From: Leptospirillum ferrooxidans C2-3
GTDB lineage: Bacteria > Nitrospirota > Leptospirillia > Leptospirillales > Leptospirillaceae
Reading direction: 5' to 3'
Assembly: GCF_000284315.1 (NCBI RefSeq)
Contig: NC_017094.1
Span: 1,085,486-1,149,485 of the forward strand
Length of the DNA: 64,000 nucleotides
Position numbers and translations under genes: made by a program. A model generated the notes under the pieces. That model was not told the origin of the DNA. It did no database searches and saw only the letters and a program-made list of their open reading frames with translations. Positions 1 to 64,000 of the stretch are shown here, one piece after another. Every line of letters begins with the position of its first letter. Within the stretch, counting starts at the first letter, position 1.

Positions 1-863
1 GTTGAGGAGATGGAACGCTCCAAACACTCTTTTTGTGCGAGGGCGAGATCCTTCTCCATCAGAGCGACAGAAAAGGCTTTGGGATAGTCCCTTTTGGTGA
101 GGTTCTCCTTTTTTAACTGATAGAAGGCGCAGGATAAAGGGCTTTTGAAGACAAGGTCGAGAATCCTCTCCCTTGAGAACCCCAGATCTTCCCCAAGAGA
201 AACCGTCTGGGCCAAGGATTCCATCTGTGCGGCAAGAAGGGTATTGATGATCAGTTTTCCCGTCATTCCGGCGCCGACGTCTCCAAGATGAAGCGTTTCC
301 TTTCCAAGAATGGAGAGGATGGGGGCAAGTTCTGCAAGTTCTTTCTCCGGCCCCCCCGCCAGAAGAAGCAACTGTCCGTTCTGGGCGGGAACAACCGATC
401 CGGAAACAGGGATGTCCAGATAAATGCCTCCTGCGTCTTCGACTATTTGTGCTTCTTTTTCGGCTTCCTTCGGGGAGATGGTTGACATGTTGACGACGAT
501 CGTCCCGGGAGACAGTCGGGAGAGAATTCCGGTTTCGCCTGAAAGGACGGAATGTGTTGCATGGCCATCTGTCAGCATCATGAACAGGATTCGGGCATCC
601 CTTGATACATCACCGGGGGTTTTTGCGACTTTCAGTCTTTTGTTGACGGGAACTTTGGTGCTGTCCCTGTTGTATCCGGTCAGGTTCATGCCCGCATCAA
701 GGAGTCTTCCGGACATTGCCCACCCCATGCTTCCAAATCCGATCCACCCCAAAAGCGGAGTATCCGGTTGTTTTTGTCTTTCTTGAAGGTGAGGGATGGG
801 ATACTCCGCAGAAATCCCGGGAATTTCGTTTTTGGGGGCCATGATCGGCAACTCCGGGTTCAT
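1..863 (-). CDS. Beta-hydroxyacid dehydrogenase, HIBADH/GLYR1 family (partial, C-terminus off the left edge)
   Basis: NAD(P)-dependent dehydrogenase of the 3-hydroxyisobutyrate/glyoxylate-reductase family. The frame begins at an ATG (863-861) with GGAGG eight bases upstream and stays open to the window edge, so about 287 residues are visible. After an unusual polar leader of about 37 residues comes the dinucleotide loop GWIGFGSMG. The family substrate motif follows as DIPVSGSVVPAQNGQ, then the catalytic-lysine motif GAGMTGKLIIN. The gene is transcribed away from the secretion operon. Family assignment is firm from the three ordered motifs. Substrate (succinic semialdehyde, glyoxylate, hydroxyisobutyrate) cannot be told from sequence alone. 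Confidence 0.9.
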   Translation of the reverse strand, partial: MNPELPIMAPKNEIPGISAEYPIPHLQERQKQPDTPLLGWIGFGSMGWAMSGRLLDAGMNLTGYNRDSTKVPVNKRLKVAKTPGDVSRDARILFMMLTDGHATHSVLSGETGILSRLSPGTIVVNMSTISPKEAEKEAQIVEDAGGIYLDIPVSGSVVPAQNGQLLLLAGGPEKELAELAPILSILGKETLHLGDVGAGMTGKLIINTLLAAQMESLAQTVSLGEDLGFSRERILDLVFKSPLSCAFYQLKKENLTKRDYPKAFSVALMEKDLALAQKECLERSISS

Positions 864-980
864 CTTGAACCTCCTGACGGATTAAGGTTTTCTAAAAATG
901 GATCGATTTATTCTAGCCCAAGAGGACTTCCTGTTCCATCCTTCGGGCCTGTCGTGGCTCCCGTTTGTGAAGGATAATGA

Positions 981-999
981 TTCTTGTTATCAACAAGAA
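981..999. promoter_or_regulatory. Perfect inverted repeat, candidate enhancer site
   Basis: TTCTTGTT, three bases (ATC), then AACAAGAA: a perfect 8-bp dyad. It lies about 165-180 bp upstream of the -24/-12 promoter, the usual distance for a sigma-54 activator site. It is also about 120 bp upstream of the dehydrogenase start and could instead serve that gene. The dyad is seen directly; its function is inferred. Confidence 0.4.
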
Positions 1000-1158
1000 A
1001 AACAGTCATTTCCATAACATGATGTCCAATATTGGTAAAAATAAGTTTTGGAACGTGGCTCCTCTTTTTTGGCCCGTTTCTTCATTGAAGATCTTTTATG
1101 TTTTTGTCTAAGAGTATTTGAAATCATCATAAAGTTTTTTGTGAACGGTATCTTTTAT

Positions 1159-1175
1159 TTGGCATGCTCCTTGCT
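1159..1175 (+). promoter_or_regulatory. Sigma-54 (-24/-12) promoter of the secretion operon
   Basis: The sequence TTGGCATG-CTCC-TTGCT matches the RpoN consensus YTGGCACG-N4-TTGCW with one substitution. The invariant GG (1161-1162) and GC (1173-1174) have the required 10-bp separation. It lies 32 bases before the virB2-like ATG, with AAGAAGGAGG between them. The rest of 864-1206 shows no gene. Confidence 0.75.
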
Positions 1176-1206
1176 TTTGTTTGGAAAACAAAAGAAGGAG
1201 GTTCGA

Positions 1207-1476
1207 ATGGTTCCCCACGCTTTATTGGTCAATCTGTTTGTCGGAAACTATGGTGAAAATTCCCAGATCACCGCATTTGCGAACAGCGTCGCCAATTTTG
1301 TTGTCTATGGTCTTGGCAGTTTTTTATTTGTTCTTGGAATGGCGAAAGCGGGTTTCGCCATGAAAAGTCATGACGCGGACGGCATCCGGCAGGGAGTGAT
1401 GACCATTGCCGGCGGTTCCTTGATGCTGATGTCCAAGTCCATATGGGAAACGTTGACCAATTGGTCGGGTTTTTAG
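1207..1476 (+). CDS. VirB2/TrbC-like pilin
   Basis: Small (89-residue) hydrophobic protein at the head of the secretion operon. Two membrane segments lie at about residues 24-48 and 62-80. They are separated by a short polar loop (KSHDADGIRQ) in the TrbC/VirB2 manner, where the second helix begins with a glycine-rich stretch (IAGGSLMLM). The open frame extends 53 codons upstream, but the ATG at 1207 is chosen because AAGGAGG sits 6 bases ahead and the sigma-54 promoter lies inside the upstream extension. VirB2 proteins polymerise into the pilus of type IV secretion systems. Assignment rests on topology plus gene order. No long cleavable signal peptide is evident, which is atypical. Confidence 0.65.
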   Translation: MVPHALLVNLFVGNYGENSQITAFANSVANFVVYGLGSFLFVLGMAKAGFAMKSHDADGIRQGVMTIAGGSLMLMSKSIWETLTNWSGF

Positions 1477-1835
1477 TGGATCCTGTCCGTATTTCCCGCA
1501 GTCTACTGTCTTCACCTTCTCTGGGGAGATTGCTGTTGCCGCAAGATCTGCTGGTTTTTATCGGACCACTTTTTCTGGGATTCGTTCTTCATCTGGATTT
1601 TTTTCTCGTCCTGATTTTCTTTATTCTCTCTTTTGGACTGATCCTTCATCTTCGGGGTTATGGAGAGGGTACCCTCCGGGGAATGACCTTTTTTTTCTTT
1701 TCGGAAAAAGCGCATTTGCCCGCTCTCCCGGACCCTTTTCGATCCGTGATTCTGGAAAGCTCGCAGGCGATCCTGAGAAGAGAAGAGGGTGTGTCTGAAA
1801 GAGAAGAGCCACTCCCGGAGATTCCATCGAAATGA
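1476..1835 (+). CDS. VirB3-like inner-membrane protein
   Basis: About 119 residues from a GTG at 1476 that shares one base with the preceding stop (TAGTG). An ATG at 1443 in the same frame would overlap virB2 more deeply. The protein has a hydrophobic double segment at about residues 23-56 and a charged C-terminal tail rich in Glu and Arg. Size, hairpin topology and the position between the pilin and the VirB4 ATPase all match VirB3, which associates with VirB4 at the inner membrane. Sequence similarity by eye is weak, so the call is mainly contextual. Confidence 0.55.
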   Translation: MDPVRISRSLLSSPSLGRLLLPQDLLVFIGPLFLGFVLHLDFFLVLIFFILSFGLILHLRGYGEGTLRGMTFFFFSEKAHLPALPDPFRSVILESSQAILRREEGVSEREEPLPEIPSK

Positions 1836-4339
1836 GGAATTCTCACAGACAGCTCAAGGGAACAGGTCATCCTGTTTCGTCCTCCTTTGATCTTTTGACA
1901 ATCGATCAGGATATCCTTTTGGGCGTTTCCGGACGGGGATCCCTGACATGGGCTTTATCCGGTGCGGATATTTTCATGAAATCGGACCCCGAGGTTTTTC
2001 AGGTTTACCGGGGAATTGAAAACTTGGCGCACCACCTTCCCTCGGGAATGGGACTTCAGCTTCGCATTCGCCAACAATCCGGAATCCCTCAAGAAAATCC
2101 TGAACTCATGCCGCCATGGGGATCGACCCTTTTGAAAGGAAGGGAGGATCAATCGTCTTCTGAAAATAGAATGTTCATCGAGGAGAGGATCAGGGACGCC
2201 TCCATTCGATTCCTCAGAAAAAGGGAGCTTTTTTTATCACTTGTCATTTATGGAGAAGAGACCAAAAAGCTTCTTGCTCCTTCATGGCACCCGATCCGGC
2301 AGATCTCTTCCATGTTTGGGGGCGATCTCATAGGCAAGTACGGGAAGACTGCCTCATCTCTCAGGAAGGCAGGAGCTCTTGTGGAAGCCATGCTCCCGGG
2401 GTGTGGTCTTTTGGGAAGGCGGATGATGGGGGATGAACTGGCCCGCTATCTTTTTACCCTGGCCAATCCCCTCTATAAGGGGGGGCTTCCCGATCAACTG
2501 CTTTCTGATTCCCGTCATTCCACTCTCCGCGAAAGGATCAGCCAGACGACCTTTTGGGAAAAAGAGGACGGAATCATTGCCGTTGATCCATCCGGTCTCA
2601 GGATGTCGGGGAAAATGCACGCATTGAGGCTTCTCCCGTTTGAAGTGGATCGGGAAACCCTTTCTCCTCTTCTTTTCGATCTGGACTTTTCCCATGACCT
2701 GGTCATGAATATCTGGAAACCCGCCCATGAGAAACTGGCGAAGAAGGTTCAGTCCGATGCGACGATCAATCGGTTCCTGACCTATATCCTGCCCGGACGA
2801 TCGTATCGGATTGAATCGGACATTTCGTCTGCGGAGGAGTTTCTCACCAGATCCTTCGACGGACCTGCCGAATCGAGGGTACCGCTTGTGATCAACATGT
2901 GCATCGGGGTCTGGTCCCGGGACGAAGCGGAGGCGGTTTCCAGAGGAGAGCAGATCACCCAGTGCTTTGCCGCCATGAATGGGGCGATGGCTGGAGTTGA
3001 TCCCTATCGGCAGTGGCCCCTTTTCCTTTCAGGCTTGCCGCTGGAAGGGGATGCCAATGATCGGTGGGAGGGTCTCCTTTCCCGGGAGTTTTCGAGATTG
3101 TTTCCTGTATGGGATGGGTCCGTGTGCGATCCCGATCCATGGTTCTGGGGAAAAAATCATCTTTCGGAGTGCGCCGGGCTCAACTTCTGGCGGCCCCAGG
3201 ACCCAAACCACAATGGACTGGTCGTCGGCCGGTCCGGCGGGGGGAAATCCTTTGCCATCAAGATGCTGGTCGGGCAGTTTTTGGTCCACTCCGGGGAACA
3301 TCAGGTCATTGTCGTGGAAAATGGTGGGGATTTTGAAAGGCATTGCGAGTATTTCGAGGGAGATTATGTCCGGATCGATCTGAGCGGACAATACTCCCTG
3401 AATCCGTTTCCAACCCGTCACTTCATTATGATGTCCGTTGGGCCCCCAAGGGAATATGATCCCGACCTTTTGGGTTTTTTATGCGGTGTTGTGGAGACAT
3501 TCCTGGCCTCTTCGATGGAGGTGACAAGCCTCCATCGAAGAATCCTGACGCTTTGCCTTGAGGAGGTCTATGACCAACTCCCCGGAGATGATGTCCGTCC
3601 GGTCCTTTCGCATCTTGTCCGGGAGCTTTTCCGGTTCAGGGGAAGGGACAGGGAGGATGAGGAGACCGGTTATCGCATGGGGAAAATCCTGGAGTCGTGG
3701 GTCGGCGGAATGTATGGTCCATTGCTGAACAGCGGAGAAGGCATATCCACCTCCGGGCGCCTCTTGGCCTTCGACCTTTCAGGTCTTGAGCATCATGAGC
3801 CACTCAAGGCTGTTGTGTTTGCCTATATTGCCGGCCTGTCCCTCTGGAGGCTTCTTTCCGGTTCCGGAGAAAAGCGGCTTTTTCTGGTCTTTGATGAAGC
3901 CCATCGCATTCTGGCCCATCTCCGGGGAACCTCGTTCCTCTCCCATCTGTACCGGACCGTCCGCAAATATGGTGGCGGGGTGATTGCCATCAGTCAGTCT
4001 CCGGAGGATTTTCTGGGAGAGGATCTTTCCGCCGGCATTTTAAACAACACTTCCTGGAAATGGATCTTTCCGGTCTCGAGCAAGGAAGAGGATCTTCTGG
4101 CGTTTGGATTGACGGCCAGGGAGATTGAACTTCTTTCCACACTGGATTCCCGTCCCGGTGATTTTTCGGAGGTTCTTTTTTCGAGGCAGGGACAGTCGAT
4201 GATTCTCCGGCTTGAGCCGAGTCTTCTGGAGTACTGGCTTTCCGCGAAATCTCCGGAAGAGGATCGGGTTGTCAAAGAGCGTGTTCTGGAAACCGGTGGA
4301 CTCAAGGAAGCCTTGAAAAGTCTTTTGGAGGAGAGATGA
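1832..4339 (+). CDS. VirB4/TraC-family type IV secretion ATPase
   Basis: An 835-residue AAA-type ATPase that powers substrate or pilin movement at the inner membrane in type IV secretion systems. The ATG overlaps the previous stop as ATGA. Walker A reads VGRSGGGKSFAIK at about residues 465-477. Walker B reads LFLVFDEAHRIL at about 683-694. They are followed by the conserved YRTVRKYGGG and AISQSPEDF stretches typical of VirB4/TraC. The roughly 450-residue N-terminal part is the usual VirB3-interacting region, and the length is normal for the family. This is the most securely recognised component and anchors the operon as a type IV secretion locus. Confidence 0.93.
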   Translation: MRNSHRQLKGTGHPVSSSFDLLTIDQDILLGVSGRGSLTWALSGADIFMKSDPEVFQVYRGIENLAHHLPSGMGLQLRIRQQSGIPQENPELMPPWGSTLLKGREDQSSSENRMFIEERIRDASIRFLRKRELFLSLVIYGEETKKLLAPSWHPIRQISSMFGGDLIGKYGKTASSLRKAGALVEAMLPGCGLLGRRMMGDELARYLFTLANPLYKGGLPDQLLSDSRHSTLRERISQTTFWEKEDGIIAVDPSGLRMSGKMHALRLLPFEVDRETLSPLLFDLDFSHDLVMNIWKPAHEKLAKKVQSDATINRFLTYILPGRSYRIESDISSAEEFLTRSFDGPAESRVPLVINMCIGVWSRDEAEAVSRGEQITQCFAAMNGAMAGVDPYRQWPLFLSGLPLEGDANDRWEGLLSREFSRLFPVWDGSVCDPDPWFWGKNHLSECAGLNFWRPQDPNHNGLVVGRSGGGKSFAIKMLVGQFLVHSGEHQVIVVENGGDFERHCEYFEGDYVRIDLSGQYSLNPFPTRHFIMMSVGPPREYDPDLLGFLCGVVETFLASSMEVTSLHRRILTLCLEEVYDQLPGDDVRPVLSHLVRELFRFRGRDREDEETGYRMGKILESWVGGMYGPLLNSGEGISTSGRLLAFDLSGLEHHEPLKAVVFAYIAGLSLWRLLSGSGEKRLFLVFDEAHRILAHLRGTSFLSHLYRTVRKYGGGVIAISQSPEDFLGEDLSAGILNNTSWKWIFPVSSKEEDLLAFGLTAREIELLSTLDSRPGDFSEVLFSRQGQSMILRLEPSLLEYWLSAKSPEEDRVVKERVLETGGLKEALKSLLEER

Positions 4340-4923
4340 AATCAGGAACCATCAAAAGGCGATGTTTGCTGATTTTCCTCCTTTTCCTGTCTTTTCCTCA
4401 TCCGGCCTATGCCGTCATGGGCTCAAACACGTTGATCGAAAGCAGGATCCTTTGGGTTGAAAGCCAGACGAGATCAACTCTTTCCCGTCTCAGGAACTTT
4501 ATTTTTGAGAAAAATCAGGGGCAGGATTTTCTGAATGCACCGGCTCTTCCACCTTCCATTCCTGTGACGGCCGCTCCGGCCAGTCCACCATCTGTTTCTC
4601 AAATCAGTCGCTCTGCAAGTGAAGGGATGGGAGCGGCACTCGGAGGGATCGCCTCCGCTCCAGGCCAGGAAGCCATCGGACAGGGGATCCATCAGATGGC
4701 CTATTCCTCGAGTCCGGAAGGGGCTCTCCGACTGGGTGCCGATACACAGGGACACATTTTCCAGATGCTCCTGTCGATTCATCAGGATCTTCTCTATCTC
4801 CTGAAAGAGCAGTCTTCCACGACGGGGCTCGAGGGAGCGATTCTCGACCATTCCCATAATGCAAACCTTGAGGACCAGCAGACGATCCGTCAGGATCTTC
4901 CCCGCTGGATCATGATGCGCTGA
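4336..4923 (+). CDS. Secreted protein in the VirB5/TrbJ position
   Basis: A 195-residue protein whose ATG overlaps the virB4 stop by four bases. It has a clear signal peptide (hydrophobic core LLIFLLFLSFP, cleavage near AYA/V at about residue 26). The mature part contains a Pro/Ala/Ser-rich linker (about 67-95), then predicted helices ending in DLPRWIMMR. VirB5 and TrbJ proteins are periplasmic, helical minor pilus components encoded exactly here, between VirB4 and VirB6. No VirB5 motif can be recognised by eye, so the function is positional inference. Confidence 0.5.
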   Translation: MKSGTIKRRCLLIFLLFLSFPHPAYAVMGSNTLIESRILWVESQTRSTLSRLRNFIFEKNQGQDFLNAPALPPSIPVTAAPASPPSVSQISRSASEGMGAALGGIASAPGQEAIGQGIHQMAYSSSPEGALRLGADTQGHIFQMLLSIHQDLLYLLKEQSSTTGLEGAILDHSHNANLEDQQTIRQDLPRWIMMR

Positions 4924-6161
4924 TGGGACAGGGTGGATGCCAGGGGACTCCCGGACAGGAAGGAATCTTGTTATTCCAGGATTCGACGACCATTCCCTGC
5001 GTCCTTTCCCCTGTTCATGACCAGGTGCTTCTTGTGGCGCGGGTCCTTTTGATGATGACGATTCCCATTGCCACACTGATGTTGTGGGGAAAGCTCCGGG
5101 ACGGGAAACCCATTTTCGGGAATCTCGTCCAGATCGTGCTGGTTTTTATGGTCATGATCGGATATGCCATGTTTTTCACCGATGGCGTCTCTCTTGTGGG
5201 AGCCATTGCCGATCGACTTTACCCCAGTAATCTGATTCTGGATTTTTATGAAACGATCTGGTCCCAAAACCTGATTCCCGGGAAAGTGGGCTCTTTTGTC
5301 AGCATTCTCTCCGATCCGATGGGGATCATCTATATCCTTCTCCTGGATCTTCTGAAGGTTCTGGTGTTTTTGTTCACTCTTGTCCGATATGCGCTTCTGT
5401 CTTTCCTGTATGTGATTGGCCCGCTTCTATGTGCTGTTGCGGTAATACCGGGAATGTTCTTTTTGCTCGCCCAATGGGCGAGAAACACCCTTGAAGTCGC
5501 GATGTGGCTTCTTCTCCACAATATTTTCATTGCGATATTTGCCTCGATCAGTCTCTATCAGGCCCTGAATCCCGCAGGTCCCATGACCGCATTCGGAAAC
5601 CGCGTGCTGTCGATCGGCGTGATCCTGGTTCTGGTGATGATGTTTCTCTTTGTGCCCATCCTGACCCATCTTCTGATGGACAAGTCTTACGAGGGGATCG
5701 GTTCGTTTGTCGGTCCCCAGGCTTCCATGGCCGGTAAAAGGATGCTGGAAGAAAGTGTTCTCCGTCCATTGGTCAAGGGCGAACTTCCTTTCGGGGTGGG
5801 TGAAATGAAGATTGGAAAGGTTGAAAAAGATATCGGTCAGGGGCGAAGAGTCTATAAAAAAAGTCAATTGAGGCTTGGTCCCTATACCTTTACCTCTCTT
5901 TTGTGGAACCGGAAACCAAAGGATGAGAGCGCTTCCGGGGAGGCCACAAAAGCCCCGAAAACCCGAAAGAGCGCCAAAAAAACCACACTGGCAGACGGAG
6001 ATGCCGGGGCTGCCCAGGTGAAAACCCGGTCTTCCCGGACAGCCGCAAAACCCAGAGCGGCCAGAAAGGTTGCCGTTTCTTCCACTCCTGATGAGATTTT
6101 GCCGGAAAAGCCCAAAGCCAGAAAGAAAAAAGTGGTTTCTCCGCCAGAGCCCGCTTCATGA
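4923..6161 (+). CDS. VirB6/TrbL-family polytopic membrane protein with long basic tail
   Basis: A 412-residue protein sharing one base with the previous stop (TGATG). Several hydrophobic segments lie between about residues 35 and 255, including the runs around LARVLLMMTIPIAT, VLVFMVMIGYAMFF, LLSFLYVIGPLLCAVAV and VILVLVMMFLFVPI. The central large loop and topology fit VirB6/TrbL, which forms the inner-membrane channel. The last 80 or so residues are very different, made almost entirely of Lys, Arg, Ala, Pro, Ser and Thr (for example KTRKSAKK and KPKARKKK) and resembling a histone-H1-like tail. This tail is not standard for the family. Confidence 0.75.
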   Translation: MGQGGCQGTPGQEGILLFQDSTTIPCVLSPVHDQVLLVARVLLMMTIPIATLMLWGKLRDGKPIFGNLVQIVLVFMVMIGYAMFFTDGVSLVGAIADRLYPSNLILDFYETIWSQNLIPGKVGSFVSILSDPMGIIYILLLDLLKVLVFLFTLVRYALLSFLYVIGPLLCAVAVIPGMFFLLAQWARNTLEVAMWLLLHNIFIAIFASISLYQALNPAGPMTAFGNRVLSIGVILVLVMMFLFVPILTHLLMDKSYEGIGSFVGPQASMAGKRMLEESVLRPLVKGELPFGVGEMKIGKVEKDIGQGRRVYKKSQLRLGPYTFTSLLWNRKPKDESASGEATKAPKTRKSAKKTTLADGDAGAAQVKTRSSRTAAKPRAARKVAVSSTPDEILPEKPKARKKKVVSPPEPAS

Positions 6162-6835
6162 AGAATCTCTTGTTTGGCCGGGATCATTCCGGAGAGATGG
6201 CTCCGCCTCCCGGAATGGACCGGATCCTGGAACTTGAGCGACGCATTCAAATGGGGAGCCGCCTTTTCTGGGCGCTGGTTTTTGCAGACATTCTGGGGAT
6301 GCTCCTGATTTTCTGGTATGTCCCGAGCCGAACACTCGTCGTGGGCCTTTCAAAAGAAGGAGAGATGGTGAGACTTCCTGAAATCCAAATGCCTCCTGAC
6401 GAACGATCTGAAGCGGTCCTTGCCGCTTTTTCAAGGGGATTTTTGAATAATCTCGCCGCGTATGATGCGTTTGAGGAGCCATACCGGCTCAAAAAGGCTT
6501 TTTCGAAGATGACGCCGGAGCTCAGGAAATCCCTTGGCTCAGAGCTCTCGAAGAATCATTTTATGGAAAGTATTACGGGATCGAGACTCCGGTCCACTCT
6601 CGATGTTCGCGGGATCCGGTCCAAAAAAGTGGCTCCGGGGGTTTTTTCGGTGCGGGCTTTTTGCGTGAGACATGTCCGATCCTATGACGACCAGCAATTT
6701 TTGAGGGATGACCTCCTGAAGACCAGAATGGTGATCAGGGCAGGGGGGCCCACTCCGGAAAATCCTTATGGACTGTGGGTCTCATCCTATGCGGAAGAGT
6801 CCCTCGACAAACCTTCAACCTCCGGTCGACCATGA
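6158..6835 (+). CDS. VirB8/TraE-like inner-membrane scaffold protein
   Basis: A 225-residue bitopic protein overlapping virB6 by four bases. A short cytoplasmic N-terminus is followed by one membrane helix (about residues 38-55, LFWALVFADILGMLLIFWYV). The periplasmic domain of about 165 residues holds a helical part and a strand-rich end (VFSVRAFCVRHVRSY, LLKTRMVIRAGG, YGLWVSSYAEE). This is the VirB8/TraE layout, a dimerising scaffold that links VirB6, VirB9 and VirB10. The call combines topology, size and operon position. A single periplasmic Cys is present. Confidence 0.7.
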   Translation: MKNLLFGRDHSGEMAPPPGMDRILELERRIQMGSRLFWALVFADILGMLLIFWYVPSRTLVVGLSKEGEMVRLPEIQMPPDERSEAVLAAFSRGFLNNLAAYDAFEEPYRLKKAFSKMTPELRKSLGSELSKNHFMESITGSRLRSTLDVRGIRSKKVAPGVFSVRAFCVRHVRSYDDQQFLRDDLLKTRMVIRAGGPTPENPYGLWVSSYAEESLDKPSTSGRP

Positions 6836-7905
6836 ACAGGATGTTTCTCTCCGGCTTTCTGGTGTCATTGATTGTCATCACCATTCCCCTGGTCTGGCTG
6901 ATCGATGCACGATCGTCTTCGAGAGTTCTTCCCACTCCTCCGGTCGCTGTTCCCGAGGCCAGAACGACCTTTTCCCTCCCGGTTGAGCCACCTGCTCCGG
7001 TCCATGCGACGCCGGTTACAGAAGCCGATCCTTCCGACAACATTGTCATGGTCAAGAAGCTTCCGGAAAAGGTGATTCCTCCCGAGGAAAGCTCCGGGGA
7101 GGTTCGGGACAGGGCTCCCATCCGGACCCTCGTGTATGATGCGAGCCGTCTTTACACCCTCCGCACAGCCCTTTCCCATGTCACGATCGTCGATCTTCCG
7201 GAGGATGCCCGCGAGGTTTATGTCGGGGATTCCAAACTCTTTCTGGCGGAGGTCTTGGGTTCCAGAATCAAGGTGAAGCCCATTACATACGATCTGAAAA
7301 GCCGAACGAACATGATTGTCTACACAGAACATGATCGCCTGTCCTTCAGGCTTCTGGTCGTTCCTCCCGGAGAGGAGGACGACCTTCTGAGCTTTCGCCT
7401 TCCGAAAAGTGAAACAGTCGTCAACCTGAATCCGATCAAGACCGTTCTTCGGAAAAAGTTAAAGGAAGAGGAGAGTCAGGACCTTTCGATGAAAAGACGG
7501 GATTTTTTAAAGGAAGGAGATCCTCAGCATCCTCTTAGGGCGACCTTCCACGCGGACAAGCTTTTGGTCCGTCTTCTGGGATTTTCCTCACTGGATCAAA
7601 ATCAGTATGCCGTCATCGACTGCAGAAACGACTCTGGACATGACGTGACACTCAGACGGATCCGGCTTCGACGATTTCAGAAGTCCCTTTTGTGGGAGAC
7701 GAGCCGCCATTATGAGGATGGGATGGACTGGTCGAGAGATCTGGACAAGACCGTTCCGGCAGGACAACACGTACGTCTTCTTCTTGAGGTTGGCAAGATC
7801 ACTCCGCTTTCCCAACGGGAAGGACTCTTTTTGTCGGGAAGGGTCCGGACGTCCGGCGGCGGAGAAATAGCGATAAAGGCGGTTTCTGCGGGAGAAAGGC
7901 TTTGA
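6832..7905 (+). CDS. VirB9/TrbG-family outer-membrane-complex protein
   Basis: A 357-residue exported protein. The ATG at 6832 overlaps the virB8 stop and is preferred over an in-frame ATG 57 bases upstream. An N-terminal hydrophobic segment (about 5-22) is followed by a Pro-rich region. Next comes a domain with the VirB9-type strand pattern LYTLRTALSHVTIVDLPEDA ... SRTNMIVYTEHDRLSFRLLV at about residues 103-183. A C-terminal beta-domain follows (about 230-355). VirB9 lines the outer-membrane core complex together with VirB7 and VirB10. Confidence 0.75.
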   Translation: MNRMFLSGFLVSLIVITIPLVWLIDARSSSRVLPTPPVAVPEARTTFSLPVEPPAPVHATPVTEADPSDNIVMVKKLPEKVIPPEESSGEVRDRAPIRTLVYDASRLYTLRTALSHVTIVDLPEDAREVYVGDSKLFLAEVLGSRIKVKPITYDLKSRTNMIVYTEHDRLSFRLLVVPPGEEDDLLSFRLPKSETVVNLNPIKTVLRKKLKEEESQDLSMKRRDFLKEGDPQHPLRATFHADKLLVRLLGFSSLDQNQYAVIDCRNDSGHDVTLRRIRLRRFQKSLLWETSRHYEDGMDWSRDLDKTVPAGQHVRLLLEVGKITPLSQREGLFLSGRVRTSGGGEIAIKAVSAGERL

Positions 7906-8858
7906 ACAGGATTGTTTTGCTGGTTGTAACGGCAGTGGCTGGTGTTGTTCTGTCCCTTTTTTATGGCCAGTCGGGAAAACATGATCACCGGGAGCAGCGG
8001 GCGGATCATTCATGGACAAGCGGACAGGAGGGGGGAAGAGTTCTGGATTCCCGGACGTCATGGCAAAATCTTCCTTCTGTGATCCATCCGGGATCCTTCG
8101 GAATGGGGCGAGACTCCCAGGGGGGGAAATCCGGCGAGGGTCACGAGCTCAATACCAGAAGTACCATTTATGTTGATGGCACAGGGAGTCCGGTTGGGGA
8201 TCCCCAGGGGGAGGGAAACATGTTTGGTCTCCTGGGTCCGCTCATCAGTGGAGCAGGACAATCCCTGGCGCTTGCCAGAAAAGCTTCCGGGCAAAAAGGA
8301 GTCGCTCCCGGACCGACGGTCCCCGCGGGGACGATTCTCAGGGGGCGGGTCATGAGACGCTTTGACGGTCCTTCGGGGGGAGCTCCCATTTTTGTCCTGA
8401 TTCCACCCCAGACGGCCGGCCCCATCCCAATCGCCCATTCGTTGAAGATTATGGGATATCCGGTGGGGCTTTCTCCTGAAAATCGGCTCATGATGCGATT
8501 TATGCGGGTGATCTACGGCAATGGTCTGGAGGCCCAGATGACGGGGTATGCGATGCAGGGGGGGCGGGAGGGTGTTCCTGTCGATGTCTCCCGCCATCCG
8601 GGCAGCCAGTTTGCCGGATCGGTCGCGCAAAACACCCTCATGATGGGTGGCAATGCGATTGGATATATGGGGTATGGCAACGCCGGAATCGGCTCGGATC
8701 TGGCCATGCAGGAAGCGGGGGCGGTTGTCGGGTCGAGCCAGTCGGTCATGCCGGTGCCAAACCAGCAGACAACCTACACCCTTTCTGCGGGGGCTCCTGT
8801 TTCCATCATGATCATCCATGGATTTCCTCCGTCGGTCTCCCAGTCGGATCCAAAATGA
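7902..8858 (+). CDS. VirB10/TrbI-like core-complex protein
   Basis: A 318-residue protein starting at TTG within a TTGA overlap with virB9. There is one N-terminal membrane helix (about 4-20), then a low-complexity, Gly/Ser/His-rich spacer to about residue 105. The C-terminal beta domain (VPAGTILRGRVMRRFDGPSG..., about residues 141 onward) resembles VirB10/TrbI, in which a PAGT-type strand opens the barrel domain. A Gly/Met-rich stretch (MMGGNAIGYMGYGNAG) may form the outer-membrane antenna. It ends in a Pro-rich segment. VirB10 senses ATPase energy and gates the outer-membrane channel. The protein is somewhat shorter than typical VirB10. Confidence 0.7.
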   Translation: MNRIVLLVVTAVAGVVLSLFYGQSGKHDHREQRADHSWTSGQEGGRVLDSRTSWQNLPSVIHPGSFGMGRDSQGGKSGEGHELNTRSTIYVDGTGSPVGDPQGEGNMFGLLGPLISGAGQSLALARKASGQKGVAPGPTVPAGTILRGRVMRRFDGPSGGAPIFVLIPPQTAGPIPIAHSLKIMGYPVGLSPENRLMMRFMRVIYGNGLEAQMTGYAMQGGREGVPVDVSRHPGSQFAGSVAQNTLMMGGNAIGYMGYGNAGIGSDLAMQEAGAVVGSSQSVMPVPNQQTTYTLSAGAPVSIMIIHGFPPSVSQSDPK

Positions 8859-9751
8859 TCGATGGTCCGGAAAGGCTTTGCCAGGATCGCCTGGACCGGC
8901 TCCTGCATTCACTTTCCCGGATAGAATCCCGGATGAATGAGGGATTCGGAGAGCGGGAAGAGGTGATCAGAAACTGCATTCTGGCCCTTTTGGCGAATGA
9001 GCATGTCTATCTGATCGGTCCCCCTGGAACGGCAAAAAGTCTTATCATCAGAACGTTTTCCGGTTTTTTTGAACATATTTCACTCTATGAGACGCTTTTG
9101 CATGGCGACTCGCATCTATCCGATCTTCTTGTTCCGACTCTTTCGGGGAAAAGTCTTCTTTCCTGCCAGATCGTCTTTCTGGACGAGGTCTTTCGTGCTC
9201 CGAGAGATCTTCTCCTGGGGCTTCTGTCCTTCATGAACGAACGACGGTTCTACCATCCGGATCCCGTTCCTGTCCCGCTTATGAGTCTTTTTGGAGCGAG
9301 TAATCAAAGTCCGTCTCCGGCAGATGGGCTTGAGGCTTTTTATGACCGATTCACCTATCGTTGCATTTTGCGTCCGATGGAATCCCGGGAGCGTTTCTTT
9401 CAGATGATTTTCCAGTCGGGAGATTTTTGGGAAAGGATGACTGATGGATATGAGGATGGAGGGTTTCTTCCGGACTTTTTCTCCCTGATCCCGGGGCTTG
9501 CCAGAATGAGGCTCCCATGGGAAGCGGAGACGCGGGACGGTTTATTTGAACTTCGTCGTTCCCTTGGAAACGAGGGGGTTTTCATCTCCGATCGAAGATG
9601 GAAAAAAGTGGTTCTGGCGGCAACGGTCAATGCCCTGTACGAGGGGGCATCGTCTGTTTTGCCGAACCATCTGTCAGGACTGAAAAATGTGTTATGGAGC
9701 TATCCCACCGAGATTCGTCCGATCGAACGGATTCTGTCCTCCTATCGATAG
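8855..9751 (+). CDS. RavA-type MoxR AAA+ ATPase linked to the secretion operon
   Basis: A 298-residue AAA+ ATPase whose ATG overlaps the virB10 stop (ATGA). It shows the RavA-subgroup signature: Walker A GPPGTAKS (about residues 53-60), Walker B IVFLDEVFRAP (about 106-116), the RavA-like helix LLSFMNERRF, sensor-1 LFGASNQSP, and the Arg-finger segment LEAFYDRF. RavA ATPases normally carry an additional LARA/C-terminal region and act with a VWA-domain partner (ViaA). Here the protein is short and no VWA gene follows. MoxR ATPases act as chaperone-like assembly factors. The position suggests it services this secretion machine, possibly where VirB11 would otherwise be encoded; that is inference. 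Confidence 0.85.
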   Translation: MIDGPERLCQDRLDRLLHSLSRIESRMNEGFGEREEVIRNCILALLANEHVYLIGPPGTAKSLIIRTFSGFFEHISLYETLLHGDSHLSDLLVPTLSGKSLLSCQIVFLDEVFRAPRDLLLGLLSFMNERRFYHPDPVPVPLMSLFGASNQSPSPADGLEAFYDRFTYRCILRPMESRERFFQMIFQSGDFWERMTDGYEDGGFLPDFFSLIPGLARMRLPWEAETRDGLFELRRSLGNEGVFISDRRWKKVVLAATVNALYEGASSVLPNHLSGLKNVLWSYPTEIRPIERILSSYR

Positions 9752-10011
9752 ACACACTGGCGTTTTCAGGGATCAGAATCGTCATGGCAGGTCGTCATCA
9801 TGGAAAGACAAGCGGAAACGACAAGGCATGAAGCCAACATACGGGAGCTATCAGAAAAATCTGTGGGGATTCCTGGCATGGGCAAGTCTTTAATGGCGTG
9901 GTTATGATAATCCCTTGTTGATCTCGTGGCTCTCTTTCCGTTTACCTTTTTCATCGTGATCCCCAGTGGACCGGAACGATCCGCTGAATCCCGGAAAGGA
10001 GTTTTGACCCA
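9752..10011. other. Intergenic stretch after the secretion operon
   Basis: About 260 bases with no recognised gene. A 35-codon frame starting at the ATG near 9799 ends MGKSLMAWL, but it lacks a convincing ribosome site. AAAGGAG lies just before the next gene. No clear rho-independent terminator is visible after the ATPase gene. Confidence 0.4.
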
Positions 10012-10992
10012 ATGGGCGACGTTGCCCTTCACGATCAATTTTTCAAGGCCACTTTGGGGCGAACCGGATCTTTTTCCCGTCTTCTGAAAGGATTTCTCCC
10101 CCCCGATATCGTCCGAAGTCTCGACTTCGCCTCCCTTCGCCCCATTCCGACCGAGTCGGTTGATGACGCTCTGGAGCGCTCCTTTATGGATCTGGCCTTC
10201 TCCGCCCGTCTGTCGGGAACGGAAACCCGGATCTATCTTCTGGTCGAGCACAAGAGCTCTCCCGACTCGGAGACCTTCCTTGGGCTGTTGCGGTACATGC
10301 TGGCTCTCTGGACGCGGGACCGCAAAGATGGGCGCCCCCTGACGCCAGTCCTTCCGCTCGTCTTCCATCATGGAAAGCAGCGATGGAACCTTCCACGGCG
10401 TTTTGCCGACTTCATGAAAACCCCGGAGGTCCTGCAATCCATCGCCCTGGACTTCGCGCCGGAGGTGCTCGACGTGGGCCCGATCCCGGATGAGAAGATC
10501 CGGGAAGCCATCGGGGACCCCGACACCCTCGTGCCGATCCTGGCCTTGAAACATATTTTCGGAAGTCTTGAGGAGGCCCTCGTTTCCGTCCTTCCTCTTT
10601 TCCGTTCCATTGAGGCGAATGGAACGCAGGTTGTGTTAAACTATCTTCTCGGATGCCATGGAATCGACAATCCGGAGACCTTGAAAAAAATCTCGGAAAA
10701 ACTGGTCAAGGAGGAACACATGCCCAATGTTGTCGATATTCTGATTGAGGAAGGATTGCAGAAAGGACTGCAGAAAGGACTGCGGGAAGGTCTGCAGAAA
10801 GGGCTTCAGGAAGGGCTTCAGAAAGGCCAGCGGGATGCTGTCGTCAAACTCCTTGAAAAGGAGGTTTTGACACCCGACCAGATCGCATCGGCCCTTGATC
10901 TGGATCTTTCCCGGATTCTCGAAATCCAGGAGGGAATCGACCGGAGGTCATTTTCCGGGGGGCAAGGTCGAGGCCAACTTCCGGGGACCTGA
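10012..10992 (+). CDS. Rpn-family recombination-promoting nuclease / PD-(D/E)XK putative transposase
   Basis: A 326-residue member of the Rpn (YhgA-like) family. The N-terminal domain begins HDQFFKATLG, as in the family (a D-x-x-FK motif). The nuclease core shows a D-x(n)-EHKS motif (LVEHKSSPDSETFLGLLRYM at about residues 79-98), typical of the PD-(D/E)XK fold. E. coli Rpn proteins are known as DNA endonucleases that promote RecA-independent recombination. Residues 247-274 are seven tandem (E/K)GL(Q/R) units, followed by a helical end LLEKEVLTPDQIASALDLDL. AAAGGAG precedes the ATG. The gene is often mobile or variable among strains, consistent with its position beside the secretion operon. 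Confidence 0.88.
   Translation: MGDVALHDQFFKATLGRTGSFSRLLKGFLPPDIVRSLDFASLRPIPTESVDDALERSFMDLAFSARLSGTETRIYLLVEHKSSPDSETFLGLLRYMLALWTRDRKDGRPLTPVLPLVFHHGKQRWNLPRRFADFMKTPEVLQSIALDFAPEVLDVGPIPDEKIREAIGDPDTLVPILALKHIFGSLEEALVSVLPLFRSIEANGTQVVLNYLLGCHGIDNPETLKKISEKLVKEEHMPNVVDILIEEGLQKGLQKGLREGLQKGLQEGLQKGQRDAVVKLLEKEVLTPDQIASALDLDLSRILEIQEGIDRRSFSGGQGRGQLPGT
10750..10833 (+). repeat. Seven tandem 12-bp units inside the Rpn gene
   Basis: Codon-phased units encode E/K-G-L-Q/R (for example AAAGGACTGCAG). They are degenerate mainly at third positions, except the last unit, which reads KGQR. Because the unit is 12 bp, copy-number slippage keeps the frame. Such (K/E)GLQ tracts are common near the C-terminus of Rpn-family proteins. 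Confidence 0.9.
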
Positions 10993-11116
10993 GGCCAAGC
11001 CGCCATTCCGTAGCTTCGGTTTTTTTCCTGTTTTCCGCCAGTCATTATTTTGATAGAGTGATCCCTGCAACTATCGAATTAAGGGAACTCAAGCCCCGTT
11101 TTGGAAAGGAATCATT

Positions 11117-13444
11117 ATGGAGCCATCCTGGCTTCCCCTTGCCGCTGAACTGACAGGGGACCCCATCATGATGGATGGGTTTCTCGATTTCTACGAGGAT
11201 CGTCCGGAAGGATCTCCACTCAGAAAACGGCTGGAGGAGACTCTTTTCAACGAACGGGCACTTCGTTCCCATCTTATGGGAGAACTGGCGCTCTTCCACA
11301 GACTGCTGAATACTCTTCCCCCTTCCTCCTTTGCCTCCTATGCCGATCTTCTGGCCGAACGATTTCCCGAAGAAGCAGGGAAGGGGACCAATCCCATCTG
11401 CCGCGTTCTTTCGGTGATCGATCCCGAACGTGCCGCGAAACTCTTTGCTCGTTTCATCGAAGACGCTTCCCCGACGGACACGCGGGTCCTTCGACAGATC
11501 GCGGAGACCCTTCTTCTTCTGCCCGGGCCGGCGGCAAATTCTCTCCTGGAGCAGATCCTCAGCCGGAGCCCATCCTCCGAAGTTCTTTTATCTCTTTTGC
11601 GGGTGGCTTTCCACTTCGAACACGCGAAGACTCCGGGAATTCTTGCCGCTATAATGGTTGCTGACGAAGGAGGAGGTGATCCCTTTGGATCCATCGCCAG
11701 TATTCTTCTGGATCACGATGCCTGGTTCGATCTTTTTTCGGAAATCCGGAGCGGAAGAGTTTTCTCGTTTTCCGAAGTGGCTGGCCTGTTCGAAGACGAC
11801 GCTCCTTTTTCGGAGATGGATCGGATCCTTCTTTCGGAGAGTCCCTTGAACGAAGCGATTGCCCTTCTGGAAAAACACGCCCATCTTTCGGCCGGACCAA
11901 GAGAGATCCTGAAAGCGCTTCCGGAAGACCGGTCGCGCCTGTCCGAAAGCATTGTCGAACCGATGTTCGCCCTGATATTGGCCGCAGTCGCCCACATCTT
12001 CGAGCGAAAAACCCTCGATACGAGGAATCTTTCCCTTGAAGAGACGATCTCTCTTCTGATCACAGATATCTCCAGAAACCGGCATGTCGAAGCGCTCTCA
12101 GAGCATCTTAGGGAATTCCCGGCGATAGAGGTTCTCCATGCCATGGAAGGGGCGATAGACGAGGTCAGGGATCTCTATGGAGGATTCTTTCTGGTTCAGG
12201 CCATGGGGGTTCTCGCCCGGGAAGAATTCATCCCCCTTCTGATCTCCTGCATGGATGACTCCTCGGGAGACGCTCTCTCCGAGGCTGCCATGGATGCCCT
12301 GATCGCGATCGGAGAGAGAGCGGGAAATACGCTCATGACCGAATGGAACACCCTGGACTCTTCTCAGCAGATCTACGGAAGTTCGGTGATTTTATCCGTT
12401 GGAGGAAAGGATCTGCCGGACTTCCTTCTGGCACACATCGACGATCTGTACGAAGAGTCCATGGAGCAATGGTGCGACATGGCCCTGGCCTCAGCTGACC
12501 AGAGGTTCCTTTCGCACCTGAAGTCCGAACTTAAGCGGAAAAACCCATTTGTCAATGCGGCCTACTATCGGCTGTGCCGACTTTTCGGGGTCGAGGACCC
12601 GGAACTCCCGAAAATCAGGGAAGGTATCGAAGCGGAGCAGAAACGGATTAAAAAGATCTTCTCGAAAGATTTCTCCGGAAATCTCATGGATCCGGAGAAG
12701 TCCTCTCTGACCGTTTCCCTTCGATGTCAAAGTTGCGGAAAGTCAAACCCTTACACCGTGAACAGGGTCTTTATTGGGGACAAGAGCGACGCGCCGCTGA
12801 TATCAGGGGAGTTTGTCTGCCTGTCCTGCGACCGGTGGAGTGAATTCGATCTCGACTCAAACGGGATTTTTTGCCTGACCGCCGAAATGATGAGGATCTC
12901 GATGGCCCATGAGAGCGGGGTCAGGATCACTCCGCTGGTGGATGTTCTGAACACTGTGACCTCCGATGGTCTCACCGAGCCGCTCCCGAAAGCGTTCAGA
13001 AGGGTGAAGGAAAGAATCCGGGAAAGCCCCGGTGACTGGCACTCTCTTCATCGTCTGAGCAACCTTCTGATTGCCCTCGATCGTCCCCGTGCCGCGTTTG
13101 ATTGCACAGCCCGTGCCTATGAACTGAATCCGGATTGTCTCGAGATCGTCATTAACCGCATTCTCTCCCTTCGGAAGCGGGGAATGGAACAAGAGGCTTT
13201 CGCTCTGGCCCAAGATGCTTTGGAAAACCGCTCGCGGTGGATGTTCGTTTCCCCGAGCATGAAAACGAGACATCAGGAGTTTGAAGATCTTTACAACGAA
13301 CTGATTTCCTCCCTGGACCTTGATCTACCGGAAATTCGCCTTGTCGCCCAGGCTCTGCCGTCTTCCTTGGGGTGGAACAAGGTCGGCAGAAACGATCCTT
13401 GTCCCTGCGGAAGCGGGAAGAAATATAAAAAATGCTGTCTCTGA
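11117..13444 (+). CDS. Large helical-repeat protein with zinc-ribbon-like and SEC-C domains
   Basis: A 775-residue protein. Residues 1 to about 500 are repetitive, leucine-rich helical hairpins suggestive of HEAT-type repeats. Around 535-573 are two CxxC pairs (CQSC and CLSC) about 33 residues apart, compatible with a zinc ribbon. A TPR-like helical part follows (about 640-720). The end GRNDPCPCGSGKKYKKCC is a complete SEC-C motif, the zinc-binding tail also found on SecA. No catalytic motif is seen. SEC-C proteins with helical repeats are largely uncharacterised, and the domain suggests protein or ribosome binding. An ATG at 11117 is used; the upstream GGAAAGG is a plausible ribosome site. 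Confidence 0.75.
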   Translation: MEPSWLPLAAELTGDPIMMDGFLDFYEDRPEGSPLRKRLEETLFNERALRSHLMGELALFHRLLNTLPPSSFASYADLLAERFPEEAGKGTNPICRVLSVIDPERAAKLFARFIEDASPTDTRVLRQIAETLLLLPGPAANSLLEQILSRSPSSEVLLSLLRVAFHFEHAKTPGILAAIMVADEGGGDPFGSIASILLDHDAWFDLFSEIRSGRVFSFSEVAGLFEDDAPFSEMDRILLSESPLNEAIALLEKHAHLSAGPREILKALPEDRSRLSESIVEPMFALILAAVAHIFERKTLDTRNLSLEETISLLITDISRNRHVEALSEHLREFPAIEVLHAMEGAIDEVRDLYGGFFLVQAMGVLAREEFIPLLISCMDDSSGDALSEAAMDALIAIGERAGNTLMTEWNTLDSSQQIYGSSVILSVGGKDLPDFLLAHIDDLYEESMEQWCDMALASADQRFLSHLKSELKRKNPFVNAAYYRLCRLFGVEDPELPKIREGIEAEQKRIKKIFSKDFSGNLMDPEKSSLTVSLRCQSCGKSNPYTVNRVFIGDKSDAPLISGEFVCLSCDRWSEFDLDSNGIFCLTAEMMRISMAHESGVRITPLVDVLNTVTSDGLTEPLPKAFRRVKERIRESPGDWHSLHRLSNLLIALDRPRAAFDCTARAYELNPDCLEIVINRILSLRKRGMEQEAFALAQDALENRSRWMFVSPSMKTRHQEFEDLYNELISSLDLDLPEIRLVAQALPSSLGWNKVGRNDPCPCGSGKKYKKCCL

Positions 13445-14009
13445 AAACAGGAGAGGATCTTCTTCCAGGCCCGTCGGTCTTCGTTTTCGGATTTTGGTCA
13501 TCTGAAATCCGTTCAGGCTCTGGATTTGTATTTTGGCATTCTTGGAAATCTCCGTTTTTTTCGAACCATCCGGAGAGAGGGCAAGCGCAGGACGATCCGG
13601 AATTCCGGCACCGAAGCATTGAATCCATTTCTCCGGACTACTCTTGGCCTGACGGAGGATTTTATTCCGGCGCCAATCTCTCCAAATGAAATTTGGGAGA
13701 TTGGATCTGGTCGGGCTTGGGAAAACGAATCCTTCACGAGAGACTTATCGGGGAGTGGTTCCCGTGAAATCCACTTGCTGTGCAAAAGACCTTTTTTCCA
13801 AATCCAAATCAAAGCGTGTCGCTGTCTCACCAACCGTGTTTTTGAAGTGTATAAAAAACTCCCGAACGTGCTACTCTGAATTCACCATTCCAAGGTGAAG
13901 AGTAAAACCCCTGTCGAGTTTTCCGCATAGGAAGATCCGCTCAAAAACCGCATTTATTTGTTGCACTTCGACCTCCAATCCGCCTCTTTTTCGTTTTGAT
14001 TTGAAACGA
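13445..14009. other. 565-base stretch without a recognised gene
   Basis: Several overlapping short open frames exist on both strands (the longest about 117 codons at 13526-13879 plus and 106 codons at 13513-13833 minus). None has a ribosome site, a recognisable domain or typical codon use. It may contain gene remnants. I see no repeats or terminator. Confidence 0.35.
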
Positions 14010-14591
14010 TTATCCGTCGCTGAGCTGGTAAAACCCTCTTCCTTCCCGCCGGACATCTCCCTTTCTCCTTGTGAGCGCCACCCGGATGGCATTTCTGGGG
14101 TCGTTTGAGGGAGGACATCCTTCCATTTTCGAAATGCGGGAGACCAGCTCATCAAGACTCAGAGGATTGGGAGAGGATTTCAGGGCCAAGATCGCAAGGT
14201 CTCCCCATGAACCACTGGCCCGGGAGGTATCGGAGGAAGGGGGTGGCTCAAACAGGATCTTTGGAACCGGCTCTTTTCTCTCTTCTGTTCGAGATTCCTT
14301 TCCGGTATGGCGGGAGTCCTGGTCCGGTCTGTCCATCTGCGAGACATGATTTTTTTCACCACGTCTGGACTCTGAAAACAGCGGCAGCGCAGACAGTTCA
14401 GGATCGATGGCCCGGCTCTGATCCGGTTGGCTATGGCGGGAGGGGGGATCCGGGGTGAAGGGAGCGGTTCCGGAGAGTATCCCATCGAGAAGCTGTTCGA
14501 CCTTTTTCAGCGAATCGATTCTCCGGGTCAGCCGGTCGATTTCCCGACGGGTCTCCTGAAGAAACTGGTAAGACTCCTGCTGGTAGCTCAT
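14010..14591 (-). CDS. Winged-helix (HARE-HTH-like) protein with N-terminal coiled coil
   Basis: A 193-residue protein from an ATG with AAGGA seven bases ahead. The same frame also opens 41 codons earlier at 14714 with a weaker AAGGG site, so the start is uncertain. Residues 1-40 form a short amphipathic coiled coil (FLQETRREIDRLTRRIDSL). A long polar, Pro/Ser-rich linker follows. The last 66 residues (SWGDLAILALKSSP... NAIRVALTRRKGDVRREGRGFYQL) match the HARE-HTH/winged-helix pattern in which a basic hairpin ends in G-x-G-x-Y-x-L. Such domains bind DNA or act in transcription and restriction contexts. The exact role is unknown. Confidence 0.55.
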   Translation of the reverse strand: MSYQQESYQFLQETRREIDRLTRRIDSLKKVEQLLDGILSGTAPFTPDPPSRHSQPDQSRAIDPELSALPLFSESRRGEKNHVSQMDRPDQDSRHTGKESRTEERKEPVPKILFEPPPSSDTSRASGSWGDLAILALKSSPNPLSLDELVSRISKMEGCPPSNDPRNAIRVALTRRKGDVRREGRGFYQLSDG

Positions 14592-14747
14592 GTCCGATTC
14601 CTTTTCGATGGAGAGAGGATCCTGTCCTTTTTTCAGATCATGGTACGAACTGTTTCGGAATCTGTTGTACGAATGTTCTGTCAAGAGGATGTTCTTACGT
14701 GTGAACGCGTTCATGATACCCTTGTTCGTGGCTCATGACAACAAATA

Positions 14748-14761
14748 GACTATTAATAGTC
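14748..14761. promoter_or_regulatory. 14-bp perfect palindrome in an AT-rich intergenic region
   Basis: GACTATT followed by its reverse complement AATAGTC. It lies in a markedly AT-rich stretch (about 14740-14870) between the divergent winged-helix gene and the HemW-like gene. It is operator-like and could be bound by the adjacent winged-helix protein; this is inferred. Confidence 0.4.
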
Positions 14762-14912
14762 CAACATTAATTTGTGCTACTTCAATATCTATAATTAAAC
14801 TAAAGTTTTCGTTTTTTTTTATTATATTAGAATATGTTGTTTTTGTTTTAAATGGAAAAACCTATCATTTCAGAAAATCCAATTCTCTCTCTTTTTTTGA
14901 GAAAGGGTAAGA

Positions 14913-16088
14913 TTGTCCATGGCTCAAAAAATCCGGGACACCATCCTTCCTCTTTATGTGCAGGTTCCGTTTTGTCCTGAACGGTGCGATTACTGCAGCA
15001 TACCTGTTTCCACCCGCATGGATGAGGCGGGGCGCTATCTCGATGCGCTATCGCTTGAGCTCTCCCGGGTTCTTGATTACATCGAGGATGCGTCCGCTCT
15101 GACCCTCTACATCGGTGGTGGCTCTCCCACATCTCTTCCCAAAGAGGATCTCGGAAGGCTTCTTGGGCTGTTTGAGCCTTTTCGGAAGAAGGTTCTTGAG
15201 TGGACGGTGGAAAGCCGTCCGGAAGGTCTGACACAGGAGAATCTAACGATTCTTTCCGAGGCCGGGGTCACGAGGCTGTCGATTGGAATCGAGTCTTGGG
15301 AGGCCGATCGCATGAACTTCCTGGGACGATCGACTCCGGTGTTCGATCCTGTCCAATTTCTTTCGGGGATCCGGCCATTCTTCCCGGGATCTGTTTCCAT
15401 GGATTTTATTGTGGGTGGGGGACGCTTCGATACGCGTGCGTTCAAGGATCTTGCAGGGGCTCTTTTGGCTGCGGGTCTTGAGCATATTTCTTTTTATCCA
15501 TTGACACTTGAGGGACAGACGAGTCTTTTGGCACATCATGATCGCAGCGGTACGGCCAAGGGAATCGAGGAGGAAGCGGCATCCGACTGGCTGGACTGTA
15601 TCGCCGCACTTTCGGATGTCGGATGGGATCGGTACGAAGTGGCGAACTGTTCCAGCGGCAAAGAGAGCCGTTGTCTCCATAACCTTCTGATCTGGGAGGG
15701 GGCGGACTATCTGGGGATCGGTGCGGGGGCCCATCAGCGCGTACGGAATATCCGTACAGAGAATGTACGATCGTTCAGGGAGTACGTTGATCGTACGAAT
15801 GAAGGACAGAACCCTTTTTCCGTACGGGAGAGCCTTTCCGATGAGGAGCTCTTTATCGAGAGGCTTTTAACCCGTATGCGAGTTCGGTCAGGAATTTCCC
15901 TCAAGGATTTGGGAGAATGGATTCCCGACGCGTATGTACGGAAGATGGTTGATTCGTACGTTACGGACGGATTCGTACGAGAGGAAGAGCTTATACGTAA
16001 CTCGAGGGTGGTCTGTACGGATGAGGGTTTGAATCGTCTTGACGATCTGGTCTCGGGACTTATTCTTGGGATGGATCGGGTTTTGTAA
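14913..16088 (+). CDS. HemW-like radical SAM protein
   Basis: About 391 residues from a TTG (AAAGGG five bases ahead); an ATG two codons later at 14919 is the alternative. The radical-SAM cluster motif is CPERCDYC (CxxxCxxC) near residue 25. HemW-type motifs follow: YIGGGSPTSL, LSIGIESWEADRMNFLGR and YLGIGAGAH. The sequence lacks the extra Cys (CxxxCxxCxC) of true coproporphyrinogen oxidase HemN, so a heme-chaperone/HemW-like role is more likely than porphyrin decarboxylation. The 3' third has aberrant codon choice. Its 3' end overlaps the convergent xerD gene by 29 bases. Confidence 0.8.
   Translation: MSMAQKIRDTILPLYVQVPFCPERCDYCSIPVSTRMDEAGRYLDALSLELSRVLDYIEDASALTLYIGGGSPTSLPKEDLGRLLGLFEPFRKKVLEWTVESRPEGLTQENLTILSEAGVTRLSIGIESWEADRMNFLGRSTPVFDPVQFLSGIRPFFPGSVSMDFIVGGGRFDTRAFKDLAGALLAAGLEHISFYPLTLEGQTSLLAHHDRSGTAKGIEEEAASDWLDCIAALSDVGWDRYEVANCSSGKESRCLHNLLIWEGADYLGIGAGAHQRVRNIRTENVRSFREYVDRTNEGQNPFSVRESLSDEELFIERLLTRMRVRSGISLKDLGEWIPDAYVRKMVDSYVTDGFVREEELIRNSRVVCTDEGLNRLDDLVSGLILGMDRVL
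15741..16018 (+). repeat. Cluster of ten GTAC tetramers in the HemW-like gene
   Basis: GTAC occurs at 15741, 15754, 15765, 15782, 15793, 15822, 15936, 15956, 15975 and 16015, and nine of the ten read GTACG. Random expectation for a tetramer is roughly one per 256 bases. The cluster spreads over different codon phases (GTA-CGx, CGT-ACx, xxG-TAC), so it is not one repeated peptide. Confidence 0.85.
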
Positions 16089-16998
16089 CAGAGGGGTTTT
16101 CCTGGTCTGCCTGCCCTCTGGGATGCTTTTCGGAGAGCTCTTTGGAGAGGTTCGAGATGTCGACCTTTGTGTAGATTTCTGTGGTCTGGATGTCGGCATG
16201 GCCCAAAAGAAGCTGGATGGAGCGTATGTCCATTCCGTTCATCAGAAGGTGGGTCGCAAAGGAATGCCTGAGGGTATGGGGGGTCAGGTCGCTCTGTATC
16301 CCCGCGAGTTTTCCGTGTTTTTTCACCATCACCCAGACGCCCTGTCTGGTGAATCCTTTTGAAAGTCTTGTCAGAAAAAGGATTTTTTCCTTTCTGGCAA
16401 TTTTTTCCCGGACCTGTTCGAGATACGTTCTGATCCGCTCGATGGCTTCCTCGTCCATGAATGTCAATCGTTCCTTGTCTCCTTTTCCCTGAACCCTGAT
16501 GACGGCTTCCTTCAGGTCAACCCTGTCGATGGTCAGTTCGACCAGCTCCGTGACCCGGATCCCGGAGGCATAGAGAAGGGCCAGCATGGCCCGGTCCCGG
16601 ATTCCCTCAGGATCGTCGTCTGAAGGGGCGTCCAGGAGGCGTCTGACCTCTTCTTTGGAGAGAACGGTCGGAAGATCGGCGGAAAGCCTTGGAGAGGGAA
16701 TTCTGGAGAGATCGGATCCCGGGTAGCCCTGGCGTTCGAGAAAGAGGATCCATTTCCGGATGGCGGAGAGCATGCGGGAGCGGGAGCGGACCGAGAGATC
16801 GGAGCGGAATGTGAAGTAGGCCAGGACTTCCGATTCCGGAAAATCGAGGAGGCTCAGCCCCTGGGATTGTTCGGAGAGGTACTTTTCAAAGGCGTAAAGA
16901 TCAAGAAGGTAGGATCGGATGGTGTTCTGGGCGGAGCCGGATCCCACGGTCAGATCCTGCTCGAAAAGATCCAGAAGGTCCCGAAGCCCCGGAGTCAT
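16060..16998 (-). CDS. xerD: Tyrosine recombinase XerD/XerC
   Basis: A 312-residue tyrosine recombinase. The N-terminal SAM-like core-binding domain (about residues 5-90) is followed by the catalytic domain. Catalytic residues are visible: Arg in ASGIRVTEL, Lys in VQGKGDKERL, HxxR in HTLRHSFATHLL, His in LLGHADIQTTEIYT, and the nucleophile Tyr in that same block. Length and spacing are those of housekeeping XerC/XerD, which resolves chromosome dimers at dif with its partner. It does not resemble the longer phage or ICE integrases. No dif-like site was identified. It converges on, and overlaps, the HemW-like gene. Confidence 0.9.
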   Translation of the reverse strand: MTPGLRDLLDLFEQDLTVGSGSAQNTIRSYLLDLYAFEKYLSEQSQGLSLLDFPESEVLAYFTFRSDLSVRSRSRMLSAIRKWILFLERQGYPGSDLSRIPSPRLSADLPTVLSKEEVRRLLDAPSDDDPEGIRDRAMLALLYASGIRVTELVELTIDRVDLKEAVIRVQGKGDKERLTFMDEEAIERIRTYLEQVREKIARKEKILFLTRLSKGFTRQGVWVMVKKHGKLAGIQSDLTPHTLRHSFATHLLMNGMDIRSIQLLLGHADIQTTEIYTKVDISNLSKELSEKHPRGQADQENPSVTKPDPSQE

Positions 16999-17043
16999 GG
17001 GAGAGGATCCGGGGGTGGGGAAAGACTGGCCTTTGAAGGATCG

Positions 17044-18303
17044 CTATTGTCCGGTAATGCCATATGAAACGACGTTGTTTCCATAGTTTGAGTTTGTCGC
17101 TCCCGAACAGGGCCCAAGACTTGAAAGACTTTTGTTTCCGAGGAAGACAAAAGGGCCTGTTTGTGATTGGGTACTGAAGGGCGATTGGTTCAGGGCAGGA
17201 AATGAGGTCAGTGCCACAGGATCAGTCATTTCGCAGCCGGTATAGGGGAGGTTGAAGGGGTTGATTGACACACCCCCGTTAATCGGGGTGGGAACCGGCA
17301 TGACATATTGCTGGATGCTGTTTCCGATGTTCAGGAGATAGATATAATCGCATGGGGCGGTGGAGCAGTAGTTCGAGTTTGTGATGGTTGTTTCCGAGAC
17401 CGCAATGCCGATGGGGTCGCTCATGGCGACGCCGTTGTTGTTTCCCGAGTAGCTTTGTACGTTGTTGGGGCTAAGGGTGTTTGGATTGCTTGAAGAAACA
17501 TGGTAAATCGTGATCTGTCCGCCATTGTTTGCTGTATTGGTGGATGCGTCCGCAAAAAAGACCAGTCCGTTGGGATCGATGGCCATCCCTTTGATGATAG
17601 GGCCGGAAACGGGATAGTTCGGAAGTGTTGTCAGTTGTGTGGTAAAGGAAGAAAATCCGGTCAAAGCGTTTGCACCGCTAATAGCGAAGTAGCTTCCACT
17701 ACTTGTGACCCCGAACAACACATTATTGACAATCCCCAGTCCGGTAATCGTCCCGGAGGATATGGAGATTGAGGAGTTGGAGCTAAAGGCATTACATGAT
17801 GATGATGAATATGTAAATCCGTACAGCATGTTTCCTGACGCGGCGAAGATATTGGCTCCGGATGATGTCGCAACTCCCGCAACCGCGGAGATGGCATATG
17901 TTGGAGAAGAAGAAGTAGTACAGGGAATGGGAGATGATGATGTGGAATCGACATTTGGGACCACATTGACCGCACCGTTATTGGCTCCGACGACGAGGAC
18001 CGGAAGAGAAGAAGATGAAACAAAAGTGTTTAATGCGGTGACTCCCTCGGATCCTGCAGCGGATGAAGTTGAGCTTGTACAAAGTGTCAGACTGCTGGTG
18101 CTGGTGATGGCAAAGCAGTCCGCAAGATTCCCGTTCGCTGTGATGAGTGATCCTGCCTGACCGTTGGGAAGCGGAATGGGGGTGCTTGAGGTATTGTTGC
18201 TTCCCGAGCAAGCCGAAAATGTCGCCAGAACTGCCAGAAAGAGGGCGGGAATCTTGATCAGGAATGAACGGTCAGGTTTTTTCTGAAAAGGGACAATTTT
18301 CAT
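17044..18303 (-). CDS. Ser/Asn-rich surface lipoprotein, probable beta-propeller-like repeats
   Basis: A 419-residue lipoprotein. The basic N-terminus and hydrophobic core end at a lipobox (LATFSAC, Cys about residue 32). The mature protein is low-complexity in Ser, Asn, Thr and Gly, with repeated strand-like stretches such as GLGIVNNVLFGVTSSGSYF, IKGMAIDPNGLVFFADAS and PIGIAVSETTI. These resemble NHL/propeller blades (GIAVD...G.IYVAD) in degenerate form. GAGG lies ten bases before the ATG. The downstream neighbour on the same strand side (18400-19677) has the same architecture, so the two are likely co-functional. Role unknown; probably exposed at the cell envelope. Confidence 0.65.
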   Translation of the reverse strand: MKIVPFQKKPDRSFLIKIPALFLAVLATFSACSGSNNTSSTPIPLPNGQAGSLITANGNLADCFAITSTSSLTLCTSSTSSAAGSEGVTALNTFVSSSSLPVLVVGANNGAVNVVPNVDSTSSSPIPCTTSSSPTYAISAVAGVATSSGANIFAASGNMLYGFTYSSSSCNAFSSNSSISISSGTITGLGIVNNVLFGVTSSGSYFAISGANALTGFSSFTTQLTTLPNYPVSGPIIKGMAIDPNGLVFFADASTNTANNGGQITIYHVSSSNPNTLSPNNVQSYSGNNNGVAMSDPIGIAVSETTITNSNYCSTAPCDYIYLLNIGNSIQQYVMPVPTPINGGVSINPFNLPYTGCEMTDPVALTSFPALNQSPFSTQSQTGPFVFLGNKSLSSLGPCSGATNSNYGNNVVSYGITGQ

Positions 18304-18399
18304 GGGAACAGATCCTCACATTGTAACGGTTGACTGCTGTTTTGATTCTTTTCCTGTATTAAGGAGAGCATCGCCCTCTAGGACAATCTTGACGGATGA

Positions 18400-19677
18400 T
18401 TATTTCAAAAACGGGTTCACCGGAGTCACATCATATGTCGGTGGCGTATCTCCACCATAGAAAATCTGGGTGTTGTATCCGTATATGGCATCGCCTGTCT
18501 GCTGAAAGACAAACAGATTTTCGTTGATCGAGTCAAACGTGAGCGCATACGGAGTATTAAGATTGGCGTTTGGCCCGTTGATCCTTCGTGTCGGGTTGTA
18601 GTTTCCTCCGCTGGAAAGAAAATTGTCCCAGACCAGAATGTTCCCGCTGGTATCGGAAACATAAAGGGTGTTGTTGTTCACCCAGACTCCCACCGGGCTT
18701 GAGATATAGGTATTGCCGCCGGCATAGAAGATCGGAGGAGGATCGTTTGAGAACGATTTTTCAAACGCCGCTCCATCCGGATAGAGGTTGACGGTGCCGG
18801 CGCCGGTGTTGGCCACAACAAGAGTATTCGTCGAGTTTGAAAAATAGATCCCGGCAGGGGCGTTCAGCTCTGTCGGCTGGGATTGGGGTGCCCCGGGGGT
18901 CCCGTTTGTTCCGGGATTGATTCCTCCGGAAGGGGCGAGGTTATAGGTCCCCGGTGCTGTGATCTGGGAGGTGTCGAAGGCCAGAACGTTGCTTCCCGCA
19001 AGATTTGTGACAAAGATGAACGGAGCGGAAATAGATGTTTGTCCGGTGGGAGGGACGGTCGCGACAGCCACTCCTTCCGGAGAATTCAGCTGGGTATTGC
19101 CCCCCTGGATGGTGACCGTTGGGCTCTGGGAAGGGTTCGTATAGTTGAAATTACAGAAAATCGAGATGGAATTGGCCACAGCATCGGTGACAATGAGAGC
19201 GGGAGGACTGGTGGTTCCGCATGCGGGTATTGGCTTGATATCACTGAAATACGTAAGCGTTGAGCTTGTTGCATGCGGATAGACAAAAGCCCCGGAAGGT
19301 CCCTGAAACGGCCCTGAAATCGTTGCGACAGGGGAGATCTGGGTCGGGTTCGCCGACGGGCTTGGATATTGGGTCAGATCTGTTCCAGGATAGAGCAACA
19401 CCTCCCTGATCCCGTAATCGGTTACCACAGCAAAGGAGTTTGCGGGAGTTGAAGAGGCGTACATGGCCATTCCGGCGGAAAAATTCAGATTATTGGCGGC
19501 TCCTGACGGGGTATTTTGTCCGCAGGCTCCAAAACCCAAAAAAAGAACCGCAATCAAGGAAGCCTCAAACGGGATTTTTGAGACTTTTTCTTTCCAATAT
19601 CCATTTTGTGAGCGTAAAAATCCGGCGCACTTCCATATTGTGGGCGATAAGCCTTGATTCATTTGAAAAAGCTTCAT
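18400..19677 (-). CDS. Surface lipoprotein with NHL-like repeats
   Basis: About 425 residues. The signal segment ends in a lipobox (LFLGFGAC). The start is uncertain: in-frame ATGs at 19722, 19677 and 19662 all give a long pre-signal segment and none has a strong ribosome site. Repeated motifs such as SPEGVAVATV, APFIFVTNLAGSNVLAFD, APAGIYFSNSTNTLVVANTGAGTVNLYP and SPVGVWVNNNTLYVSDTSGNILVWD follow the NHL blade pattern (P.GvavD...lyVaDt.n..v). A six-bladed propeller is plausible. NHL repeats usually mediate binding rather than catalysis. It is paired with the neighbouring lipoprotein at 17044-18303. Confidence 0.68.
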   Translation of the reverse strand: MKLFQMNQGLSPTIWKCAGFLRSQNGYWKEKVSKIPFEASLIAVLFLGFGACGQNTPSGAANNLNFSAGMAMYASSTPANSFAVVTDYGIREVLLYPGTDLTQYPSPSANPTQISPVATISGPFQGPSGAFVYPHATSSTLTYFSDIKPIPACGTTSPPALIVTDAVANSISIFCNFNYTNPSQSPTVTIQGGNTQLNSPEGVAVATVPPTGQTSISAPFIFVTNLAGSNVLAFDTSQITAPGTYNLAPSGGINPGTNGTPGAPQSQPTELNAPAGIYFSNSTNTLVVANTGAGTVNLYPDGAAFEKSFSNDPPPIFYAGGNTYISSPVGVWVNNNTLYVSDTSGNILVWDNFLSSGGNYNPTRRINGPNANLNTPYALTFDSINENLFVFQQTGDAIYGYNTQIFYGGDTPPTYDVTPVNPFLK

Positions 19678-20001
19678 ATCAGTACGACAATCCCCAGGCG
19701 CAAACAACCCAATAAGACCCAAGATGAGAAATGATTGCCTGAATCCTCCTGCCGACCATTTTGTCTGTTATCCCTGTGAAAATGTCTTCATCGAGTGTAT
19801 TGAGGGAAGACGATCCGGACGCTTGTTTTTTTTCTTTTTTGATCTGATACCAAGATTAAGAAGGCTCAAAACTCCCAATACTATCGGGGATTTTACGGGA
19901 TAAGTCAATTTATTTCAGAACCGTCCCCATCTTCTTTGTTTTTCAGGAAAAACACCTCGAGATGATTCTGTCGTCTTGACCATCCAGTTTTATCTATGGT
20001 A

Positions 20002-20030
20002 TTGTTTATACGTTAGTAACTTATTAAACT
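20002..20030 (+). promoter_or_regulatory. Possible sigma-70 promoter upstream of nirA
   Basis: TTGTTT, 17 bases, then TAAACT: each hexamer matches consensus at four positions. It lies in an AT-rich segment 55 bases before the ATG. The surrounding gene-free 19735-20084 shows nothing else recognisable. Confidence 0.35.
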
Positions 20031-20084
20031 TTATTTATCAGGTCTTATCCAGAAAGAACTTGTCTCTCAGAAGGGGAAAGCAAA

Positions 20085-21764
20085 ATGTCGAAAGATCCGG
20101 CTGTCAAATCCTCCGCACGACTCAAGGCAGATGCCCATGAAGAATCCAAGGCGATCGTGAATCCATGGACCCAGCTTGAAGAGATCTGCGATATGGCTCG
20201 CGCCGGATATGACGCTTTCCCACCCGAGGTGTTGAACCTCAGGCTCAGATGGTGGGGGGTCTACCCACAGGGGGACGGAGAGGGGAAGGCCGGAGGGCTT
20301 GTCCCATACTTCATGCTCAGGACCCGCATTGCGGGAGGGATCCTGAAAGCCGCGGCGCTCCGGCAGATGGCCTTCATCTCGGAGCGGTACGCCAGGGGGA
20401 CCGCCGATATCACTGTACGGCAGAATATCCAGTTCCACTGGATCACGCCATCGGATCTTCCCGAGATTTTTCGACTGTTGGGCGAGGTAGGGATCGACTC
20501 CATGGGCGCCTGTGGCGATGTGACGAGAAACATCTCCGGCTGCCCTGTCTCCGATCTCTCGGGGGATCCTTTGGCAGAGCGTCACAGGCGTCTTCTTGAA
20601 GAGGCCAATGCCGCGTTAAAGGGCCATCCCGATTTCTGGAATCTTCCCAGAAAGTTCAAGATCACGATTGCGTCCTGCAAGAGCCAGTGCTCCCTTCCCG
20701 AGATCAATGATGTCGGGATCGTTCCGGTCCATCATCCCGTTCATGGGGATGGTTATGCCCTGCGGGTGGCGGGTGGGCTCTCGACACGTCCCCACTTCTC
20801 CATACCACTTCACTTTTTCTTCAAGTATGAGGAGGTGGTTCCCGTTCTCAGGGGGATTGCCTCCCTGTTTCGGGACCGATCCGAACTTCGGGAAAACAGG
20901 GACCGTGCCCGTCTGAAGTTCCTCTTTCTGGAACATGGCTGGGACAGGAATCGTTTCGAAGAGGTTCTCTTGTCCTATCTTTCTTTTTCTCCGGTTGTTT
21001 GGGAGCCATCAGGAATCGAAGTCGAGGGCTTTCAGTCCGCCAGGGATCACATCGGTGTCCATCAGGTCCCGGACGGATCCGGCCATTGTTATATCGGCCT
21101 TTCGATCAATCAGGGGGCTCTCTCTCCCGCTGTGATGAGCGGGCTGGCTGATCTCTCGGAGTCCTGGGGGAACGGGGAGATCCGTTTGACCTCAATGCAG
21201 AACCTGATCCTGACAGGGATAGCGGAAAAGAATCTTCCACTGGTGTTGGAAAAGTTGTTCCGTCTTGGTCTCAATCCCACTGACGGATCCTTTCTCTCAA
21301 GAACCGTTTCCTGCACCGGCAACGTGTTCTGCCGACTAGCTCTTGTTGAGACGAAGGAGTTTTCCCGGGATCTCGCGCTAACCCTTCATGAGCGTTTTGG
21401 CGAAATCTCCGACCCGCTCAATCTTCATGTGACGGCCTGCCCGAACGATTGTGGCCAGCAGCGTATTTCCGAGATCGGACTTCAGGGAGTCTCCATCAAG
21501 GACGAGTCGGGTGCGGCGATCGACGGCTACGAGCTTTTCCTGGGAGGGCAGACCGGTAGCAGAAAGTCGTTTAACCAGAGAACGGGTGTCCGTTTATCCG
21601 GGGAGCAGGTGGCTCCGGTCCTGACGTCGATTATTGGGTCTTACCTCTCTGAGAAAAATCCGGATCAGGATTTTCGGGATTTCATTGAAATCAAGGGGAT
21701 GGACTGGGTCAAGGGGATCGCTGGGGTGAAACGGAAGAAGGACCCGGTCAAGGTTGGTGAGTAG
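20085..21764 (+). CDS. nirA: Ferredoxin-type nitrite/sulfite reductase
   Basis: A 559-residue siroheme and [4Fe-4S] reductase that performs a six-electron reduction of nitrite to ammonia (or sulfite to sulfide) using reduced ferredoxin. Both ferredoxin-like half domains are present (TRQNIQFHW-type segment at about 106-116, second copy at about 365-395). The cluster and siroheme ligands appear as SCTGNVFC (about 409-416) and ACPNDCGQ (about 451-458), giving the C-x5-C...C-x3-C pattern. Arg residues of the anion site are plausible in TVRQN. GGGG/GAAGGGG lies ahead of the ATG. No partner assimilation genes are adjacent, so nitrite versus sulfite is not settled. Length is typical for NirA. Confidence 0.9.
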   Translation: MSKDPAVKSSARLKADAHEESKAIVNPWTQLEEICDMARAGYDAFPPEVLNLRLRWWGVYPQGDGEGKAGGLVPYFMLRTRIAGGILKAAALRQMAFISERYARGTADITVRQNIQFHWITPSDLPEIFRLLGEVGIDSMGACGDVTRNISGCPVSDLSGDPLAERHRRLLEEANAALKGHPDFWNLPRKFKITIASCKSQCSLPEINDVGIVPVHHPVHGDGYALRVAGGLSTRPHFSIPLHFFFKYEEVVPVLRGIASLFRDRSELRENRDRARLKFLFLEHGWDRNRFEEVLLSYLSFSPVVWEPSGIEVEGFQSARDHIGVHQVPDGSGHCYIGLSINQGALSPAVMSGLADLSESWGNGEIRLTSMQNLILTGIAEKNLPLVLEKLFRLGLNPTDGSFLSRTVSCTGNVFCRLALVETKEFSRDLALTLHERFGEISDPLNLHVTACPNDCGQQRISEIGLQGVSIKDESGAAIDGYELFLGGQTGSRKSFNQRTGVRLSGEQVAPVLTSIIGSYLSEKNPDQDFRDFIEIKGMDWVKGIAGVKRKKDPVKVGE

Positions 21765-21939
21765 CCCAGTAGAGAACAAAGTAGTAAACACCGATCAGAA
21801 GAAGCAGAAGACCGGCCCGTCCATACTTCCCCAGAGCGCTGCCATAAAATGATGCCAGAAATGCAAGGCTCAGGAACAGCAGAAGAAGTCTGAGGTCAAA
21901 GTGGGCAAACCACGGCGTAACGGGTTTGACAGGAACCAC
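21748..21939 (-). CDS. Small two-helix membrane protein
   Basis: A 63-residue protein dominated by two hydrophobic segments (LLLLFLSLAFLASFYGS and AGLLLLLIGVYYFVLYWA) joined by a Gly/Lys/Arg loop. The last 17 bases run antisense into the end of nirA. No family recognised. Consistent hydrophobic periodicity on a short frame supports a real gene, but no strong ribosome site is evident. Confidence 0.5.
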   Translation of the reverse strand: MVPVKPVTPWFAHFDLRLLLLFLSLAFLASFYGSALGKYGRAGLLLLLIGVYYFVLYWATHQP

Positions 21940-22012
21940 AGCCGGGACGTTTGGAAGATTGGTATTGATGGTTGGTGTTGTAATCGAACTCTCCGGGGGT
22001 TCAGAAACTCAA

Positions 22013-22050
22013 ATGAGGGAAGGGAGCGTTATGATCGTTCCTTCCCTCAT
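22013..22050. repeat. Inverted repeat between the desaturase and the small membrane gene
   Basis: The 11-base arm ATGAGGGAAGG pairs perfectly with CCTTCCCTCAT across a 16-base loop. There is no T-run on the minus side, so it is a processing or attenuation hairpin rather than a classic terminator. Confidence 0.5.
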
Positions 22051-22109
22051 CATCAGGCTGAGCTGTTTTTTCCGGTCTACCCCCACCCGTATTATGGATG
22101 GGGTTTTCT

Positions 22110-22967
22110 TCAGCTGGCGTAAGTGATCTTCAGGTTCAGCCGTTCGCGAATTTTCTGGGCCATCTTCAGGACAGCCGGAGCGGCCGGGATATTTTCTTTC
22201 TGGGCGAGTTTCTCAAGGAGAGAGACAAGAATGGACTGGGGCGCGTTCCGGTCATATCCCGGAGCTTCCCTGGCCATTTTGATCGCCCGTCTTCTGTAGT
22301 CTTTCATGGTGTTGTGGAGGGGCATCTTGTAGTTGAAGACGACTTCCTCGATCTGTGGAAGCACATCCTCGCCAAAGGTCCGGATAAAGGTTTCGACCAT
22401 CTGTGCAAAGAATGCATAGTGCCTCGCCTCGTCCTTCGAAAGAAAGCTCAAAAGTTTCAATAGCACTGGCTCTGTCACACCCTTGGCCAGTGACTGGTAG
22501 TACATCTGTGTGGCTTTTTCCTGAAGGAGCGTATAGGTAAAGACCTGCACCGGTTCAGAAAACCCGATGGAGAAGTCTTTCAGATTTTCCTGGATCATCT
22601 GGATTTCGAGCGCTTCTTCGGAAGGCTCGATGCCTGAATTGATCTGATACAGCGCCAGCGCTTGGGCGTGGCGATCCTCTTCGAGACCCCATCGTACGGT
22701 GAAATGGAAGAGCTCCCTGTTATGGATGGCCTCTTCCTGATTCGGAGCCGTCTCTATAGGGAACAGCTTCTGATATTCCTGAAAATAACCCGGAAGATGA
22801 TCTTCGACGATGGTCACAAAGGAGACGGCTCCCTTCTGCCCCTCGGACAATAGCTCTGGCCGGTGCAGTTCCCACGGAAGATCCCTGAATCTGTTCCAGT
22901 TTGAATCATCGGCAATCTGGTTGAAGCCTCTGACAACATTTCTCAGTTCTGAAATAGGTAGATGCAC
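22110..22967 (-). CDS. Acyl-[acyl-carrier-protein] desaturase (ferritin-like di-iron)
   Basis: A soluble di-iron enzyme that introduces a double bond into acyl-ACP. I place the start at a GTG (22967) preceded by AAAGGGA; the frame continues upstream to 23165, but that part is polar and unlike the family. In the 285-residue version, the iron-ligand motifs occur as VEDH (about 54-57), EEDRH (96-100), E in LLQEKATQ (about 149) and DEARH (179-183). This order and spacing define the FA_desaturase_2 family. It is divergent from glgA across roughly 200 bases that must hold both promoters. Reduced ferredoxin is the usual electron donor. Confidence 0.85.
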   Translation of the reverse strand: MHLPISELRNVVRGFNQIADDSNWNRFRDLPWELHRPELLSEGQKGAVSFVTIVEDHLPGYFQEYQKLFPIETAPNQEEAIHNRELFHFTVRWGLEEDRHAQALALYQINSGIEPSEEALEIQMIQENLKDFSIGFSEPVQVFTYTLLQEKATQMYYQSLAKGVTEPVLLKLLSFLSKDEARHYAFFAQMVETFIRTFGEDVLPQIEEVVFNYKMPLHNTMKDYRRRAIKMAREAPGYDRNAPQSILVSLLEKLAQKENIPAAPAVLKMAQKIRERLNLKITYAS

Positions 22968-23175
22968 AACATCCCTTTCTGAACGTAAGCAAGACCGACT
23001 TTCCGGCCCGATGTTCCATTTTTGAACTCGACCACTTGCGAACAACACCCATTTGGCTCCACTATAATCCTGTCTGTCGAAAATATCCACTCCCTCTAAA
23101 AGTAGGGGTGCAGGATGATGTCGCTCCGTGGTGGCTCTTTCGGAGTTTTGTTCATATTGAACCAAGTTGGAGATA

Positions 23176-24759
23176 ATGGAGAAAAAGCTGCCTAGGGAAT
23201 CTTTGGAAAACGTTCAGAAAATTCCTTTTGTCGATACCCCTGGATCCCTGTTGTTCCTGACATCTGAAATCTCTCCCTTCATGAAGACCGGTGGTCTTGG
23301 AGATTATTCCCAGGCACTGCCTCCAGCGCTCCTTCGTTCGATGGCCGATGGGGGGGATGTCAGAATTTTCTGTCCGGGATTTTTGGGCGCAGAGACCGAT
23401 CCGAGGCTGACGCCCGTCGGTGGTCCCCTGACGTTCGAAACTCCATGGGGAGAAAAAACGCTCAGGGTCTTTCGGGCAGCGGATCAAAAAGAGAGTGCTG
23501 GAAGCTGTCCATCAGGGCCAATCCTTGATTTCCTTCTGGTGGATGACCTTTTTGATCGCAAAGGGCTCTATGGAGAGGCCGGTCAGGATTATCCGGACAA
23601 TTTCATCCGTTATTTCTCCTGGTCTTTGGCGGTCTTTGTCTGGATGGGGGAGACTGGATTCCTTCCGGATGTTGTCCATGGAAATGACTGGCAAACCGGG
23701 ATGTTTTTTCCGCTCCTACGACTCAAGTCCATTGAGGATTCAAGTCTTTCTTCCATCCGGACGGTCTTTACCATTCATAATCTTGCTTTCAAGGGACTTT
23801 TTCCGTTTGATCTCTTTTTCCTGACGGGTTTTCCTGCTTCCTGGGGAGGTTTTGACGGTCTTGAATATTATGGCGATCTCTCGATGATCAAGGGAGGGAT
23901 CGTTTTCTCCGATTATGTGACGACTGTGAGTCCGACCTATCGAAATGAAGTGCTTTCCGAACCTTTGGGCGCGGGACTCTCGGGAGCACTGAAATATCGT
24001 GGGGAGCGCTTTCTGGGTGTTCTGAACGGAATTGATGATGATGTCTGGAACCCGTTGACGGATCCGATGATCGAGCACCCTTTTTCCAGGACAGATCTTT
24101 CCGGCAAGGAGATCAACCGCCATTCTCTGATCAGAAAAGGAAACTTTTCTTCTGCGGATGCTCCGGTCATCGGTTGTGTGACAAGGATGACATCACAGAA
24201 GGGGATCGACCTGTTGCTTCTGGCACTTGATCAGTGGTTGTCGGGGCAGGCAAAGCCCTTTTCCTTTTTTCTTTTGGGAACGGGAGATCCCGTTCTTGAA
24301 AAAAAAGCGCTGGAACTCGAGGCAAAGTACAGGGGAAAAGTCCATGTTGTCATCGGATTTGATGAAGGGCTCTCTCACCAGATTTATGCGGGGTCGGATT
24401 TTTTCATGATGCCGTCCCGTTATGAACCCTGCGGACTGGCACAGATGTACGCCATGAGATATGGAACCATTCCTCTGGTCTTTCCGACGGGAGGTCTTCG
24501 GGATACCGTTTCAGACGGTGTGGATGGTCTCTGGATGTCATCTCTTTCGGAAGAAGGGGTGATCGATGTTCTGGATCGCGCTTTAGACCTTTATCAGGAT
24601 AAAAAGACCTTCTTCTCATACAGAAGTCACTCAATGGACAAGCAAAATGGATGGGAAGAGCGGACTGGTGAGTACCTCAGGATATATGCCGGAGTGCTTC
24701 CATCCGCTCCGGAGATCCGTCAGGGTTTGTTGATGGCCCGGATGGCCTTGAAAATGTAA
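23176..24759 (+). CDS. glgA: Glycogen synthase (ADP-glucose type)
   Basis: A GT5-family glycosyltransferase of about 527 residues that extends alpha-1,4-glucan chains from ADP-glucose. The N-terminal ADP-glucose motif appears as KTGGLGDYSQALP. HGNDWQTG and TIHNLAFKG follow. The C-terminal Rossmann half includes the conserved PSRYEPCGLAQMYAMRYGTIPLV, with the catalytic Glu in the E-P-C-G-L segment. An in-frame TTG at 23167 is an alternative start; both have weak ribosome sites (GGAG close to the ATG). The gene is alone here, without glgB or glgC. Its 3' end overlaps a small antisense-strand gene by 40 bases. Confidence 0.92.
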   Translation: MEKKLPRESLENVQKIPFVDTPGSLLFLTSEISPFMKTGGLGDYSQALPPALLRSMADGGDVRIFCPGFLGAETDPRLTPVGGPLTFETPWGEKTLRVFRAADQKESAGSCPSGPILDFLLVDDLFDRKGLYGEAGQDYPDNFIRYFSWSLAVFVWMGETGFLPDVVHGNDWQTGMFFPLLRLKSIEDSSLSSIRTVFTIHNLAFKGLFPFDLFFLTGFPASWGGFDGLEYYGDLSMIKGGIVFSDYVTTVSPTYRNEVLSEPLGAGLSGALKYRGERFLGVLNGIDDDVWNPLTDPMIEHPFSRTDLSGKEINRHSLIRKGNFSSADAPVIGCVTRMTSQKGIDLLLLALDQWLSGQAKPFSFFLLGTGDPVLEKKALELEAKYRGKVHVVIGFDEGLSHQIYAGSDFFMMPSRYEPCGLAQMYAMRYGTIPLVFPTGGLRDTVSDGVDGLWMSSLSEEGVIDVLDRALDLYQDKKTFFSYRSHSMDKQNGWEERTGEYLRIYAGVLPSAPEIRQGLLMARMALKM

Positions 24760-24854
24760 TAGATGCCCATGCTGATTCCAATGATGACCCCGGTTACGAT
24801 GATATAGTCGGTGGGGCCCCATTGGGAAAGTGTCGGGTTTGTGTAGGGCTGCAT
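24720..24854 (-). CDS. 44-residue single-span membrane protein
   Basis: A short gene with GGAG eight bases before its ATG. The protein has a polar N-terminus (MQPYTNPTLSQWGP), one membrane helix (YIIVTGVIIGISMGIYYIF) and a basic tail (KAIRAINKP). The layout is like small respiratory-complex or envelope subunits, but no family is recognised. Its 3' 40 bases lie antisense to the end of glgA. It is in the same direction as the downstream-lying Crp-family gene, and might share its promoter region with nothing else visible. Confidence 0.55.
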   Translation of the reverse strand: MQPYTNPTLSQWGPTDYIIVTGVIIGISMGIYYIFKAIRAINKP

Positions 24855-24881
24855 TCTTTCATCTCCATGATTGTGACATTT

Positions 24882-25607
24882 TCAGATTGGGTGTGTTTGA
24901 CTCTCTTTCCTGAGTCGGGCTTCGTTCACCAGATAGATTTTGTTGTCCTTGATGCGAATGGTGTCTGTCTGGACAAATGTCCCAAGTGATCGGGAGACGG
25001 TCTCTCTCGTCAGACCAGAAAGGGAGGCCAGCTCCTGTCTTGTTAGCCTGTCATGAATATAAGGGATCCCTTCCTTGGTCTTTTGTCCCTCTTTTTCCAT
25101 CAGGTTCAAAAGGGTTCTTGCGATTTTTGAATAGGCATCCCCGAAGGCCATATGCATCAGCCGATTATCCATTTCCCTGATACGGTTTCCCATCACGGAC
25201 AGGATCTTCAAGGCAATGACCGGACTTTTTTTCAAAAGGGATAGAAGATCTTCCCGCTCCATCGAGATCAGTATGGTCGCTTCCAGTGCGGAAACGGAAG
25301 CGCTTCTGATATCGTTTGTGAAAATGGCCATTTCACCAAAAAAATCATTCGGATATCCAATGGTCAGAATCATCTCCCTGCCTTCAAAATCCTCGGTGTA
25401 AATTTTGACGGATCCTGAAACAAGGAAGAACAGCTCCGAGCCGGAATCCGCTTCCTGTATGATGATCTGTCCGGATCGGTAGGTGCGCAAGCGACAGATG
25501 GACGACATATCCTCCAGATCTTCCGGGGGCAATTCCTTGAAAAGCTCGATTTCCTGAAGCGTTTCCAATAGGGGAATGGTTTCATTGATCTTTTTGGGGT
25601 TGGTCAT
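24882..25607 (-). CDS. Crp/Fnr-family transcriptional regulator
   Basis: A 241-residue regulator. The N-terminal cyclic-nucleotide-binding-like barrel (about residues 18-140) contains LFFLVSGSVKIY and the phosphate-cassette-like segment DFFGEMAIFTNDIRSASVSA. After a long dimerisation helix, the C-terminal helix-turn-helix reads LTRQELASLSGLTRETVSRSLGTF (about 187-210). The cassette has Glu but otherwise departs from E. coli Crp, so the ligand is uncertain. Only one Cys (about 38) is present, so it is not an oxygen-sensing Fnr with a [4Fe-4S] cluster. The DNA-reading helix ETVSR-SL is Crp-like. Confidence 0.9.
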   Translation of the reverse strand: MTNPKKINETIPLLETLQEIELFKELPPEDLEDMSSICRLRTYRSGQIIIQEADSGSELFFLVSGSVKIYTEDFEGREMILTIGYPNDFFGEMAIFTNDIRSASVSALEATILISMEREDLLSLLKKSPVIALKILSVMGNRIREMDNRLMHMAFGDAYSKIARTLLNLMEKEGQKTKEGIPYIHDRLTRQELASLSGLTRETVSRSLGTFVQTDTIRIKDNKIYLVNEARLRKESQTHPI

Positions 25608-25821
25608 AGGGTATGAGCTTCCTGTTTAGTGTTTGGTTGTGATCCGTTTTGATCAGACGATGGAATGACACCCTTACCATACAAGAATACACGAAAGTTT
25701 TCTTTTAGGCAGTGTCGGCGGTCAAATGAGGCAGATTCGGCAATATGGAGATGATCGGCAATCGATCAGGTTATGTGGGCGAACGGTTCCCGGAGACTTC
25801 CATGGAAGCCTCCGGCCCGAA

Positions 25822-27012
25822 TTAAAGATTGACTTTATTTTTTTTGAGCAATTCTTTCGTTTTTTCTGCTTCCTGCTGGGCATGTTCCAGATTTTTCCGG
25901 ATCTCTTCAACCTCATTCGACTGTTTTTTTGTGGCAGAGACTGTTTCTGAAAGGGATTTCGATAAATCCTGGCTTCTCGCTACGATTGAGGAGAAGACAC
26001 GGTCGACATCTTCAGACATTTTCTGACTTCCGGAGACTTTTTCCAGAGCGGATTTGATCATCGAGACTGTCTTGCTGGTATCTTCCTGCGTCTCCCTGAT
26101 GGTATCCCCGATCTCTTTTGTCGCGCGAATCGTTCTCTCCGCAAGCTTCCGGACCTCATCTGCAACGACGGCAAATCCGCGTCCCTGCTCACCAGCGCGT
26201 GCAGCTTCAATCGCCGCATTCAAAGCCAAAAGATTGGTCTGACTGGCGATATCGTTGATAACCTCGATGATCTTTCCAATTTCAAGGCTTCTCGATGCCA
26301 GGGCATTGACGACATCTCCAAGTGTGTTCATGGCATCGCCCGCTTGCCCCACCTGCGTTTTCAAAAGGGATGCGACATGCTGCCCGTCCTCGGCTTCTTT
26401 TTGTGTCTGTTTTGAAACATCAGCAATTCCCGAGGTATTTCTGGAGATTTCTTTTGTGGCGGTATCGAGGTCTCCCACTGATTTCAAAACGGACAAGGCA
26501 TTTTCCATTTGGCTTGAGATACTGTGCTCCAGGGCATCTCCCTCGGTAATGTCGATAAAGATCGTCATGTACCCCAGTGATTCCCTCGAGACTGGATCCA
26601 CAAGTACCTGTGATGTGGAGAGAAGCTTTGAGCCACCGATATCCATGATCTGGTTTTTTCGGATCTCTCCTTCGCGGAGATTGGATAAAATGCCCCGGAT
26701 CCTGTCGGGATCCTTGTGGAAGCGGTGGATGGAACCTCCAAGGACATCTTTTGCAGCGACTCCATAGTCCTTGATCATGTCTTTTTCCATCGAGGAGATG
26801 ATGCCCTTCATCGTCTCATTCAGATAGAAAATCTCGTTGCCGACTTTGCTGTTCCCCATCTCCTTTCTGGCAATGGCGATGCCGACTTTAGGGATGGAGT
26901 CAAGAATGGACTTGACGACTTCAGGATACATGAAAATGCTTTTTTGAGTTTGATTACTATTTAATGTAACGGAAAGATTGTTATTTTGATTGTTTTTATT
27001 GAAAAATGACAT
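25822..27012 (-). CDS. Cytoplasmic methyl-accepting chemotaxis protein
   Basis: A 396-residue soluble chemoreceptor. The ATG has GGAGG six bases ahead and is preferred over an in-frame ATG ten codons upstream. Residues about 30-150 form a PAS-like sensory domain ([17 protein letters not shown] ... [11 protein letters not shown]). The signalling coiled coil contains the invariant hairpin tip [21 protein letters not shown] followed by [18 protein letters not shown], which contacts CheA and CheW. No membrane helix is present, so it senses an intracellular cue. The C-terminus lacks a CheR-binding pentapeptide. Confidence 0.92.
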
Positions 27013-27061
27013 AACAATCCTCCAGTTGGTATAAAAAAACATTTATCACTCTTACATTTTA

Positions 27062-27091
27062 ATTATGATGAGGAGTTGTGATCCATGTCAA
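27062..27091 (-). promoter_or_regulatory. Sigma-70-type promoter of the chemoreceptor gene
   Basis: On the minus strand a perfect -35 TTGACA (27091-27086) is followed after 18 bases by CATAAT (27067-27062, five of six matches). The start codon is about 50 bases downstream. No sigma-28 motif is seen. Confidence 0.6.
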
Positions 27092-27348
27092 TTTCTCGAT
27101 CATTGAATTGATTTACAACATATAACTATTGTTAATTTGTTTTTATTTTATCGATTGGATGGATTTATTCTTCGCTTTTGATGATTGGATTGCCCATTTG
27201 GCTTTTCTATTAGGGCTTTCTCTTCTCGAAAACCCATCCGGCCTTTTCTGCATTGATTGATTTTTACTTTCTCTTAGGGTATTATCCGCCTATATTCGGG
27301 TTTTTCTTCCTGCATTTGAGGGGAAGCCGCTTTATCAAGGAGGTTGTA

Positions 27349-28767
27349 TTGAGTAAATCATCGCAGGCTCGTTTGGGGGTTCTTTTCTCTATCGCAATTA
27401 CTCTGGTTGCCGGTGGATGTTCTTCCATCGGGAGTCCTTCCCCAAAAGCCGAGGCCCTGACACAGAATATTCTGCCTCCGTCCATTCCCAGCCCGTCGCC
27501 AACAACCATCGATCATGCCGATTCACTGAAGGGTGTTCCTGTTTCTCCTGCCCAAGGGGGTACCGGTGCGCTCTTGAAGCCTGCGACTCCGGGTCCGGTT
27601 GTTCAGGAATCCTTTTTACGGATTCCGGATGATCCGAGCATCGACTGGTATACACAGTACTTCCAAAATTCCGTTCACCGGCAGTTTCGTGTGTGGCTGG
27701 AGCGCTCCGGTCGATATCTTCCATACATGAAGGCAATCTTCCGCGAGGAGGGTCTGCCTGAGGATCTGGTTTATCTCTCCCTGATTGAAAGCGGATTCAG
27801 TCCGAGGGCCTATTCCTATTCAAGGGCTGCCGGTTTATGGCAGTTCATGTCAGGAACAGGCAAGAAGTATGGTTTGGCTGTCAACGGCTGGATTGACCAG
27901 AGACGTGACCCGATGATGTCCACGCGCGCGGCGGCCCGTTACTTGAAAGATCTCTATAATGAGTTTCATTCTTGGAGTCTTGCAATGGCCGCCTATAATG
28001 CGGGTGAGGGGAAGGTTGCTAACGCCGTTGCGGATGCCGGAACGGAGAATTATTGGGAGATCCGGAATACGAGAGCCCTTTCGAATGAAACAAAGGATTA
28101 TGTTCCCAAATTCATCGCGGCAATGCGGATTGCCAAGGATCCTGCCCGTTACGGGTTTACCGACATCGAGTACGATGATCCGCTCAATCTCGATACCGTG
28201 AAGCTGAAAAGGCCGACTGAAGTGAAGGTACTGGCAAGAGCCGCTGGTGTTTCCTACAGGGAGTTCAAAGAGATGAATCCGTCTCTGACCCGTTGGTCAA
28301 CCCCACCCTACATGCATAATGTTCCGATCAATGTGCCCAAGGGCGAGGGAGACCAGTTTCTGGCGAGCATTGAAAGTCTTCCGTCTTCCAGGAGACATGT
28401 CGAGTATGCAGATTCAAGGAGAGGTGGCCATGTGATCCGCTCCGGAGAGTCTCTTTGGACGATTGCCCATCATTATGGGGTCTCGGTGAGCTCCCTCATG
28501 GCGGCAAATGATCTCCACTCTCGCTCTGTTTTGCGTGTGGGACAGCGTTTGGCCATTCCAGGCGGAGGTTATGGGAATGTCATCGCTTCCTCAAGGTCAG
28601 AGCAAGGCGCAAGCAACTGGTTGCCTCATCGCATCCGAAGGGGTGAGTCCCTTTTTGCCATTGCAAGACGATTTGGCACAAGCATTGGCGTCATTCGCCA
28701 TAAGAATCATCTGGTTCACTCTTCTCTTCTTCGCGAAGGGGAAACGATCATGGTTCCTGCCAGATAA
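27349..28767 (+). CDS. mltD: MltD-like membrane-bound lytic transglycosylase with two LysM domains
   Basis: A 472-residue lipoprotein that cleaves peptidoglycan glycan strands to 1,6-anhydromuropeptides. The start is a TTG at 27349 with AAGGAGG five bases ahead; an upstream in-frame TTG at 27253 is rejected. The lipobox is LVAGGCSS. The SLT catalytic domain has the catalytic Glu in SLIESGFSPRAYSYS, followed by AAGLWQFM and the AYNAGEGKV motif. Two C-terminal LysM modules follow (HVIRSGESLWTIAHHYG... and HRIRRGESLFAIARRFG...), which bind peptidoglycan. Domain order is exactly that of MltD. A strong terminator follows. Confidence 0.93.
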   Translation: MSKSSQARLGVLFSIAITLVAGGCSSIGSPSPKAEALTQNILPPSIPSPSPTTIDHADSLKGVPVSPAQGGTGALLKPATPGPVVQESFLRIPDDPSIDWYTQYFQNSVHRQFRVWLERSGRYLPYMKAIFREEGLPEDLVYLSLIESGFSPRAYSYSRAAGLWQFMSGTGKKYGLAVNGWIDQRRDPMMSTRAAARYLKDLYNEFHSWSLAMAAYNAGEGKVANAVADAGTENYWEIRNTRALSNETKDYVPKFIAAMRIAKDPARYGFTDIEYDDPLNLDTVKLKRPTEVKVLARAAGVSYREFKEMNPSLTRWSTPPYMHNVPINVPKGEGDQFLASIESLPSSRRHVEYADSRRGGHVIRSGESLWTIAHHYGVSVSSLMAANDLHSRSVLRVGQRLAIPGGGYGNVIASSRSEQGASNWLPHRIRRGESLFAIARRFGTSIGVIRHKNHLVHSSLLREGETIMVPAR

Positions 28768-28792
28768 AGTCGCTTTACGGGTGTACTGTTAA

Positions 28793-28827
28793 AGGGCATT
28801 TTCCTTCGGGAGAATGCCCTTTTTTTG
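28793..28827 (+). terminator. Rho-independent terminator after mltD
   Basis: Stem AGGGCATT...AATGCCCT extended by TCC/GGA around a TTCG tetraloop, followed by seven T. Confidence 0.9.
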
Positions 28828-29001
28828 ACCAGATGGCTTCCTTCCACCACCTTATTGACACTCTGTCAAGAACGAATAGCCATTCCTCCTGAAAGAATAT
28901 CCTGTTGATTCAATGTCTTGAAGGGGATCGATCCGGGGTCCCTTGGAAAATGCATGAAATCTTTGGTTGGATGCGAAGGAGTTCAGAAAAGGGGTCCATG
29001 A

Positions 29002-29035
29002 TTCCGGAAAAAGCCGTTGAGGCCTTTTTCCGGAA
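29002..29035. repeat. Strong inverted repeat downstream of the TPR gene
   Basis: TTCCGGAAAAAG pairs with CTTTTTCCGGAA around a short loop, with one bulged G. It lies seven bases past the end of the leftward TPR gene. There is no T-run, so it is probably an mRNA-stabilising or weak termination hairpin. The preceding 28830-29001 holds no gene. Confidence 0.6.
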
Positions 29036-29042
29036 AGAAGAG

Positions 29043-29750
29043 TTACTTTGTGGGAGTTGATGGAAGGGGAGCTGGAGCCATTTGCGATGAAGGCATTCCA
29101 TTTCGCTGGAGGTAAGGTGTTGCTTCGGCTGCCCAAGGGGAATTCGGAAACTCCTTTGAGAGCTTCTGGAAATTGATGAGGGCCAATGCCGGCTGGTTCA
29201 GTGTTTCATAGATCATGCCAATATTGAAGTAGGCAGCATCTGCAAGAATTTTCTCGGGAAATTTGATGACCTTCTGAAACATCGCAAGAGCCTGGTCATA
29301 TTCTTTTGTTGTCGTAAAGGTTACCCCCATGCTTTCGTAATAGAACGGAAGAATACGTGTATTTCCCGCATTCTTTTCCAATCCCTTGTGAAGCCAGTCG
29401 ATTGCATTTTTGGGTTTTCCTTCTTGATTGTCGATCGTTGCAATGAAAAGTGGTGCAACAGCCGCACTCTTGGTGTCGGAATACTTCTGATAGACTTCTT
29501 TGAACATAGTTTTTGATTTTTCAAGATCGGCAGTGCTTCCGTGCTGGCCCTGTGTGTATAACTGCTCGGCCGATACCTCGATTGTCGCGGCATCGGATTC
29601 TTTTTTCTTTTTGTCGGAAATGATGTGGGATGCAAGACCTGTTCCCACCAAAAGAATAAGGATAATGGATCCGGCGATCGCCAGGGAGATTTTGGTTCGG
29701 TCTCCACCTGGTCCACTACTCGCAGGCCGGGATAACGGTGAGTCTGTCAT
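29043..29750 (-). CDS. TPR-repeat protein with one membrane anchor
   Basis: A 235-residue protein starting at an ATG with AGGA four bases ahead; an upstream ATG at 29807 lacks a ribosome site and would overlap the preceding gene. One transmembrane helix (about 22-42, LAIAGSIILILLVGTGLAS) is followed by a periplasmic domain with TPR-like pairs. Examples are LYTQGQ...FKEVYQKYSDTKSAAVAPLFIA, KNAIDWLHKGLEKN, ALAMFQKVIKFPEKILADAAYFNIGMIYE and ALINFQKLSKEFPNSPWAAEA. The layout is close to YfgM/BamD-like helper proteins of envelope assembly. Function inferred only at the level of protein-protein interaction. Confidence 0.75.
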   Translation of the reverse strand: MTDSPLSRPASSGPGGDRTKISLAIAGSIILILLVGTGLASHIISDKKKKESDAATIEVSAEQLYTQGQHGSTADLEKSKTMFKEVYQKYSDTKSAAVAPLFIATIDNQEGKPKNAIDWLHKGLEKNAGNTRILPFYYESMGVTFTTTKEYDQALAMFQKVIKFPEKILADAAYFNIGMIYETLNQPALALINFQKLSKEFPNSPWAAEATPYLQRNGMPSSQMAPAPLPSTPTK

Positions 29751-29796
29751 CGTTTCCTGACGGGGAGATGCAAAAACTTCAGTCTTTTTCCGAATC

Positions 29797-30132
29797 CTAT
29801 ACCCCATTTTTATTTAAACCGTCCTTTCCGGGAATCTGGTAGATTATGTTTCTTGGTAAAACATCCTGACCGGTTAAAATCTGATCAATCATGGCACTTG
29901 TTGATTTTTCGTCCATGGAAGAAAACCATTTTCCTTCTGGGTACAAAAGAGCAATCGGACCATAGTCGCACAAATCGAGACATCCACTTTTTGTAATTAA
30001 CAGATCTCCTGCATGTGTTGTCTGACTAAGCTTGTTCTGTGCGAGAAGTTTAAGATCTTCGGATCCTTTTCCCAGACATTTATTTCCCGTACAGAAGAAA
30101 AGATGGAACTTCCAGGAAGGTTGGGAAAACAT
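29797..30132 (-). CDS. Thioredoxin-like [2Fe-2S] ferredoxin
   Basis: A 111-residue electron carrier. AGGAG lies six bases before the ATG. Cluster ligands appear as FCTGNKCLGKG and, about 30 residues later, SGCLDLCDYGP. This is the four-Cys arrangement of the thioredoxin-fold ferredoxins, also found in the NuoE C-terminal domain. It is encoded next to the NuoF-like gene in the same direction with a 138-base gap, so the two probably form an electron-transfer pair. The spacing between the two Cys pairs is normal. Confidence 0.85.
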   Translation of the reverse strand: MFSQPSWKFHLFFCTGNKCLGKGSEDLKLLAQNKLSQTTHAGDLLITKSGCLDLCDYGPIALLYPEGKWFSSMDEKSTSAMIDQILTGQDVLPRNIIYQIPGKDGLNKNGV

Positions 30133-30270
30133 CGCTTGCTCCTGGTTGTCTGAAAAAGATGATCGTTGAACCAGTTCATCGTGGCGAAGAGTTCAAATGG
30201 GCAGCCGCCTCCCCAATTCATTGGGAAACCAAAATTTTCTGCATGAATTGGCTTTACCTATGGAGCCCGC

Positions 30271-31629
30271 TTACTTGTCTGTCCCCGTGGAACGAAACTG
30301 GTTATATATCGGCGTTCTGTGATGATGGACACACGTTCCCTTTTCAATATGAAGAAGTATTTCGTTGGTGAAGTGTTTCATCAGGGCTTCTGCTGAAAAG
30401 GCTGATGCCGTGATCAAGCCGCAATTGCCTCTTCCCTTGATCATTTCAGAGACTCTCACGATCCGGTCGATGATACCGGGAGGAGCTTGTCCTGTTTCAA
30501 TCTGCTCGAGAAGGCCCGCAATTGTTTCTGTTCCGATTCTGCACGGAGGGCACTGACCGCAGCTGCCTTCTTCATAAAATCTTGCAAACTCAAGCGATGT
30601 GGCAACCAGGCAATCCTTGTTGGAGAGGACGATGGCTCCTCCGGATCCGATGCCGGATCCCAAGGCTCTCAGTGCATCATACTCCAGAGGGACATCCATT
30701 TGCTTTGAGCTGAGAACACCGAAAGAGGGACCTCCCGGGAAGAAGGCCATGATTTCTTCTCCTGGGAGTGGCCCTCCACCATAGCGAAAGATCAGCTCCC
30801 TGATGGGTGTTCCGAGGGGGAGTTCAACAATTTTGGGTGTCCTTACCGATCCTGTGACAGCAAAAACCATTGTCCCCGGGCTTTTTGCTGTGCCTCTTTT
30901 TCGGAACCATTCCGAGCCGTTCTTGAGAATATGGGCTGCATGGGCATAGGTTTCAACATTATTCACCACAGTCGGACACATATAGAGTCCACGTTCGGTG
31001 GGGTAATGGGGGGGCTTTGTTCTTGGTTTTGGCGGACGTCCCTCAAGGGATTCGAGAAGGGCCGTTTCCTCTCCTGCAATATAGGCGGCGGGGCCGACAA
31101 AAATCTCGATATCAACGGAAAAGCCCGATCCGAGGATATTTTCTCCAAGGAAGCCAGCCTCGATCGCTTCAAGCCTGGCGCGTTGAAGAATGGCGATTCC
31201 TTCCGGGAAGCTTTCCTTGACAAACAGTAAGGCCTTCTTGGCCGAAACGGCGTAGGAGGCGATGATGATTCCCTCGAGGATCTGATGGGGGTTGGTGGTG
31301 ATCAGAAAGTGGTCCTTGTGGCTGCCTGGTTCTCCCTCGCTGCCATTCGCCACAATATAGTGTTCCCTGACCCGGTGCGATGCGACTTTTTCCCATTTGA
31401 TCGCCGCCGGGAAACCGGATCCACCCCGGCCCCTGAGACCGGCATCCTTGACCTCCGAAATCACCTCATGGGGAGTCATTGTCCGGACTGCTTTCGTCAG
31501 TCCGTCATAGCCGCCAATGGCGCGATAGCTCTCAATACTGGGACCGTTCTCAAGAATCTCTTTCCGGATGAGAACCGGTTCGGGACCAATCTCAAACGGA
31601 ACTTTTACACCGGTTTCGGGATGTGACAA
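30271..31629 (-). CDS. NuoF-like NADH:acceptor oxidoreductase flavoprotein
   Basis: A 452-residue FMN- and [4Fe-4S]-containing subunit that oxidises NAD(P)H, or the reverse. The start is a TTG with AAGGAG six bases ahead. The FMN/NADH site is visible as GLRGRGGSGFPAAIKW, NGSEGEPGSHKD and AGEETALLESLEGRPPKPR. The cluster ligands are SCGQCPPCRIGT and the later Cys in GNCGL. No other complex I subunits are nearby, so this is an orphan NuoF-type protein partnered by the adjacent [2Fe-2S] ferredoxin. Formate dehydrogenase or hydrogenase diaphorase roles are alternatives, but no such catalytic subunit is encoded here. Confidence 0.85.
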   Translation of the reverse strand: MSHPETGVKVPFEIGPEPVLIRKEILENGPSIESYRAIGGYDGLTKAVRTMTPHEVISEVKDAGLRGRGGSGFPAAIKWEKVASHRVREHYIVANGSEGEPGSHKDHFLITTNPHQILEGIIIASYAVSAKKALLFVKESFPEGIAILQRARLEAIEAGFLGENILGSGFSVDIEIFVGPAAYIAGEETALLESLEGRPPKPRTKPPHYPTERGLYMCPTVVNNVETYAHAAHILKNGSEWFRKRGTAKSPGTMVFAVTGSVRTPKIVELPLGTPIRELIFRYGGGPLPGEEIMAFFPGGPSFGVLSSKQMDVPLEYDALRALGSGIGSGGAIVLSNKDCLVATSLEFARFYEEGSCGQCPPCRIGTETIAGLLEQIETGQAPPGIIDRIVRVSEMIKGRGNCGLITASAFSAEALMKHFTNEILLHIEKGTCVHHHRTPIYNQFRSTGTDK

Positions 31630-31821
31630 AGATTGCTCCTTCGTATAATGTTTAGCCCTGATAATCTACATGATTCCCTGAATCTTGGTCAAATGAACCG
31701 GGATGTTTTGGCTCTTGGAATGGGATGAACCCTCCCATTTTGAAAAAATTTGAAGAATTTTTGATCTTTGGAGATAATGCCCGGTATTTTATCGGCGCTC
31801 ACAAGATCTCAAGGAGGCATG

Positions 31822-32322
31822 ATGGGAACGTCCACTCCAAAAGTGGGATTGATTATGGGAAGCATTTCGGACTGGAAGATCCTCAAGGGGGCTTCAAAGA
31901 TTCTTGAACGCTTTGGAGTCTGTTATGAAAAACGGATTGTTTCTGCCCACAGGACGCCGGATCTTCTTCATGACTATGCCAAGGGGGCCAAGGGGAGGGG
32001 GCTGGAGGTCATTATCGCCGGGGCTGGAGGCGCGGCACACCTCCCTGGAATGGTGGCATCGATGACAACCCTCCCGGTCCTGGGTGTTCCGGTTCCATCG
32101 ACCTACCTGAAGGGAATCGACTCCCTTCTCTCCATTATCCAGATGCCAAGGGGAATCCCGGTCGCCACTTTTGCGATTGGCGAAGCGGGAGCCGAAAATG
32201 CAGCTCTCTTTGCTGTTTCCCTTCTGGGATTGTCTGACCCTGTGCTATCGGATCAGCTGGTCGCTTACCGGAATGACCTGACACAGTCTGTTCTGGAAGC
32301 TTCTTTTCCGGAGGATGAGTGA
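31822..32322 (+). CDS. purE: N5-carboxyaminoimidazole ribonucleotide mutase
   Basis: A 166-residue class I PurE that converts N5-CAIR to CAIR in purine biosynthesis. Two adjacent ATGs (31819 and 31822) follow AAGGAGG; the second gives better spacing. Signature motifs are MGSISDW, SAHRTPD and [16 protein letters not shown]. It overlaps purK by four bases (GTGA), so translation is coupled. Upstream in-frame codons to 31768 are not counted. Confidence 0.94.
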
Positions 32323-33455
32323 TCCTTCCTGGAGAAACGCTGGGAATCCTTGGTGGGGGTCAGCTGGGGCGATATGCCGCAATCGCTGCAAGGACAATGG
32401 GGTATCGGGTCTGTACATGGGATCCTGACCCGGAAAGTCCGGCTGCGATGCTTTCGGATGATCATATTCAGGGGGATTTTCTGTCGGCACCACTCAGGGA
32501 GAAATTTCTCTCCAGAGTCTCTGCCGCAACCCTTGAATTCGAAAATATCCCGTCCGAGCTGATGAACCTTCTCTCCCAGTCCGTTCGTCTATCTCCCGAT
32601 CCCGTGGCGGTTATGGTTGCTCAGGACAGGATTCTCGAGAAAGAGTTTCTGAATAAACTGGCCATCCCAACGGTACCATACCGATCTTTCCAGAGTGAGT
32701 CAGAAGTGGAGCTGATGCACGATGGAGAACTGGATCTTTTTCCAGCGATTCTGAAGAGAAGTCGATGGGGGTATGACGGTAAGGGTCAAGTTCCGGTCAA
32801 GGACCTGACAGATCTTAAAGCCGCCTACTTTCAGCTGGGAAATGTTCCCTGCCTATTGGAAAAACGGATTTCGCTGGAAAAAGAAGTTTCTCTGATCTTG
32901 TCGGGGAATCCCAAAAATGGATATGCGTTTTTTCCTTTGATTGAAAACATTCATGTCAATGGAATCCTGCATACAAGCGTTGCCCCGGCCAGCGTGGATC
33001 CGAACGTCCAGGCTGTGGCTCGGGAGATTGCTCTTTTGATTGCAGAACGTCTTTCTTACGAGGGTGTTCTGACGGTCGAATTTTTTCTGGATAGCCATGG
33101 AAGGGTTCTTGTCAACGAACTAGCTCCCAGACCCCATAACAGTGGGCACTTCACAATTGATTCCTGCGGCATTAGCCAATTTTCACAGCAGATCAGGGTT
33201 TTGGTCGGAGCTCCTCCGGCTGTTCCTGTCCTGACTGGAGCTGCTGCAATGGTCAATCTTCTGGGGGATTTGTGGGTGAAGGGCGATCCGGATTTTTCAG
33301 TCGCCCTTTCAAGCCCCAAGGCAAGACTGCACCTCTATGGAAAGAAAGAGGCCAGGGTTGGTCGAAAAATGGGCCACATCACGGTGCTGGACGAGTCTGT
33401 GGATCTGGCCCTGGAGGAAGCCTTGAGAATCTATCGACACCTTCAAACAAGCTGA
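32319..33455 (+). CDS. purK: N5-carboxyaminoimidazole ribonucleotide synthase
   Basis: A 378-residue ATP-grasp ligase that carboxylates AIR with bicarbonate and supplies PurE's substrate. The start is a GTG overlapping the purE stop. The N-terminal [17 protein letters not shown] motif is diagnostic, followed by the ATP-grasp core ([26 protein letters not shown]) and the metal/substrate segment [19 protein letters not shown]. The convergent DsbA-fold gene ends two bases after it. Confidence 0.94.
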
Positions 33456-33457
33456 CC

Positions 33458-34117
33458 TTAGGCTTCGCTGATCAAAACTTCAGCGGCATGAATGAAAAGC
33501 TCGGGATCCCTCAGTCCACCGATAAAGATCCTGTCTCCCCCGCTGTTGACCATGACAAGAGTTGGCCGGACAGAGACACCTTCTTCGGATCCTTTTTTGA
33601 TATCGGATTCGAGCTGTAGACGGATGCTTTCCCCGGAAGACAGTTTCTCCAATATTTCCGGATCCAACCCCACTTTTTCCCCAAGATCCCTTAACGATCC
33701 TGTTTTTGTAAGATCTCTTCCCTCTACAAAAAAAGCGCGTCGGAGTTGTCGAAGATATTGATCTCCTTTTACGGGATCGATCGATAGAGCTGCCAGAACC
33801 CATTTCGAAAGAATGGAACCATCTTTTGGAACAATTCCTTTTTCCCATGGGGTCGTAGTCATTTCCACGCCAGTGGCTTTGGAGGCTTTTCGAACCTTTG
33901 AGGCAAATTCAGAAGGAGCTTTCATCTCGTGGGCTGCCAGGAAAGTATCAAGCAACTGGTAAAGAGGCAGCATTCGATGATGGAAGACGATCCTGTTTCC
34001 CATTGTGTCTTTAAATTCCCCTATGGCTTTTTCTGCGGCAAAGCTCCAGGAGCAGAGAGGATCTGTAAACCATTGAACGTCGATGATTTTTTCAGGGTTT
34101 GATGATTGGTCGGTCAT
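33458..34117 (-). CDS. DsbA/FrnE-like thioredoxin-fold protein with CxxS site
   Basis: A 219-residue protein of the DsbA/FrnE type. The N-terminal strand and active-site loop read FTDPLCSWSFAAEKA. This is the family D-P-x-C-P-W-C-W position with the second Cys replaced by Ser (CSWS). The cis-proline loop is VSVRPTLVMV (about residues 181-190), and a helical insertion lies between. No signal peptide is present, so it is probably cytoplasmic. A single active-site Cys points to a monothiol or isomerase/glutathionyl-type activity rather than a dithiol oxidase. The ATG lies after a weak GGGAGCC-type site. Confidence 0.75.
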   Translation of the reverse strand: MTDQSSNPEKIIDVQWFTDPLCSWSFAAEKAIGEFKDTMGNRIVFHHRMLPLYQLLDTFLAAHEMKAPSEFASKVRKASKATGVEMTTTPWEKGIVPKDGSILSKWVLAALSIDPVKGDQYLRQLRRAFFVEGRDLTKTGSLRDLGEKVGLDPEILEKLSSGESIRLQLESDIKKGSEEGVSVRPTLVMVNSGGDRIFIGGLRDPELFIHAAEVLISEA

Positions 34118-34140
34118 GTGAGGCTCCCTTATGTGAGGAT

Positions 34141-35025
34141 TTATTTACCGGATGGATATTTTGGGTTCTGGTCAATATGCTGCAGGCTTTTTAATCGTTC
34201 AAGCATCTTTTGGGCTTGAGAGATGTTTTGTCTAAGGGACTTGTCTCCCGGAGAGAGAAGGAGAGCATCACTCCAGTAACGTATGGCTCTCCTGAGATGC
34301 TGTTTGCCATATTGCTTGAACCCTTCTTCGGTCAGGTGGTTTTCTTTCTTTTTCAGTATGGATTGCATCTCTACCAGTTTTTGATTGGATGGATCAATCG
34401 ATAGCCCTTTTTTGATATCGAGAAGGGCGAAATGATCTTTCCCTTCATCAAGCCGGCGTTTTGCCAGATGGGCATAGGCATCGGTCTCAACCGATTTCTC
34501 CAGATCCTTCGGAAGACGGAAACTGCTTTTGCTTTCTTTTAAGGCCTGGAACTCCTTGCCTGTGGAGATGAGGCTGTCGAGATAAGTTTCTGTCAGTTCA
34601 TTCGGAATCATCTCCGGATGATTTTTAAAAAAAACGGGGTCCCTTTTTTTAAGGGATTCCATTTTTTCGAGAGACTCTATGCCCAACCCTTTTTTTAAAT
34701 CCTCGTCCGCGTCCCTGATATCGTTTTTGTCCCAATCCATTCTGATTTTGTTTTGCATGGATAACTTGAGGGAAGGATTCTGGATCCGGGAGAGTTCTTT
34801 TTTTGCCGCGGGATAATTTTTGATGGCCAACAGATGATTGATTCTCTGGATGGTCAGCTGGTCCAATTCCTGTGGTGTTGGAGTGACAGGTTCTTTGTGT
34901 GGTGAAACCTGTTCTGTGCAGGAAGAAAAGGTTGCAAGAATCCAAAGAAACAAGAATCCTGTGACGAAGGTCTGGTTCACCTTCGGGAGCAATGTTTTCA
35001 GACTTTCCAATCGGTTCATTCTCAT
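34141..35025 (-). CDS. TPR-containing lipoprotein
   Basis: About 294 residues from an ATG preceded by AGGA. An in-frame ATG six bases later and one 36 bases earlier are alternatives. The hydrophobic segment TFVTGFLFLWILATFSSC ends in a lipobox Cys. The mature part is Lys/Glu-rich and helical, with TPR-like pairs near its end (LAKRRLDEGKDHFALLDIKKGLSIDPSNQ and GKQHLRRAIRYWSDALLLSPGD). Probably a periplasm-facing scaffold. It is followed upstream by the cyclase gene in the same direction with about 50 bases between, so they may be co-transcribed. Confidence 0.7.
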   Translation of the reverse strand: MRMNRLESLKTLLPKVNQTFVTGFLFLWILATFSSCTEQVSPHKEPVTPTPQELDQLTIQRINHLLAIKNYPAAKKELSRIQNPSLKLSMQNKIRMDWDKNDIRDADEDLKKGLGIESLEKMESLKKRDPVFFKNHPEMIPNELTETYLDSLISTGKEFQALKESKSSFRLPKDLEKSVETDAYAHLAKRRLDEGKDHFALLDIKKGLSIDPSNQKLVEMQSILKKKENHLTEEGFKQYGKQHLRRAIRYWSDALLLSPGDKSLRQNISQAQKMLERLKSLQHIDQNPKYPSGK

Positions 35026-35077
35026 TTTTTCCTGGTAGGCCGTTTGCTGTCGACAAGGCAATACTATACTCGTTCGC

Positions 35078-36439
35078 TTACCCGGGCTCCAGTACTTTCA
35101 AGATTCTCACAGGCGACTCGATACCTTTGAGAAGCACCTGCTGAGGGGGTGAGCAATGAATCTCTCCATGCAGTGCTTCTTTCAGGTCTTCGGAGATCAG
35201 GATTTCTCCCGGTCCGGACAGAGATTCAATCCGTGAGGCGATATTGACCGCCTGGCCCACGACAGTATACTCCATTCGACTGCCTGAACCGATATTTCCC
35301 ACGATGCAGTCGCCCAGATGTATCCCAATGCCAAACTCAACAACGGGAGACCCTTCCGATACTCTTTTTGAAGATTCCAAGGCAATGGCCGATTGGAGGG
35401 AGATGGCACACTTTAATGCTGAATCGGGATTGGAAGGAAGAAATTCCGGAATTCCGAATACGACCATGATGCCGTCGCCCATAATATTGCTGATGTATCC
35501 GGAATGGCTCAGGATGATTTCGAACATGGGAAGATAATATTCATTCAAAAGGGTCACGACCTGTTCTGACGGCAGGTTTTCGGACAAGGTGCTGAATCCC
35601 CTGATATCTGCAAAAAGGATGACGACCTTTTGGCGAATCCCTCCAACATGGATGAGTTCAGGATGTTCCATGACCCGTTCGGCAATATCTCTGGAGACAT
35701 AACGTGTGAGGGCATTTTTCAGCGCATCGGATTTTTTCAGTTCAGTGATCATTCCGTTAAAGGCCAGGACAAGATCCCCGAGCTCATCATTGGAGCTTGG
35801 AATCACCGTGACGGACAGATCTCCTTTTCCAATGGCCTGTGTGGCACGGTGAAGCTCCCTGACAGGTCTGGAGAGCATTCTGGAAAGGATGAGAGCTCCA
35901 AAAAAAGAAAGGATGGCTCCAAAAAGGGAGATGATCAAAAAGGAGTGACGAATGTCTTTTTGTGCAGCGAGAACTGGATCTTCGGAGAAGATCACGAGAA
36001 GTGTCCCGATTCTGATGCCAGCATAGAGGATCGGTGTTACGAGAAGTGCATCGTTTCCCTGGTCTATGTCCGGGATGATCCTTATCGTTGAACCCTTCCG
36101 AAGAGATTTCAGGTAATCAGAGATTTTCCTGTTGAGAACGCCTTCTCTTGTATCCGCTATGATCTTTTTGTCCATTCCGAGTATGAGAAGGCGGCTGATT
36201 CCGGAGCCGGCGGGGGGATTGGCCAGTACATTTTCGATTTGCAGCCGATTTTCAAGGAGCAGTGGAGCTGCAATCGTTTTGGCCATCTGAAGTGCGATCA
36301 TTTTGGTTTCATTTTCAAGGAGAACCTGGATTCTCCCTTCAATCTGATTCTCGAGTAAATAGTCACCTTCCAGAATCGCGATCAGAAAAATCGAAAGTGA
36401 AAAGATGAAAATCTTGTAAAATAATGGCATTTTTATCAT
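35078..36439 (-). CDS. Membrane class III nucleotide cyclase with HAMP domain
   Basis: A 453-residue sensor cyclase. The first membrane helix (about 5-25) and second (about 165-190) enclose a periplasmic sensor domain. A HAMP segment follows (LSRPVRELHRATQAIGKGDLSV), then the class III catalytic domain. Metal-binding Asp residues are seen in FADIRGFSTLSE and NIMGDGIMVVFG, and the transition-state Asn/Arg in VNIASRIE. The purine-specifying positions are unusual: the Lys usually found in DKFIGD is Asn (SNIMGD), and the residue in VIGD is Gln (VVGQ). The base specificity is therefore uncertain. The ATG at 36439 is chosen over an in-frame TTG seven codons upstream. Divergent from the GGDEF-like gene. 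Confidence 0.85.
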   Translation of the reverse strand: MIKMPLFYKIFIFSLSIFLIAILEGDYLLENQIEGRIQVLLENETKMIALQMAKTIAAPLLLENRLQIENVLANPPAGSGISRLLILGMDKKIIADTREGVLNRKISDYLKSLRKGSTIRIIPDIDQGNDALLVTPILYAGIRIGTLLVIFSEDPVLAAQKDIRHSFLIISLFGAILSFFGALILSRMLSRPVRELHRATQAIGKGDLSVTVIPSSNDELGDLVLAFNGMITELKKSDALKNALTRYVSRDIAERVMEHPELIHVGGIRQKVVILFADIRGFSTLSENLPSEQVVTLLNEYYLPMFEIILSHSGYISNIMGDGIMVVFGIPEFLPSNPDSALKCAISLQSAIALESSKRVSEGSPVVEFGIGIHLGDCIVGNIGSGSRMEYTVVGQAVNIASRIESLSGPGEILISEDLKEALHGEIHCSPPQQVLLKGIESPVRILKVLEPG

Positions 36440-36710
36440 GGAGAAATTCTTGGATACCAAGAGTTATCCCTTCAGGATGGGTCTTGATCTTTATGTTTTT
36501 CCAGTTTCAGAGCCATGTCGGGAGATCATAAATGGTCTTCATTCGTTTGGAACGGAAACGGCTTTCGTCTTCTGCAACCATGATACAGAATTTTTTAGAG
36601 ATCGGCATGGCTTCAACTATTTTGAGCGATAGGATCCAATCTTTGAAGTGGTGGATGTTTCTGACGGATGGAAGCATCCTTTGCCGGGGATACTGATGCG
36701 AGGGAAAAGA

Positions 36711-38087
36711 ATGCGATACGGTAAGATCGGGAACTTGCTTGTCGGACTTGCCATTTTGTTTTGTCTATGGGGTTTCAGTACATCTCCTGTCTGTGGCGCG
36801 GAATCCATTTCTTCTGTCGCTCATCCGGTGGATTTCGATGTTCTCAAGCGGGCGCAAAAGGATTTACAGCAAGACCTCGGACTTCCCGATCATTCTGATT
36901 CAGGACTCATTGAAAACCCACCCCATCGAAACCCAAGCACCTCCGGTCTGGAGGAACATCCGTTTCTGATTTCGGTCTTGCTGATTGCTTTGGGGGTTGG
37001 GATTATTCTGTTGGGGTGGGTTATCCGGAGCGAACAGAAAAGGGAATCTTCCGTCCCGAGCGAGGGTTCTTCTTTTCTGGATTCAGATGATTCCGATGGC
37101 ATGGAACTGGAAAAATCTCCTCCCAAGAAGGACTTGCCGGATACCCGGTCGAAAAAAAACAGGAGACCCCTCCTGTCTTCAACCGTTTCGCGTTCTCCAG
37201 GAACGTTTTTATCTTACATGGAAAGGCTGGACAGCTTTCTTCAAACACTTCAGGCCAATTCCTCAGAGCCGGACTTGTCCTGCGTAGCGCTTTATCATCT
37301 GAAAAGCAATTCCGCTTTTCATACATTGCTCTCCCGTTCGGCAGGAGCACGTTTCCCAAGATTTTTTCGTCCCTCACTTTTGTCTGCGTCAACACAGAAT
37401 CTGCTTTTGACAATGAAGACAGGAGACTTGGATCGGAAACAGGCAGCCTTTGGCATGACGACCATTACCGATGGGAATATCGATTCCCTATGTGTTTTGT
37501 TTTTCGACCAGAGGGGTGTTTCTTATCTGATCTATTTTTCAGAAATTCGAAACGAACATTCCGGGAAATGGTTTCGCTCCGTTTCCCAGAGCCGGGTCGA
37601 GCTGCTTTCGGCTCTGGAGCTTCATCTGAAAGATTATTCGCGTTTCCATTACCAAATCCCGGAGGATACATTCGATGGGTACGGTGTCCTTGACGGAAGA
37701 GGTTTCGAGAACCGGCTTTTCCAGGAGCTTGAAAGGGCTGACCGGTTGAAGACGGAAACACTGCTTTTTGTTTTTTCTGTCAAGGATCTCAAGCATCAGG
37801 AAGGAGCGGTTGAAATGGAGGAGGAGTTCATGGATCGCTTCCAGCGAGGTGTGAGTCTCGAGATCCGTAATGGAGATTCTCTCACCCGTGCGGGAGATGG
37901 CCATCTTTTTCTCCTTCTTCCTGAAACACTGGAAGCGGATGCATCCATCATCACAAGTCGGCTTCAGAAAATTTTTGACTCGACCAAGGAGGCGCTTCAT
38001 CGGAAAGACCTTGTTCTTGGTTTTCGTGAAATTTCATTGCATGGGGCTGAAAAGGAAAAGCTTTTTGCATTTTTATCCACTATATGA
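36711..38087 (+). CDS. Exported/membrane protein with degenerate GGDEF-like domain
   Basis: About 458 residues. A signal peptide (IGNLLVGLAILFCLWGFSTSP...CGA) is followed by a membrane helix (HPFLISVLLIALGVGIILLGWVI, about 85-107). A charged linker and two cytoplasmic regions follow. The C-terminal part (about 325-455) follows the diguanylate-cyclase order: GRGFENRLFQELERADR, ETLLFVFSVKDL, then RAGDGHLFLLLPETLEADASIITSRL. The active-site loop is AGDGH in place of GGDEF, so catalysis is unlikely. It may act as a c-di-GMP/GTP sensor or a protein partner. The ATG at 36711 has GAGGGAAAAG ahead. It is encoded divergently from the class III cyclase. Confidence 0.6.
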   Translation: MRYGKIGNLLVGLAILFCLWGFSTSPVCGAESISSVAHPVDFDVLKRAQKDLQQDLGLPDHSDSGLIENPPHRNPSTSGLEEHPFLISVLLIALGVGIILLGWVIRSEQKRESSVPSEGSSFLDSDDSDGMELEKSPPKKDLPDTRSKKNRRPLLSSTVSRSPGTFLSYMERLDSFLQTLQANSSEPDLSCVALYHLKSNSAFHTLLSRSAGARFPRFFRPSLLSASTQNLLLTMKTGDLDRKQAAFGMTTITDGNIDSLCVLFFDQRGVSYLIYFSEIRNEHSGKWFRSVSQSRVELLSALELHLKDYSRFHYQIPEDTFDGYGVLDGRGFENRLFQELERADRLKTETLLFVFSVKDLKHQEGAVEMEEEFMDRFQRGVSLEIRNGDSLTRAGDGHLFLLLPETLEADASIITSRLQKIFDSTKEALHRKDLVLGFREISLHGAEKEKLFAFLSTI

Positions 38088-38374
38088 AATAAACAGCTTT
38101 CTTTTTTCAGAATGGATTTTCCTGATTCCTCATTCTCTCAGATGATGACAGTCTTTTCTGGTCTATTGCTTATTGCATTTTCCGGGGGGAGGGTGTATAC
38201 ATCTGTCGATCCATGTGTGGCGGGAATGATGCCGGAAGCCATTATAGATGAATAATCATGCGCGATTGACGACGCAATGACGGCTTGGTTCCCGACCAGA
38301 AGCCCCTGGGGGGGGAGATTAACCCATCTGTTGCCCAATAAGAATTGGCAGCAGGCGTTCCGAAGGAGGACACT
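38088..38374. other. Leader region of the NHL-repeat gene
   Basis: About 287 bases without a gene, relatively G-rich, ending in AAGGAGG before the TTG start. A short hairpin TGCC-CAAT/ATTG-GCA lies just ahead of the ribosome site at about 38332-38351. No known riboswitch was recognised. Confidence 0.35.
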
Positions 38375-39523
38375 TTGAACAAGAGCAAACATCCGAAGGG
38401 AAGGGGCATTCGGTCAATCAAGACGGCAGCCGTAGCTGTCTCTCTCGGTATCGGCATGACGCTGATGGCGGGGCAGGCATTTCAGGCTCAGGCTGTCAGC
38501 TTGAAAACGATCGCAGGCTCTTTTCATGAGCGAGGAGACAATGACGGTAACGGGGCTTCAGCAAGATTTGAATTTCCCCAAGGCATTGTAGCAGCTCCAG
38601 ATGGTTCGATTTATGTGGCTGACACCGGTAATGACATGATCAGAAAGATCACGATGAGCTCCGGGACTGGCACTGTCGAAACCATTGCAGGCGTTAACCA
38701 TCATGCCCGTTTTCGTGACGGTGCGGGCGCAGCTGCAAGGTTCAACAACCCTGAAGGCCTTGCCATCTCTCCCGATGGGAAGACCCTTTATGTTGCAGAC
38801 TCCAGAAATAACCGTATCCGGAAGATTGATCTGGCGACCAAAACCGTATCAACCCTTGCCGGCCATGCTTTTGCCAGCGGCAATGACGGTATCGGGGATC
38901 ATGCAGGTTTTGCCCAGCCCCGCGGATTGGCCATCTCTCCCGACGGGAAGACCCTTTATATCGGGGATTCAGGAAACAACATGATCCGCAAGATGGATCT
39001 GACCACACTGCAGGTGACGACTCTTGCCGGTCAGGGAGCTCTTGTTCCAGGACATGCTGATGGAGTTGGGACCCAGGCAACCTTTCTTGAGCCTCGTGGC
39101 CTTGCCATCTCTCCCGATGGTCAAATCCTTTATATTGCAGACACTCGCAATCACTTGATCCGAAAGCTCGTTTTGGCAACCAATTCAGTCTCAACTCTTG
39201 CGGGTCATCCTGGTTTCCCGGGGACACTGAACGGTCCTGGTCCGGATGCGTATTTCTATGATCCGATGATGCTTGCTATTGATGGCAACAAACTTTATGT
39301 CTGTGATGCTGCCAATGCTGATCTTCGCTTGATTGACCTGAACTCGGATACTGTTTCGACAGTAGCCGGAGCAACGATCAACGGTGGAGTTCCGATCAAG
39401 GGTCGCGAAGATGGTGACGGGACACTTGGACATTTCGAGTTTCCTGGAGCCGTTACGATCTATCACGGAGTCCTTTACGTGACAGACACTCCAGCTGATA
39501 CAATCCGGTCTGTTTCCTTCTGA
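38375..39523 (+). CDS. Secreted NHL-repeat beta-propeller protein
   Basis: A 382-residue protein starting at TTG, with AAGGAGG five bases ahead. The signal peptide has a basic start and hydrophobic core, with cleavage near QAQA/VS (about residue 42). Five or six NHL blades follow with the clear repeat (P-x-G-[IL]-A-[IV]-[SA]-P-D-G-x-x-[LI]-Y-[VI]-[AG]-D-[ST]-x-N-x-x-I-R-K). Examples are FPQGIVAAPDGSIYVADTGN, NPEGLAISPDGKTLYVADSR and QPRGLAISPDGKTLYIGDSG. Each blade ends in a TLAG turn. Probably a periplasmic or extracellular binding protein. The strong blade conservation suggests recent internal duplication. A terminator follows directly. Confidence 0.9.
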   Translation: MNKSKHPKGRGIRSIKTAAVAVSLGIGMTLMAGQAFQAQAVSLKTIAGSFHERGDNDGNGASARFEFPQGIVAAPDGSIYVADTGNDMIRKITMSSGTGTVETIAGVNHHARFRDGAGAAARFNNPEGLAISPDGKTLYVADSRNNRIRKIDLATKTVSTLAGHAFASGNDGIGDHAGFAQPRGLAISPDGKTLYIGDSGNNMIRKMDLTTLQVTTLAGQGALVPGHADGVGTQATFLEPRGLAISPDGQILYIADTRNHLIRKLVLATNSVSTLAGHPGFPGTLNGPGPDAYFYDPMMLAIDGNKLYVCDAANADLRLIDLNSDTVSTVAGATINGGVPIKGREDGDGTLGHFEFPGAVTIYHGVLYVTDTPADTIRSVSF

Positions 39524-39548
39524 TCGTCAGATAATGGAATCTCTTTCG

Positions 39549-39585
39549 TAAAAAAGGGGGCCGGAAGGTCCCCTTTTTTATTGTC
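39549..39585 (+). terminator. Rho-independent terminator after the NHL gene
   Basis: AAAAAAGGGG pairs with CCCCTTTTTT around a short GCCGGAAGGT loop, ending in a T-rich run. The A-tract on the other side makes it potentially bidirectional. Confidence 0.88.
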
Positions 39586-39744
39586 TTTGTCATTCTCTAT
39601 TGTTCATGGCAGATCCGCCAAATCCGTGATACGCTTAACAATGAGGTTCATGGGGTATTTCCTTGAAAGGGGGGACGTTCTCTCCTACCTTCAAGGCAAT
39701 ATTGATTTTGAAAATTGAGTTGTTCGTTTTTTAGAGGAGGATCT

Positions 39745-39945
39745 ATGCCCGTCAATGAAGGAACTGTTGATCGCGTTGTAAGGGTTGTTTTGGGGGTTGT
39801 TCTGATCGCATTGGTGTATGTTGGTCCCAAGACTCCATGGGGTTGGATCGGTCTTCTCCCATTAATCACAGGAATTACCGGGCGCTGTGGCTTGTACAAG
39901 GTTCTTGGTTTCAATACGTGCCCGTTAAATTCCAAAAAAGATTGA
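39745..39945 (+). CDS. DUF2892 (YgaP-like) small inner-membrane protein
   Basis: A 66-residue protein with GAGGAGG six bases before its ATG. The N-terminus MPVNEGTVDRVVRVVLGVVLIAL and the later GLLPLITGITGRCGLYKVLGFNTC are the DUF2892 pattern: two membrane helices, with the second followed by a G-x-C-P/L-Y-x-x-x-G-x-x-T-C stretch. Two Cys (about 48 and 59) are conserved in this family, which is often linked to sulfur or rhodanese proteins. No rhodanese domain is encoded here. Confidence 0.88.
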   Translation: MPVNEGTVDRVVRVVLGVVLIALVYVGPKTPWGWIGLLPLITGITGRCGLYKVLGFNTCPLNSKKD

Positions 39946-39972
39946 GCCCTAAAAAATAAAGATGGAGCAGGG

Positions 39973-40019
39973 TTGGAGGATTGAAGCGGTCGAATAAGCT
40001 TGCCGACTGGATTCTCCAA
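39973..40019. repeat. Long imperfect stem-loop
   Basis: TTGGAGGAT pairs with ATTCTCCAA (one G-T pair). Inside, CGGTCG can pair partly with CCGAC. It lies between the DUF2892 gene and its probable terminator. Not assigned to a known RNA. Confidence 0.4.
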
Positions 40020-40021
40020 CT

Positions 40022-40060
40022 CACCCCGTTTCAGGGCAGGGGGTCTGGTGGGTGTTTTTT
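40022..40060 (+). terminator. Probable terminator after the DUF2892 gene
   Basis: CACCC at 40022-40026 pairs with GGGTG at 40050-40054, followed by six T. The loop is long (23 bases, with internal pairing possible). Moderate support only. Confidence 0.45.
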
Positions 40061-40188
40061 GACCCTCAGATCCATTTTTTAAGGCGAATAGGGATCGTTT
40101 TCCCAAACGCCTTTAGGGGGGCCTTCTTCGGGAGTGTGAGCGGATTTTGATGTTTGACGAAGGATTTCGCATTCTGCAGGGAGAGGTT

Positions 40189-40725
40189 TCAGGGGTTTTG
40201 AGGCGTGTGGTCCTCTTTCGAATCGAAGGATCTCGTTTTTCTCTCAAGGATTTTTTTATCGATCAAAACATCCCGCATCCGAAAAAGGAACGAGAGAAAC
40301 TGTTCCTGCTCCTCGACAGAAAAGACAGAAAACAATTCTGAGACCCTGTCCTTGAAGGAAAAACAGTTGACCGTCAGGAACTCCTCGGCTTTGGATGACA
40401 GTGAAACGATGGTTGCCCGCCGGTCGGTTGGGTGAGGTTTTCGCTCGACCATTCCCTCTTTTTCCAAAGCGTCGACCAAGGCTGTTACATTGGTGGCTGT
40501 GACTCCGAGCCGGTCTTTGATGTTGCTCATCATCATCGGGCCATATTCGAAAAGAAGCCCCATCAGGTACATCCTTTTGGGAGTGTGCCCATCCATCTCC
40601 ATAATCGATTCAGCCCAGCGGATATAGGCGGGACCCAGCATCCAGAACAGTTTCATCAGCTGGTGTCTTAATGGATTGGGTTCGCCTTCGCCGGCATTGC
40701 AGCCATTGTCCTTGGCCATGTGCAT
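40189..40725 (-). CDS. MarR-family transcriptional regulator
   Basis: A 178-residue regulator with AAGGAGG seven bases before the ATG. The winged helix is visible: MSNIKDRLGVTATNVTALVDALEKEGMVERKPHPTDRRATIVSLSSKAEEF (about 67-117), with the wing Asp-Arg-Arg intact. Long terminal helices support a dimer. It is divergent from an RND efflux operon, and a perfect 22-bp palindrome lies between. The expected role is repression of the pump and of itself, relieved by small phenolic or drug ligands. The N-terminal Cys is in a Gly/Asn-rich tail. Confidence 0.92.
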   Translation of the reverse strand: MHMAKDNGCNAGEGEPNPLRHQLMKLFWMLGPAYIRWAESIMEMDGHTPKRMYLMGLLFEYGPMMMSNIKDRLGVTATNVTALVDALEKEGMVERKPHPTDRRATIVSLSSKAEEFLTVNCFSFKDRVSELFSVFSVEEQEQFLSFLFRMRDVLIDKKILERKTRSFDSKEDHTPQNP

Positions 40726-40771
40726 GCGGGATCCTCCTTGACAAACAATATACCATAGAAGTCTAATATTG

Positions 40772-40793
40772 AATAATGCGTATACGCATTATT
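40772..40793. promoter_or_regulatory. Perfect 22-bp palindromic operator (MarR site)
   Basis: The half-site AATAATGCGTA is followed immediately by its exact reverse complement, with no spacer. It lies 47 bases from the MarR start and about 80 bases from the efflux operon start. This matches how MarR dimers recognise palindromes in divergent promoters. Confidence 0.85.
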
Positions 40794-40874
40794 ATGGCTT
40801 GCTCATGCACCTACAGGTCTTTTCTCACCGACCATTGACAAATCTTCAATATCTGTAGCCAAGGATCGCAATAG

Positions 40875-42395
40875 GTGAGTATAAACAAATTTTCTTTCTT
40901 TTTCCCTCCGGCGGTTTTTACCTTTTTATTGCTTTTTTCCGGTTGTGCAGTGGGTCCTGATTTTCATACTCCAGCTCCCCCTAAAGCAACCACTTATACG
41001 AAGTCACCACTAGGAACTCAGACTGTTTACACGGATAAGGGTGATATTGTCCAGCGTTTCAGGACAGGGAAGGACATTCCCGGACAATGGTGGAAACTGT
41101 TTCACTCGAAATCCTTGAACAATCTGATCGACCAGGCACTGAAGGTCAATCCGACACTCCAGGCGGCGGAAGGGTCACTTCTTTCCGCGATGGAAAATGT
41201 TTCTGCGGGGCAGGGAGCCTATGCACCTTCTGTAACCGGAAATTTGTCGACTGTTCAGCAATATTTTAATGGATCTGCTTTTGGTGCACCCCAGTTGTCC
41301 TCCCTGTTCACACTCAATACCGGTTCTTTAAGTGTTTCCTATCCTTTGGATCTCTTTGGGGGAATCAGGCGACAGGTCGAGTCCCTGAAAGCCCAGGAAG
41401 ACTATCAGCGATTTCAGCTCGAGGCAGCCTATCTGACCCTGACATCCAATATTGTCCTTGTCGCTATCCAGGAAGCCTCTCTCCGGGAGCAAATCAAGGC
41501 AACCCGTCAAATTATTCAGGTTTTGAAACAGGAACTTATTATTGTCAAACGTCAATTTGAAGTCGGTTCTCTTTCCCGCTCTTCGGTTTACTCCCAGGCA
41601 ACGCTTCTTGCACAAGAAGAAGCGACACTTCCTCCTCTCGAAAAACAGTTGTCGATCGAGCGCCATCAGATGGCGGTTTATCTGGGGAGATTTCCCAGCG
41701 AAAAAATTGGCGCGAACTTTCACCTGGATGATTTGACGTTACCCGACGAATTACCTGTCAGCCTTCCGTCCAAACTGGTGGAACAGCGTCCCGATATTCG
41801 GTCGGCGGAGGCTCAACTCCATTCCGCAAGTGCCCAGGTTGGGGTTGCGACAGCAAACATGTTTCCCCAGATTTCCCTGACAGGGCAATATGGTAGCGAA
41901 AGCATTGCCGGCTATTTTTCTCCGGGAAGCCAATTCTGGAGCTATGGTCCTTCCCTGACGCAGCCCATTTTTCAGGCGGGGACACTTCTTCATAAGAAGA
42001 GGGCGGCTGTGGCGATCTTTCAGCAGACAAAAGCCCAGTACAAAAACGCAGTCCTTCAGGCATTCCAGAATGTTGCAGACTCTCTTCGGGCGCTCGAAGC
42101 AGATGCGGAAACGCAAAATGCCCAGATGGTCGCTTTTGTCGCGGCCTCTGAAAGCCTGAAGATCTCCGAGCGCCAGTTCAATGTGGGCGCGATTGGCTAT
42201 CCTGGACTTTTCAATGCGCAGCAAAGCTATGAGCAAGCGAGAATCAATCTGGTTCTGGCCAAGGCAAGTCGTTATTCCGATACGGTCGCCTTATTCCAGT
42301 CTCTTGGGGGAGGATGGTGGAATCTTGCAAAGGCAACTCCCAAGGGAGTGGGGCTCCCCAAAAAACAATTGGCTAAAAATTCTTCAAAAAAATAA
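40875..42395 (+). CDS. Outer-membrane efflux lipoprotein (NodT/OprM family)
   Basis: A 506-residue TolC-type outer-membrane channel, first gene of the efflux operon. The start is a GTG at 40875. The signal peptide ends at a lipobox (LLLFSGCAVGPDF), with the CAVGPDY-like motif of OprM/NodT proteins. Two OEP repeats are visible; the second contains PSKLVEQRPDIRSAEAQLHSASAQVGVATANMFPQISLTG, the family hallmark. YNVGAIGY-like and QSYEQARINLVLAKASRY segments complete the helical barrel. Gene order (channel, pump, adaptor) is unusual. Confidence 0.92.
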   Translation: MSINKFSFFFPPAVFTFLLLFSGCAVGPDFHTPAPPKATTYTKSPLGTQTVYTDKGDIVQRFRTGKDIPGQWWKLFHSKSLNNLIDQALKVNPTLQAAEGSLLSAMENVSAGQGAYAPSVTGNLSTVQQYFNGSAFGAPQLSSLFTLNTGSLSVSYPLDLFGGIRRQVESLKAQEDYQRFQLEAAYLTLTSNIVLVAIQEASLREQIKATRQIIQVLKQELIIVKRQFEVGSLSRSSVYSQATLLAQEEATLPPLEKQLSIERHQMAVYLGRFPSEKIGANFHLDDLTLPDELPVSLPSKLVEQRPDIRSAEAQLHSASAQVGVATANMFPQISLTGQYGSESIAGYFSPGSQFWSYGPSLTQPIFQAGTLLHKKRAAVAIFQQTKAQYKNAVLQAFQNVADSLRALEADAETQNAQMVAFVAASESLKISERQFNVGAIGYPGLFNAQQSYEQARINLVLAKASRYSDTVALFQSLGGGWWNLAKATPKGVGLPKKQLAKNSSKK

Positions 42396-42435
42396 TGACT
42401 TGACTTTAGACATCTAAGAAAAGGCCTTTACCTCC

Positions 42436-45400
42436 ATGGTGAATTTTTTTATCAAAAGACCCATTTTTGCGGCTTCTGTTGCGATCATAATGGTTTTGAC
42501 CGGGCTGATTTCCTTCAAGCTTTTGCCGGTTTCGCAATTTCCGGAAATCACTCCTCCTCAGGTGACCGTTTCGGCCAACTACCCGGGCGCATCCGCCCAG
42601 GTTGTTGCCGATACCGTTACGACTCCTCTTGAGCAACAGATCAGCGGTGTTCCCGGTATGTCCTATATGTCCTCGACAAGCTCGAATGACGGTAGCTCGA
42701 CGATTACGATCACCTTCAATGTCGGCTACCCGATTGATATTGCAGCGGTTGATGTCCAAAACAGGATTTCCCAGGCAACTCCACAGCTTCCGGCCATTGT
42801 GAATCAGGGCGGGATTATCGTCCAGAAGAAAAATCCAAATTTTGTTCTGATCGTCAATCTGTTCTCTCCTGACGGCTCGGTTGATCCCATTACACTGAGC
42901 AACTATGCCTATCTTCAACTCGTTGATCCACTGAAACGACTGACCGGTGTGAGCGATGCTGTGATCTTTGGGGAGAGACGCTACTCCATGAGGATCTGGC
43001 TGGATCCAGACAAGCTCTCACGTCTGGGGATAACCGCAGTAGATGTTCAAAATGCCATTGCCGAGCAGAATGTTCAGGTAGCCGCGGGAAAAATAGGAGA
43101 TGCTCCGGCGCCCAAGGGAACGATGTTCGATTATCAGGTCAATGCGACAGGCCGGCTGAGCACTCCTGAGGAGTTCGGCAAGATTGTCCTGAGGGCGGGA
43201 ACGGGTAGCAATGCAACCGTCAGACTGAGGGATGTTGCCAGAATTGAACTGGGAGCTCTCCAGTACACGTCGTCCGCCCACATGGACAAAAAGCCAACCA
43301 TTGTCGTCGGTATTTTTCAGACGCCCGGATCGAATGCCCTGGAGCTTGATCGTCAGGTCAAAGCGAAAATGAAGGAGCTTTCAAAAAGATTTCCCAAGGG
43401 GATTGATTATTCCATCAAGTATGACACCACCATGTTCGTTTCGGCTTCGATGAAAGAGGTTGTCATCACCCTGATCGAGGCATTGCTCCTCGTGGTTGGA
43501 GTCATTTTTCTCTTTCTGCAGAGCTGGAGAACAATGGTCATTGCCGGCATTGCGATTCCGGTTTCCCTGATCGGGACACTGACCATCATGGAGATCGTCG
43601 GTTTTTCCCTGAACACGGTCAGTCTTCTTGGAATGGTTCTGGCGATTGGGCTGGTTGTGGATGATGCGATTGTTGTTGTCGAAAACGTCGAACGTCAGCT
43701 TGAGCATGGGGTGGCTCCTATGGAAGCAGTCCGCAATGCCATGGATGAGGTGACAGGGCCCATTATTGCCACCTCCGCAGTTTTGGGAGCTGTTTTTGTG
43801 CCGGTCGCTTTTCTTCCAGGAATCACCGGACAGCTTTATCGTCAGTTTGCTCTCACGATTGCCATTTCCGTTGGTCTTTCTGCCTTCAACTCCCTGACGC
43901 TCACGCCAGCTCTTTCGGCATGGCTTTTGCGCTATCAGAAGCCATCGGAACTCTTTTTCTTCCGGAAATTCAACGAGTTTTTTGATCGGACTCGTGACCG
44001 GTATGCCGGTATGGTTCGCCGGGCGATCGATTACCGATGGTATGCGATGGGAGTCTTTCTGGGTGGAATCCTCATGACCTATTTTCTTTTTGTCAGAGTT
44101 CCGGAAACCTTTTTGCCGGTTGAGGATCAGGGGTACTTCTTTGTCATTATTCAGTTGCCTGACGGGGCTTCCCTTGAGCGAACGGATTATGTGACCAAAA
44201 AGGTCCGGGACATCCTCCTCAAAACTCCCGGAGTACAGGATGTGGTCTCGATATCCGGCCTGAACTTTCTGACGTTTGCAAATCAGTCCAACAGTGCTGC
44301 CGAGTTTGCCATTTTGAAGCCATGGGAGGAAAGGGGAAGCGAACTGACTGCCTCAATGATTGTCAATTCGGTTCGGCCCAAACTTTTCATGATTCCTGAA
44401 TCTGTTGTCCTTAGCTTTGATCCACCCTCGATTCCCGGGTTGGGATCAACAGGTGGCTTTGAATTTGAGGTTGAGGACCTCACGGGAAAGGGAAGTCGAG
44501 CACTTGATGAAGCAACCCAGTCTCTCATGGCTGAAGCCAGAAAACAGCGGGAAATTGAACCCCGTCAGGTTTTCACGACATTTTCCACAACGACACCGCA
44601 ATTTGACTATGATCTGGACCGCAGCAAGGCCAAGCTTCTGGGGCTCTCGCTTCCGGATGTTTTCAATACCCTCCAGATTTATCTGGGATCTCTTTATGTG
44701 AATGATTTCAACCTCTATGGAAGGACCTTCAGGGTGACCCTCCAGGCTGAAAACGGGGCGAGGGGAAACCCCGGAGACCTTTCACGACTCTATGTCCGAA
44801 ATGTAAACGGAAACATGATTCCACTCGATGCGCTTGGACATCTTGAGCCAACGGTCGGTCCGGAAACGGTCAACCATTACAATATCTACGGCTCTGCTCT
44901 TATCAATGGTGGTCCGTCGCCAGGATTCAGCTCGGGCGATGCTATTGCCGCGATGGAGAGGGCTGCCCAAAAAACCCTTTCTTCCGATTTTGGATATGAA
45001 TGGACAGGAATTACCTATCAGGAGCTGAAGGTCGGCTCTATTGAAAAATGGGTTTTTGCCATTTCCCTGGTGTTTGTCTTTTTGTTTCTGGCGGCACTTT
45101 ATGAGAGCTGGTCGATGCCTTTTATGGTGATCCTGGTCGTTCCACTGGCGATTTTTGGAGCGATGGTCGCGACATGGTTGCGTGGCAAACAGGTGGATGT
45201 TTATTCCCAGATCGGTTTTGTGATGCTCATTGGATTGTCGGCCAAAAATGCCATTTTGATCGTGGAGTTCGCCAAGCGTCTGAGGGAGCGTGGTCTTGGC
45301 ATTGTTGAGGCTGCCATGGAAGCAGGAAGGCTGCGTCTTCGCCCCATCCTGATGACGGCATTTGCGTTCATTCTTGGGGTTGTTCCACTGATGTTTGCAT

Positions 45401-45564
45401 CCGGAGCTGGAGCCGCAAGCCGTCAGTCGATCGGAACGACCGTTTTCGGCGGAATGCTGGCAGCCACCATGTTGAGCCTTTTCTTTGTTCCTATCTTCTA
45501 CGCAGTCATCGAAGGTATTCGTGAAAAAGCAGGTTTGGGTGATAACGCTTCTTCACCTGATTGA
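42436..45564 (+). CDS. RND multidrug efflux pump (HAE1/AcrB family)
   Basis: A 1042-residue inner-membrane proton-driven pump. It begins MVNFFIKRPIFAASVAIIMVL, as in AcrB. It contains the large periplasmic loops and twelve helices. The proton-relay Asp pair is in VLAIGLVVDDAIVVVENVER (helix 4), and the Lys of helix 10 in IGLSAKNAILIVEFAKRLRE. The family substrate-access motif GATFP-like is GASAQ in NYPGASAQVV. Length is typical. It is translated after a 40-base gap from the channel gene and 39 bases before the adaptor. Confidence 0.95.
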   Translation: MVNFFIKRPIFAASVAIIMVLTGLISFKLLPVSQFPEITPPQVTVSANYPGASAQVVADTVTTPLEQQISGVPGMSYMSSTSSNDGSSTITITFNVGYPIDIAAVDVQNRISQATPQLPAIVNQGGIIVQKKNPNFVLIVNLFSPDGSVDPITLSNYAYLQLVDPLKRLTGVSDAVIFGERRYSMRIWLDPDKLSRLGITAVDVQNAIAEQNVQVAAGKIGDAPAPKGTMFDYQVNATGRLSTPEEFGKIVLRAGTGSNATVRLRDVARIELGALQYTSSAHMDKKPTIVVGIFQTPGSNALELDRQVKAKMKELSKRFPKGIDYSIKYDTTMFVSASMKEVVITLIEALLLVVGVIFLFLQSWRTMVIAGIAIPVSLIGTLTIMEIVGFSLNTVSLLGMVLAIGLVVDDAIVVVENVERQLEHGVAPMEAVRNAMDEVTGPIIATSAVLGAVFVPVAFLPGITGQLYRQFALTIAISVGLSAFNSLTLTPALSAWLLRYQKPSELFFFRKFNEFFDRTRDRYAGMVRRAIDYRWYAMGVFLGGILMTYFLFVRVPETFLPVEDQGYFFVIIQLPDGASLERTDYVTKKVRDILLKTPGVQDVVSISGLNFLTFANQSNSAAEFAILKPWEERGSELTASMIVNSVRPKLFMIPESVVLSFDPPSIPGLGSTGGFEFEVEDLTGKGSRALDEATQSLMAEARKQREIEPRQVFTTFSTTTPQFDYDLDRSKAKLLGLSLPDVFNTLQIYLGSLYVNDFNLYGRTFRVTLQAENGARGNPGDLSRLYVRNVNGNMIPLDALGHLEPTVGPETVNHYNIYGSALINGGPSPGFSSGDAIAAMERAAQKTLSSDFGYEWTGITYQELKVGSIEKWVFAISLVFVFLFLAALYESWSMPFMVILVVPLAIFGAMVATWLRGKQVDVYSQIGFVMLIGLSAKNAILIVEFAKRLRERGLGIVEAAMEAGRLRLRPILMTAFAFILGVVPLMFASGAGAASRQSIGTTVFGGMLAATMLSLFFVPIFYAVIEGIREKAGLGDNASSPD

Positions 45565-45603
45565 GAATGTGTTGTCGAAAAATCCGAAAGAGGAGATCTT
45601 GTA

Positions 45604-46755
45604 ATGGATAGCAAAAAAAATGGAAAGCTTCGTATAGCCATTCTCGTGGCGGTGATCCTTGTGGGAGGTGTCTCTATTGCAGAAAAGAAAGGATGGCTTG
45701 CGCTCATGGGAGGAGAAAAAACATCTCCCGCCATGATGGGAATGCCTGTTCCCGTCCAAAGGGGTGTGAGAAAAACGGTTTCTCTTTATAAAGATTATGT
45801 CGGGACGACAGAAGCCATCCGGAATGTCGCACTGCAGGCAATGGTCACCGGATATCTTAAAGATCAATTGATTCCGGATGGGTCCGATGTCAGGAAGGGA
45901 ATGCTGATCTACCGGATTGACCAGAGAAACTATAGGGCAGCATTGGCTCAGGCTCAGGCTCAGGTGGACAGGGACAATGCTTCATTTGAATATGCAAGGG
46001 CCAATCAGAAAAGAAATGCGCTGATGGTTGTCAATGGAGATGTCTCAAAGGATGTTTTTCAGCAGTCGACAAGCGTGATGCATCAGGCGGCCTCCACCAT
46101 TCTGGCGGACAAGGCCGCGCTTGCCCTTGCCAAGATCAACATGGGCTATACCGAGATCCGGGCTCCATTTTCCGGGAGGCTCAGCCGAAGCCTTGTTTAC
46201 ACTGGCAACTTGATTGGTTCAGGAACACAGATCAATACTCTTGTCCAACTCGATCCGATTTATGCCACGTTCAATCCGCCCGAGTCAGATCTGGCGGATA
46301 TTTTAAAGAACAGGTCCGCTGGCAAGATGCCAGCCACTGTTCGTCTGGCCGGGAATCATCAGAAAACTTACAATGGAACCTTATCCTTTCTGGACAATGT
46401 GATTGACCGGCAGACAGGGACGATTACAGCAAGAGTCACCATTCCGAATGCACAAAAGACGCTGATCCCGGGAGAGTGGGTGCATGTTCGGCTCCATATC
46501 GGGGACCGACAGAACGCGCTCATGATTCCCCAGATAGCGGTCGGGTCGAATCAGGTCGGAAAGTTTGTCTATGTTGTTTCGAGAGACAACAAGGTTGAAA
46601 TCCGATTTGTTGTTCTGGGTGTCATGGAGGGTGATTTGATCGAAGCCGTTAAAGGTCTTTCCGATAGTGACCGAATTATCGTTGGAAATCAGCAGAAGAT
46701 CGGTCCGGGGATGCCGGTTGTTCCCATGGAGAAAGTCAGCAATTCTCACGTTTGA
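45604..46755 (+). CDS. RND efflux periplasmic adaptor (membrane fusion protein)
   Basis: A 383-residue adaptor linking the pump to the outer-membrane channel. One N-terminal membrane anchor (about 10-27) is followed by barrel and lipoyl segments (NVALQAMVTGYLKDQLIPDGSDVRKGMLIYRIDQRNY). A helical hairpin (AALAQAQAQVDRDNASFEYA...) follows, with the returning lipoyl half GYTEIRAPFSGRLSRSLVYTGNLIG. AAAGAGGAG precedes the ATG. No lipobox is present. Being encoded last rather than first is atypical for RND operons. Confidence 0.93.
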   Translation: MDSKKNGKLRIAILVAVILVGGVSIAEKKGWLALMGGEKTSPAMMGMPVPVQRGVRKTVSLYKDYVGTTEAIRNVALQAMVTGYLKDQLIPDGSDVRKGMLIYRIDQRNYRAALAQAQAQVDRDNASFEYARANQKRNALMVVNGDVSKDVFQQSTSVMHQAASTILADKAALALAKINMGYTEIRAPFSGRLSRSLVYTGNLIGSGTQINTLVQLDPIYATFNPPESDLADILKNRSAGKMPATVRLAGNHQKTYNGTLSFLDNVIDRQTGTITARVTIPNAQKTLIPGEWVHVRLHIGDRQNALMIPQIAVGSNQVGKFVYVVSRDNKVEIRFVVLGVMEGDLIEAVKGLSDSDRIIVGNQQKIGPGMPVVPMEKVSNSHV

Positions 46756-46810
46756 CGATAAAAAAGGCTTATTTTTGCTTTCGTGGGGTTTGGACGGGAT
46801 ACTTCGAAAA

Positions 46811-46886
46811 TGGTGGGCGGAACAGGGATCGAACCTGCGACATCAGCTGTGTAAGAGCTGCGCTCTACCGACTGAGCTATCCGCCC
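46811..46886 (-). tRNA. tRNA-Val (UAC), CCA encoded
   Basis: A 76-base cloverleaf. The acceptor arms GGGCGGA/TCCGCCC, D-arm GCTC/GAGC, anticodon arm CAGCT-CTTACAC-AGCTG (anticodon TAC) and T-arm GCAGG/CCTGT with TTCGATC loop are all intact. The 3' ACCA is genomically encoded. Its first 44 bases are also the end of the upstream thioesterase reading frame on the same strand. Confidence 0.97.
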
Positions 46887-47316
46887 TTGAATTGGTGGGA
46901 AGGTCTTCAGACTTCAAGACTTTTGGAGACAATAGTTCCAAGACACCTTCCGGGAAGGATCTTGGATCGCCTTTTGGGTCGACGCAAACCAAGGTCGTTG
47001 ATCCTGAACCGGCTATTTGCCCAGTCGACAGGTTTCGGACCAGATAATCAAACGTCATGATTTTTCTTGAAATGGATGAAAGCCATGTTTCGACACAAAC
47101 CAGATCATCGTATTCAAGCGGGGCGGCATATCGGCAGGACAATCGGGCGACAACCAGAAAAAGTCCGTTGTCCTCCATTTCCCTGTAATTGAATCCAGAA
47201 CTTCTGCAAAAATCGGCCCGGCCCATCTCAAACCATACTGGAAAATGGGAATGATGAGCCCTTCTTTGGCCGTCAGTTTCAGAATATCTGACACGAAATT
47301 CCGTCTTTGAAATCAT
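46843..47316 (-). CDS. Hotdog-fold acyl-CoA thioesterase whose frame ends inside tRNA-Val
   Basis: A 157-residue YbgC/4-hydroxybenzoyl-CoA thioesterase-type protein. The N-terminus shows the family motif FRVRYSETDGQRRAHHSHFPVWFEMGRADF: Y-x-E-T-D in place of Y-x-D-T-D, with the active-site H-x-x-x-F context. Strands such as LVCVETWLSSISRKIMTFDYLV follow. No stop occurs before the tRNA gene; the last 14 or so codons (RADSSVGRAQLLHS) are read from the tRNA-Val 5' half, with the TGA in the anticodon arm. The gene and the tRNA therefore probably share a transcript. Confidence 0.85.
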   Translation of the reverse strand: MISKTEFRVRYSETDGQRRAHHSHFPVWFEMGRADFCRSSGFNYREMEDNGLFLVVARLSCRYAAPLEYDDLVCVETWLSSISRKIMTFDYLVRNLSTGQIAGSGSTTLVCVDPKGDPRSFPEGVLELLSPKVLKSEDLPTNSRADSSVGRAQLLHS

Positions 47317-47677
47317 GGAGCCATTATGACATTAAAAGATTTTTGATGCAAATTATGGATTATACAGACTTGCCTGAAGCCATTCTGCCGAACCACCCTT
47401 CCAGACAGGAGAAGAAAGCAAAGCTCAAAGTGAATGTCCTGAAAAAATTTCAGACTCTCTCCTTTCCACTGATTGTTTAGGAATTTGAGCCAGTCTATTC
47501 CACATCTGCTCTATCCAATCTCCTGAAAATATGATAAATATGAAGGGACCCATTGAGCTTTCCCCGATATCTGAACTATAGAGAACGATGGGGGATTGTT
47601 TCGGGGTTCTATCAGATCAGGGACATCCTTGGGTGCCAACATAATGGCTTCCAAAATTATAGAGGGACTGGAATTTC
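47317..47677. other. 361-base intergenic region
   Basis: Between the divergent thioesterase and aminotransferase genes. No open frame, tRNA, clear promoter or riboswitch is recognised. A weak ribosome site (GAGGGACTGG) lies before the aminotransferase ATG. Confidence 0.4.
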
Positions 47678-48877
47678 ATGGAGTTCAACCGCATAAATAG
47701 TCTTCCCCCTTACGTTTTCAGTATTGTCAATGATCTAAAGACTGCCGCCAGAAGAAGGGGCGAAGACATCATCGATCTCGGTATGGGAAATCCCGATCTC
47801 CCCACACCCATGTCGATCGTTGACAAGCTCGTTGAGGCTGCAAGGAATCCCAGAAATCATCGCTATTCAGCATCGAAGGGTATTCCCAAACTGAGAGAGG
47901 CCATCTGTGGCCTTTACAACCGGCATTATGGGGTGACTCTCGATCCGGAGACAGAGGCTGTTGTCACAATCGGATCAAAAGAAGGGATTGCACATCTGGC
48001 TTTGGCAACCATGGAGCCGGGAGACAAGGTTCTTGTCCCGAATCCAACCTATCCGATTCACGCGTTTGCCTTTTCTCTTGCCGGCGCCGAAGTTCTCCGC
48101 TATCCGATGAATCCCGAGGGGGATCATAAGGCAGATGTTCTTGAAGCCATTGAAAATGCCGGTCCCGGACTCAAGGCAGTTCTTCTTTGTTATCCTCATA
48201 ATCCCACCACGATGACCGTTCCGGATGGGCTGTTCGAACGAGTTGTCGAACTTGCCCACGAGCGAAACTTTTTCGTGATCCACGACTTGGCGTATGCGGA
48301 TATCACCTTCGGGGGGTATCGTGCTCCAAGCTTTCTTGAAGTCCCCGGAGCAAAGGAAGTCGGCGCCGAGTTCTTCACCCTTTCCAAATCCTATAACATG
48401 CCGGGATGGAGAGTCGGTTTCCTGGTGGGAAACAAGCAGATCGTTGGGGCTCTTACAAGGTTGAAGAGCTATCTTGACTACGGTATGTTCCAGCCGATCC
48501 AGATCGCAAGCATTCATGCGCTGAACAACCATGACCAGACACCGCAGAAGATTTCTGCCGTCTACGAAAAACGCTGCAAGGTGCTGGTTGACGGTTTGAA
48601 TCGCGCAGGATGGTCTGTGACGATGCCGAAGGGTTCGATGTTTGTATGGGCAAAAATTCCCCAAATCCACAGGCACATGGGTTCGGTTGAGTTTGCAAAG
48701 CTTTTGATGTCGGAGGCGCAGGTCGGTGTTTCTCCCGGAGTCGGTTTCGGAAGCGCAGGAGATGATCATGTCCGATTCGCCCTTGTGGAAAATGAAAGCC
48801 GGATTCGTCAGGCGACAATGAATATCCGGAGATTCCTGGTGAAATCAGAATTATCGGGAGCTGAACATGCGCTATAA
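47678..48877 (+). CDS. alaC: PLP-dependent aminotransferase, AlaC/AspC class I
   Basis: A 399-residue class I/II aminotransferase that interconverts glutamate/2-oxoglutarate with alanine/pyruvate or similar acids. It starts MEFNRINSLPPYVFSIVNDLK, as AlaC proteins do. The PLP-binding residues are seen: substrate-loop MGNPDLPTP, YPHNPT (Asn), and the Schiff-base Lys in TLSKSYNMPGWRVGF (about 240). The end includes the C-terminal Arg in HVRFALVENESRIRQ. It leads the rightward aspartate-family operon, so a role in amino-acid synthesis is likely. The 3' end overlaps the next gene by 11 bases. Confidence 0.9.
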   Translation: MEFNRINSLPPYVFSIVNDLKTAARRRGEDIIDLGMGNPDLPTPMSIVDKLVEAARNPRNHRYSASKGIPKLREAICGLYNRHYGVTLDPETEAVVTIGSKEGIAHLALATMEPGDKVLVPNPTYPIHAFAFSLAGAEVLRYPMNPEGDHKADVLEAIENAGPGLKAVLLCYPHNPTTMTVPDGLFERVVELAHERNFFVIHDLAYADITFGGYRAPSFLEVPGAKEVGAEFFTLSKSYNMPGWRVGFLVGNKQIVGALTRLKSYLDYGMFQPIQIASIHALNNHDQTPQKISAVYEKRCKVLVDGLNRAGWSVTMPKGSMFVWAKIPQIHRHMGSVEFAKLLMSEAQVGVSPGVGFGSAGDDHVRFALVENESRIRQATMNIRRFLVKSELSGAEHAL

Positions 48878-49592
48878 AATCCCTGGAGTTTTTGTTTGTT
48901 CCCATAAACGCTCTTTTCTGGCGGCAAAAGACACAAAAAAACGGACGTTTTTTGATGCCGGAAAAAAACAGGTCCTTGCCTCCCTGATGGCGGTCTCCTT
49001 CCTGGCTGTTCCGGTAAAGGCGTTTGCCTGGAGCTGGCCTCTTGGATCGAGCGCTGAAAGTGTTCTTGCGGTTTTCAAAAAGGGCGATGAGAAGATGAAG
49101 CCCCGCGAAGGGGATTCGACGGCGCTTCCTTGCGGGATCTATACCGACTTTGATGCCCATCCTGGTGATCATTACTATTTTTTCTCCCCGATGTCGATGG
49201 GCAAAGGTCGCTATAGTCCGGAGTTCCAGTTTGAGTTCAGAAATAACAAGTTGCAGGCGGTACTGATTACGGCGCCTTATTCTGGAACGAAAGCTCCATC
49301 TGCCTGGACGGCCGATCAGATTCTCCCCAAAAAGCTTCTTTCGGTTCCGCCACGCGTCATCGAAGCAAAGGAGCTTCAGGAGAAAAAAGGAATCCAGCTT
49401 CCCAATGATGCGGTCCTGATTTGGGATTATGGTGACAGGGAGTTGCAGATTCTTGTTTTCAACTGGGACAAAAGCCAGCCTGACGGATGGAAGCATGCCT
49501 CTGTAGCCGCCTACTTCAGGGCCTACCGGTCGGTTCTTCTGGATGAAGGGAAGACCATTCCCCTTCCTCTTAAAAATCCTTTCATGCAATAG
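48867..49592 (+). CDS. Secreted protein of unknown function
   Basis: A 241-residue protein whose ATG lies inside the aminotransferase end, with GGGAG six bases ahead. A long basic n-region of about 33 residues precedes the hydrophobic core (VLASLMAVSFLAVPVKAFA), with cleavage near AFA/W. The mature protein has mixed strands and helices with many aromatic residues (HYYFFSPMSMG, FQFEFRNNKLQAVLI, LIWDYGDRELQILVFNWD). No family recognised. Its position between alaC and hom suggests only co-transcription, not function. Confidence 0.65.
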   Translation: MRYKIPGVFVCSHKRSFLAAKDTKKRTFFDAGKKQVLASLMAVSFLAVPVKAFAWSWPLGSSAESVLAVFKKGDEKMKPREGDSTALPCGIYTDFDAHPGDHYYFFSPMSMGKGRYSPEFQFEFRNNKLQAVLITAPYSGTKAPSAWTADQILPKKLLSVPPRVIEAKELQEKKGIQLPNDAVLIWDYGDRELQILVFNWDKSQPDGWKHASVAAYFRAYRSVLLDEGKTIPLPLKNPFMQ

Positions 49593-49667
49593 ATCTTTAT
49601 TCTGTTGCCCAAATCAATCAGTCCGATCCGGAGAGCGATCTCCGGATCGAAAGATTTTGGAGCGCCG

Positions 49668-50990
49668 TTGTCAGCGATAAAAAAACCAGTCGTTATAGGG
49701 CTGATCGGGGCTGGAACCGTTGGTTCCGGACTGATCCAGCTCTTTTTGCGTGAAAAAGAGCTTTTGGAACAAAGGCTGGGGTTCCCTTTGGTTCTTTCAT
49801 CGATTGCAGACCGCTCCATTCATTCCCTGAAAATGGATGGGTTGTCCCAATTCAAGCTTACGACCGACCCAATGGATGTCATCTCTGACCCCGAAGTCCA
49901 GATCGTGATTGAATTGATTGGTGGCATTGAGCCAGCAAAAACCTTCCTGCTCGATGCGATCAACCGGGGCAAATCTGTTGTGACAGCCAACAAGGCCCTG
50001 CTGGCCCTGCATGGGGAAGAGCTTTTTTCTGCCGTACGGACCCATGGGGTCGATATCGCCTTTGAAGGCGCTGTTTGCGGAGGAATCCCCATTCTGCGGG
50101 CCCTGCGCGAGGGGATTGGTGGAGACAGGGTGCTGTCCCTGAAAGGTATCATCAATGGGACATCCAACTATATTCTCACCAAGATGACCGAGGATAGGAT
50201 TTCCTTTTCGGAAGCGCTTTCGCAGGCTCAGTCACTCGGGTATGCAGAAGCGGACCCCACTTTCGATGTTGACGGGATGGATGCAGCCCATAAGCTTGCG
50301 ATTCTGGGAACGCTTTCCTTTGGTGTTCCTATTCCGTTTTCGGAAATTCCGGTCGATGGAATCAGGGGAATCAACGAACTTGACATCGAATTTGGTCGGG
50401 AACTTGGATACGTCCTAAAGCTTTTGGGAATCGCAAAAGATCATGGAACTTCGGTCGACTTGAGGGTTCACCCGGCCTTTCTCCCGGAGGAGTCACTGTT
50501 GGCGAAGGTCGATGGAGTCTTCAATGCGGTTGAAGTGACCGGTCGTGCTTTGGGAACGGCTCTTTTCTACGGTAGGGGGGCAGGAGCAGATCCCACCGCA
50601 TCGGCTGTGATGGGTGACATCCTTGAACTTGCCCGTGGAATCCATTCCGAATGTACCCTTCAGGTCCCCCCCCTGGGATTTTCATGGGATGCAAGACATC
50701 CAAGACCAATGACTCCAAGATCCGAGGTCAAGAGCGAGTATTATCTTCGGTTCATGGCTCATGACCGGCCCGGAACCTTGTCGTTTCTGTCCGGAATTTT
50801 GGGAGAACATGGAATCAGTATTGAGTCGGTCATTCAGAAAGGCCGTAAAAAAGGCGGAAGTGTTCCTGTGGTCATCCTCACTTATACCGCAACGCAAGCG
50901 AGCATCCAGTCGGCACTCGAGATCATTGACCATTCGCATCATGTCACTGAACCCACCGTCCTGATTCATGTTGAAAGGGTTTCCGAATGA
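49668..50990 (+). CDS. hom: Homoserine dehydrogenase with ACT domain
   Basis: A 440-residue NAD(P)H-dependent enzyme that reduces aspartate semialdehyde to homoserine. I place the start at a TTG (49668) with GGAG five bases ahead, which yields a normal N-terminus (KKPVVIGLIGAGTVGSGL). The frame extends 21 codons further upstream. The Rossmann glycine motif is GAGTVG, followed by TANKALLA, AFEGAVCGGIPILRALREG and GIINGTSNYILTKM. The ACT domain (about 355-435, YYLRFMAHDRPGTLSFLSGILGEHGISIESVIQ) implies threonine feedback. It overlaps thrC by four bases. Confidence 0.93.
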   Translation: MSAIKKPVVIGLIGAGTVGSGLIQLFLREKELLEQRLGFPLVLSSIADRSIHSLKMDGLSQFKLTTDPMDVISDPEVQIVIELIGGIEPAKTFLLDAINRGKSVVTANKALLALHGEELFSAVRTHGVDIAFEGAVCGGIPILRALREGIGGDRVLSLKGIINGTSNYILTKMTEDRISFSEALSQAQSLGYAEADPTFDVDGMDAAHKLAILGTLSFGVPIPFSEIPVDGIRGINELDIEFGRELGYVLKLLGIAKDHGTSVDLRVHPAFLPEESLLAKVDGVFNAVEVTGRALGTALFYGRGAGADPTASAVMGDILELARGIHSECTLQVPPLGFSWDARHPRPMTPRSEVKSEYYLRFMAHDRPGTLSFLSGILGEHGISIESVIQKGRKKGGSVPVVILTYTATQASIQSALEIIDHSHHVTEPTVLIHVERVSE

Positions 50991-52051
50991 GCCTCCCGAA
51001 TTGGCCAGGCGTGATAGAGAACTACCGGGAGTTTTTGTCCGTATCCGAGTCCACCAAGATTGTCACCCTCAAGGAAGGTGGCACTCCACTCCTTCCGTTG
51101 CTCCGCATACCGGATATCATCAAGGCTCCGATTTCCCTTTATGTGAAGCTTGAAGGTCAAAACCCGACGGGCAGCTTCAAGGACAGGGGGATGACCCTCG
51201 CTGTGACAAAAGCTTTGGAAAAGGGAGCAAAAGCCCTGATCTGCGCATCGACAGGGAACACTTCGGCATCGGCAGCCGCTTATGGTGTGCGGGCAGGACT
51301 CAAGGTCTATGTGGTGATTCCAGAGGGAAATATCGCAAAGGGTAAACTTGCGCAGGCTGTCATGCACCAGTCTGTGGTGATTCAGGTCCAGGGTCTTTTC
51401 GACCAGGCACTTGAAGTTGTCCGGGACGTTTCCAAGACCCATCCGGTTGCTTTGGTCAACTCCGTGAATCCCGACAGGATTGAAGGCCAACAGACTGTGG
51501 CTTTTGAAATCTGTGATGTTCTGGGAAGCGCTCCGACCTTCCATTTCCTTCCGGTTGGAAATGCCGGAAACATAACGGCAAGCTGGATGGGTTTCAAAAA
51601 ATACCGGGATATCGGACGTATTGCGGCCCTCCCCAAAATGGTAGGTGTTCAGGCCGAAGGAGCCGCACCGATCGTACTCGGACATGTTGTCCCCAACCCC
51701 AGGACAATCGCATCAGCCATCCGCATCGGTAATCCCGCATCCTGGACTGGGGCAACAAACGCTTCTGTTGAATCGGGGGGGGAGATTATTGCGGCTTCCG
51801 ATGAGCATATCCTGGAAGCGTACAGAATGCTGGCCAGGGAAGAAGGGGTTTTTTGCGAGCCTGCTTCCGCTGCTTCCTTGGCGGGCGTGATTGCCTATGC
51901 GAGAAAAGGACTCTTCCGCCAGGGTGATGTTGTTGTCTGCACGTTGACAGGACATGGTCTGAAGGATCCCGAAACAGCCTTATCAGTTCCTTATACGCAT
52001 ATATCGGTTCCGCCTTCAAGAGAGGCTGTTCTTGAGGTTCTGGGTTTCTGA
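50987..52051 (+). CDS. thrC: Threonine synthase
   Basis: A 354-residue PLP enzyme that converts O-phosphohomoserine to threonine. The start ATG overlaps the hom stop. The Schiff-base Lys is in LEGQNPTGSFKDRGMTLAV (about residue 65), the phosphate-binding loop is VGNAGNITA, and STGNTSASAAAYG is present. Length is that of the short, bacterial class. It is immediately upstream of the ApgM-like gene, which may supply its phosphorylated substrate. Confidence 0.94.
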   Translation: MSLPNWPGVIENYREFLSVSESTKIVTLKEGGTPLLPLLRIPDIIKAPISLYVKLEGQNPTGSFKDRGMTLAVTKALEKGAKALICASTGNTSASAAAYGVRAGLKVYVVIPEGNIAKGKLAQAVMHQSVVIQVQGLFDQALEVVRDVSKTHPVALVNSVNPDRIEGQQTVAFEICDVLGSAPTFHFLPVGNAGNITASWMGFKKYRDIGRIAALPKMVGVQAEGAAPIVLGHVVPNPRTIASAIRIGNPASWTGATNASVESGGEIIAASDEHILEAYRMLAREEGVFCEPASAASLAGVIAYARKGLFRQGDVVVCTLTGHGLKDPETALSVPYTHISVPPSREAVLEVLGF

Positions 52052-52072
52052 CGTGCTTTTTCGAAACGAGCG

Positions 52073-53293
52073 ATGAGACGTCTTCTGTTCATTCTTGATG
52101 GATTGTGCGAGTCCCCGAAGACGGTTACGACCATGGAAATGGCCAGGACACCCTTTCTGGATGAGCTTGCCCAAAGGGGATGGCTGGCTTTTCTGGATCT
52201 TCAACCGGAATCCGGAACCGAAGAATTTCCAACCCTTTATCCCCCATCATCCGAACGGGGTATCCTCAGGCTTTTGGGATTCCCCCAGGAGGAGCCGCTT
52301 CCTCCGAGGGCCACTCTATTGTCTTGCCTTTTTCCGCATGCCGAATGCGAAGATGGAAGCATGGCCATTCTTTTGAACCCTGCCTGTTACGATTCGGACG
52401 GGAGGCTTAAGGACTATGTGGGGGATCGTGAGTCCATTGGCAGGCTATGGGCTTTTTTTGACTCGGTCGAAGCAGGAGACTATTACCATGACCGGGAGTC
52501 CGGCTTAAGGATTTACCCGCTTCGGGAGGCCCGGAAGAATACCATTTTAAGGCTTCTTGTCCGGATCCCCCAGAAAATGGCCTCCTCTTTTTCCAGGGAG
52601 GACTTTGTTTCACCATCTCTGGGGAAAAAGTATCCTCGAAGTGATTGGGCCCAGTGGCTTCTTGAAAAAATTACCCATACGACGGATGTTTCCGGTCGTT
52701 TGAACGGTTTTTGGCCTTGGGGAGCCGGCCCTTGGCACACTATCGTTCCCCTGACCAAACCGGCACCTTCTGGTGGGGTCATGATCGCAGGCGCTCCCAT
52801 TGCGAGGGCGATTGGCGCCTATATGGGGCTGGAGCATCCCTTTGTTCCCGGTGCGTCCGGTGAGACCGATACGGACTTTCCGTCAATCATGCGTTTTGCC
52901 CGGAGATATCTGGCAGACGGGATATCTCCGGTCGTGGTTCACATCGAAGGATTTGACCTTGCAAGCCACCGTAAAAACCGGGAGGAGAAACAGTCGTTTC
53001 TGGAACGGTTTGATCGGGAAGCTTCTCGGGACCTTCTCTCCCTTTTGGAAAGTGGCGAGGTGGACGAAGTATTTTTGACATCGGATCATCGATCAAACCC
53101 GGAAACGGGGGAGCATGGGGCTGGTCCCGTTCCTGTCCTGATTGTGACGGGAAATAAAAGCTTCAATCAGTCTGGAACGACCAATGGCGTTCGTTTCACA
53201 GAGGCTATTGCCGAAAAAGAAAGCCAGTGGGATCTCACCCGCTGGCAAAAGATATGGAAAGATTCTGCGGGGGAAATGGTGGTATGGCATTAA
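52073..53293 (+). CDS. ApgM-like alkaline-phosphatase-superfamily protein, probable alternative homoserine kinase
   Basis: A 406-residue protein of the cofactor-independent phosphoglycerate mutase/ApgM group. Metal-site motifs are in order: [11 protein letters not shown] (first Asp), [13 protein letters not shown] (nucleophile Ser region), [11 protein letters not shown] (ApgM hallmark), [35 protein letters not shown]. Relatives encoded in threonine operons are annotated as alternative homoserine kinases (phosphate transfer to homoserine). No GHMP-type ThrB is seen between hom and thrC/lysC. That role is inferred from this context; a genuine glycolytic mutase cannot be excluded. It overlaps lysC by ten bases. 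Confidence 0.75.
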
Positions 53294-54537
53294 TCGTCCA
53301 GAAGTTTGGCGGAACCTCGGTCGGTTCCATTGAACGGATCAGGCTTGTTGCGGGCATTGTTCAGAAAACGCTCTCTTCGGGAGATCAGGTTGTTGTTGTG
53401 GTTTCGGCGATGGCAGGGGAGACAGACCGCCTTGTCAAACTCGCACATGAACTTTCCCCGGACCCTCCCGAGAGGGAAATGGACATGCTGATGTCATCAG
53501 GAGAGAGGGTAACTTCTGCCCTTTTGGCTATCTGTCTCAATAATATGGGGATCCCCGCCCGTTCCATGACTGGGCGCCAGGTCGGTATCAAAACGGATAA
53601 TGTCCATACGAAGGCCAGAATTGAAAGCATCTCGTCAGAGCCGTTGGCGCAAAGCCTTGAGGCGGGAATCGTTCCGATCGTTGCGGGATTTCAGGGGATA
53701 AGTCCGCAGGAGAATGTGACAACACTTGGCCGGGGTGGTTCGGATACGACGGCTGTTGCCATAGCGGTGGCGATTGGTGCCCAAAGATGTGATATCTATA
53801 CTGACGTGACCGGCGTTTTCACGACTGACCCCAACCTGGTTCCCCAGGCCCGCAAAATTGACCGGATTGCCTATGAAGAGATGCTTGAAATGGCCTCTCT
53901 CGGTGCAAAGGTTCTTCAGACCAGATCGGTCGAGTTTGCCATGAAATACAAAATGCCTGTTCGCGTGCGTTCCACTTTTTCGGACGACCCGGGCACACTC
54001 GTCACAGAAGAGGAGAAAGGAATGGAACAAATCGTTGTATCAGGGGTAACATTGGACAAGAATCAGGCGAAGATTACGGTATCGGATGTTCCGGATCGAC
54101 CGGGACTGGCCGCGAGGCTTTTTGAGGATATTTCCGGCCACTCGATTATTGTGGACATGATTGTCCAGAATATTGGGCAGGACCAGATGACCGATATTTC
54201 CTTTACCGTTCCCCGCTCGGAGTCCAGAAAGGCCGAAAGGATCGCGCTGGATTTCTCGAAGGAAATCGGGGCAGGTGAGATCCGGGTGAAAGAGGATATC
54301 GTCAAGATCTCAATTGTAGGGGTGGGAATGAGGTCTCATTCGGGAGTCGCTGCCCGGATGTTTTCCGCTCTTGCCAAGGAAGGAATCAATATTGTCATGA
54401 TCTCGACCTCCGAGATCAAAATCTCCTGTCTCATTGAAGATCGTTATGCGGAGCTGTCTGTCCGGACGCTCCACAAGGAATTCGAGCTTGAAAGTCGGTC
54501 GCTGCCCAATGGACAGCCGCATCTTTCGGGAAACTGA
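53284..54537 (+). CDS. lysC: Aspartate kinase
   Basis: A 417-residue enzyme that phosphorylates aspartate, the first step towards lysine, threonine and methionine. The ATG at 53284 begins [14 protein letters not shown], the kinase motif, and lies within the ApgM-like gene's end. Catalytic segments are [24 protein letters not shown] and [17 protein letters not shown]. Two ACT domains occupy about residues 265-405 ([21 protein letters not shown] and [19 protein letters not shown]), so lysine/threonine feedback is expected. Position between ApgM and cimA is consistent with one aspartate-family operon. Confidence 0.95.
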
Positions 54538-54571
54538 ATCATGATCAATCGGTAGGGAGAAGAGATGCCCA

Positions 54572-56215
54572 ATGGATAAAAACGATACGCGGCAGACCAA
54601 AACCGGAGCGGATTTTCCCGTTGTCATGGAAGGTCTCATGGGGCCTGTCACCCTGTATGATACGACTTTGAGGGATGGTAGTCAGTCCGAAGATATCCAG
54701 TTTACGATCGAAGACAAGATCCGTATCGCCATTGAGCTCGATCTTCTTGGTGTTGACTATATTGAAGGTGGTTGGCCCGGAGCCAATCCGAAGGATATCG
54801 AGTTCTTTCGCCGAATCCGGGAAATCCCCCTTTCCAGAAGCAAGATGGCCGCTTTTGGCTCTACAAGAAAAGCCCATAACAAGACCTCCGAAGATCCTGT
54901 TTTAAAAGCCCTGTTGGCATCAGAGACACCTGTTGTCACAATCTTCGGAAAGTCCTGGTCTCTTCATGTGAAAGAGGTCCTGAACGTCTCAGCTGCCAAA
55001 AATGCCGAGATGATCCGGGAAAGCGTTGCTTTTCTGAAGGATCATGGCCGTGAAGTGGTCTATGACGCGGAACATTTTTTTGATGGGTATAAAGACAATC
55101 CCGATTTTGCGATCGATACGATCAAGGCCGCATCAGAGGCAGGTGCCGACTGGGTTATTCTGTGCGATACCAACGGAGGGACCCTCCCATGGGAACTTTC
55201 TGAAATCTTCGGGGAGACGAAAAAGGCTATTTCCACGCCTCTTGGCATTCATGCGCATAATGATTGCGAATTGGCTGTTGCCAACAGTCTCGGTGCCGTC
55301 AGGCTCGGTGCCCGCCAGATTCACGGGACGATCAATGGAATCGGCGAACGTTGCGGAAATGCCAACCTGCTCTCGGTGATGGCGAATCTTTCCCTGAAGA
55401 TGGGGATGGAGGTTTCAACGCCAGAGGCCTTGTCCCGTCTCAAGCACTTGGCCTCCCTTCTTTTTGAACTCCAGAATCGTCCTCTTCCCAAAAATCTTCC
55501 TTTTGTGGGCGAATCGGCTTTTGCGCACAAGGGCGGTGTCCATGTTCATGCCATCCGAAAAAACAGCCGGGCTTATGAACATATTGATCCGGCATCTGTG
55601 GGAAATCGACAGCGGATCCTTCTCTCCGAACACTCAGGCAAAAGCAACCTGATTGAAAAAGCCCGTCAATATGGAATATCCATGGATGGTGAGAGCCCTG
55701 AGGCCGAGAAGATTCTTCATCGTTTAAAAGAACTTGAGCATCAGGGATTCCAGTTTGAGGGAGCAGAAGCCTCCTTCGAGCTTTTGATGCGCGCGGCGAT
55801 GGGGACGATGCAACCTTTTTTCACGATCGAATTTTTTCATATTCTCATGGATCAGCAGTCCTCGCGGCAAGGGGGGCTTTCAGAGGCGACCATGCGCATT
55901 CGGGTTGGTGAGAGCCATGAACACACCGCGGCATTGGGAAATGGTCCGGTCAATGCTCTTGATCTGGTTCTCAGGAAGGCACTGACACCTTTCTACCCTG
56001 AGGTTTCAGAGATCAGACTGGTGGATTACAAGGTGAGGGTGTTGACCGGAGACAGGGGAACGAGTTCCGGTGTCAGGGTCTTGATCCAGTCTGGTGTCGG
56101 ATCCCAACTGTGGGGAACGGTCGGTGTCTCCGAAAATGTCATCAGCGCCAGCCTGATGGCACTGAAAGACAGCATTGATTATTGGCTATTGAAATCGGGG
56201 GTAAAGCCAAAGTGA
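54572..56215 (+). CDS. cimA: Citramalate synthase
   Basis: A 547-residue LeuA-family enzyme that condenses pyruvate and acetyl-CoA to (R)-citramalate, giving 2-oxobutanoate for isoleucine without threonine deaminase. The TIM-barrel starts VTLYDTTLRDGSQSEDIQFT. Catalytic and metal residues are seen in DYIEGGWPGANPKD, GIHAHNDCELAVANS and HGTINGIGERCGNANL. The longer C-terminal regulatory LeuA-dimer domain (about 400-535) supports CimA rather than homocitrate synthase. It is followed by lpxA, whose GTG overlaps the cimA stop. Confidence 0.9.
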   Translation: MDKNDTRQTKTGADFPVVMEGLMGPVTLYDTTLRDGSQSEDIQFTIEDKIRIAIELDLLGVDYIEGGWPGANPKDIEFFRRIREIPLSRSKMAAFGSTRKAHNKTSEDPVLKALLASETPVVTIFGKSWSLHVKEVLNVSAAKNAEMIRESVAFLKDHGREVVYDAEHFFDGYKDNPDFAIDTIKAASEAGADWVILCDTNGGTLPWELSEIFGETKKAISTPLGIHAHNDCELAVANSLGAVRLGARQIHGTINGIGERCGNANLLSVMANLSLKMGMEVSTPEALSRLKHLASLLFELQNRPLPKNLPFVGESAFAHKGGVHVHAIRKNSRAYEHIDPASVGNRQRILLSEHSGKSNLIEKARQYGISMDGESPEAEKILHRLKELEHQGFQFEGAEASFELLMRAAMGTMQPFFTIEFFHILMDQQSSRQGGLSEATMRIRVGESHEHTAALGNGPVNALDLVLRKALTPFYPEVSEIRLVDYKVRVLTGDRGTSSGVRVLIQSGVGSQLWGTVGVSENVISASLMALKDSIDYWLLKSGVKPK

Positions 56216-57063
56216 CAGATTCCAAGACCCAAAATCCTCATTGGCCACAGGCCGAAATTCATCCCACAGCGATTGTTGAGGATTCTGTGGAGATCTCCCG
56301 GGGTGTCCGGATTGGTCCCTGGTGCCATGTGAAGGGGCCGTCCTCCATCGGACCCGGAACGGTGCTGATGGAACGGGTCTCTGTTGGTCCGTGGGTCATC
56401 ATGGGACGAAACAATATTATTCATATGGGTGCCGTTATCGGACATGCTCCCCAGGATCTCTCCTACAATGGAGAAGAGACATGGACCCATATCGGTTCCC
56501 AAAATGAAATTCGGGAATATGTAACGATTCATAGAGGTTCTCGGTCAGGTCTTAAGACGGTGGTCGGAGACCATAATCTTCTGATGGGGCTATCCCATGT
56601 GGCCCATGATGTCGAGATCGGCAATCGGGTGATTCTGGCAAATGGCGCTCTTCTGGCCGGTCATGTTCATGTCGATGACCAGGCTTTTATTTCCGGAGGT
56701 GTCCTGGTTCATCAATTTGTCCGGATCGGAAGACTGGCCCTTCTCCGGGGAGGCTCCCGCACAAGCCGTGATGTTCCCCCGTATTGCATCATGGACGGAA
56801 CCCATACGATCAGATCCCTGAACAGGGTCGGGCTCAAGCGGGCCGGCATTTCGGCAGAGGAGAGGTCCCGGCTGAAAATGGCCTTCCGAATTTTGTTCGG
56901 ACGTCGTAAGATGGAAGAAAGGGGGCTTCTCCAGCTTGAAAGTGATCCCAGCCCACTTGTCCGGGAGCTTGTCCGCTTTATCCGGGACTCCAAAAGGGGC
57001 GTTTGCCATGGGAGCGGACGGTTGCCCGATATTGACACGGAAATGGGTGTTGACTATGATTAG
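56212..57063 (+). CDS. lpxA: UDP-N-acetylglucosamine O-acyltransferase
   Basis: A 283-residue trimeric left-handed beta-helix enzyme that starts lipid A synthesis by 3-O-acylating UDP-GlcNAc. The start is a GTG overlapping the cimA stop (GTGA). Hexapeptide repeats run from HPTAIVEDSVEI to IGNRVILANGALLAGHV. Catalytic His is in LSHVAHDVEI, and EYVTIHRGS is the family motif. The C-terminal helical part (RVGLKRAGISAEERSRLKMAFRILF) is present. Length is near the usual 260 with a C-terminal extension. It confirms an LPS-bearing outer membrane. Confidence 0.93.
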   Translation: MTDSKTQNPHWPQAEIHPTAIVEDSVEISRGVRIGPWCHVKGPSSIGPGTVLMERVSVGPWVIMGRNNIIHMGAVIGHAPQDLSYNGEETWTHIGSQNEIREYVTIHRGSRSGLKTVVGDHNLLMGLSHVAHDVEIGNRVILANGALLAGHVHVDDQAFISGGVLVHQFVRIGRLALLRGGSRTSRDVPPYCIMDGTHTIRSLNRVGLKRAGISAEERSRLKMAFRILFGRRKMEERGLLQLESDPSPLVRELVRFIRDSKRGVCHGSGRLPDIDTEMGVDYD

Positions 57064-57089
57064 GGGTCTTTTTTAGGAAGGGATGGGTA

Positions 57090-57365
57090 ATGAAACGATC
57101 AGATATTGTCCGGCATGTTCTGGAAGATGGGGAAAATCAGGAGCTGACAGCTCGATCTGTGGGCAAAATTTTCGATTTTTTCCTTGAAGAAATCGCAAGC
57201 TCGCTTGAACGTGGCGAAGATGTGAAAATTTCAGGGTTCGGAACATTTATTGTCCGGAAGATCAAGGCGAGGCCCGGCCGAAATCCCCGAACAGGGGAGC
57301 CTGTTCCCATTCCGGAGCACCATACTGTTCTTTTCCATCCCAGCCGGTCTTTTTTCAAAAAGTAG
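57090..57365 (+). CDS. ihfA: Integration host factor alpha-type subunit (HU/IHF family)
   Basis: A 91-residue DNA-bending protein. MKRSDIVRHVLEDGENQELTARSVGKIFDFFLEEIASSLERGEDVKISGFGTFIVRKIKARPGRNPRTGE... shows the dimer core and the arm with the intercalating Pro (RNPRTGEPV). The gene order ihfA-merR-type-tRNA-Pro is the same as in many proteobacteria. GAAGGGAT precedes the ATG. IHF is a common partner of sigma-54 promoters, like the one upstream of the secretion operon; that link is inference. Confidence 0.92.
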   Translation: MKRSDIVRHVLEDGENQELTARSVGKIFDFFLEEIASSLERGEDVKISGFGTFIVRKIKARPGRNPRTGEPVPIPEHHTVLFHPSRSFFKK

Positions 57366-57380
57366 CTGGAAGGGGATCCT

Positions 57381-57716
57381 ATGGTTTCCCGATCCCAGAA
57401 AAAATTCCGGATTGGTGATGTTTCCAGAATGCTGGGTGTTTCCCCTTCAACACTCCGCTATTGGGAAAGTACGATACCGCTTCTTTCTCCCAGAAAGACC
57501 CCCGGAGGGCAAAGGGAATACACGGAAGAGGATGTCCGATTTTTGGGGCGTATCACTCAGCTGGTCAAGAATGAGGGCCGTTCCCTTGAAGGAGCCAAAG
57601 AGCTTCTTATGAGTGGAAAAGGGGAGCAGTCCGCTGTATTGCTTTGGGATGTCTTGACTGATGTGCGCAAGGCACTCCATGTCATGGAACGAAATGATCA
57701 CGAAATCGGGGCGTAG
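57381..57716 (+). CDS. MerR-type transcriptional regulator ending inside tRNA-Pro
   Basis: A 111-residue regulator. The winged-helix DNA-binding part ([50 protein letters not shown]) is a typical MerR N-terminus. A short dimer helix follows, without metal-binding Cys. This gene regularly follows ihfA in many bacteria. Its stop codon TAG is the U8-A9-G10 of the tRNA-Pro gene; ten bases are shared on the same strand. GGAAGGGGAT lies before the ATG. Confidence 0.88.
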
Positions 57717-57783
57717 CGCAGCCCGGTAGCGCACTCCCTTGGGGTGGGAGTGGTCGAAGGTTCAAATCCTTTCGCCCCGACCA
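57707..57783 (+). tRNA. tRNA-Pro (GGG), CCA encoded
   Basis: A 77-base cloverleaf. Acceptor arms CGGGGCG/CGCCCCG, D-arm GCGC/GCGC, anticodon arm CTCCC-TTGGGGT-GGGAG (anticodon GGG), T-arm GAAGG/CCTTT with TTCAAAT loop. ACCA is encoded. Five of its ten shared bases with the upstream merR-type gene lie in the acceptor arm. A terminator follows. Confidence 0.97.
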
Positions 57784-57788
57784 ATTTT

Positions 57789-57828
57789 GGAGGAGTTCCA
57801 TTTTTCTGGGGCTCCTCCTTTTTTTTTA
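57789..57828 (+). terminator. Rho-independent terminator after tRNA-Pro
   Basis: GGAGGAG pairs with CTCCTCC (with extra inner pairs) and is followed by nine T. It closes the ihfA-merR-tRNA unit. Confidence 0.9.
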
Positions 57829-58011
57829 TGCCGGAGGAGGTTTTCCGAAAAACTCCCCTGTTGAAGTCGCAAGGGAAAGTCTCCTGTGAAGGTCTCTCTG
57901 GGAGCATTTGATGGGGCGTATCGGTTTTGACCCATTGCAGATGGCACTTCCTGGCACCATAATGATGAATGGCCCAAAACATTTGGATTTTCTTCAACAT
58001 TAGGATAATCA

Positions 58012-58860
58012 TTGAACTTTTCCAATAAAGAACCCCTGATTCTGATTTCAAATGATGACGGTATCGATTCGGATGGTATCCGCGTCCTTGAAGAGGCAGC
58101 CGAGGGGTTTGGCCAGATCGTGGTGGTTGCTCCCGACCAGGAGCGCTCTGCCGCATCGCATGCGTTGACCCTCCATCAGCCTCTTCGATATACCAAGCGG
58201 CGGGAGAATCATTATGCGGTCAATGGGACGCCAACCGATTGCATCAATCTTGCGCGTTTTGTCATTTTACCCAGAAAGCCGGACCTCGTACTCTCCGGCA
58301 TTAATCACGGGTGCAATCTTGCCGATGATGTGACCTATTCGGGAACCGTTTCTGCAGCCTTCGAGGGGTCGCTCCTTGGATCACTTTCAATGGCGTTTTC
58401 CCTTGAAAGCCCTGAAGCGGACGGAATGCCGTTCCAGTTGGATACAGCCCTTCATGTTGCCCGGTATCTGATCGGAAGGATTCTGGAGAATCCTGGTGAT
58501 CCCCAAGTGCTCTATTCTGTCAATATCCCGAATCGCACCAAGGAAAATCTTTCAGGGGTCAGGGTCACACACCTTGGAAAGCGAATCTTGAATGAAAATA
58601 ACATTATCCGGAAACAGGATCCGAGGGGGCGGCCATATTTCTGGATCGGTCTGAACTCCAGGGATTACGAGCCGGATCCGCATTCCGACCTGCATGCCAT
58701 TGACCATGGATTTGTTTCCATTACGCCGCTTCATTTGGATCTGACGCATTTCCCTTCGATGGGGAGGATTTCGGACTGGGAGAAAGATGGATCGATTACA
58801 GGTGGAACAAGCCCTCATTTCGGGATCCAAGGTGCCACTTTGGGCAAAAGTGACTTGTGA
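58012..58860 (+). CDS. surE: 5'/3'-nucleotidase SurE
   Basis: A 282-residue SurE-family nucleoside monophosphate phosphatase. The start is a TTG with AGGA six bases ahead. The family motif ILISNDDGIDSDGIRVL (metal-binding Asp pair) is at the N-terminus, followed by VVAPDQERSAASHALTL, NGTPTDCINLA and LVLSGINHGCNLADDVTYSGTVSAA. Longer than average (about 250). In many bacteria surE is followed by pcm; here a degenerate pcm-like gene follows 42 bases later. Confidence 0.93.
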   Translation: MNFSNKEPLILISNDDGIDSDGIRVLEEAAEGFGQIVVVAPDQERSAASHALTLHQPLRYTKRRENHYAVNGTPTDCINLARFVILPRKPDLVLSGINHGCNLADDVTYSGTVSAAFEGSLLGSLSMAFSLESPEADGMPFQLDTALHVARYLIGRILENPGDPQVLYSVNIPNRTKENLSGVRVTHLGKRILNENNIIRKQDPRGRPYFWIGLNSRDYEPDPHSDLHAIDHGFVSITPLHLDLTHFPSMGRISDWEKDGSITGGTSPHFGIQGATLGKSDL

Positions 58861-58902
58861 TGATCTCGGGGCAACTCCTTTCATCGAGATGAAGAGCTTT
58901 TG

Positions 58903-59472
58903 ATGAAAGGCAATGACTCGAGAGGATATCGTGACAATCTGGTCTCGGAGCTGTCCCGGGTTTTTCCAAAAGCGGATCCGAGACTCTTCTCTGCGATCCT
59001 GAAACACCCCAGGGAGTCCCTTTTTCCGTCCATTCCGATGGACGTCCTCTATGGTAAAGAAAGGGTCGGAGGGTTTGCCGGAAGGCCTGCCCCATCAGTT
59101 TTCGAGGTCTCGAAAATCCTTGTGGAATCCGGAGTACAAAGAGGGGACAGGGTTCTGCTGATCTCTCCGACCGACCCATACTTTCTGGTGATCCTGTCGG
59201 AGCTGACACTCAGGATCTCCATCTTTGAAGAAAATCCTGGAATTGCGGAAGAGCTTTCGATCGTTCTATCCGAACTTGGGCTTCCCCATGTCAAGGTGGT
59301 TCAGGATCCTTCACAGCTTGAGAGCGTTTCTGAAGGAAAAAAGATCATACATGTGAATTTTTTGCAAAAGGAACACTTGTTGTCCGATGTTTACCGGAAG
59401 ATTCCTTCCGGCATGCTGTTTTGTTATGTATTGGGAAATGGAACGACAATGGAGAGATACGGATGTTTTTGA
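58903..59472 (+). CDS. Degenerate Pcm-like (protein-L-isoaspartate methyltransferase) protein
   Basis: A 189-residue protein (a TTG three bases upstream is an alternative start). The alignable order is that of Pcm: RLFSAILKHPRESLFPS (for R..V..A..KVPR..FVP), VGGFAGRPAPSVFEVSKILVESGVQRGDRVLLI (for G..ISQP..VA.M...L...GD.VLEI), then the later Rossmann strands (ISIFEENPGIAEELSIVLSELGLPHVKVVQ). The SAM-binding glycine motif I (EIGTGSGY) has become LISPTDPY, and the isoaspartate-site TISQP is APSVF. Methyl transfer is therefore unlikely. It keeps the surE neighbour and is translationally coupled to cysS by a ten-base overlap. Confidence 0.65.
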   Translation: MKGNDSRGYRDNLVSELSRVFPKADPRLFSAILKHPRESLFPSIPMDVLYGKERVGGFAGRPAPSVFEVSKILVESGVQRGDRVLLISPTDPYFLVILSELTLRISIFEENPGIAEELSIVLSELGLPHVKVVQDPSQLESVSEGKKIIHVNFLQKEHLLSDVYRKIPSGMLFCYVLGNGTTMERYGCF

Positions 59473-60917
59473 CACCTTCTTTTTTAAATTCCCTGACCGG
59501 AAAGACAGAGCTTCTGAAAACACGGGAGCCGGGCAAGGTTTCCATGTATGTATGCGGCGTTACCGTTTATGATGATTGTCATCTGGGTCATGCCAGAAGC
59601 CAGATCGTCTTTGATACTGTCAACAGGATGCTTCTGACTCTGGGATATGAAGTTCGCTATGTCCGAAACATAACCGACATCGACGACAAGATCATCAAAA
59701 AAGCCAATGATTCTGGAAAGACGATCGGAGAGATCACCTCGACCTATATCGATTCCTTCCATTCGGACATGAAGCGTCTTGGAGTCCTTTCTCCTTCGGT
59801 TGAACCCCGGGCTACGCTCTATCTGGACCATATGATCTCCCTGATACAGACCCTTCTCGAAAAGGGGCATGCCTATACCAAGGGCGGGAGTGTCTATTTT
59901 CGGGTCAAAAGCTACCCCGCCTACGGGGAACTTTCCCATCAGCAGATTTCCGAGCTCAGATCCGGTGCACGGGTGGAGTCTGATGAAGAAAAGGAAGATC
60001 CCCTCGATTTTGCCCTCTGGAAGGGGATCAAGGAAGGGGAACCCTACTACGAGGCTCCGTTCGGTCCCGGAAGACCCGGCTGGCATATTGAATGTTCGGC
60101 GATGAGCCTTCATGAGCTCGGAGAATCATTCGACATTCATGGCGGGGGGCTCGATCTTCTTTTTCCCCATCATGAAAATGAACGGGCACAGAGCGAAGCC
60201 GCAACCGGGAAGCCATTCGTAACAACCTGGATTCATAACGGATTTGTGACCATCAATGATGCGAAGATGGCGAAATCATTGGGGAACAGTTTCAGAATCG
60301 GCTCATTTTTTGAAACCTCCCCCTTTAAAGATCCTGTTACCGCCGAATGGCTTCGGATCTTTTTCCTCTCCACTCATTATCGTTCCCCGGTCGATATCTC
60401 TGAAGAGTCCCTTGGTCATGCAAAAGCCTCTCTCGACAGTCTTCATGAGTTCCAGATCCGCTTGAACAAGGTCGCCGACACCAGGGGAGTTCTTCCGGGT
60501 CCCCTGTTTTCCGGAGCATCGGGGAAGTTTCTGAAGGCCCTGGCAAACGATATGGATACGGCGGTTGCCCTAAGGATCCTCCATGAAGCGAAAACATCAC
60601 TCAATCCAAAGCTGGATTCAGGCGGAGATCCTTCGGAAGCCGAACTTTCGGGTGCATTGAGGCTTCTCTTGACGGTCAGGGAGGTTTTCGGAATCCTGTC
60701 GGTTCCTTCTGAGGACTGGGTTTTCGGCAAAGGCGAAAAAGGATCTTCAACAATGGTTCTTTCTGTGGCTGAAGCCGAAGCAATGATCCGAAAGAGGGAA
60801 GAGGCCAGGGCTGCCAAAAACTTCAAGTTGGCGGATGAAATTCGGGATCGCCTGAAGCAGGCGGGGTATGAATTGATGGACAATCCGGGAGGTCTGCCAC
60901 GGATCCGGAGGATTTAG
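59463..60917 (+). CDS. cysS: Cysteinyl-tRNA synthetase
   Basis: A 484-residue class I synthetase. The ATG lies within the preceding gene's end, with GAGAG ahead. CGVTVYDDCHLGHAR contains the zinc Cys and HIGH-type motif, later CSAMSLHELG, HHENERAQSEA and the KMSKS-type loop AKMAKSLGN. The anticodon-binding helical end is complete (LADEIRDRLKQAGYELMDNPGG). Length is normal. It overlaps the apparent 5' part of the next gene. Confidence 0.95.
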   Translation: MFLTPSFLNSLTGKTELLKTREPGKVSMYVCGVTVYDDCHLGHARSQIVFDTVNRMLLTLGYEVRYVRNITDIDDKIIKKANDSGKTIGEITSTYIDSFHSDMKRLGVLSPSVEPRATLYLDHMISLIQTLLEKGHAYTKGGSVYFRVKSYPAYGELSHQQISELRSGARVESDEEKEDPLDFALWKGIKEGEPYYEAPFGPGRPGWHIECSAMSLHELGESFDIHGGGLDLLFPHHENERAQSEAATGKPFVTTWIHNGFVTINDAKMAKSLGNSFRIGSFFETSPFKDPVTAEWLRIFFLSTHYRSPVDISEESLGHAKASLDSLHEFQIRLNKVADTRGVLPGPLFSGASGKFLKALANDMDTAVALRILHEAKTSLNPKLDSGGDPSEAELSGALRLLLTVREVFGILSVPSEDWVFGKGEKGSSTMVLSVAEAEAMIRKREEARAAKNFKLADEIRDRLKQAGYELMDNPGGLPRIRRI

Positions 60918-60982
60918 CCGGTCCTCCCCTCGTTGGGGGGCTGAGGGCGGTTCTTGAAATACTGAGACATGATCCCAAGCGT

Positions 60983-61657
60983 GTGGCCAGGCTGTATCTG
61001 AAGGATGACCACAAGCCGGACCAGCGCAGGATGGAGATTGTGGCAAAAGCCAGATCTCTTGCCATCGCTGTTGATTTTCTTGGACGGGAGGCTTTTGACC
61101 GTCTTTCCGGCGATTTGGTCCATCAAGGGGTTATCGCTCTTCTTGAGCCTGTGGAAATGTTGGACCTGGACTCCTTTTTAGGCGGATTCAACTCCATGGA
61201 GCTTCCTTCACCGCTTGTGATGGTGGATGGGGTGCTTGATCCAAGGAATCTGGGGGCACTTTTGAGAACATGTGATGCAGCCGGAGTGAAGGGAGCCCTT
61301 ATGCCGAAGAGGCGGGTGGCTCCGTTATCCCCGGTTTGTGCCAAAGCCTCGGCCGGAGCCATGTTCACGCTTCCTCTTGTCAGGTGTGGCAACCCTGCGA
61401 ATACGATCCTGGGGCTTAAAAAAATGGGGTATGGCATCGCGGCTCTCTCATTGGAAGGGGAAGCAGTTTATGGCACCCGATTTCCTGATCCTCTTCTTGT
61501 TGTCATCGGATCGGAGGAAAAAGGTGCCTCCCGCCCGGTTCTCAAGATTTCCGACTGGAAAGTTCGTCTTCCGATGAGGGGACAGATTGATTCCTTAAAC
61601 CTCTCTGTTGCGGCAGGAATCTTTTTGTACACCCAGATCGACATGGGCAGAAAATGA
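60983..61657 (+). CDS. SpoU/RlmB-family rRNA 2'-O-methyltransferase (start uncertain)
   Basis: A TrmH/SpoU-type ribose methyltransferase with the SPOUT knot motifs MVDGVLDPRNLGALLRTCDAAG, LVVIGSEEKGASRPVL and IDSLNLSVAAGIFLY. The first conventional start is the GTG at 60983 (224 residues). However, the same frame continues upstream from 60872 and encodes GGLRAVLEILRHDPKRVARLYL, which matches the expected family N-terminus (G-x-x-AVLE-x-L...V..LY). No ATG, GTG or TTG occurs there, so a CTG (60941) or other rare start, or a sequence error, must be considered. Confidence 0.8.
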   Translation: MARLYLKDDHKPDQRRMEIVAKARSLAIAVDFLGREAFDRLSGDLVHQGVIALLEPVEMLDLDSFLGGFNSMELPSPLVMVDGVLDPRNLGALLRTCDAAGVKGALMPKRRVAPLSPVCAKASAGAMFTLPLVRCGNPANTILGLKKMGYGIAALSLEGEAVYGTRFPDPLLVVIGSEEKGASRPVLKISDWKVRLPMRGQIDSLNLSVAAGIFLYTQIDMGRK

Positions 61658-61703
61658 ACCCCGTTCACTCCTGTTTCCGGTCTTTCAGAAGGAGTTCCTC
61701 TTG

Positions 61704-62321
61704 ATGGCCATCATGAACCGGCTCTTTCACACTTCATTTGGCGTGCTCCTTTTTCTGACTTTTATGGGTTTAGCCTGTCCATCGTTATCGGCAGGAGCCG
61801 GGGAGACTTCCCTGACGCAGACAATCCCTGATTCCCTTGCCCAGGCGATGGGTCTTCAGGTCTTTGACAACCGGATGATAGCCCCTGACCTTTCTGCTCC
61901 CAACCCATCCGGTGTCGTCCATCATCTTTCCGACTACCGGGGAGATCTTGTTGTCCTGAATTTCTGGGCAACTTGGTGTGTCCCATGCCGAAAAGAGATT
62001 CCTTCGCTGGATGCCTTTTCCAAAAAATGGTCCGGGGCGCACGTCAGGGTGGTATCGGTTGCGATGGACAGAAGGACGCAACATGTGACAGAGTTTATGA
62101 AAAAGTACCCTATTTCCTACCCGGTCCTTCTGGGGCGGAAGGGGCAAATCGATTCCCGGTATTTTGGGCTTGGAATCCCCCAAACCTACCTGATCGATTC
62201 AAGGGGCATTCTGATCGGGCGATTAACAGGGCCTAGGGACTGGCTTTCTCCGGATGCGACAAAACTGATCGGCGCCATCCTGGCCGTGGGAAATCCTTCT
62301 CCGGAAAAAGGGCTTCGTTGA
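61704..62321 (+). CDS. TlpA/ResA-like thioredoxin-family protein
   Basis: A 205-residue exported thiol-disulfide protein. AGGAG lies nine bases before the ATG (a TTG just upstream is an alternative). Signal-peptide core FGVLLFLTFMGLACPSLSAGA; the Cys at about 28 sits before Pro and does not form a standard lipobox. The thioredoxin domain includes VVLNFWATWCVPCRKEIPSLDAFSKKW (active CxxC), VVSVAMDRR and the cis-Pro loop GIPQTYLIDSRG. This matches TlpA/ResA-type reductants for cytochrome c maturation; no ccm genes are adjacent. Confidence 0.9.
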   Translation: MAIMNRLFHTSFGVLLFLTFMGLACPSLSAGAGETSLTQTIPDSLAQAMGLQVFDNRMIAPDLSAPNPSGVVHHLSDYRGDLVVLNFWATWCVPCRKEIPSLDAFSKKWSGAHVRVVSVAMDRRTQHVTEFMKKYPISYPVLLGRKGQIDSRYFGLGIPQTYLIDSRGILIGRLTGPRDWLSPDATKLIGAILAVGNPSPEKGLR

Positions 62322-62384
62322 GAGGGCGTTTTTCCGGCCCCTATTTGAGCAAAAATCCAGATTGGTCATCAGACAGGAGATTCA

Positions 62385-64000
62385 ATGAGACGACTTAGAA
62401 TAGGCCTTGCCCAAATGAATCCGACCGTCGGGGATATAGAAGGGAATCTTGCAAAGATCCGTCAGCTCATAGAGCATGCCAGATCCGAGAGGGTCGACAT
62501 CATTGCATTCCCGGAGCTTGCCATCACAGGCTATCCGCCCGAGGACCTTCTTCTTCGACCGGCTTTTATCGAGAAAAACAAGGAAGCACTCGACTCGCTC
62601 CTTCCGCTGGCAACGGATCTTATGGTCGTGGTCGGATTTGTCGACAGGAAAGACGATATCTATAATGCTGCGGCGATTCTTTATAACGGAAAGGTCCAGG
62701 GGATTTATCACAAGCAATACCTTCCGAATTATGGTGTCTTCGATGAAAACAGGACTTTTCAGGAAGGGACTGAAAACCCGGTGATCCTCTTCCGGGGAAT
62801 GAGGATCGGAATCAATATCTGTGAAGATATCTGGTATCCGAAGGGTCCGCTCTATCATCAGGCCCTCTATGGGGATGCCGAGATTATCGTCAATCTCTCT
62901 GCCTCCCCATTTTACGCCGGAAAAAGAGAGGTCCGGGAAAGGATGCTCCAGACCAGGGCAGCGGACAACACGACCTATATCGCCTATATCAATACCGTAG
63001 GGGGACAGGACGAGCTGGTTTTTGACGGACAGAGTCTACTGATCGGTCCTGAAGGAGAGATTGAAGCCCGCGGCAAGGCTTTCCAGGAAGATTTCATGAT
63101 TTGTGAAGTGGATCTGGACCATGTCTTCAGGGTTCGACTTCACGACCCCAGACGACGAAAGGACAAGCGTCTCCCTTCACAGAGCGATCCACTCTGGGAT
63201 GCCCCTGTTTCGATATGGGAAATCCGGGATAGTCTTAAAAGGGGAGCCAGTCCGCTCCTGGACAACTCTCCTCTGAAAAAAACCCAGAAAACGGTTCCGC
63301 TCGAATCGGAAGACGAGATTTACCAGGCCCTTTGCCTCGGGGTCAGGGACTATGTCCGTAAAAATCGCTTCAAGGAGATTCTTGTGGGGCTCTCGGGAGG
63401 GGTCGATTCGGCTTTGGTGGCGGCGATTGCTGTCGATGCGCTGGGAGAAGAGAATGTGCATGGTCTCTTTATGCCTTCCCAGTTTACATCCCAGGACAGT
63501 TTCGAGGACGTTTTTGCCCTGTCCTCAAATCTCGGGATCAAGATCCAGACATTGAACATCTCCCAGATTTATGGGGCCATGCTCGATACGCTACAGCCCC
63601 TTTTTGGAACTCTTCCCGCAGACACCACAGAGGAAAATCTTCAGGCCAGAATCCGGGGCCTCTGGATGATGGCTCTTTCCAACAAGTTTCACTGGATGGT
63701 TTTGACCACTGGAAACAAGTCGGAGATGAGTGTGGGGTATATGACGCTTTATGGGGACATGGCCGGCGGATTTGCGGTCTTGAAGGATGTTCCCAAGACT
63801 CTCGTGTATGATCTTGCCACCCGGGTCAATGTTCTCAAGCCCGGTCGCATTCCCCAGAGGATCCTGTTAAAAGAACCGACCGCCGAACTCCGGCCGAACC
63901 AGAAGGACTCCGACTCTCTCCCCCCATACGAAATCCTCGATCCGATCATGCGGGCCTATGTCGAGGAAGACATGGGATATGCGGAGATTGTCGCCAGGGG
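62385..64000 (+). CDS. nadE: Glutamine-dependent NAD+ synthetase (partial, C-terminus off the right edge)
   Basis: About 538 residues visible to the window edge. CAGGAG is eight bases before the ATG. The N-terminal nitrilase-type glutaminase is clear: Glu in IAFPELAITGYPPEDLLL, Lys in YHKQYLPNYGVFDENR, Cys in GINICEDIWYPKGP. The C-terminal NAD synthetase domain begins with the ATP-binding SGGVDSALVAAI motif (P-loop GLSGGVDSALV, about 341-351), followed by TTGNKSEMSVGYMTLYGDMAGGFAVLKDVPK. Amino-acid donor is glutamine, the product NAD+. The end of the gene is outside the window. Confidence 0.95.
   Translation, partial: MRRLRIGLAQMNPTVGDIEGNLAKIRQLIEHARSERVDIIAFPELAITGYPPEDLLLRPAFIEKNKEALDSLLPLATDLMVVVGFVDRKDDIYNAAAILYNGKVQGIYHKQYLPNYGVFDENRTFQEGTENPVILFRGMRIGINICEDIWYPKGPLYHQALYGDAEIIVNLSASPFYAGKREVRERMLQTRAADNTTYIAYINTVGGQDELVFDGQSLLIGPEGEIEARGKAFQEDFMICEVDLDHVFRVRLHDPRRRKDKRLPSQSDPLWDAPVSIWEIRDSLKRGASPLLDNSPLKKTQKTVPLESEDEIYQALCLGVRDYVRKNRFKEILVGLSGGVDSALVAAIAVDALGEENVHGLFMPSQFTSQDSFEDVFALSSNLGIKIQTLNISQIYGAMLDTLQPLFGTLPADTTEENLQARIRGLWMMALSNKFHWMVLTTGNKSEMSVGYMTLYGDMAGGFAVLKDVPKTLVYDLATRVNVLKPGRIPQRILLKEPTAELRPNQKDSDSLPPYEILDPIMRAYVEEDMGYAEIVAR

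Follow-up and report, generated by a model that had tools for sequence, protein, structure and literature searches.

The window, i.e., the whole 64,000-nucleotide stretch analysed here, corresponds to C1:1085486-1149485 of the closed 2.56-Mb genome of Leptospirillum ferrooxidans C2-3 (G000). Nine overlapping or close ORFs, located between 1207 and 9751 and downstream of a predicted promoter, form a virB-like operon composed as follows:

1207..1476, plus strand: VirB2/TrbC-like pilin of 89 aa, the first gene of the operon (PF04956, E 2.2e-7), with a ribosome-binding site, AGGAGG, just upstream
1443..1835, plus strand: 130-aa membrane-protein ORF without a Pfam or NCBIfam match, VirB3-like by position only
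1832..4339, plus strand: VirB4-like ATPase of 835 aa (PF19044, E 7.2e-22; NCBIfam TraC/VirB4 below the cut-off)
4336..6835, plus strand: three ORFs of 195, 412 and 225 aa, putatively VirB5-, VirB6- and VirB8-like by position and size only
6775..7905, plus strand: VirB9-like (CagX) protein (PF03524, E 4.4e-7; 30.3 bits, below the Pfam cut-off of 34.2)
7902..8858, plus strand: VirB10-like (TrbI) protein (PF03743, E 9.6e-5; 22.7 bits, below the cut-off of 35)
8855..9751, plus strand: MoxR/RavA-type AAA ATPase, the last gene of the overlapping run (PF20030, E 9e-25; NCBIfam RavA below the cut-off)

The VirB2-, VirB4-, VirB9- and VirB10-like genes are found in this order, with the VirB9 and VirB10 matches lying below the Pfam cut-offs, and the labels of the four ORFs at the VirB3, VirB5, VirB6 and VirB8 positions, which have no matches, are positional guesses. 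No VirB11, VirD4 coupling protein or relaxase was found among the nine ORFs, and a coupling protein is encoded elsewhere in the genome, at C1:363 kb. The operon ends in the MoxR/RavA-type ATPase, without a VirB11-like ATPase among its nine ORFs, and a MoxR gene is also present in G006. In the sister Leptospirillum genome, G001, the virB9 position, between the virB8- and virB10-like genes, is occupied by an ORF (L182:14016-15395) that may be an IscB/RRXRR-type transposon protein. Apart from the virB-like operon, locus L085 of G000 (C1:362366-365380) carries a plasmid-like conjugation coupling protein of the TrwB/TraD type beside an ArdC anti-restriction gene. VirB4 matches were detected in 14 of the 20 other genomes of the genus and family and in none of 40 additional genomes from the same phylum, and VirB2 matches in 15 of the 21 family genomes, G000 included. 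The six family genomes without VirB2 are 64-80% complete, and all four genomes that are at least 90% complete have it. The VirB4 of a Leptospirillum relative is 85% identical to that of the window; this relative and G001 have the same upstream sequence and were counted as one genome. The 15 genomes that hold the virB2 start belong to five genera: g1 (Leptospirillum), with G000 and G001; g3, the largest genus, with ten genomes; and g2, g4 and g5, with one each.

The region upstream of the operon contains the following features:

3..863, minus strand: divergent dehydrogenase of the 6PGDH/HIBADH type (PF03446, E 7.6e-38), starting 109 bp before the putative Fur box
973..991, no strand assigned: putative Fur box, a 19-mer that matches the textbook consensus at 16 of 19 positions on the reverse strand
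981..999, no strand assigned: 8-bp dyad TTCTTGTT-ATC-AACAAGAA, with perfect 8-bp arms and a spacer of 3, overlapping the putative Fur box
992..1159, no strand assigned: spacer from the putative Fur box to the -24 element, 168 bp (135-141 bp in 13 genomes of other genera)
1159..1175, plus strand: predicted sigma-54 -24/-12 promoter element, TTGGCATG-N4-TTGCT, assigned from the exact pattern and its conservation in the family

An earlier note, made from the sequence alone, had placed a sigma-54 promoter before the secretion operon on the basis of a -24/-12 consensus at 1159-1175 with a 10-bp GG-to-GC spacing; the element was confirmed and the assignment supported. The element reads TTGGCATG-CTCC-TTGCT, with GG at 1161-1162, GC at 1173-1174 and ten bases between them, which agrees with the TGGCAY-N5-TTGCW pattern and the GG-N10-GC spacing of sigma-54 promoters, and transcription would start at about 1186. 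It is the one exact match to TGGCAN6TTGC in the whole 64-kb window; when one mismatch was allowed the window gave 19 matches versus a shuffled mean of 12.9, so that such one-mismatch sites were not taken as evidence. Genome-wide, TGGCAN6TTGCW had 22 exact matches versus 4 for the control, in which the pattern was read backwards. Several of the 22 are located inside long ORFs and are probably accidental. Among the rest, one is found upstream of nifH, one upstream of a molybdopterin/P-II protein gene and one upstream of a cytochrome bd oxidase gene, which has an enhancer-binding protein gene as its divergent neighbour. Furthermore, the element stands at the same position before virB2 in each of the 15 family genomes where this gene start is found, exact in 11 of them and with one mismatch in four, and shuffled sequences equalled or surpassed it in 0 of 300 cases in 14 genomes and in 0.7% of cases in G001. 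The mismatch in G001 affects the first T, and in the single genomes of g2, g4 and g5 it strikes the C of the -12 GC (TTGGA, TTGTA and TTGAT, respectively), so that the promoter is possibly weak or altered in these three. A search of both strands of 800-1260 gave no sigma-70-like promoter. From these comparisons the predicted sigma-54 promoter at 1159-1175 can be regarded as real with high confidence.

The absence of rpoN had been named in advance as a reason to give up this assignment; one full-length RpoN is encoded in the genome (TIGR02395, E 2e-120). In addition, the genome has 14 strong matches to enhancer-binding proteins, and three further weak activator matches in ORFs of 822-956 aa. 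A sigma-54 AAA domain and a Fis-type HTH were present in all ten activators examined. For the dedicated activator expected under sigma-54 control there are thus these 14 strong candidates; no gene for one was found in the window, and the closest lies about 85 kb away. A separate observation concerns a 387-aa ORF (L180:9637-10800; C1:575.6 kb of G000) in which a divergent sigma-54 DNA-binding domain (E 1.2e-8) is followed by a GIY-YIG nuclease domain (E 7e-6). The ORF belongs to a gene cluster that also contains HD, GGDEF and chemotaxis-type genes, and an exact -24/-12 site precedes the first gene of this cluster.

When the upstream regions were compared side by side, a shared element was found at one place, overlapping the dyad. 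Its columns, taken from 13 genomes, show GA-rich hexamers in the order GATAAT-GATAAT-N-ATTATC with six invariant columns, and this three-hexamer array we take to be a Fur box. The textbook 19-mer Fur consensus was used as an independent probe on 330 bp of upstream sequence (299 bp in one genome), and its best match was at this place in 15 of 15 genomes, with 11-17 of 19 positions matched (mean 14.7 versus 11.1 in shuffles). The match reached p<=0.01 in 12 of the 15 genomes, and the operon box was poor by this consensus in G019 (p 0.05), G008 (p 0.07) and G005 (p 0.61). A symmetrised matrix was built from 13 operon boxes, leaving out G005 and G015, whose boxes it scored at 14.8 and 18.1, respectively, versus 11.0-19.1 for the training sites. 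The operon box of G000, with the 7-1-7 core of the predicted Fur box at 978-992, has the top matrix score in the window (16.6; runner-up 12.4). In the genome the degenerate 19-mer with up to three mismatches occurred 33 times, both strands counted, versus 4 times for its reversal. Against this, 29 of 57 loci with the box pattern or a similar one fall inside coding sequence, and most of the remaining ones are not beside recognisable iron genes. Fur itself is encoded in the genome (PF01475, E 4.8e-38).

The same motif is found at iron-uptake genes of these genomes: in 17 of 17 genomes having the gene, the matrix detects a box 32-42 bp upstream of where the Ftr1 iron-permease match begins, each with p<=0.01. 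It also detects a box upstream of fur in the two Leptospirillum genomes with that locus, G000 and G001, and none in the other 17 of the 19 fur loci examined; distant paralogues and the truncated L136 do not enter this count. With the box present in just 2 of 19 loci, autoregulation of fur was rejected as a control common to the family. No box was found before the one TonB-plug receptor gene of G000. Of the 22 exact -24/-12 sites in the genome, the 21 besides the virB one have no box with two or fewer mismatches within 350 bp upstream, and five of these 21 carry a box with three mismatches in that range. An enhancer-binding protein with a single target would leave its site missing from those other promoters in the same way, and the position and spacing of the conserved box fit an upstream activating sequence, so that it might be an activator site that merely resembles a Fur box; this we consider improbable, because the same matrix matches the Ftr1 promoter in 17 of 17 genomes and because the motif reads as the three-hexamer GATAAT array. 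The suspected enhancer is better explained as a putative Fur-binding site, and the box at 973-991 is very likely bound by Fur. Further strong box matches in the genome are at L085 (beside the coupling protein and ArdC), where the box is at the start of a possible short ORF and looks accidental, at L089 and at L174. At L174 (C1:1951678 of G000; L202:7680-8543 onward) a Fur-like box (15/19) is followed about 176 bp downstream by a one-mismatch -24/-12 site, TAGCACAACAATTGCT, and the pair precedes a gene for a small outer-membrane-barrel-like protein and a lipoprotein gene; it is possibly a second unit of the same design.

The perfect 8-bp dyad that the earlier note had reported at 981-999 and proposed as an enhancer is present as described. 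However, a perfect arm of 8 or more was found in 7% of 300 dinucleotide shuffles of the same intergenic region, so that the dyad by itself is not above chance. The proposed scan of the genome gave a single exact copy, none with one mismatch and four further places with two mismatches, and on these counts the dyad was rejected as a regulon-wide enhancer. In 13 of 14 relatives its best match did not exceed the shuffle level, and the conserved element that overlaps it is the putative Fur box. Only G001 keeps the dyad, with three mismatches (0 of 100 shuffles as good). In g3, moreover, GTGC-N6-GCAC dyads lie directly upstream of the box in four of ten genomes, and in one more with one mismatch; three other g3 genomes have one-mismatch pairs 21 bp apart, further upstream. 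These g3 dyads are at about -180 and -240 to -280 from the -24 element and could be activator sites or part of the icd promoter; the motif is also found once in G006, at -98, and was not found in g1, g2 or g4. The g3 dyads that abut the box make an activator site beside or under it plausible, and the dyad of the window, kept in G001, might be a genus-specific site of this kind. We judge this unlikely, since part of the G001 match is the Fur box itself, in addition to the shuffle frequency and the absence of the dyad from 13 of 14 relatives. The IHF subunit gene reported in the window was not reproduced by a narrow motif search for HU/IHF, which could miss one. IHF-like sites between the box and the promoter were not above shuffles in any of the 15 genomes (shuffle fraction as good, 0.10-1.00), so the suggested link of IHF to the promoter found no support and IHF bending was rejected as evidence.

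The distance between the box and the promoter is nearly constant. Measured from the box's first base to the initial T of TGGCA, it amounts to 154-160 bp in 13 genomes, which represent four genera, and to 187 bp in the two g1 genomes. The box centre is about 204 bp before the inferred start in G000 and about 171-177 bp before it in the other genera. The spacer itself is not conserved to the same degree, its identity between genera being 0.41-0.55 versus 0.41-0.50 in shuffles, with two of the ten genus pairs about two standard deviations above the shuffles; within g3 the genomes are not independent, two pairs sharing 0.92 and 0.76 of the spacer. In-phase helical spacing is not claimed for -187 versus -158, as the 29 bp correspond to about 2.8 turns. 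A small RNA between the box and the promoter was dropped from consideration, because no terminator-like site was found in 800-1260 and the spacer is unconserved between genera. On the other side of the box, the divergent neighbour was settled for seven genomes: the 6PGDH-type dehydrogenase occupies this place in G000, and icd does so in G012 and G008. On ORF reading alone, G001, G003 and G006 also have the dehydrogenase there and G015 has icd, so that at least three members of the largest genus carry icd. As the box is flanked by divergently oriented genes, with the dehydrogenase start 109 bp away, it might serve the divergent gene, or both genes, and leave the secretion operon under plain sigma-54 control. 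We hold this to be rather improbable: the distance to the divergent gene varies from about 110 to about 380 bp (G015) as the gene changes from dehydrogenase to icd, whereas the distance on the operon side hardly changes, and neither strand of 800-1260 showed a sigma-70-like promoter. Since the opposite neighbour changes without moving the box, the box travels with the operon promoter. No other upstream element common to all five genera was found. Comparison of the sequences establishes the promoter element, the Fur box as a motif and their conserved spacing.

Taken together, these data indicate that the virB-like operon is most likely under joint sigma-54 and Fur control, and Fur probably acts on it. 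The sigma-54 RNA polymerase would sit at -24/-12 (1159-1175) before the virB2-to-virB10-like genes and would need an enhancer-binding protein to open the promoter. The box, at enhancer distance, is too remote for a bound Fur to lie over the core promoter, and hence Fur would either block an adjacent activator or itself help. In G000 the ftr1 box comes after TTGACA and TAAAAT, near or over the expected start of transcription (judged by eye), and because the Fur boxes of ftr1 in the family sit as repressor sites do, we lean towards blocking, from which we infer repression as the direction of control. Iron-loaded Fur on 973-991 would then prevent activator binding or deny the activator access to the promoter, and the operon would be made only when iron is short and the signal of the activator itself is present. 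We give about an even chance to this reading of 864-1206 as a two-input promoter at which iron-loaded Fur keeps the activator off. That Fur blocks an activator is a guess, because no activator site conserved across the five genera was found, and the near-fixed spacing also fits Fur as a helper. The on/off environmental signal anticipated for the operon can be guessed at least in part: from the Fur box, it would be iron.

Two further readings were considered. In one, canonical Fur would act at enhancer distance through a DNA loop of near-fixed length, as a direct second key of the sigma-54 promoter, and the type IV secretion machine would carry an iron gate throughout this family of iron-oxidising acidophiles, which is possible though doubtful. 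In the other, which we find unlikely, a Fur-family protein bound to the box would assist the sigma-54 complex in opening, either in place of a classical enhancer-binding protein or alongside one, by analogy with BosR at rpoS of Borrelia. The enhancer distance and near-fixed spacing across five genera, with the box as the one element common to all, would suit such a co-activator, and BosR, a Fur/PerR homologue, is reported to be required besides Rrp2 at a -24/-12 promoter (PMC3037356). However, BosR is reported to bind without consensus Fur boxes and beside the -24 element, whereas the box here is canonical and about 150 bp away; furthermore, the G000 ftr1 box, which is of the same kind, is in the position of a repressor site. 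Joint control in which Fur blocks the activator is the reading that we prefer.

The habitat of these bacteria is acid very rich in iron, and they live on ferrous iron. If the proposal is correct, the tie of a family-wide secretion machine to an iron regulator would tell when the machine is used, a point on which its sequence is silent. Should Fur influence sigma-54 from a distance, the promoter would be a clear and testable example of an enhancer-dependent promoter gated by a metal sensor, and the natural variants at two spacings offer a comparison. No report of this promoter was found in the open-licence papers searched. Leptospirilla have been predicted to have Fur, PerR and Zur, and thirteen Fur sites were predicted in six acidophiles, according to PMC2631029; the word "secretion" is absent from its main text, and its supplement of predicted Fur sites might include the site described here. 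What is new here is the Fur box and its conserved spacing to the sigma-54 promoter.

Compared with known sigma-54 promoters, this one is alike in the -24/-12 element, in the GG-N10-GC spacing and in the presence of RpoN and activators in the genome, and differs in that the upstream element common to 15 genomes is a putative Fur box and not a recognised activator site. With Fur-repressed operons that carry a GATAAT-array box (ftr1 and fur) it shares the box motif, but in those operons the box lies over the core promoter, and here it lies about 135-170 bp upstream. XibR is kin to NtrC. PMC5130282 describes it as an iron-binding transcription factor. The BosR/Rrp2/RpoN arrangement at rpoS of Borrelia likewise joins a Fur-family protein and sigma-54 at one promoter and indicates that such a protein can be a second activator; BosR activates through a direct repeat beside -24 (PMC3037356), whereas the virB promoter has a distant Fur box. 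A BosR repeat of the TAAATTAAAT type was not seen when the bases just before -24 were read, and the arrangement here, with a canonical Fur box about 150 bp away, is not of the BosR type, which has a repeat adjacent to -24 and no Fur box. Type VI secretion systems are listed under Fur, RpoN or both, with the P. aeruginosa H3-T6SS and Klebsiella systems under both (PMC10482370); in type VI clusters, among them sci1 (PMC3145626), a secretion machine is likewise tied to iron. They differ from the present operon in that the machine encoded here is type IV-like and the box-to-promoter geometry is conserved across genera.

Follow-up and report, generated by a model that had tools for sequence, protein, structure and literature searches.

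What kind of type IV secretion system (T4SS) ends in a RavA/MoxR-type AAA+ ATPase, and what is that ATPase for? The question is raised by an operon at positions 1207-9751 of a 64,000-nucleotide stretch of Leptospirillum ferrooxidans C2-3 (contig NC_017094.1, positions 1,085,486 to 1,149,485), the whole of which is referred to here as the window. A first-pass annotation, made without database searches, had read nine overlapping genes as VirB2, VirB3, VirB4, a protein in the VirB5 position, VirB6, VirB8, VirB9, VirB10 and a MoxR ATPase whose start overlaps the virB10 stop. All of this held: every ORF lies where it had been placed, and virB2 opens at the annotated first coordinate with an ATG at 1207, preceded by AAGGAGG. 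The gene calls were corrected at virB10, whose start codon is TTG. The parts are as follows.

1207-1476, plus strand: virB2-like pilin, 89 aa, without a leader peptide (PF04956 3e-7, over the cut-off)
1443-1835, plus strand: small membrane protein in the virB3 position, 130 aa (two predicted TM helices, position)
1832-4339, plus strand: virB4 ATPase, 835 aa, nearest to F-type TraC (PF19044, TIGR02746, PDB 4ag5)
4336-4923, plus strand: VirB5-position protein, 195 aa, largely helical, with a signal-peptide-like N-terminus (kept in 14 genomes)
4923-6161, plus strand: virB6-like polytopic membrane protein of 412 aa, its C-terminal tail rich in Lys and Arg (about six TM segments)
6158-6835, plus strand: virB8, 225 aa (structural match of the model, Foldseek against PDB)
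6832-7905, plus strand: virB9, 357 aa (CagX, TIGR02781, PDB TrwF)
7902-8858, plus strand: virB10, 318 aa, TTG start (TrbI, single N-terminal TM)
8855-9751, plus strand: RavA/MoxR AAA+ ATPase, 298 aa, consisting of the AAA+ core and lid only (PF20030, AAA_5, AAA_lid_8, PDB RavA)

Neighboring ORFs overlap by 34 bases (virB2/virB3), 1 base (VirB5-position gene/virB6) or 4 bases (every other junction); the 4-base overlap of virB10 with the ATPase gene is also that of most relatives.

The locus meets the criterion for a VirB-type T4SS, which is VirB4 together with VirB8, VirB9 and VirB10 homologues in one place, although VirB9 and VirB10 score below curated cut-offs; their matches are consistent across the family. 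VirB4 matches PF19044 (7e-22) and the PDB VirB4 structure 4ag5 (6e-21). Its best NCBIfam model is TraC-F (TIGR02746, 1e-42), at 146 bits against a cut-off of 567 and so below it. The model PF03135 (CagE_TrbE_VirB) misses this VirB4, and no claim of absence made here rests on it. VirB8 has no match by sequence; its AlphaFold model (mean pLDDT 74) matches the R388 T4SS complex (5e-7) and Agrobacterium VirB8 (3e-6) in a Foldseek search of the PDB, and further structural matches are TrwG, DotI, TraE and CagV. VirB9 finds CagX (4e-7, below the gathering score) and the VirB9 model TIGR02781 (8e-7, below cut-off), and its family profile finds TrwF in the PDB (0.005). VirB10 finds TrbI at a sub-threshold 1e-4 in the window; the same match appears in 7 of 11 family members, always weakly (best 4.5e-6).

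The remaining components are less securely named. The VirB2 match, although above the curated cut-off, covers only model positions 34-98. None of the 14 VirB2 sequences has a leader peptide, and in each genome a Shine-Dalgarno-like sequence directly precedes the start, which lies at about the mature-pilin position. No other protein of the operon is as conserved as VirB2 (mean column identity 90%, versus 71% for VirB4). A surface pilin would not be expected to be leaderless and so conserved, and we have no explanation for these features. No Pfam or NCBIfam profile matches VirB3, whose gene sits between virB2 and virB4 and overlaps both, and VirB6 has only a weak match (0.004) to the Bacteroidetes TraJ model TIGR03782; both names are inferred from sequence alone, by position and membrane topology. 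The VirB6 tail (about 90 aa) is poorly conserved in sequence and always Lys/Arg-rich, resembling histone H1; in each of the 14 genomes its 22-34 K+R outnumber 7-16 D+E. Its composition suggests binding of nucleic acid or of acidic proteins, again a sequence-based inference. The VirB5-position protein has no recognizable homologue in Pfam, NCBIfam or PDB searches, and its model is helical but of low confidence (pLDDT 55), too poor for a fold search.

The ninth protein belongs to the MoxR/RavA AAA+ family, for which a AAA+ core, a RavA-type lid and intact nucleotide motifs were required and found. PF20030 (9e-25), AAA_5 (4e-13) and AAA_lid_8 (5e-10) all score above their cut-offs, and the match to RavA in the PDB (2.5e-47) spans RavA residues 9-292 of 500. 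Walker A (GPPGTAKS), Walker B (VFLDE) and the ASN, DRF and SDRRW positions, the sensor and arginine residues included, are kept in the 10 genomes with a complete ATPase sequence, except that one Walker A has a changed proline. It is not RavA proper, which would require the C-terminal LARA/triple-helix region: the protein ends after the lid, and the RavA model NF010054 gives 118 bits against a cut-off of 681, over model positions 7-291 of 498. The LARA region is what lets RavA bind LdcI.

MoxR proteins generally act together with VWA cofactors, and as a rule a partner with a VWA domain is encoded near them (PMC3893208). The ATPase described here does not follow that rule, as far as two models can tell. 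The first-pass annotation had noted that no VWA protein is encoded beside the operon; this held, and neither PF13519 (VWA_2) nor PF05762 (VWA_CoxE) matched in any of 21 Leptospirillaceae genomes, the two models being positive in 12 of 14 and 8 of 14 control genomes.

VirB11, VirD4, VirB1 and VirB7 were not seen in the operon, nor was a relaxase (the relatives' genomes lay outside the relaxase search). It had been claimed that VirB11, a coupling protein and a relaxase are missing up to the point where unrelated genes begin, and for the locus this held. Finding virB11, virD4 and a relaxase elsewhere in the same element would have refuted the reading. The window genome (2.56 Mb, a single contig, only one VirB4) does contain TrwB-type type IV coupling proteins (T4CPs) at 363 and 544 kb, with a TrwC relaxase (about 545 kb) next to the latter, but these lie in other elements, 540-720 kb from the operon, and T4CPs are confined to 3 of the 21 genomes. 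The T4CP models PF02534 and PF12696 found nothing in the other 18, including three near-complete relatives (G004, G006 and G008, 95-99% complete), so that VirD4 is missing genome-wide there and the refutation was not realized. In these three the sole protein of the VirB11/PilT/PilB superfamily (PF00437) is GspE-like; in G006 its gene lies beside those for GspD, GspF and GspG. Judged by them, the VirB11 ATPase that defines the MPF_T class is not present, and the conjugative type of T4SS, defined by a coupling protein accompanying the system, is not met either. PilO, secretin and T2SSE-type (pilus) ATPase genes also lie near the T4CPs of the window genome. The regions concerned, at 353-373 and 532-572 kb (L084:11918-16302, L085 and L081:8549-10612), hold T4CP, TrwC, PilO, secretin and ATPase genes and could conceivably be elements that borrow the chromosomal T4SS. 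ComEC was detected in 18 and DprA in 17 of the 21 Leptospirillaceae genomes (10 and 11 of the 14 controls).

VirB4 relatives occur in 15 of the 21 genomes, the window genome included, at one locus each and with 43-85% identity. These loci occupy one syntenic place on the chromosome and show the same nine-gene order wherever the locus is long enough, across five genera and with most proteins only roughly 30-60% identical. Several genera have in common the divergent upstream flank (a gene resembling 3-hydroxyisobutyrate dehydrogenase and one for a MacB-type ABC transporter) and the downstream flank (a HemN-like radical SAM gene), and the site is therefore fixed. Compared with the nearest relative, all nine genes have dN/dS values of 0.03-0.18, indicative of purifying selection; together with the order conserved across five genera, this excludes chance. 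All six genomes in which the locus is missing are 64-80% complete. Since about four absences are expected from the summed incompleteness of the genomes, against six observed, the locus probably belongs to the core genome or comes close to it. A scan of 84,980 genomes for VirB4, using two short peptide patterns and hence of limited recall, returned only 14 loci, all from Leptospirillum/Nitrospirae, and no relative was found in the viral contigs searched. A conjugative island was considered and rejected, given the fixed synteny and the absence of a T4CP.

Two local departures from the common layout were seen. Only in the window genome do two extra genes separate the operon from the conserved downstream genes, one (10012-10992) for a PF04754 protein (Transposase_31, YhgA/Rpn-like) and one (11117-13444) for a large protein with a SEC-C-like motif at its C-terminus; both are probably recent insertions. 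The closest relative (G001) has a 1.6 kb insertion between virB8 and virB9 (L026, 13748-15391 when read in operon orientation).

The pairing of virB10 with the ATPase gene is conserved in related genomes, which is the second point on which the first-pass reading could have failed. The ATPase gene lies directly 3' of virB10 in all 13 genomes in which it was detected. Eleven loci carry virB10 and the ATPase gene on the same contig, and the junction, scored with start codons chosen by script, is a 4-base overlap in ten of them and a 2-base gap in one; in two further genomes virB10 and the ATPase gene are on another contig and meet at ATGA or GTGA. In the other two genomes with a VirB4, where no ATPase was detected, the contigs stop inside the operon. 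No Leptospirillaceae genome has a second strong copy, and the ATPase is missing from all six genomes that lack VirB4. Adjacency and overlap persist at about 43% identity. Divergence of the ATPase tracks that of VirB4 (r 0.98), as it does for all other genes of the operon, a correlation that common descent alone would produce within one operon. Among 296 sampled Nitrospirota genomes, only those of the Leptospirillaceae gave a match to this MoxR subtype at E<=1e-15. Plasmid relatives of the ATPase are below 33% identity; of two records inspected, one match lies beside viaA and the other on a Listeria resistance plasmid, and neither adjoins T4SS genes.

Gene content, gene order, overlap coupling and the single-copy co-occurrence of the ATPase with the operon are thus shown. 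On this basis we interpret the locus as a core T4SS of the Leptospirillaceae, fixed in the chromosome and inherited vertically, in which a MoxR ATPase without a VWA partner serves as a dedicated ninth component. We regard this as likely, a grading that applies only to the dedicated-module part of the statement. The first-pass suggestion of a dedicated assembly or energizing factor is supported by the pairing; the actual role of the MoxR protein remains an inference, as there is no physical or genetic evidence that it contacts the machine. The accompanying description, a non-canonical ATPase set, also held, through the presence of MoxR and not through the missing VirB11, because VirB11 is often absent from T4SSs, with many conjugative systems lacking it (PMC13395361), and because this VirB4 is nearest to F-type TraC. 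The ATPase gene occupies the exact slot of virB11 in VirB operons, so to say that MoxR replaces VirB11 is a positional statement, and replacement is not shown. MoxR may instead have been added to a lineage that had no VirB11, a possibility raised by the TraC-like VirB4, the number of VirB11-less systems and the Myxococcus plasmid pYRE, whose related T4SS has a T4CP but neither an annotated VirB11 nor, in the 26 kb scanned, a MoxR match.

In the mechanism we propose, VirB3, VirB4, VirB6, VirB8 and VirB10 would form the inner-membrane complex, VirB9 and VirB10 the outer part, and VirB4 would provide the energy for secretion. A hexameric MoxR ring, unaided by a VWA adaptor, would sit where VirB4/VirB6/VirB8 face the cytoplasm and would either load, extract or reset VirB2 subunits or remodel the VirB4 complex, the task of VirB11 in VirB and ComB systems. 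There is no coupling protein, and export of cytoplasmic substrates, DNA included, is therefore unlikely; ordinary conjugation is likewise probably not what the machine is used for. It would most likely build a VirB2 (pseudo)pilus. As its use we prefer DNA import of the ComB kind, which would bring environmental DNA into the periplasm and leave the rest to ComEC and DprA. This leading guess rests on analogy, DNA uptake being untested, and we hold it more likely to be wrong than right. The pointers toward it (ComEC/DprA, no PilB/PilT-type ATPase found beside the GspE-like one in the three near-complete relatives, the VirB6 tail) are each weak alone. Against it, ComEC and DprA also occur in many bacteria and hardly favor importing DNA, ComB has no counterpart to the VirB5-position protein, and the other pilus ATPases and secretins of the window genome could serve competence. 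A bolder reading, that a VWA-independent MoxR/RavA ring took over the VirB11 role and powers VirB2 dynamics for DNA import, making the machine an independently evolved counterpart of ComB in an extreme acidophile, is unlikely but cannot be excluded.

The substrate of the machine is unproven, and an adhesive pilus is nearly as likely as DNA import. This rival, which we consider possible, holds that a VirD4-less T4SS makes VirB2 filaments for attachment to mineral or biofilm, with MoxR as a pilin-assembly chaperone. Bartonella Trw, a VirD4-less system, is the natural comparison. In its favor are the absence of a coupling protein from the near-complete relatives, the rank of VirB2 as the most conserved protein (90% mean column identity), and the retention in 14 genomes of a secreted-looking protein in the VirB5 position, the usual place of a pilus-tip protein. 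Against it, surface pilins usually diversify, and this VirB2 hardly does and is leaderless; the Lys/Arg-rich VirB6 tail would also have no obvious role.

The other rivals fare worse. That separate mobile elements, supplying their own coupling protein and relaxase, conjugate through this chromosomal apparatus is unlikely. It would account for a genome in which a single VirB4 stands alongside a TrwC relaxase and two T4CPs of TrwB type, and T4SS genes of L. ferriphilum have been annotated as conjugative (PMC4223469, PMC5880901); however, T4CPs occur in just 3 of 21 genomes, against a family-wide machine at a fixed site, and the operon is not inside an element. Ptl-like export of an unidentified protein from the periplasm is also unlikely: VirD4-less T4SSs that export periplasmic substrates exist, and the periplasm-spanning VirB8, VirB9 and VirB10 are present, but the conserved neighborhood offers no candidate substrate gene. 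That the ATPase is an unrelated passenger on the operon promoter, working elsewhere as, for example, a respiratory-complex chaperone in the manner of RavA, which acts with ViaA on such complexes (PMC3893208), is compatible with the lack of demonstrated contact with the T4SS but is improbable given that no ViaA/VWA protein was found in the family (two models), that overlap or adjacency holds in 13 of 13 genomes at about 43% identity, and that no copy lies outside the locus.

In the open-access literature searched, an incomplete library, we found no paper tying a MoxR/RavA ATPase to a T4SS and, among work on T4SSs or competence in Leptospirillum, no description of this system; in the earlier papers on the genus that were consulted (PMC4223469, PMC5880901), T4SS genes figure solely as conjugative or Dot/Icm-like ones. 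A MoxR protein conserved across a bacterial family without a VWA protein found (two models), and tied to one multiprotein membrane machine, is a clean case for adaptor-free client engagement by MoxR rings and for the minimal form of the VirB11 task. Should DNA import prove correct, ComB would gain a second T4SS-based transformation system at its side, with possible consequences for recombination among the Leptospirillum of acid mines.

Compared with known systems, the operon shares with VirB/VirD4 (MPF_T) the order B2-B3-B4-(B5)-B6-B8-B9-B10 followed by an ATPase gene, and differs in lacking VirB11, VirD4, VirB1 and VirB7. With F-type (MPF_F) systems, which are also without VirB11, it shares a VirB4 that scores best against the TraC-F model; the score is below the TraC cut-off, the VirB2-VirB10 order is of VirB type, and no TraF, TraH, TraN, TraU or TraW was seen in the operon (they were not sought by their own profiles). 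The nearest VirB4 in the plasmid collection (24% identity, 2e-32) is that of pYRE from Myxococcus stipitatus, where VirB8 and VirB9 relatives follow VirB4 in the same order. The relation is distant, and pYRE differs in having a TraM-recognition coupling protein and in being plasmid-borne; no MoxR ATPase match was found in the 26 kb scanned. Near the pYRE set (L144, 17858-30731) lie the genes for the coupling protein, for a protein kinase and for a topoisomerase; the plasmid is typed as non-mobilizable, and its T4SS looks undescribed. E. coli RavA aligns with the ATPase over the AAA+ core and lid, with intact motifs, and differs in being a protein of about 500 aa with a LARA region, against 298 aa without one; the operon ATPase has no ViaA/VWA partner that we could find and is embedded in a T4SS operon.

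The closest functional parallel we can offer is ComB of Helicobacter pylori, a VirD4-less T4SS that imports DNA and whose VirB4 is partnered by the hexameric ATPase ComB11/HP1421 (PMC13395361). ComB includes VirB7, has a true VirB11 whose gene lies elsewhere, and lacks VirB5; the Leptospirillum operon has a VirB5-position protein, no VirB7 that we could see and, in the gene position of a VirB11-family partner such as ComB11, a MoxR ATPase within the operon. The ComB-type setting of no VirD4, no type IV pilus (T4P) machinery and ComEC present is not met in the window genome, with its other pilus ATPases, secretins and T4CPs, and is met in G004, G006 and G008, which also have DprA. The essential partner ATPase of the ComB VirB4 was itself reported only in 2026 (PMC13395361). 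Both systems are chromosomal core machines built from VirB2, VirB3, VirB4, VirB6, VirB8, VirB9 and VirB10, without VirB1 or VirD4, in cells that have ComEC.
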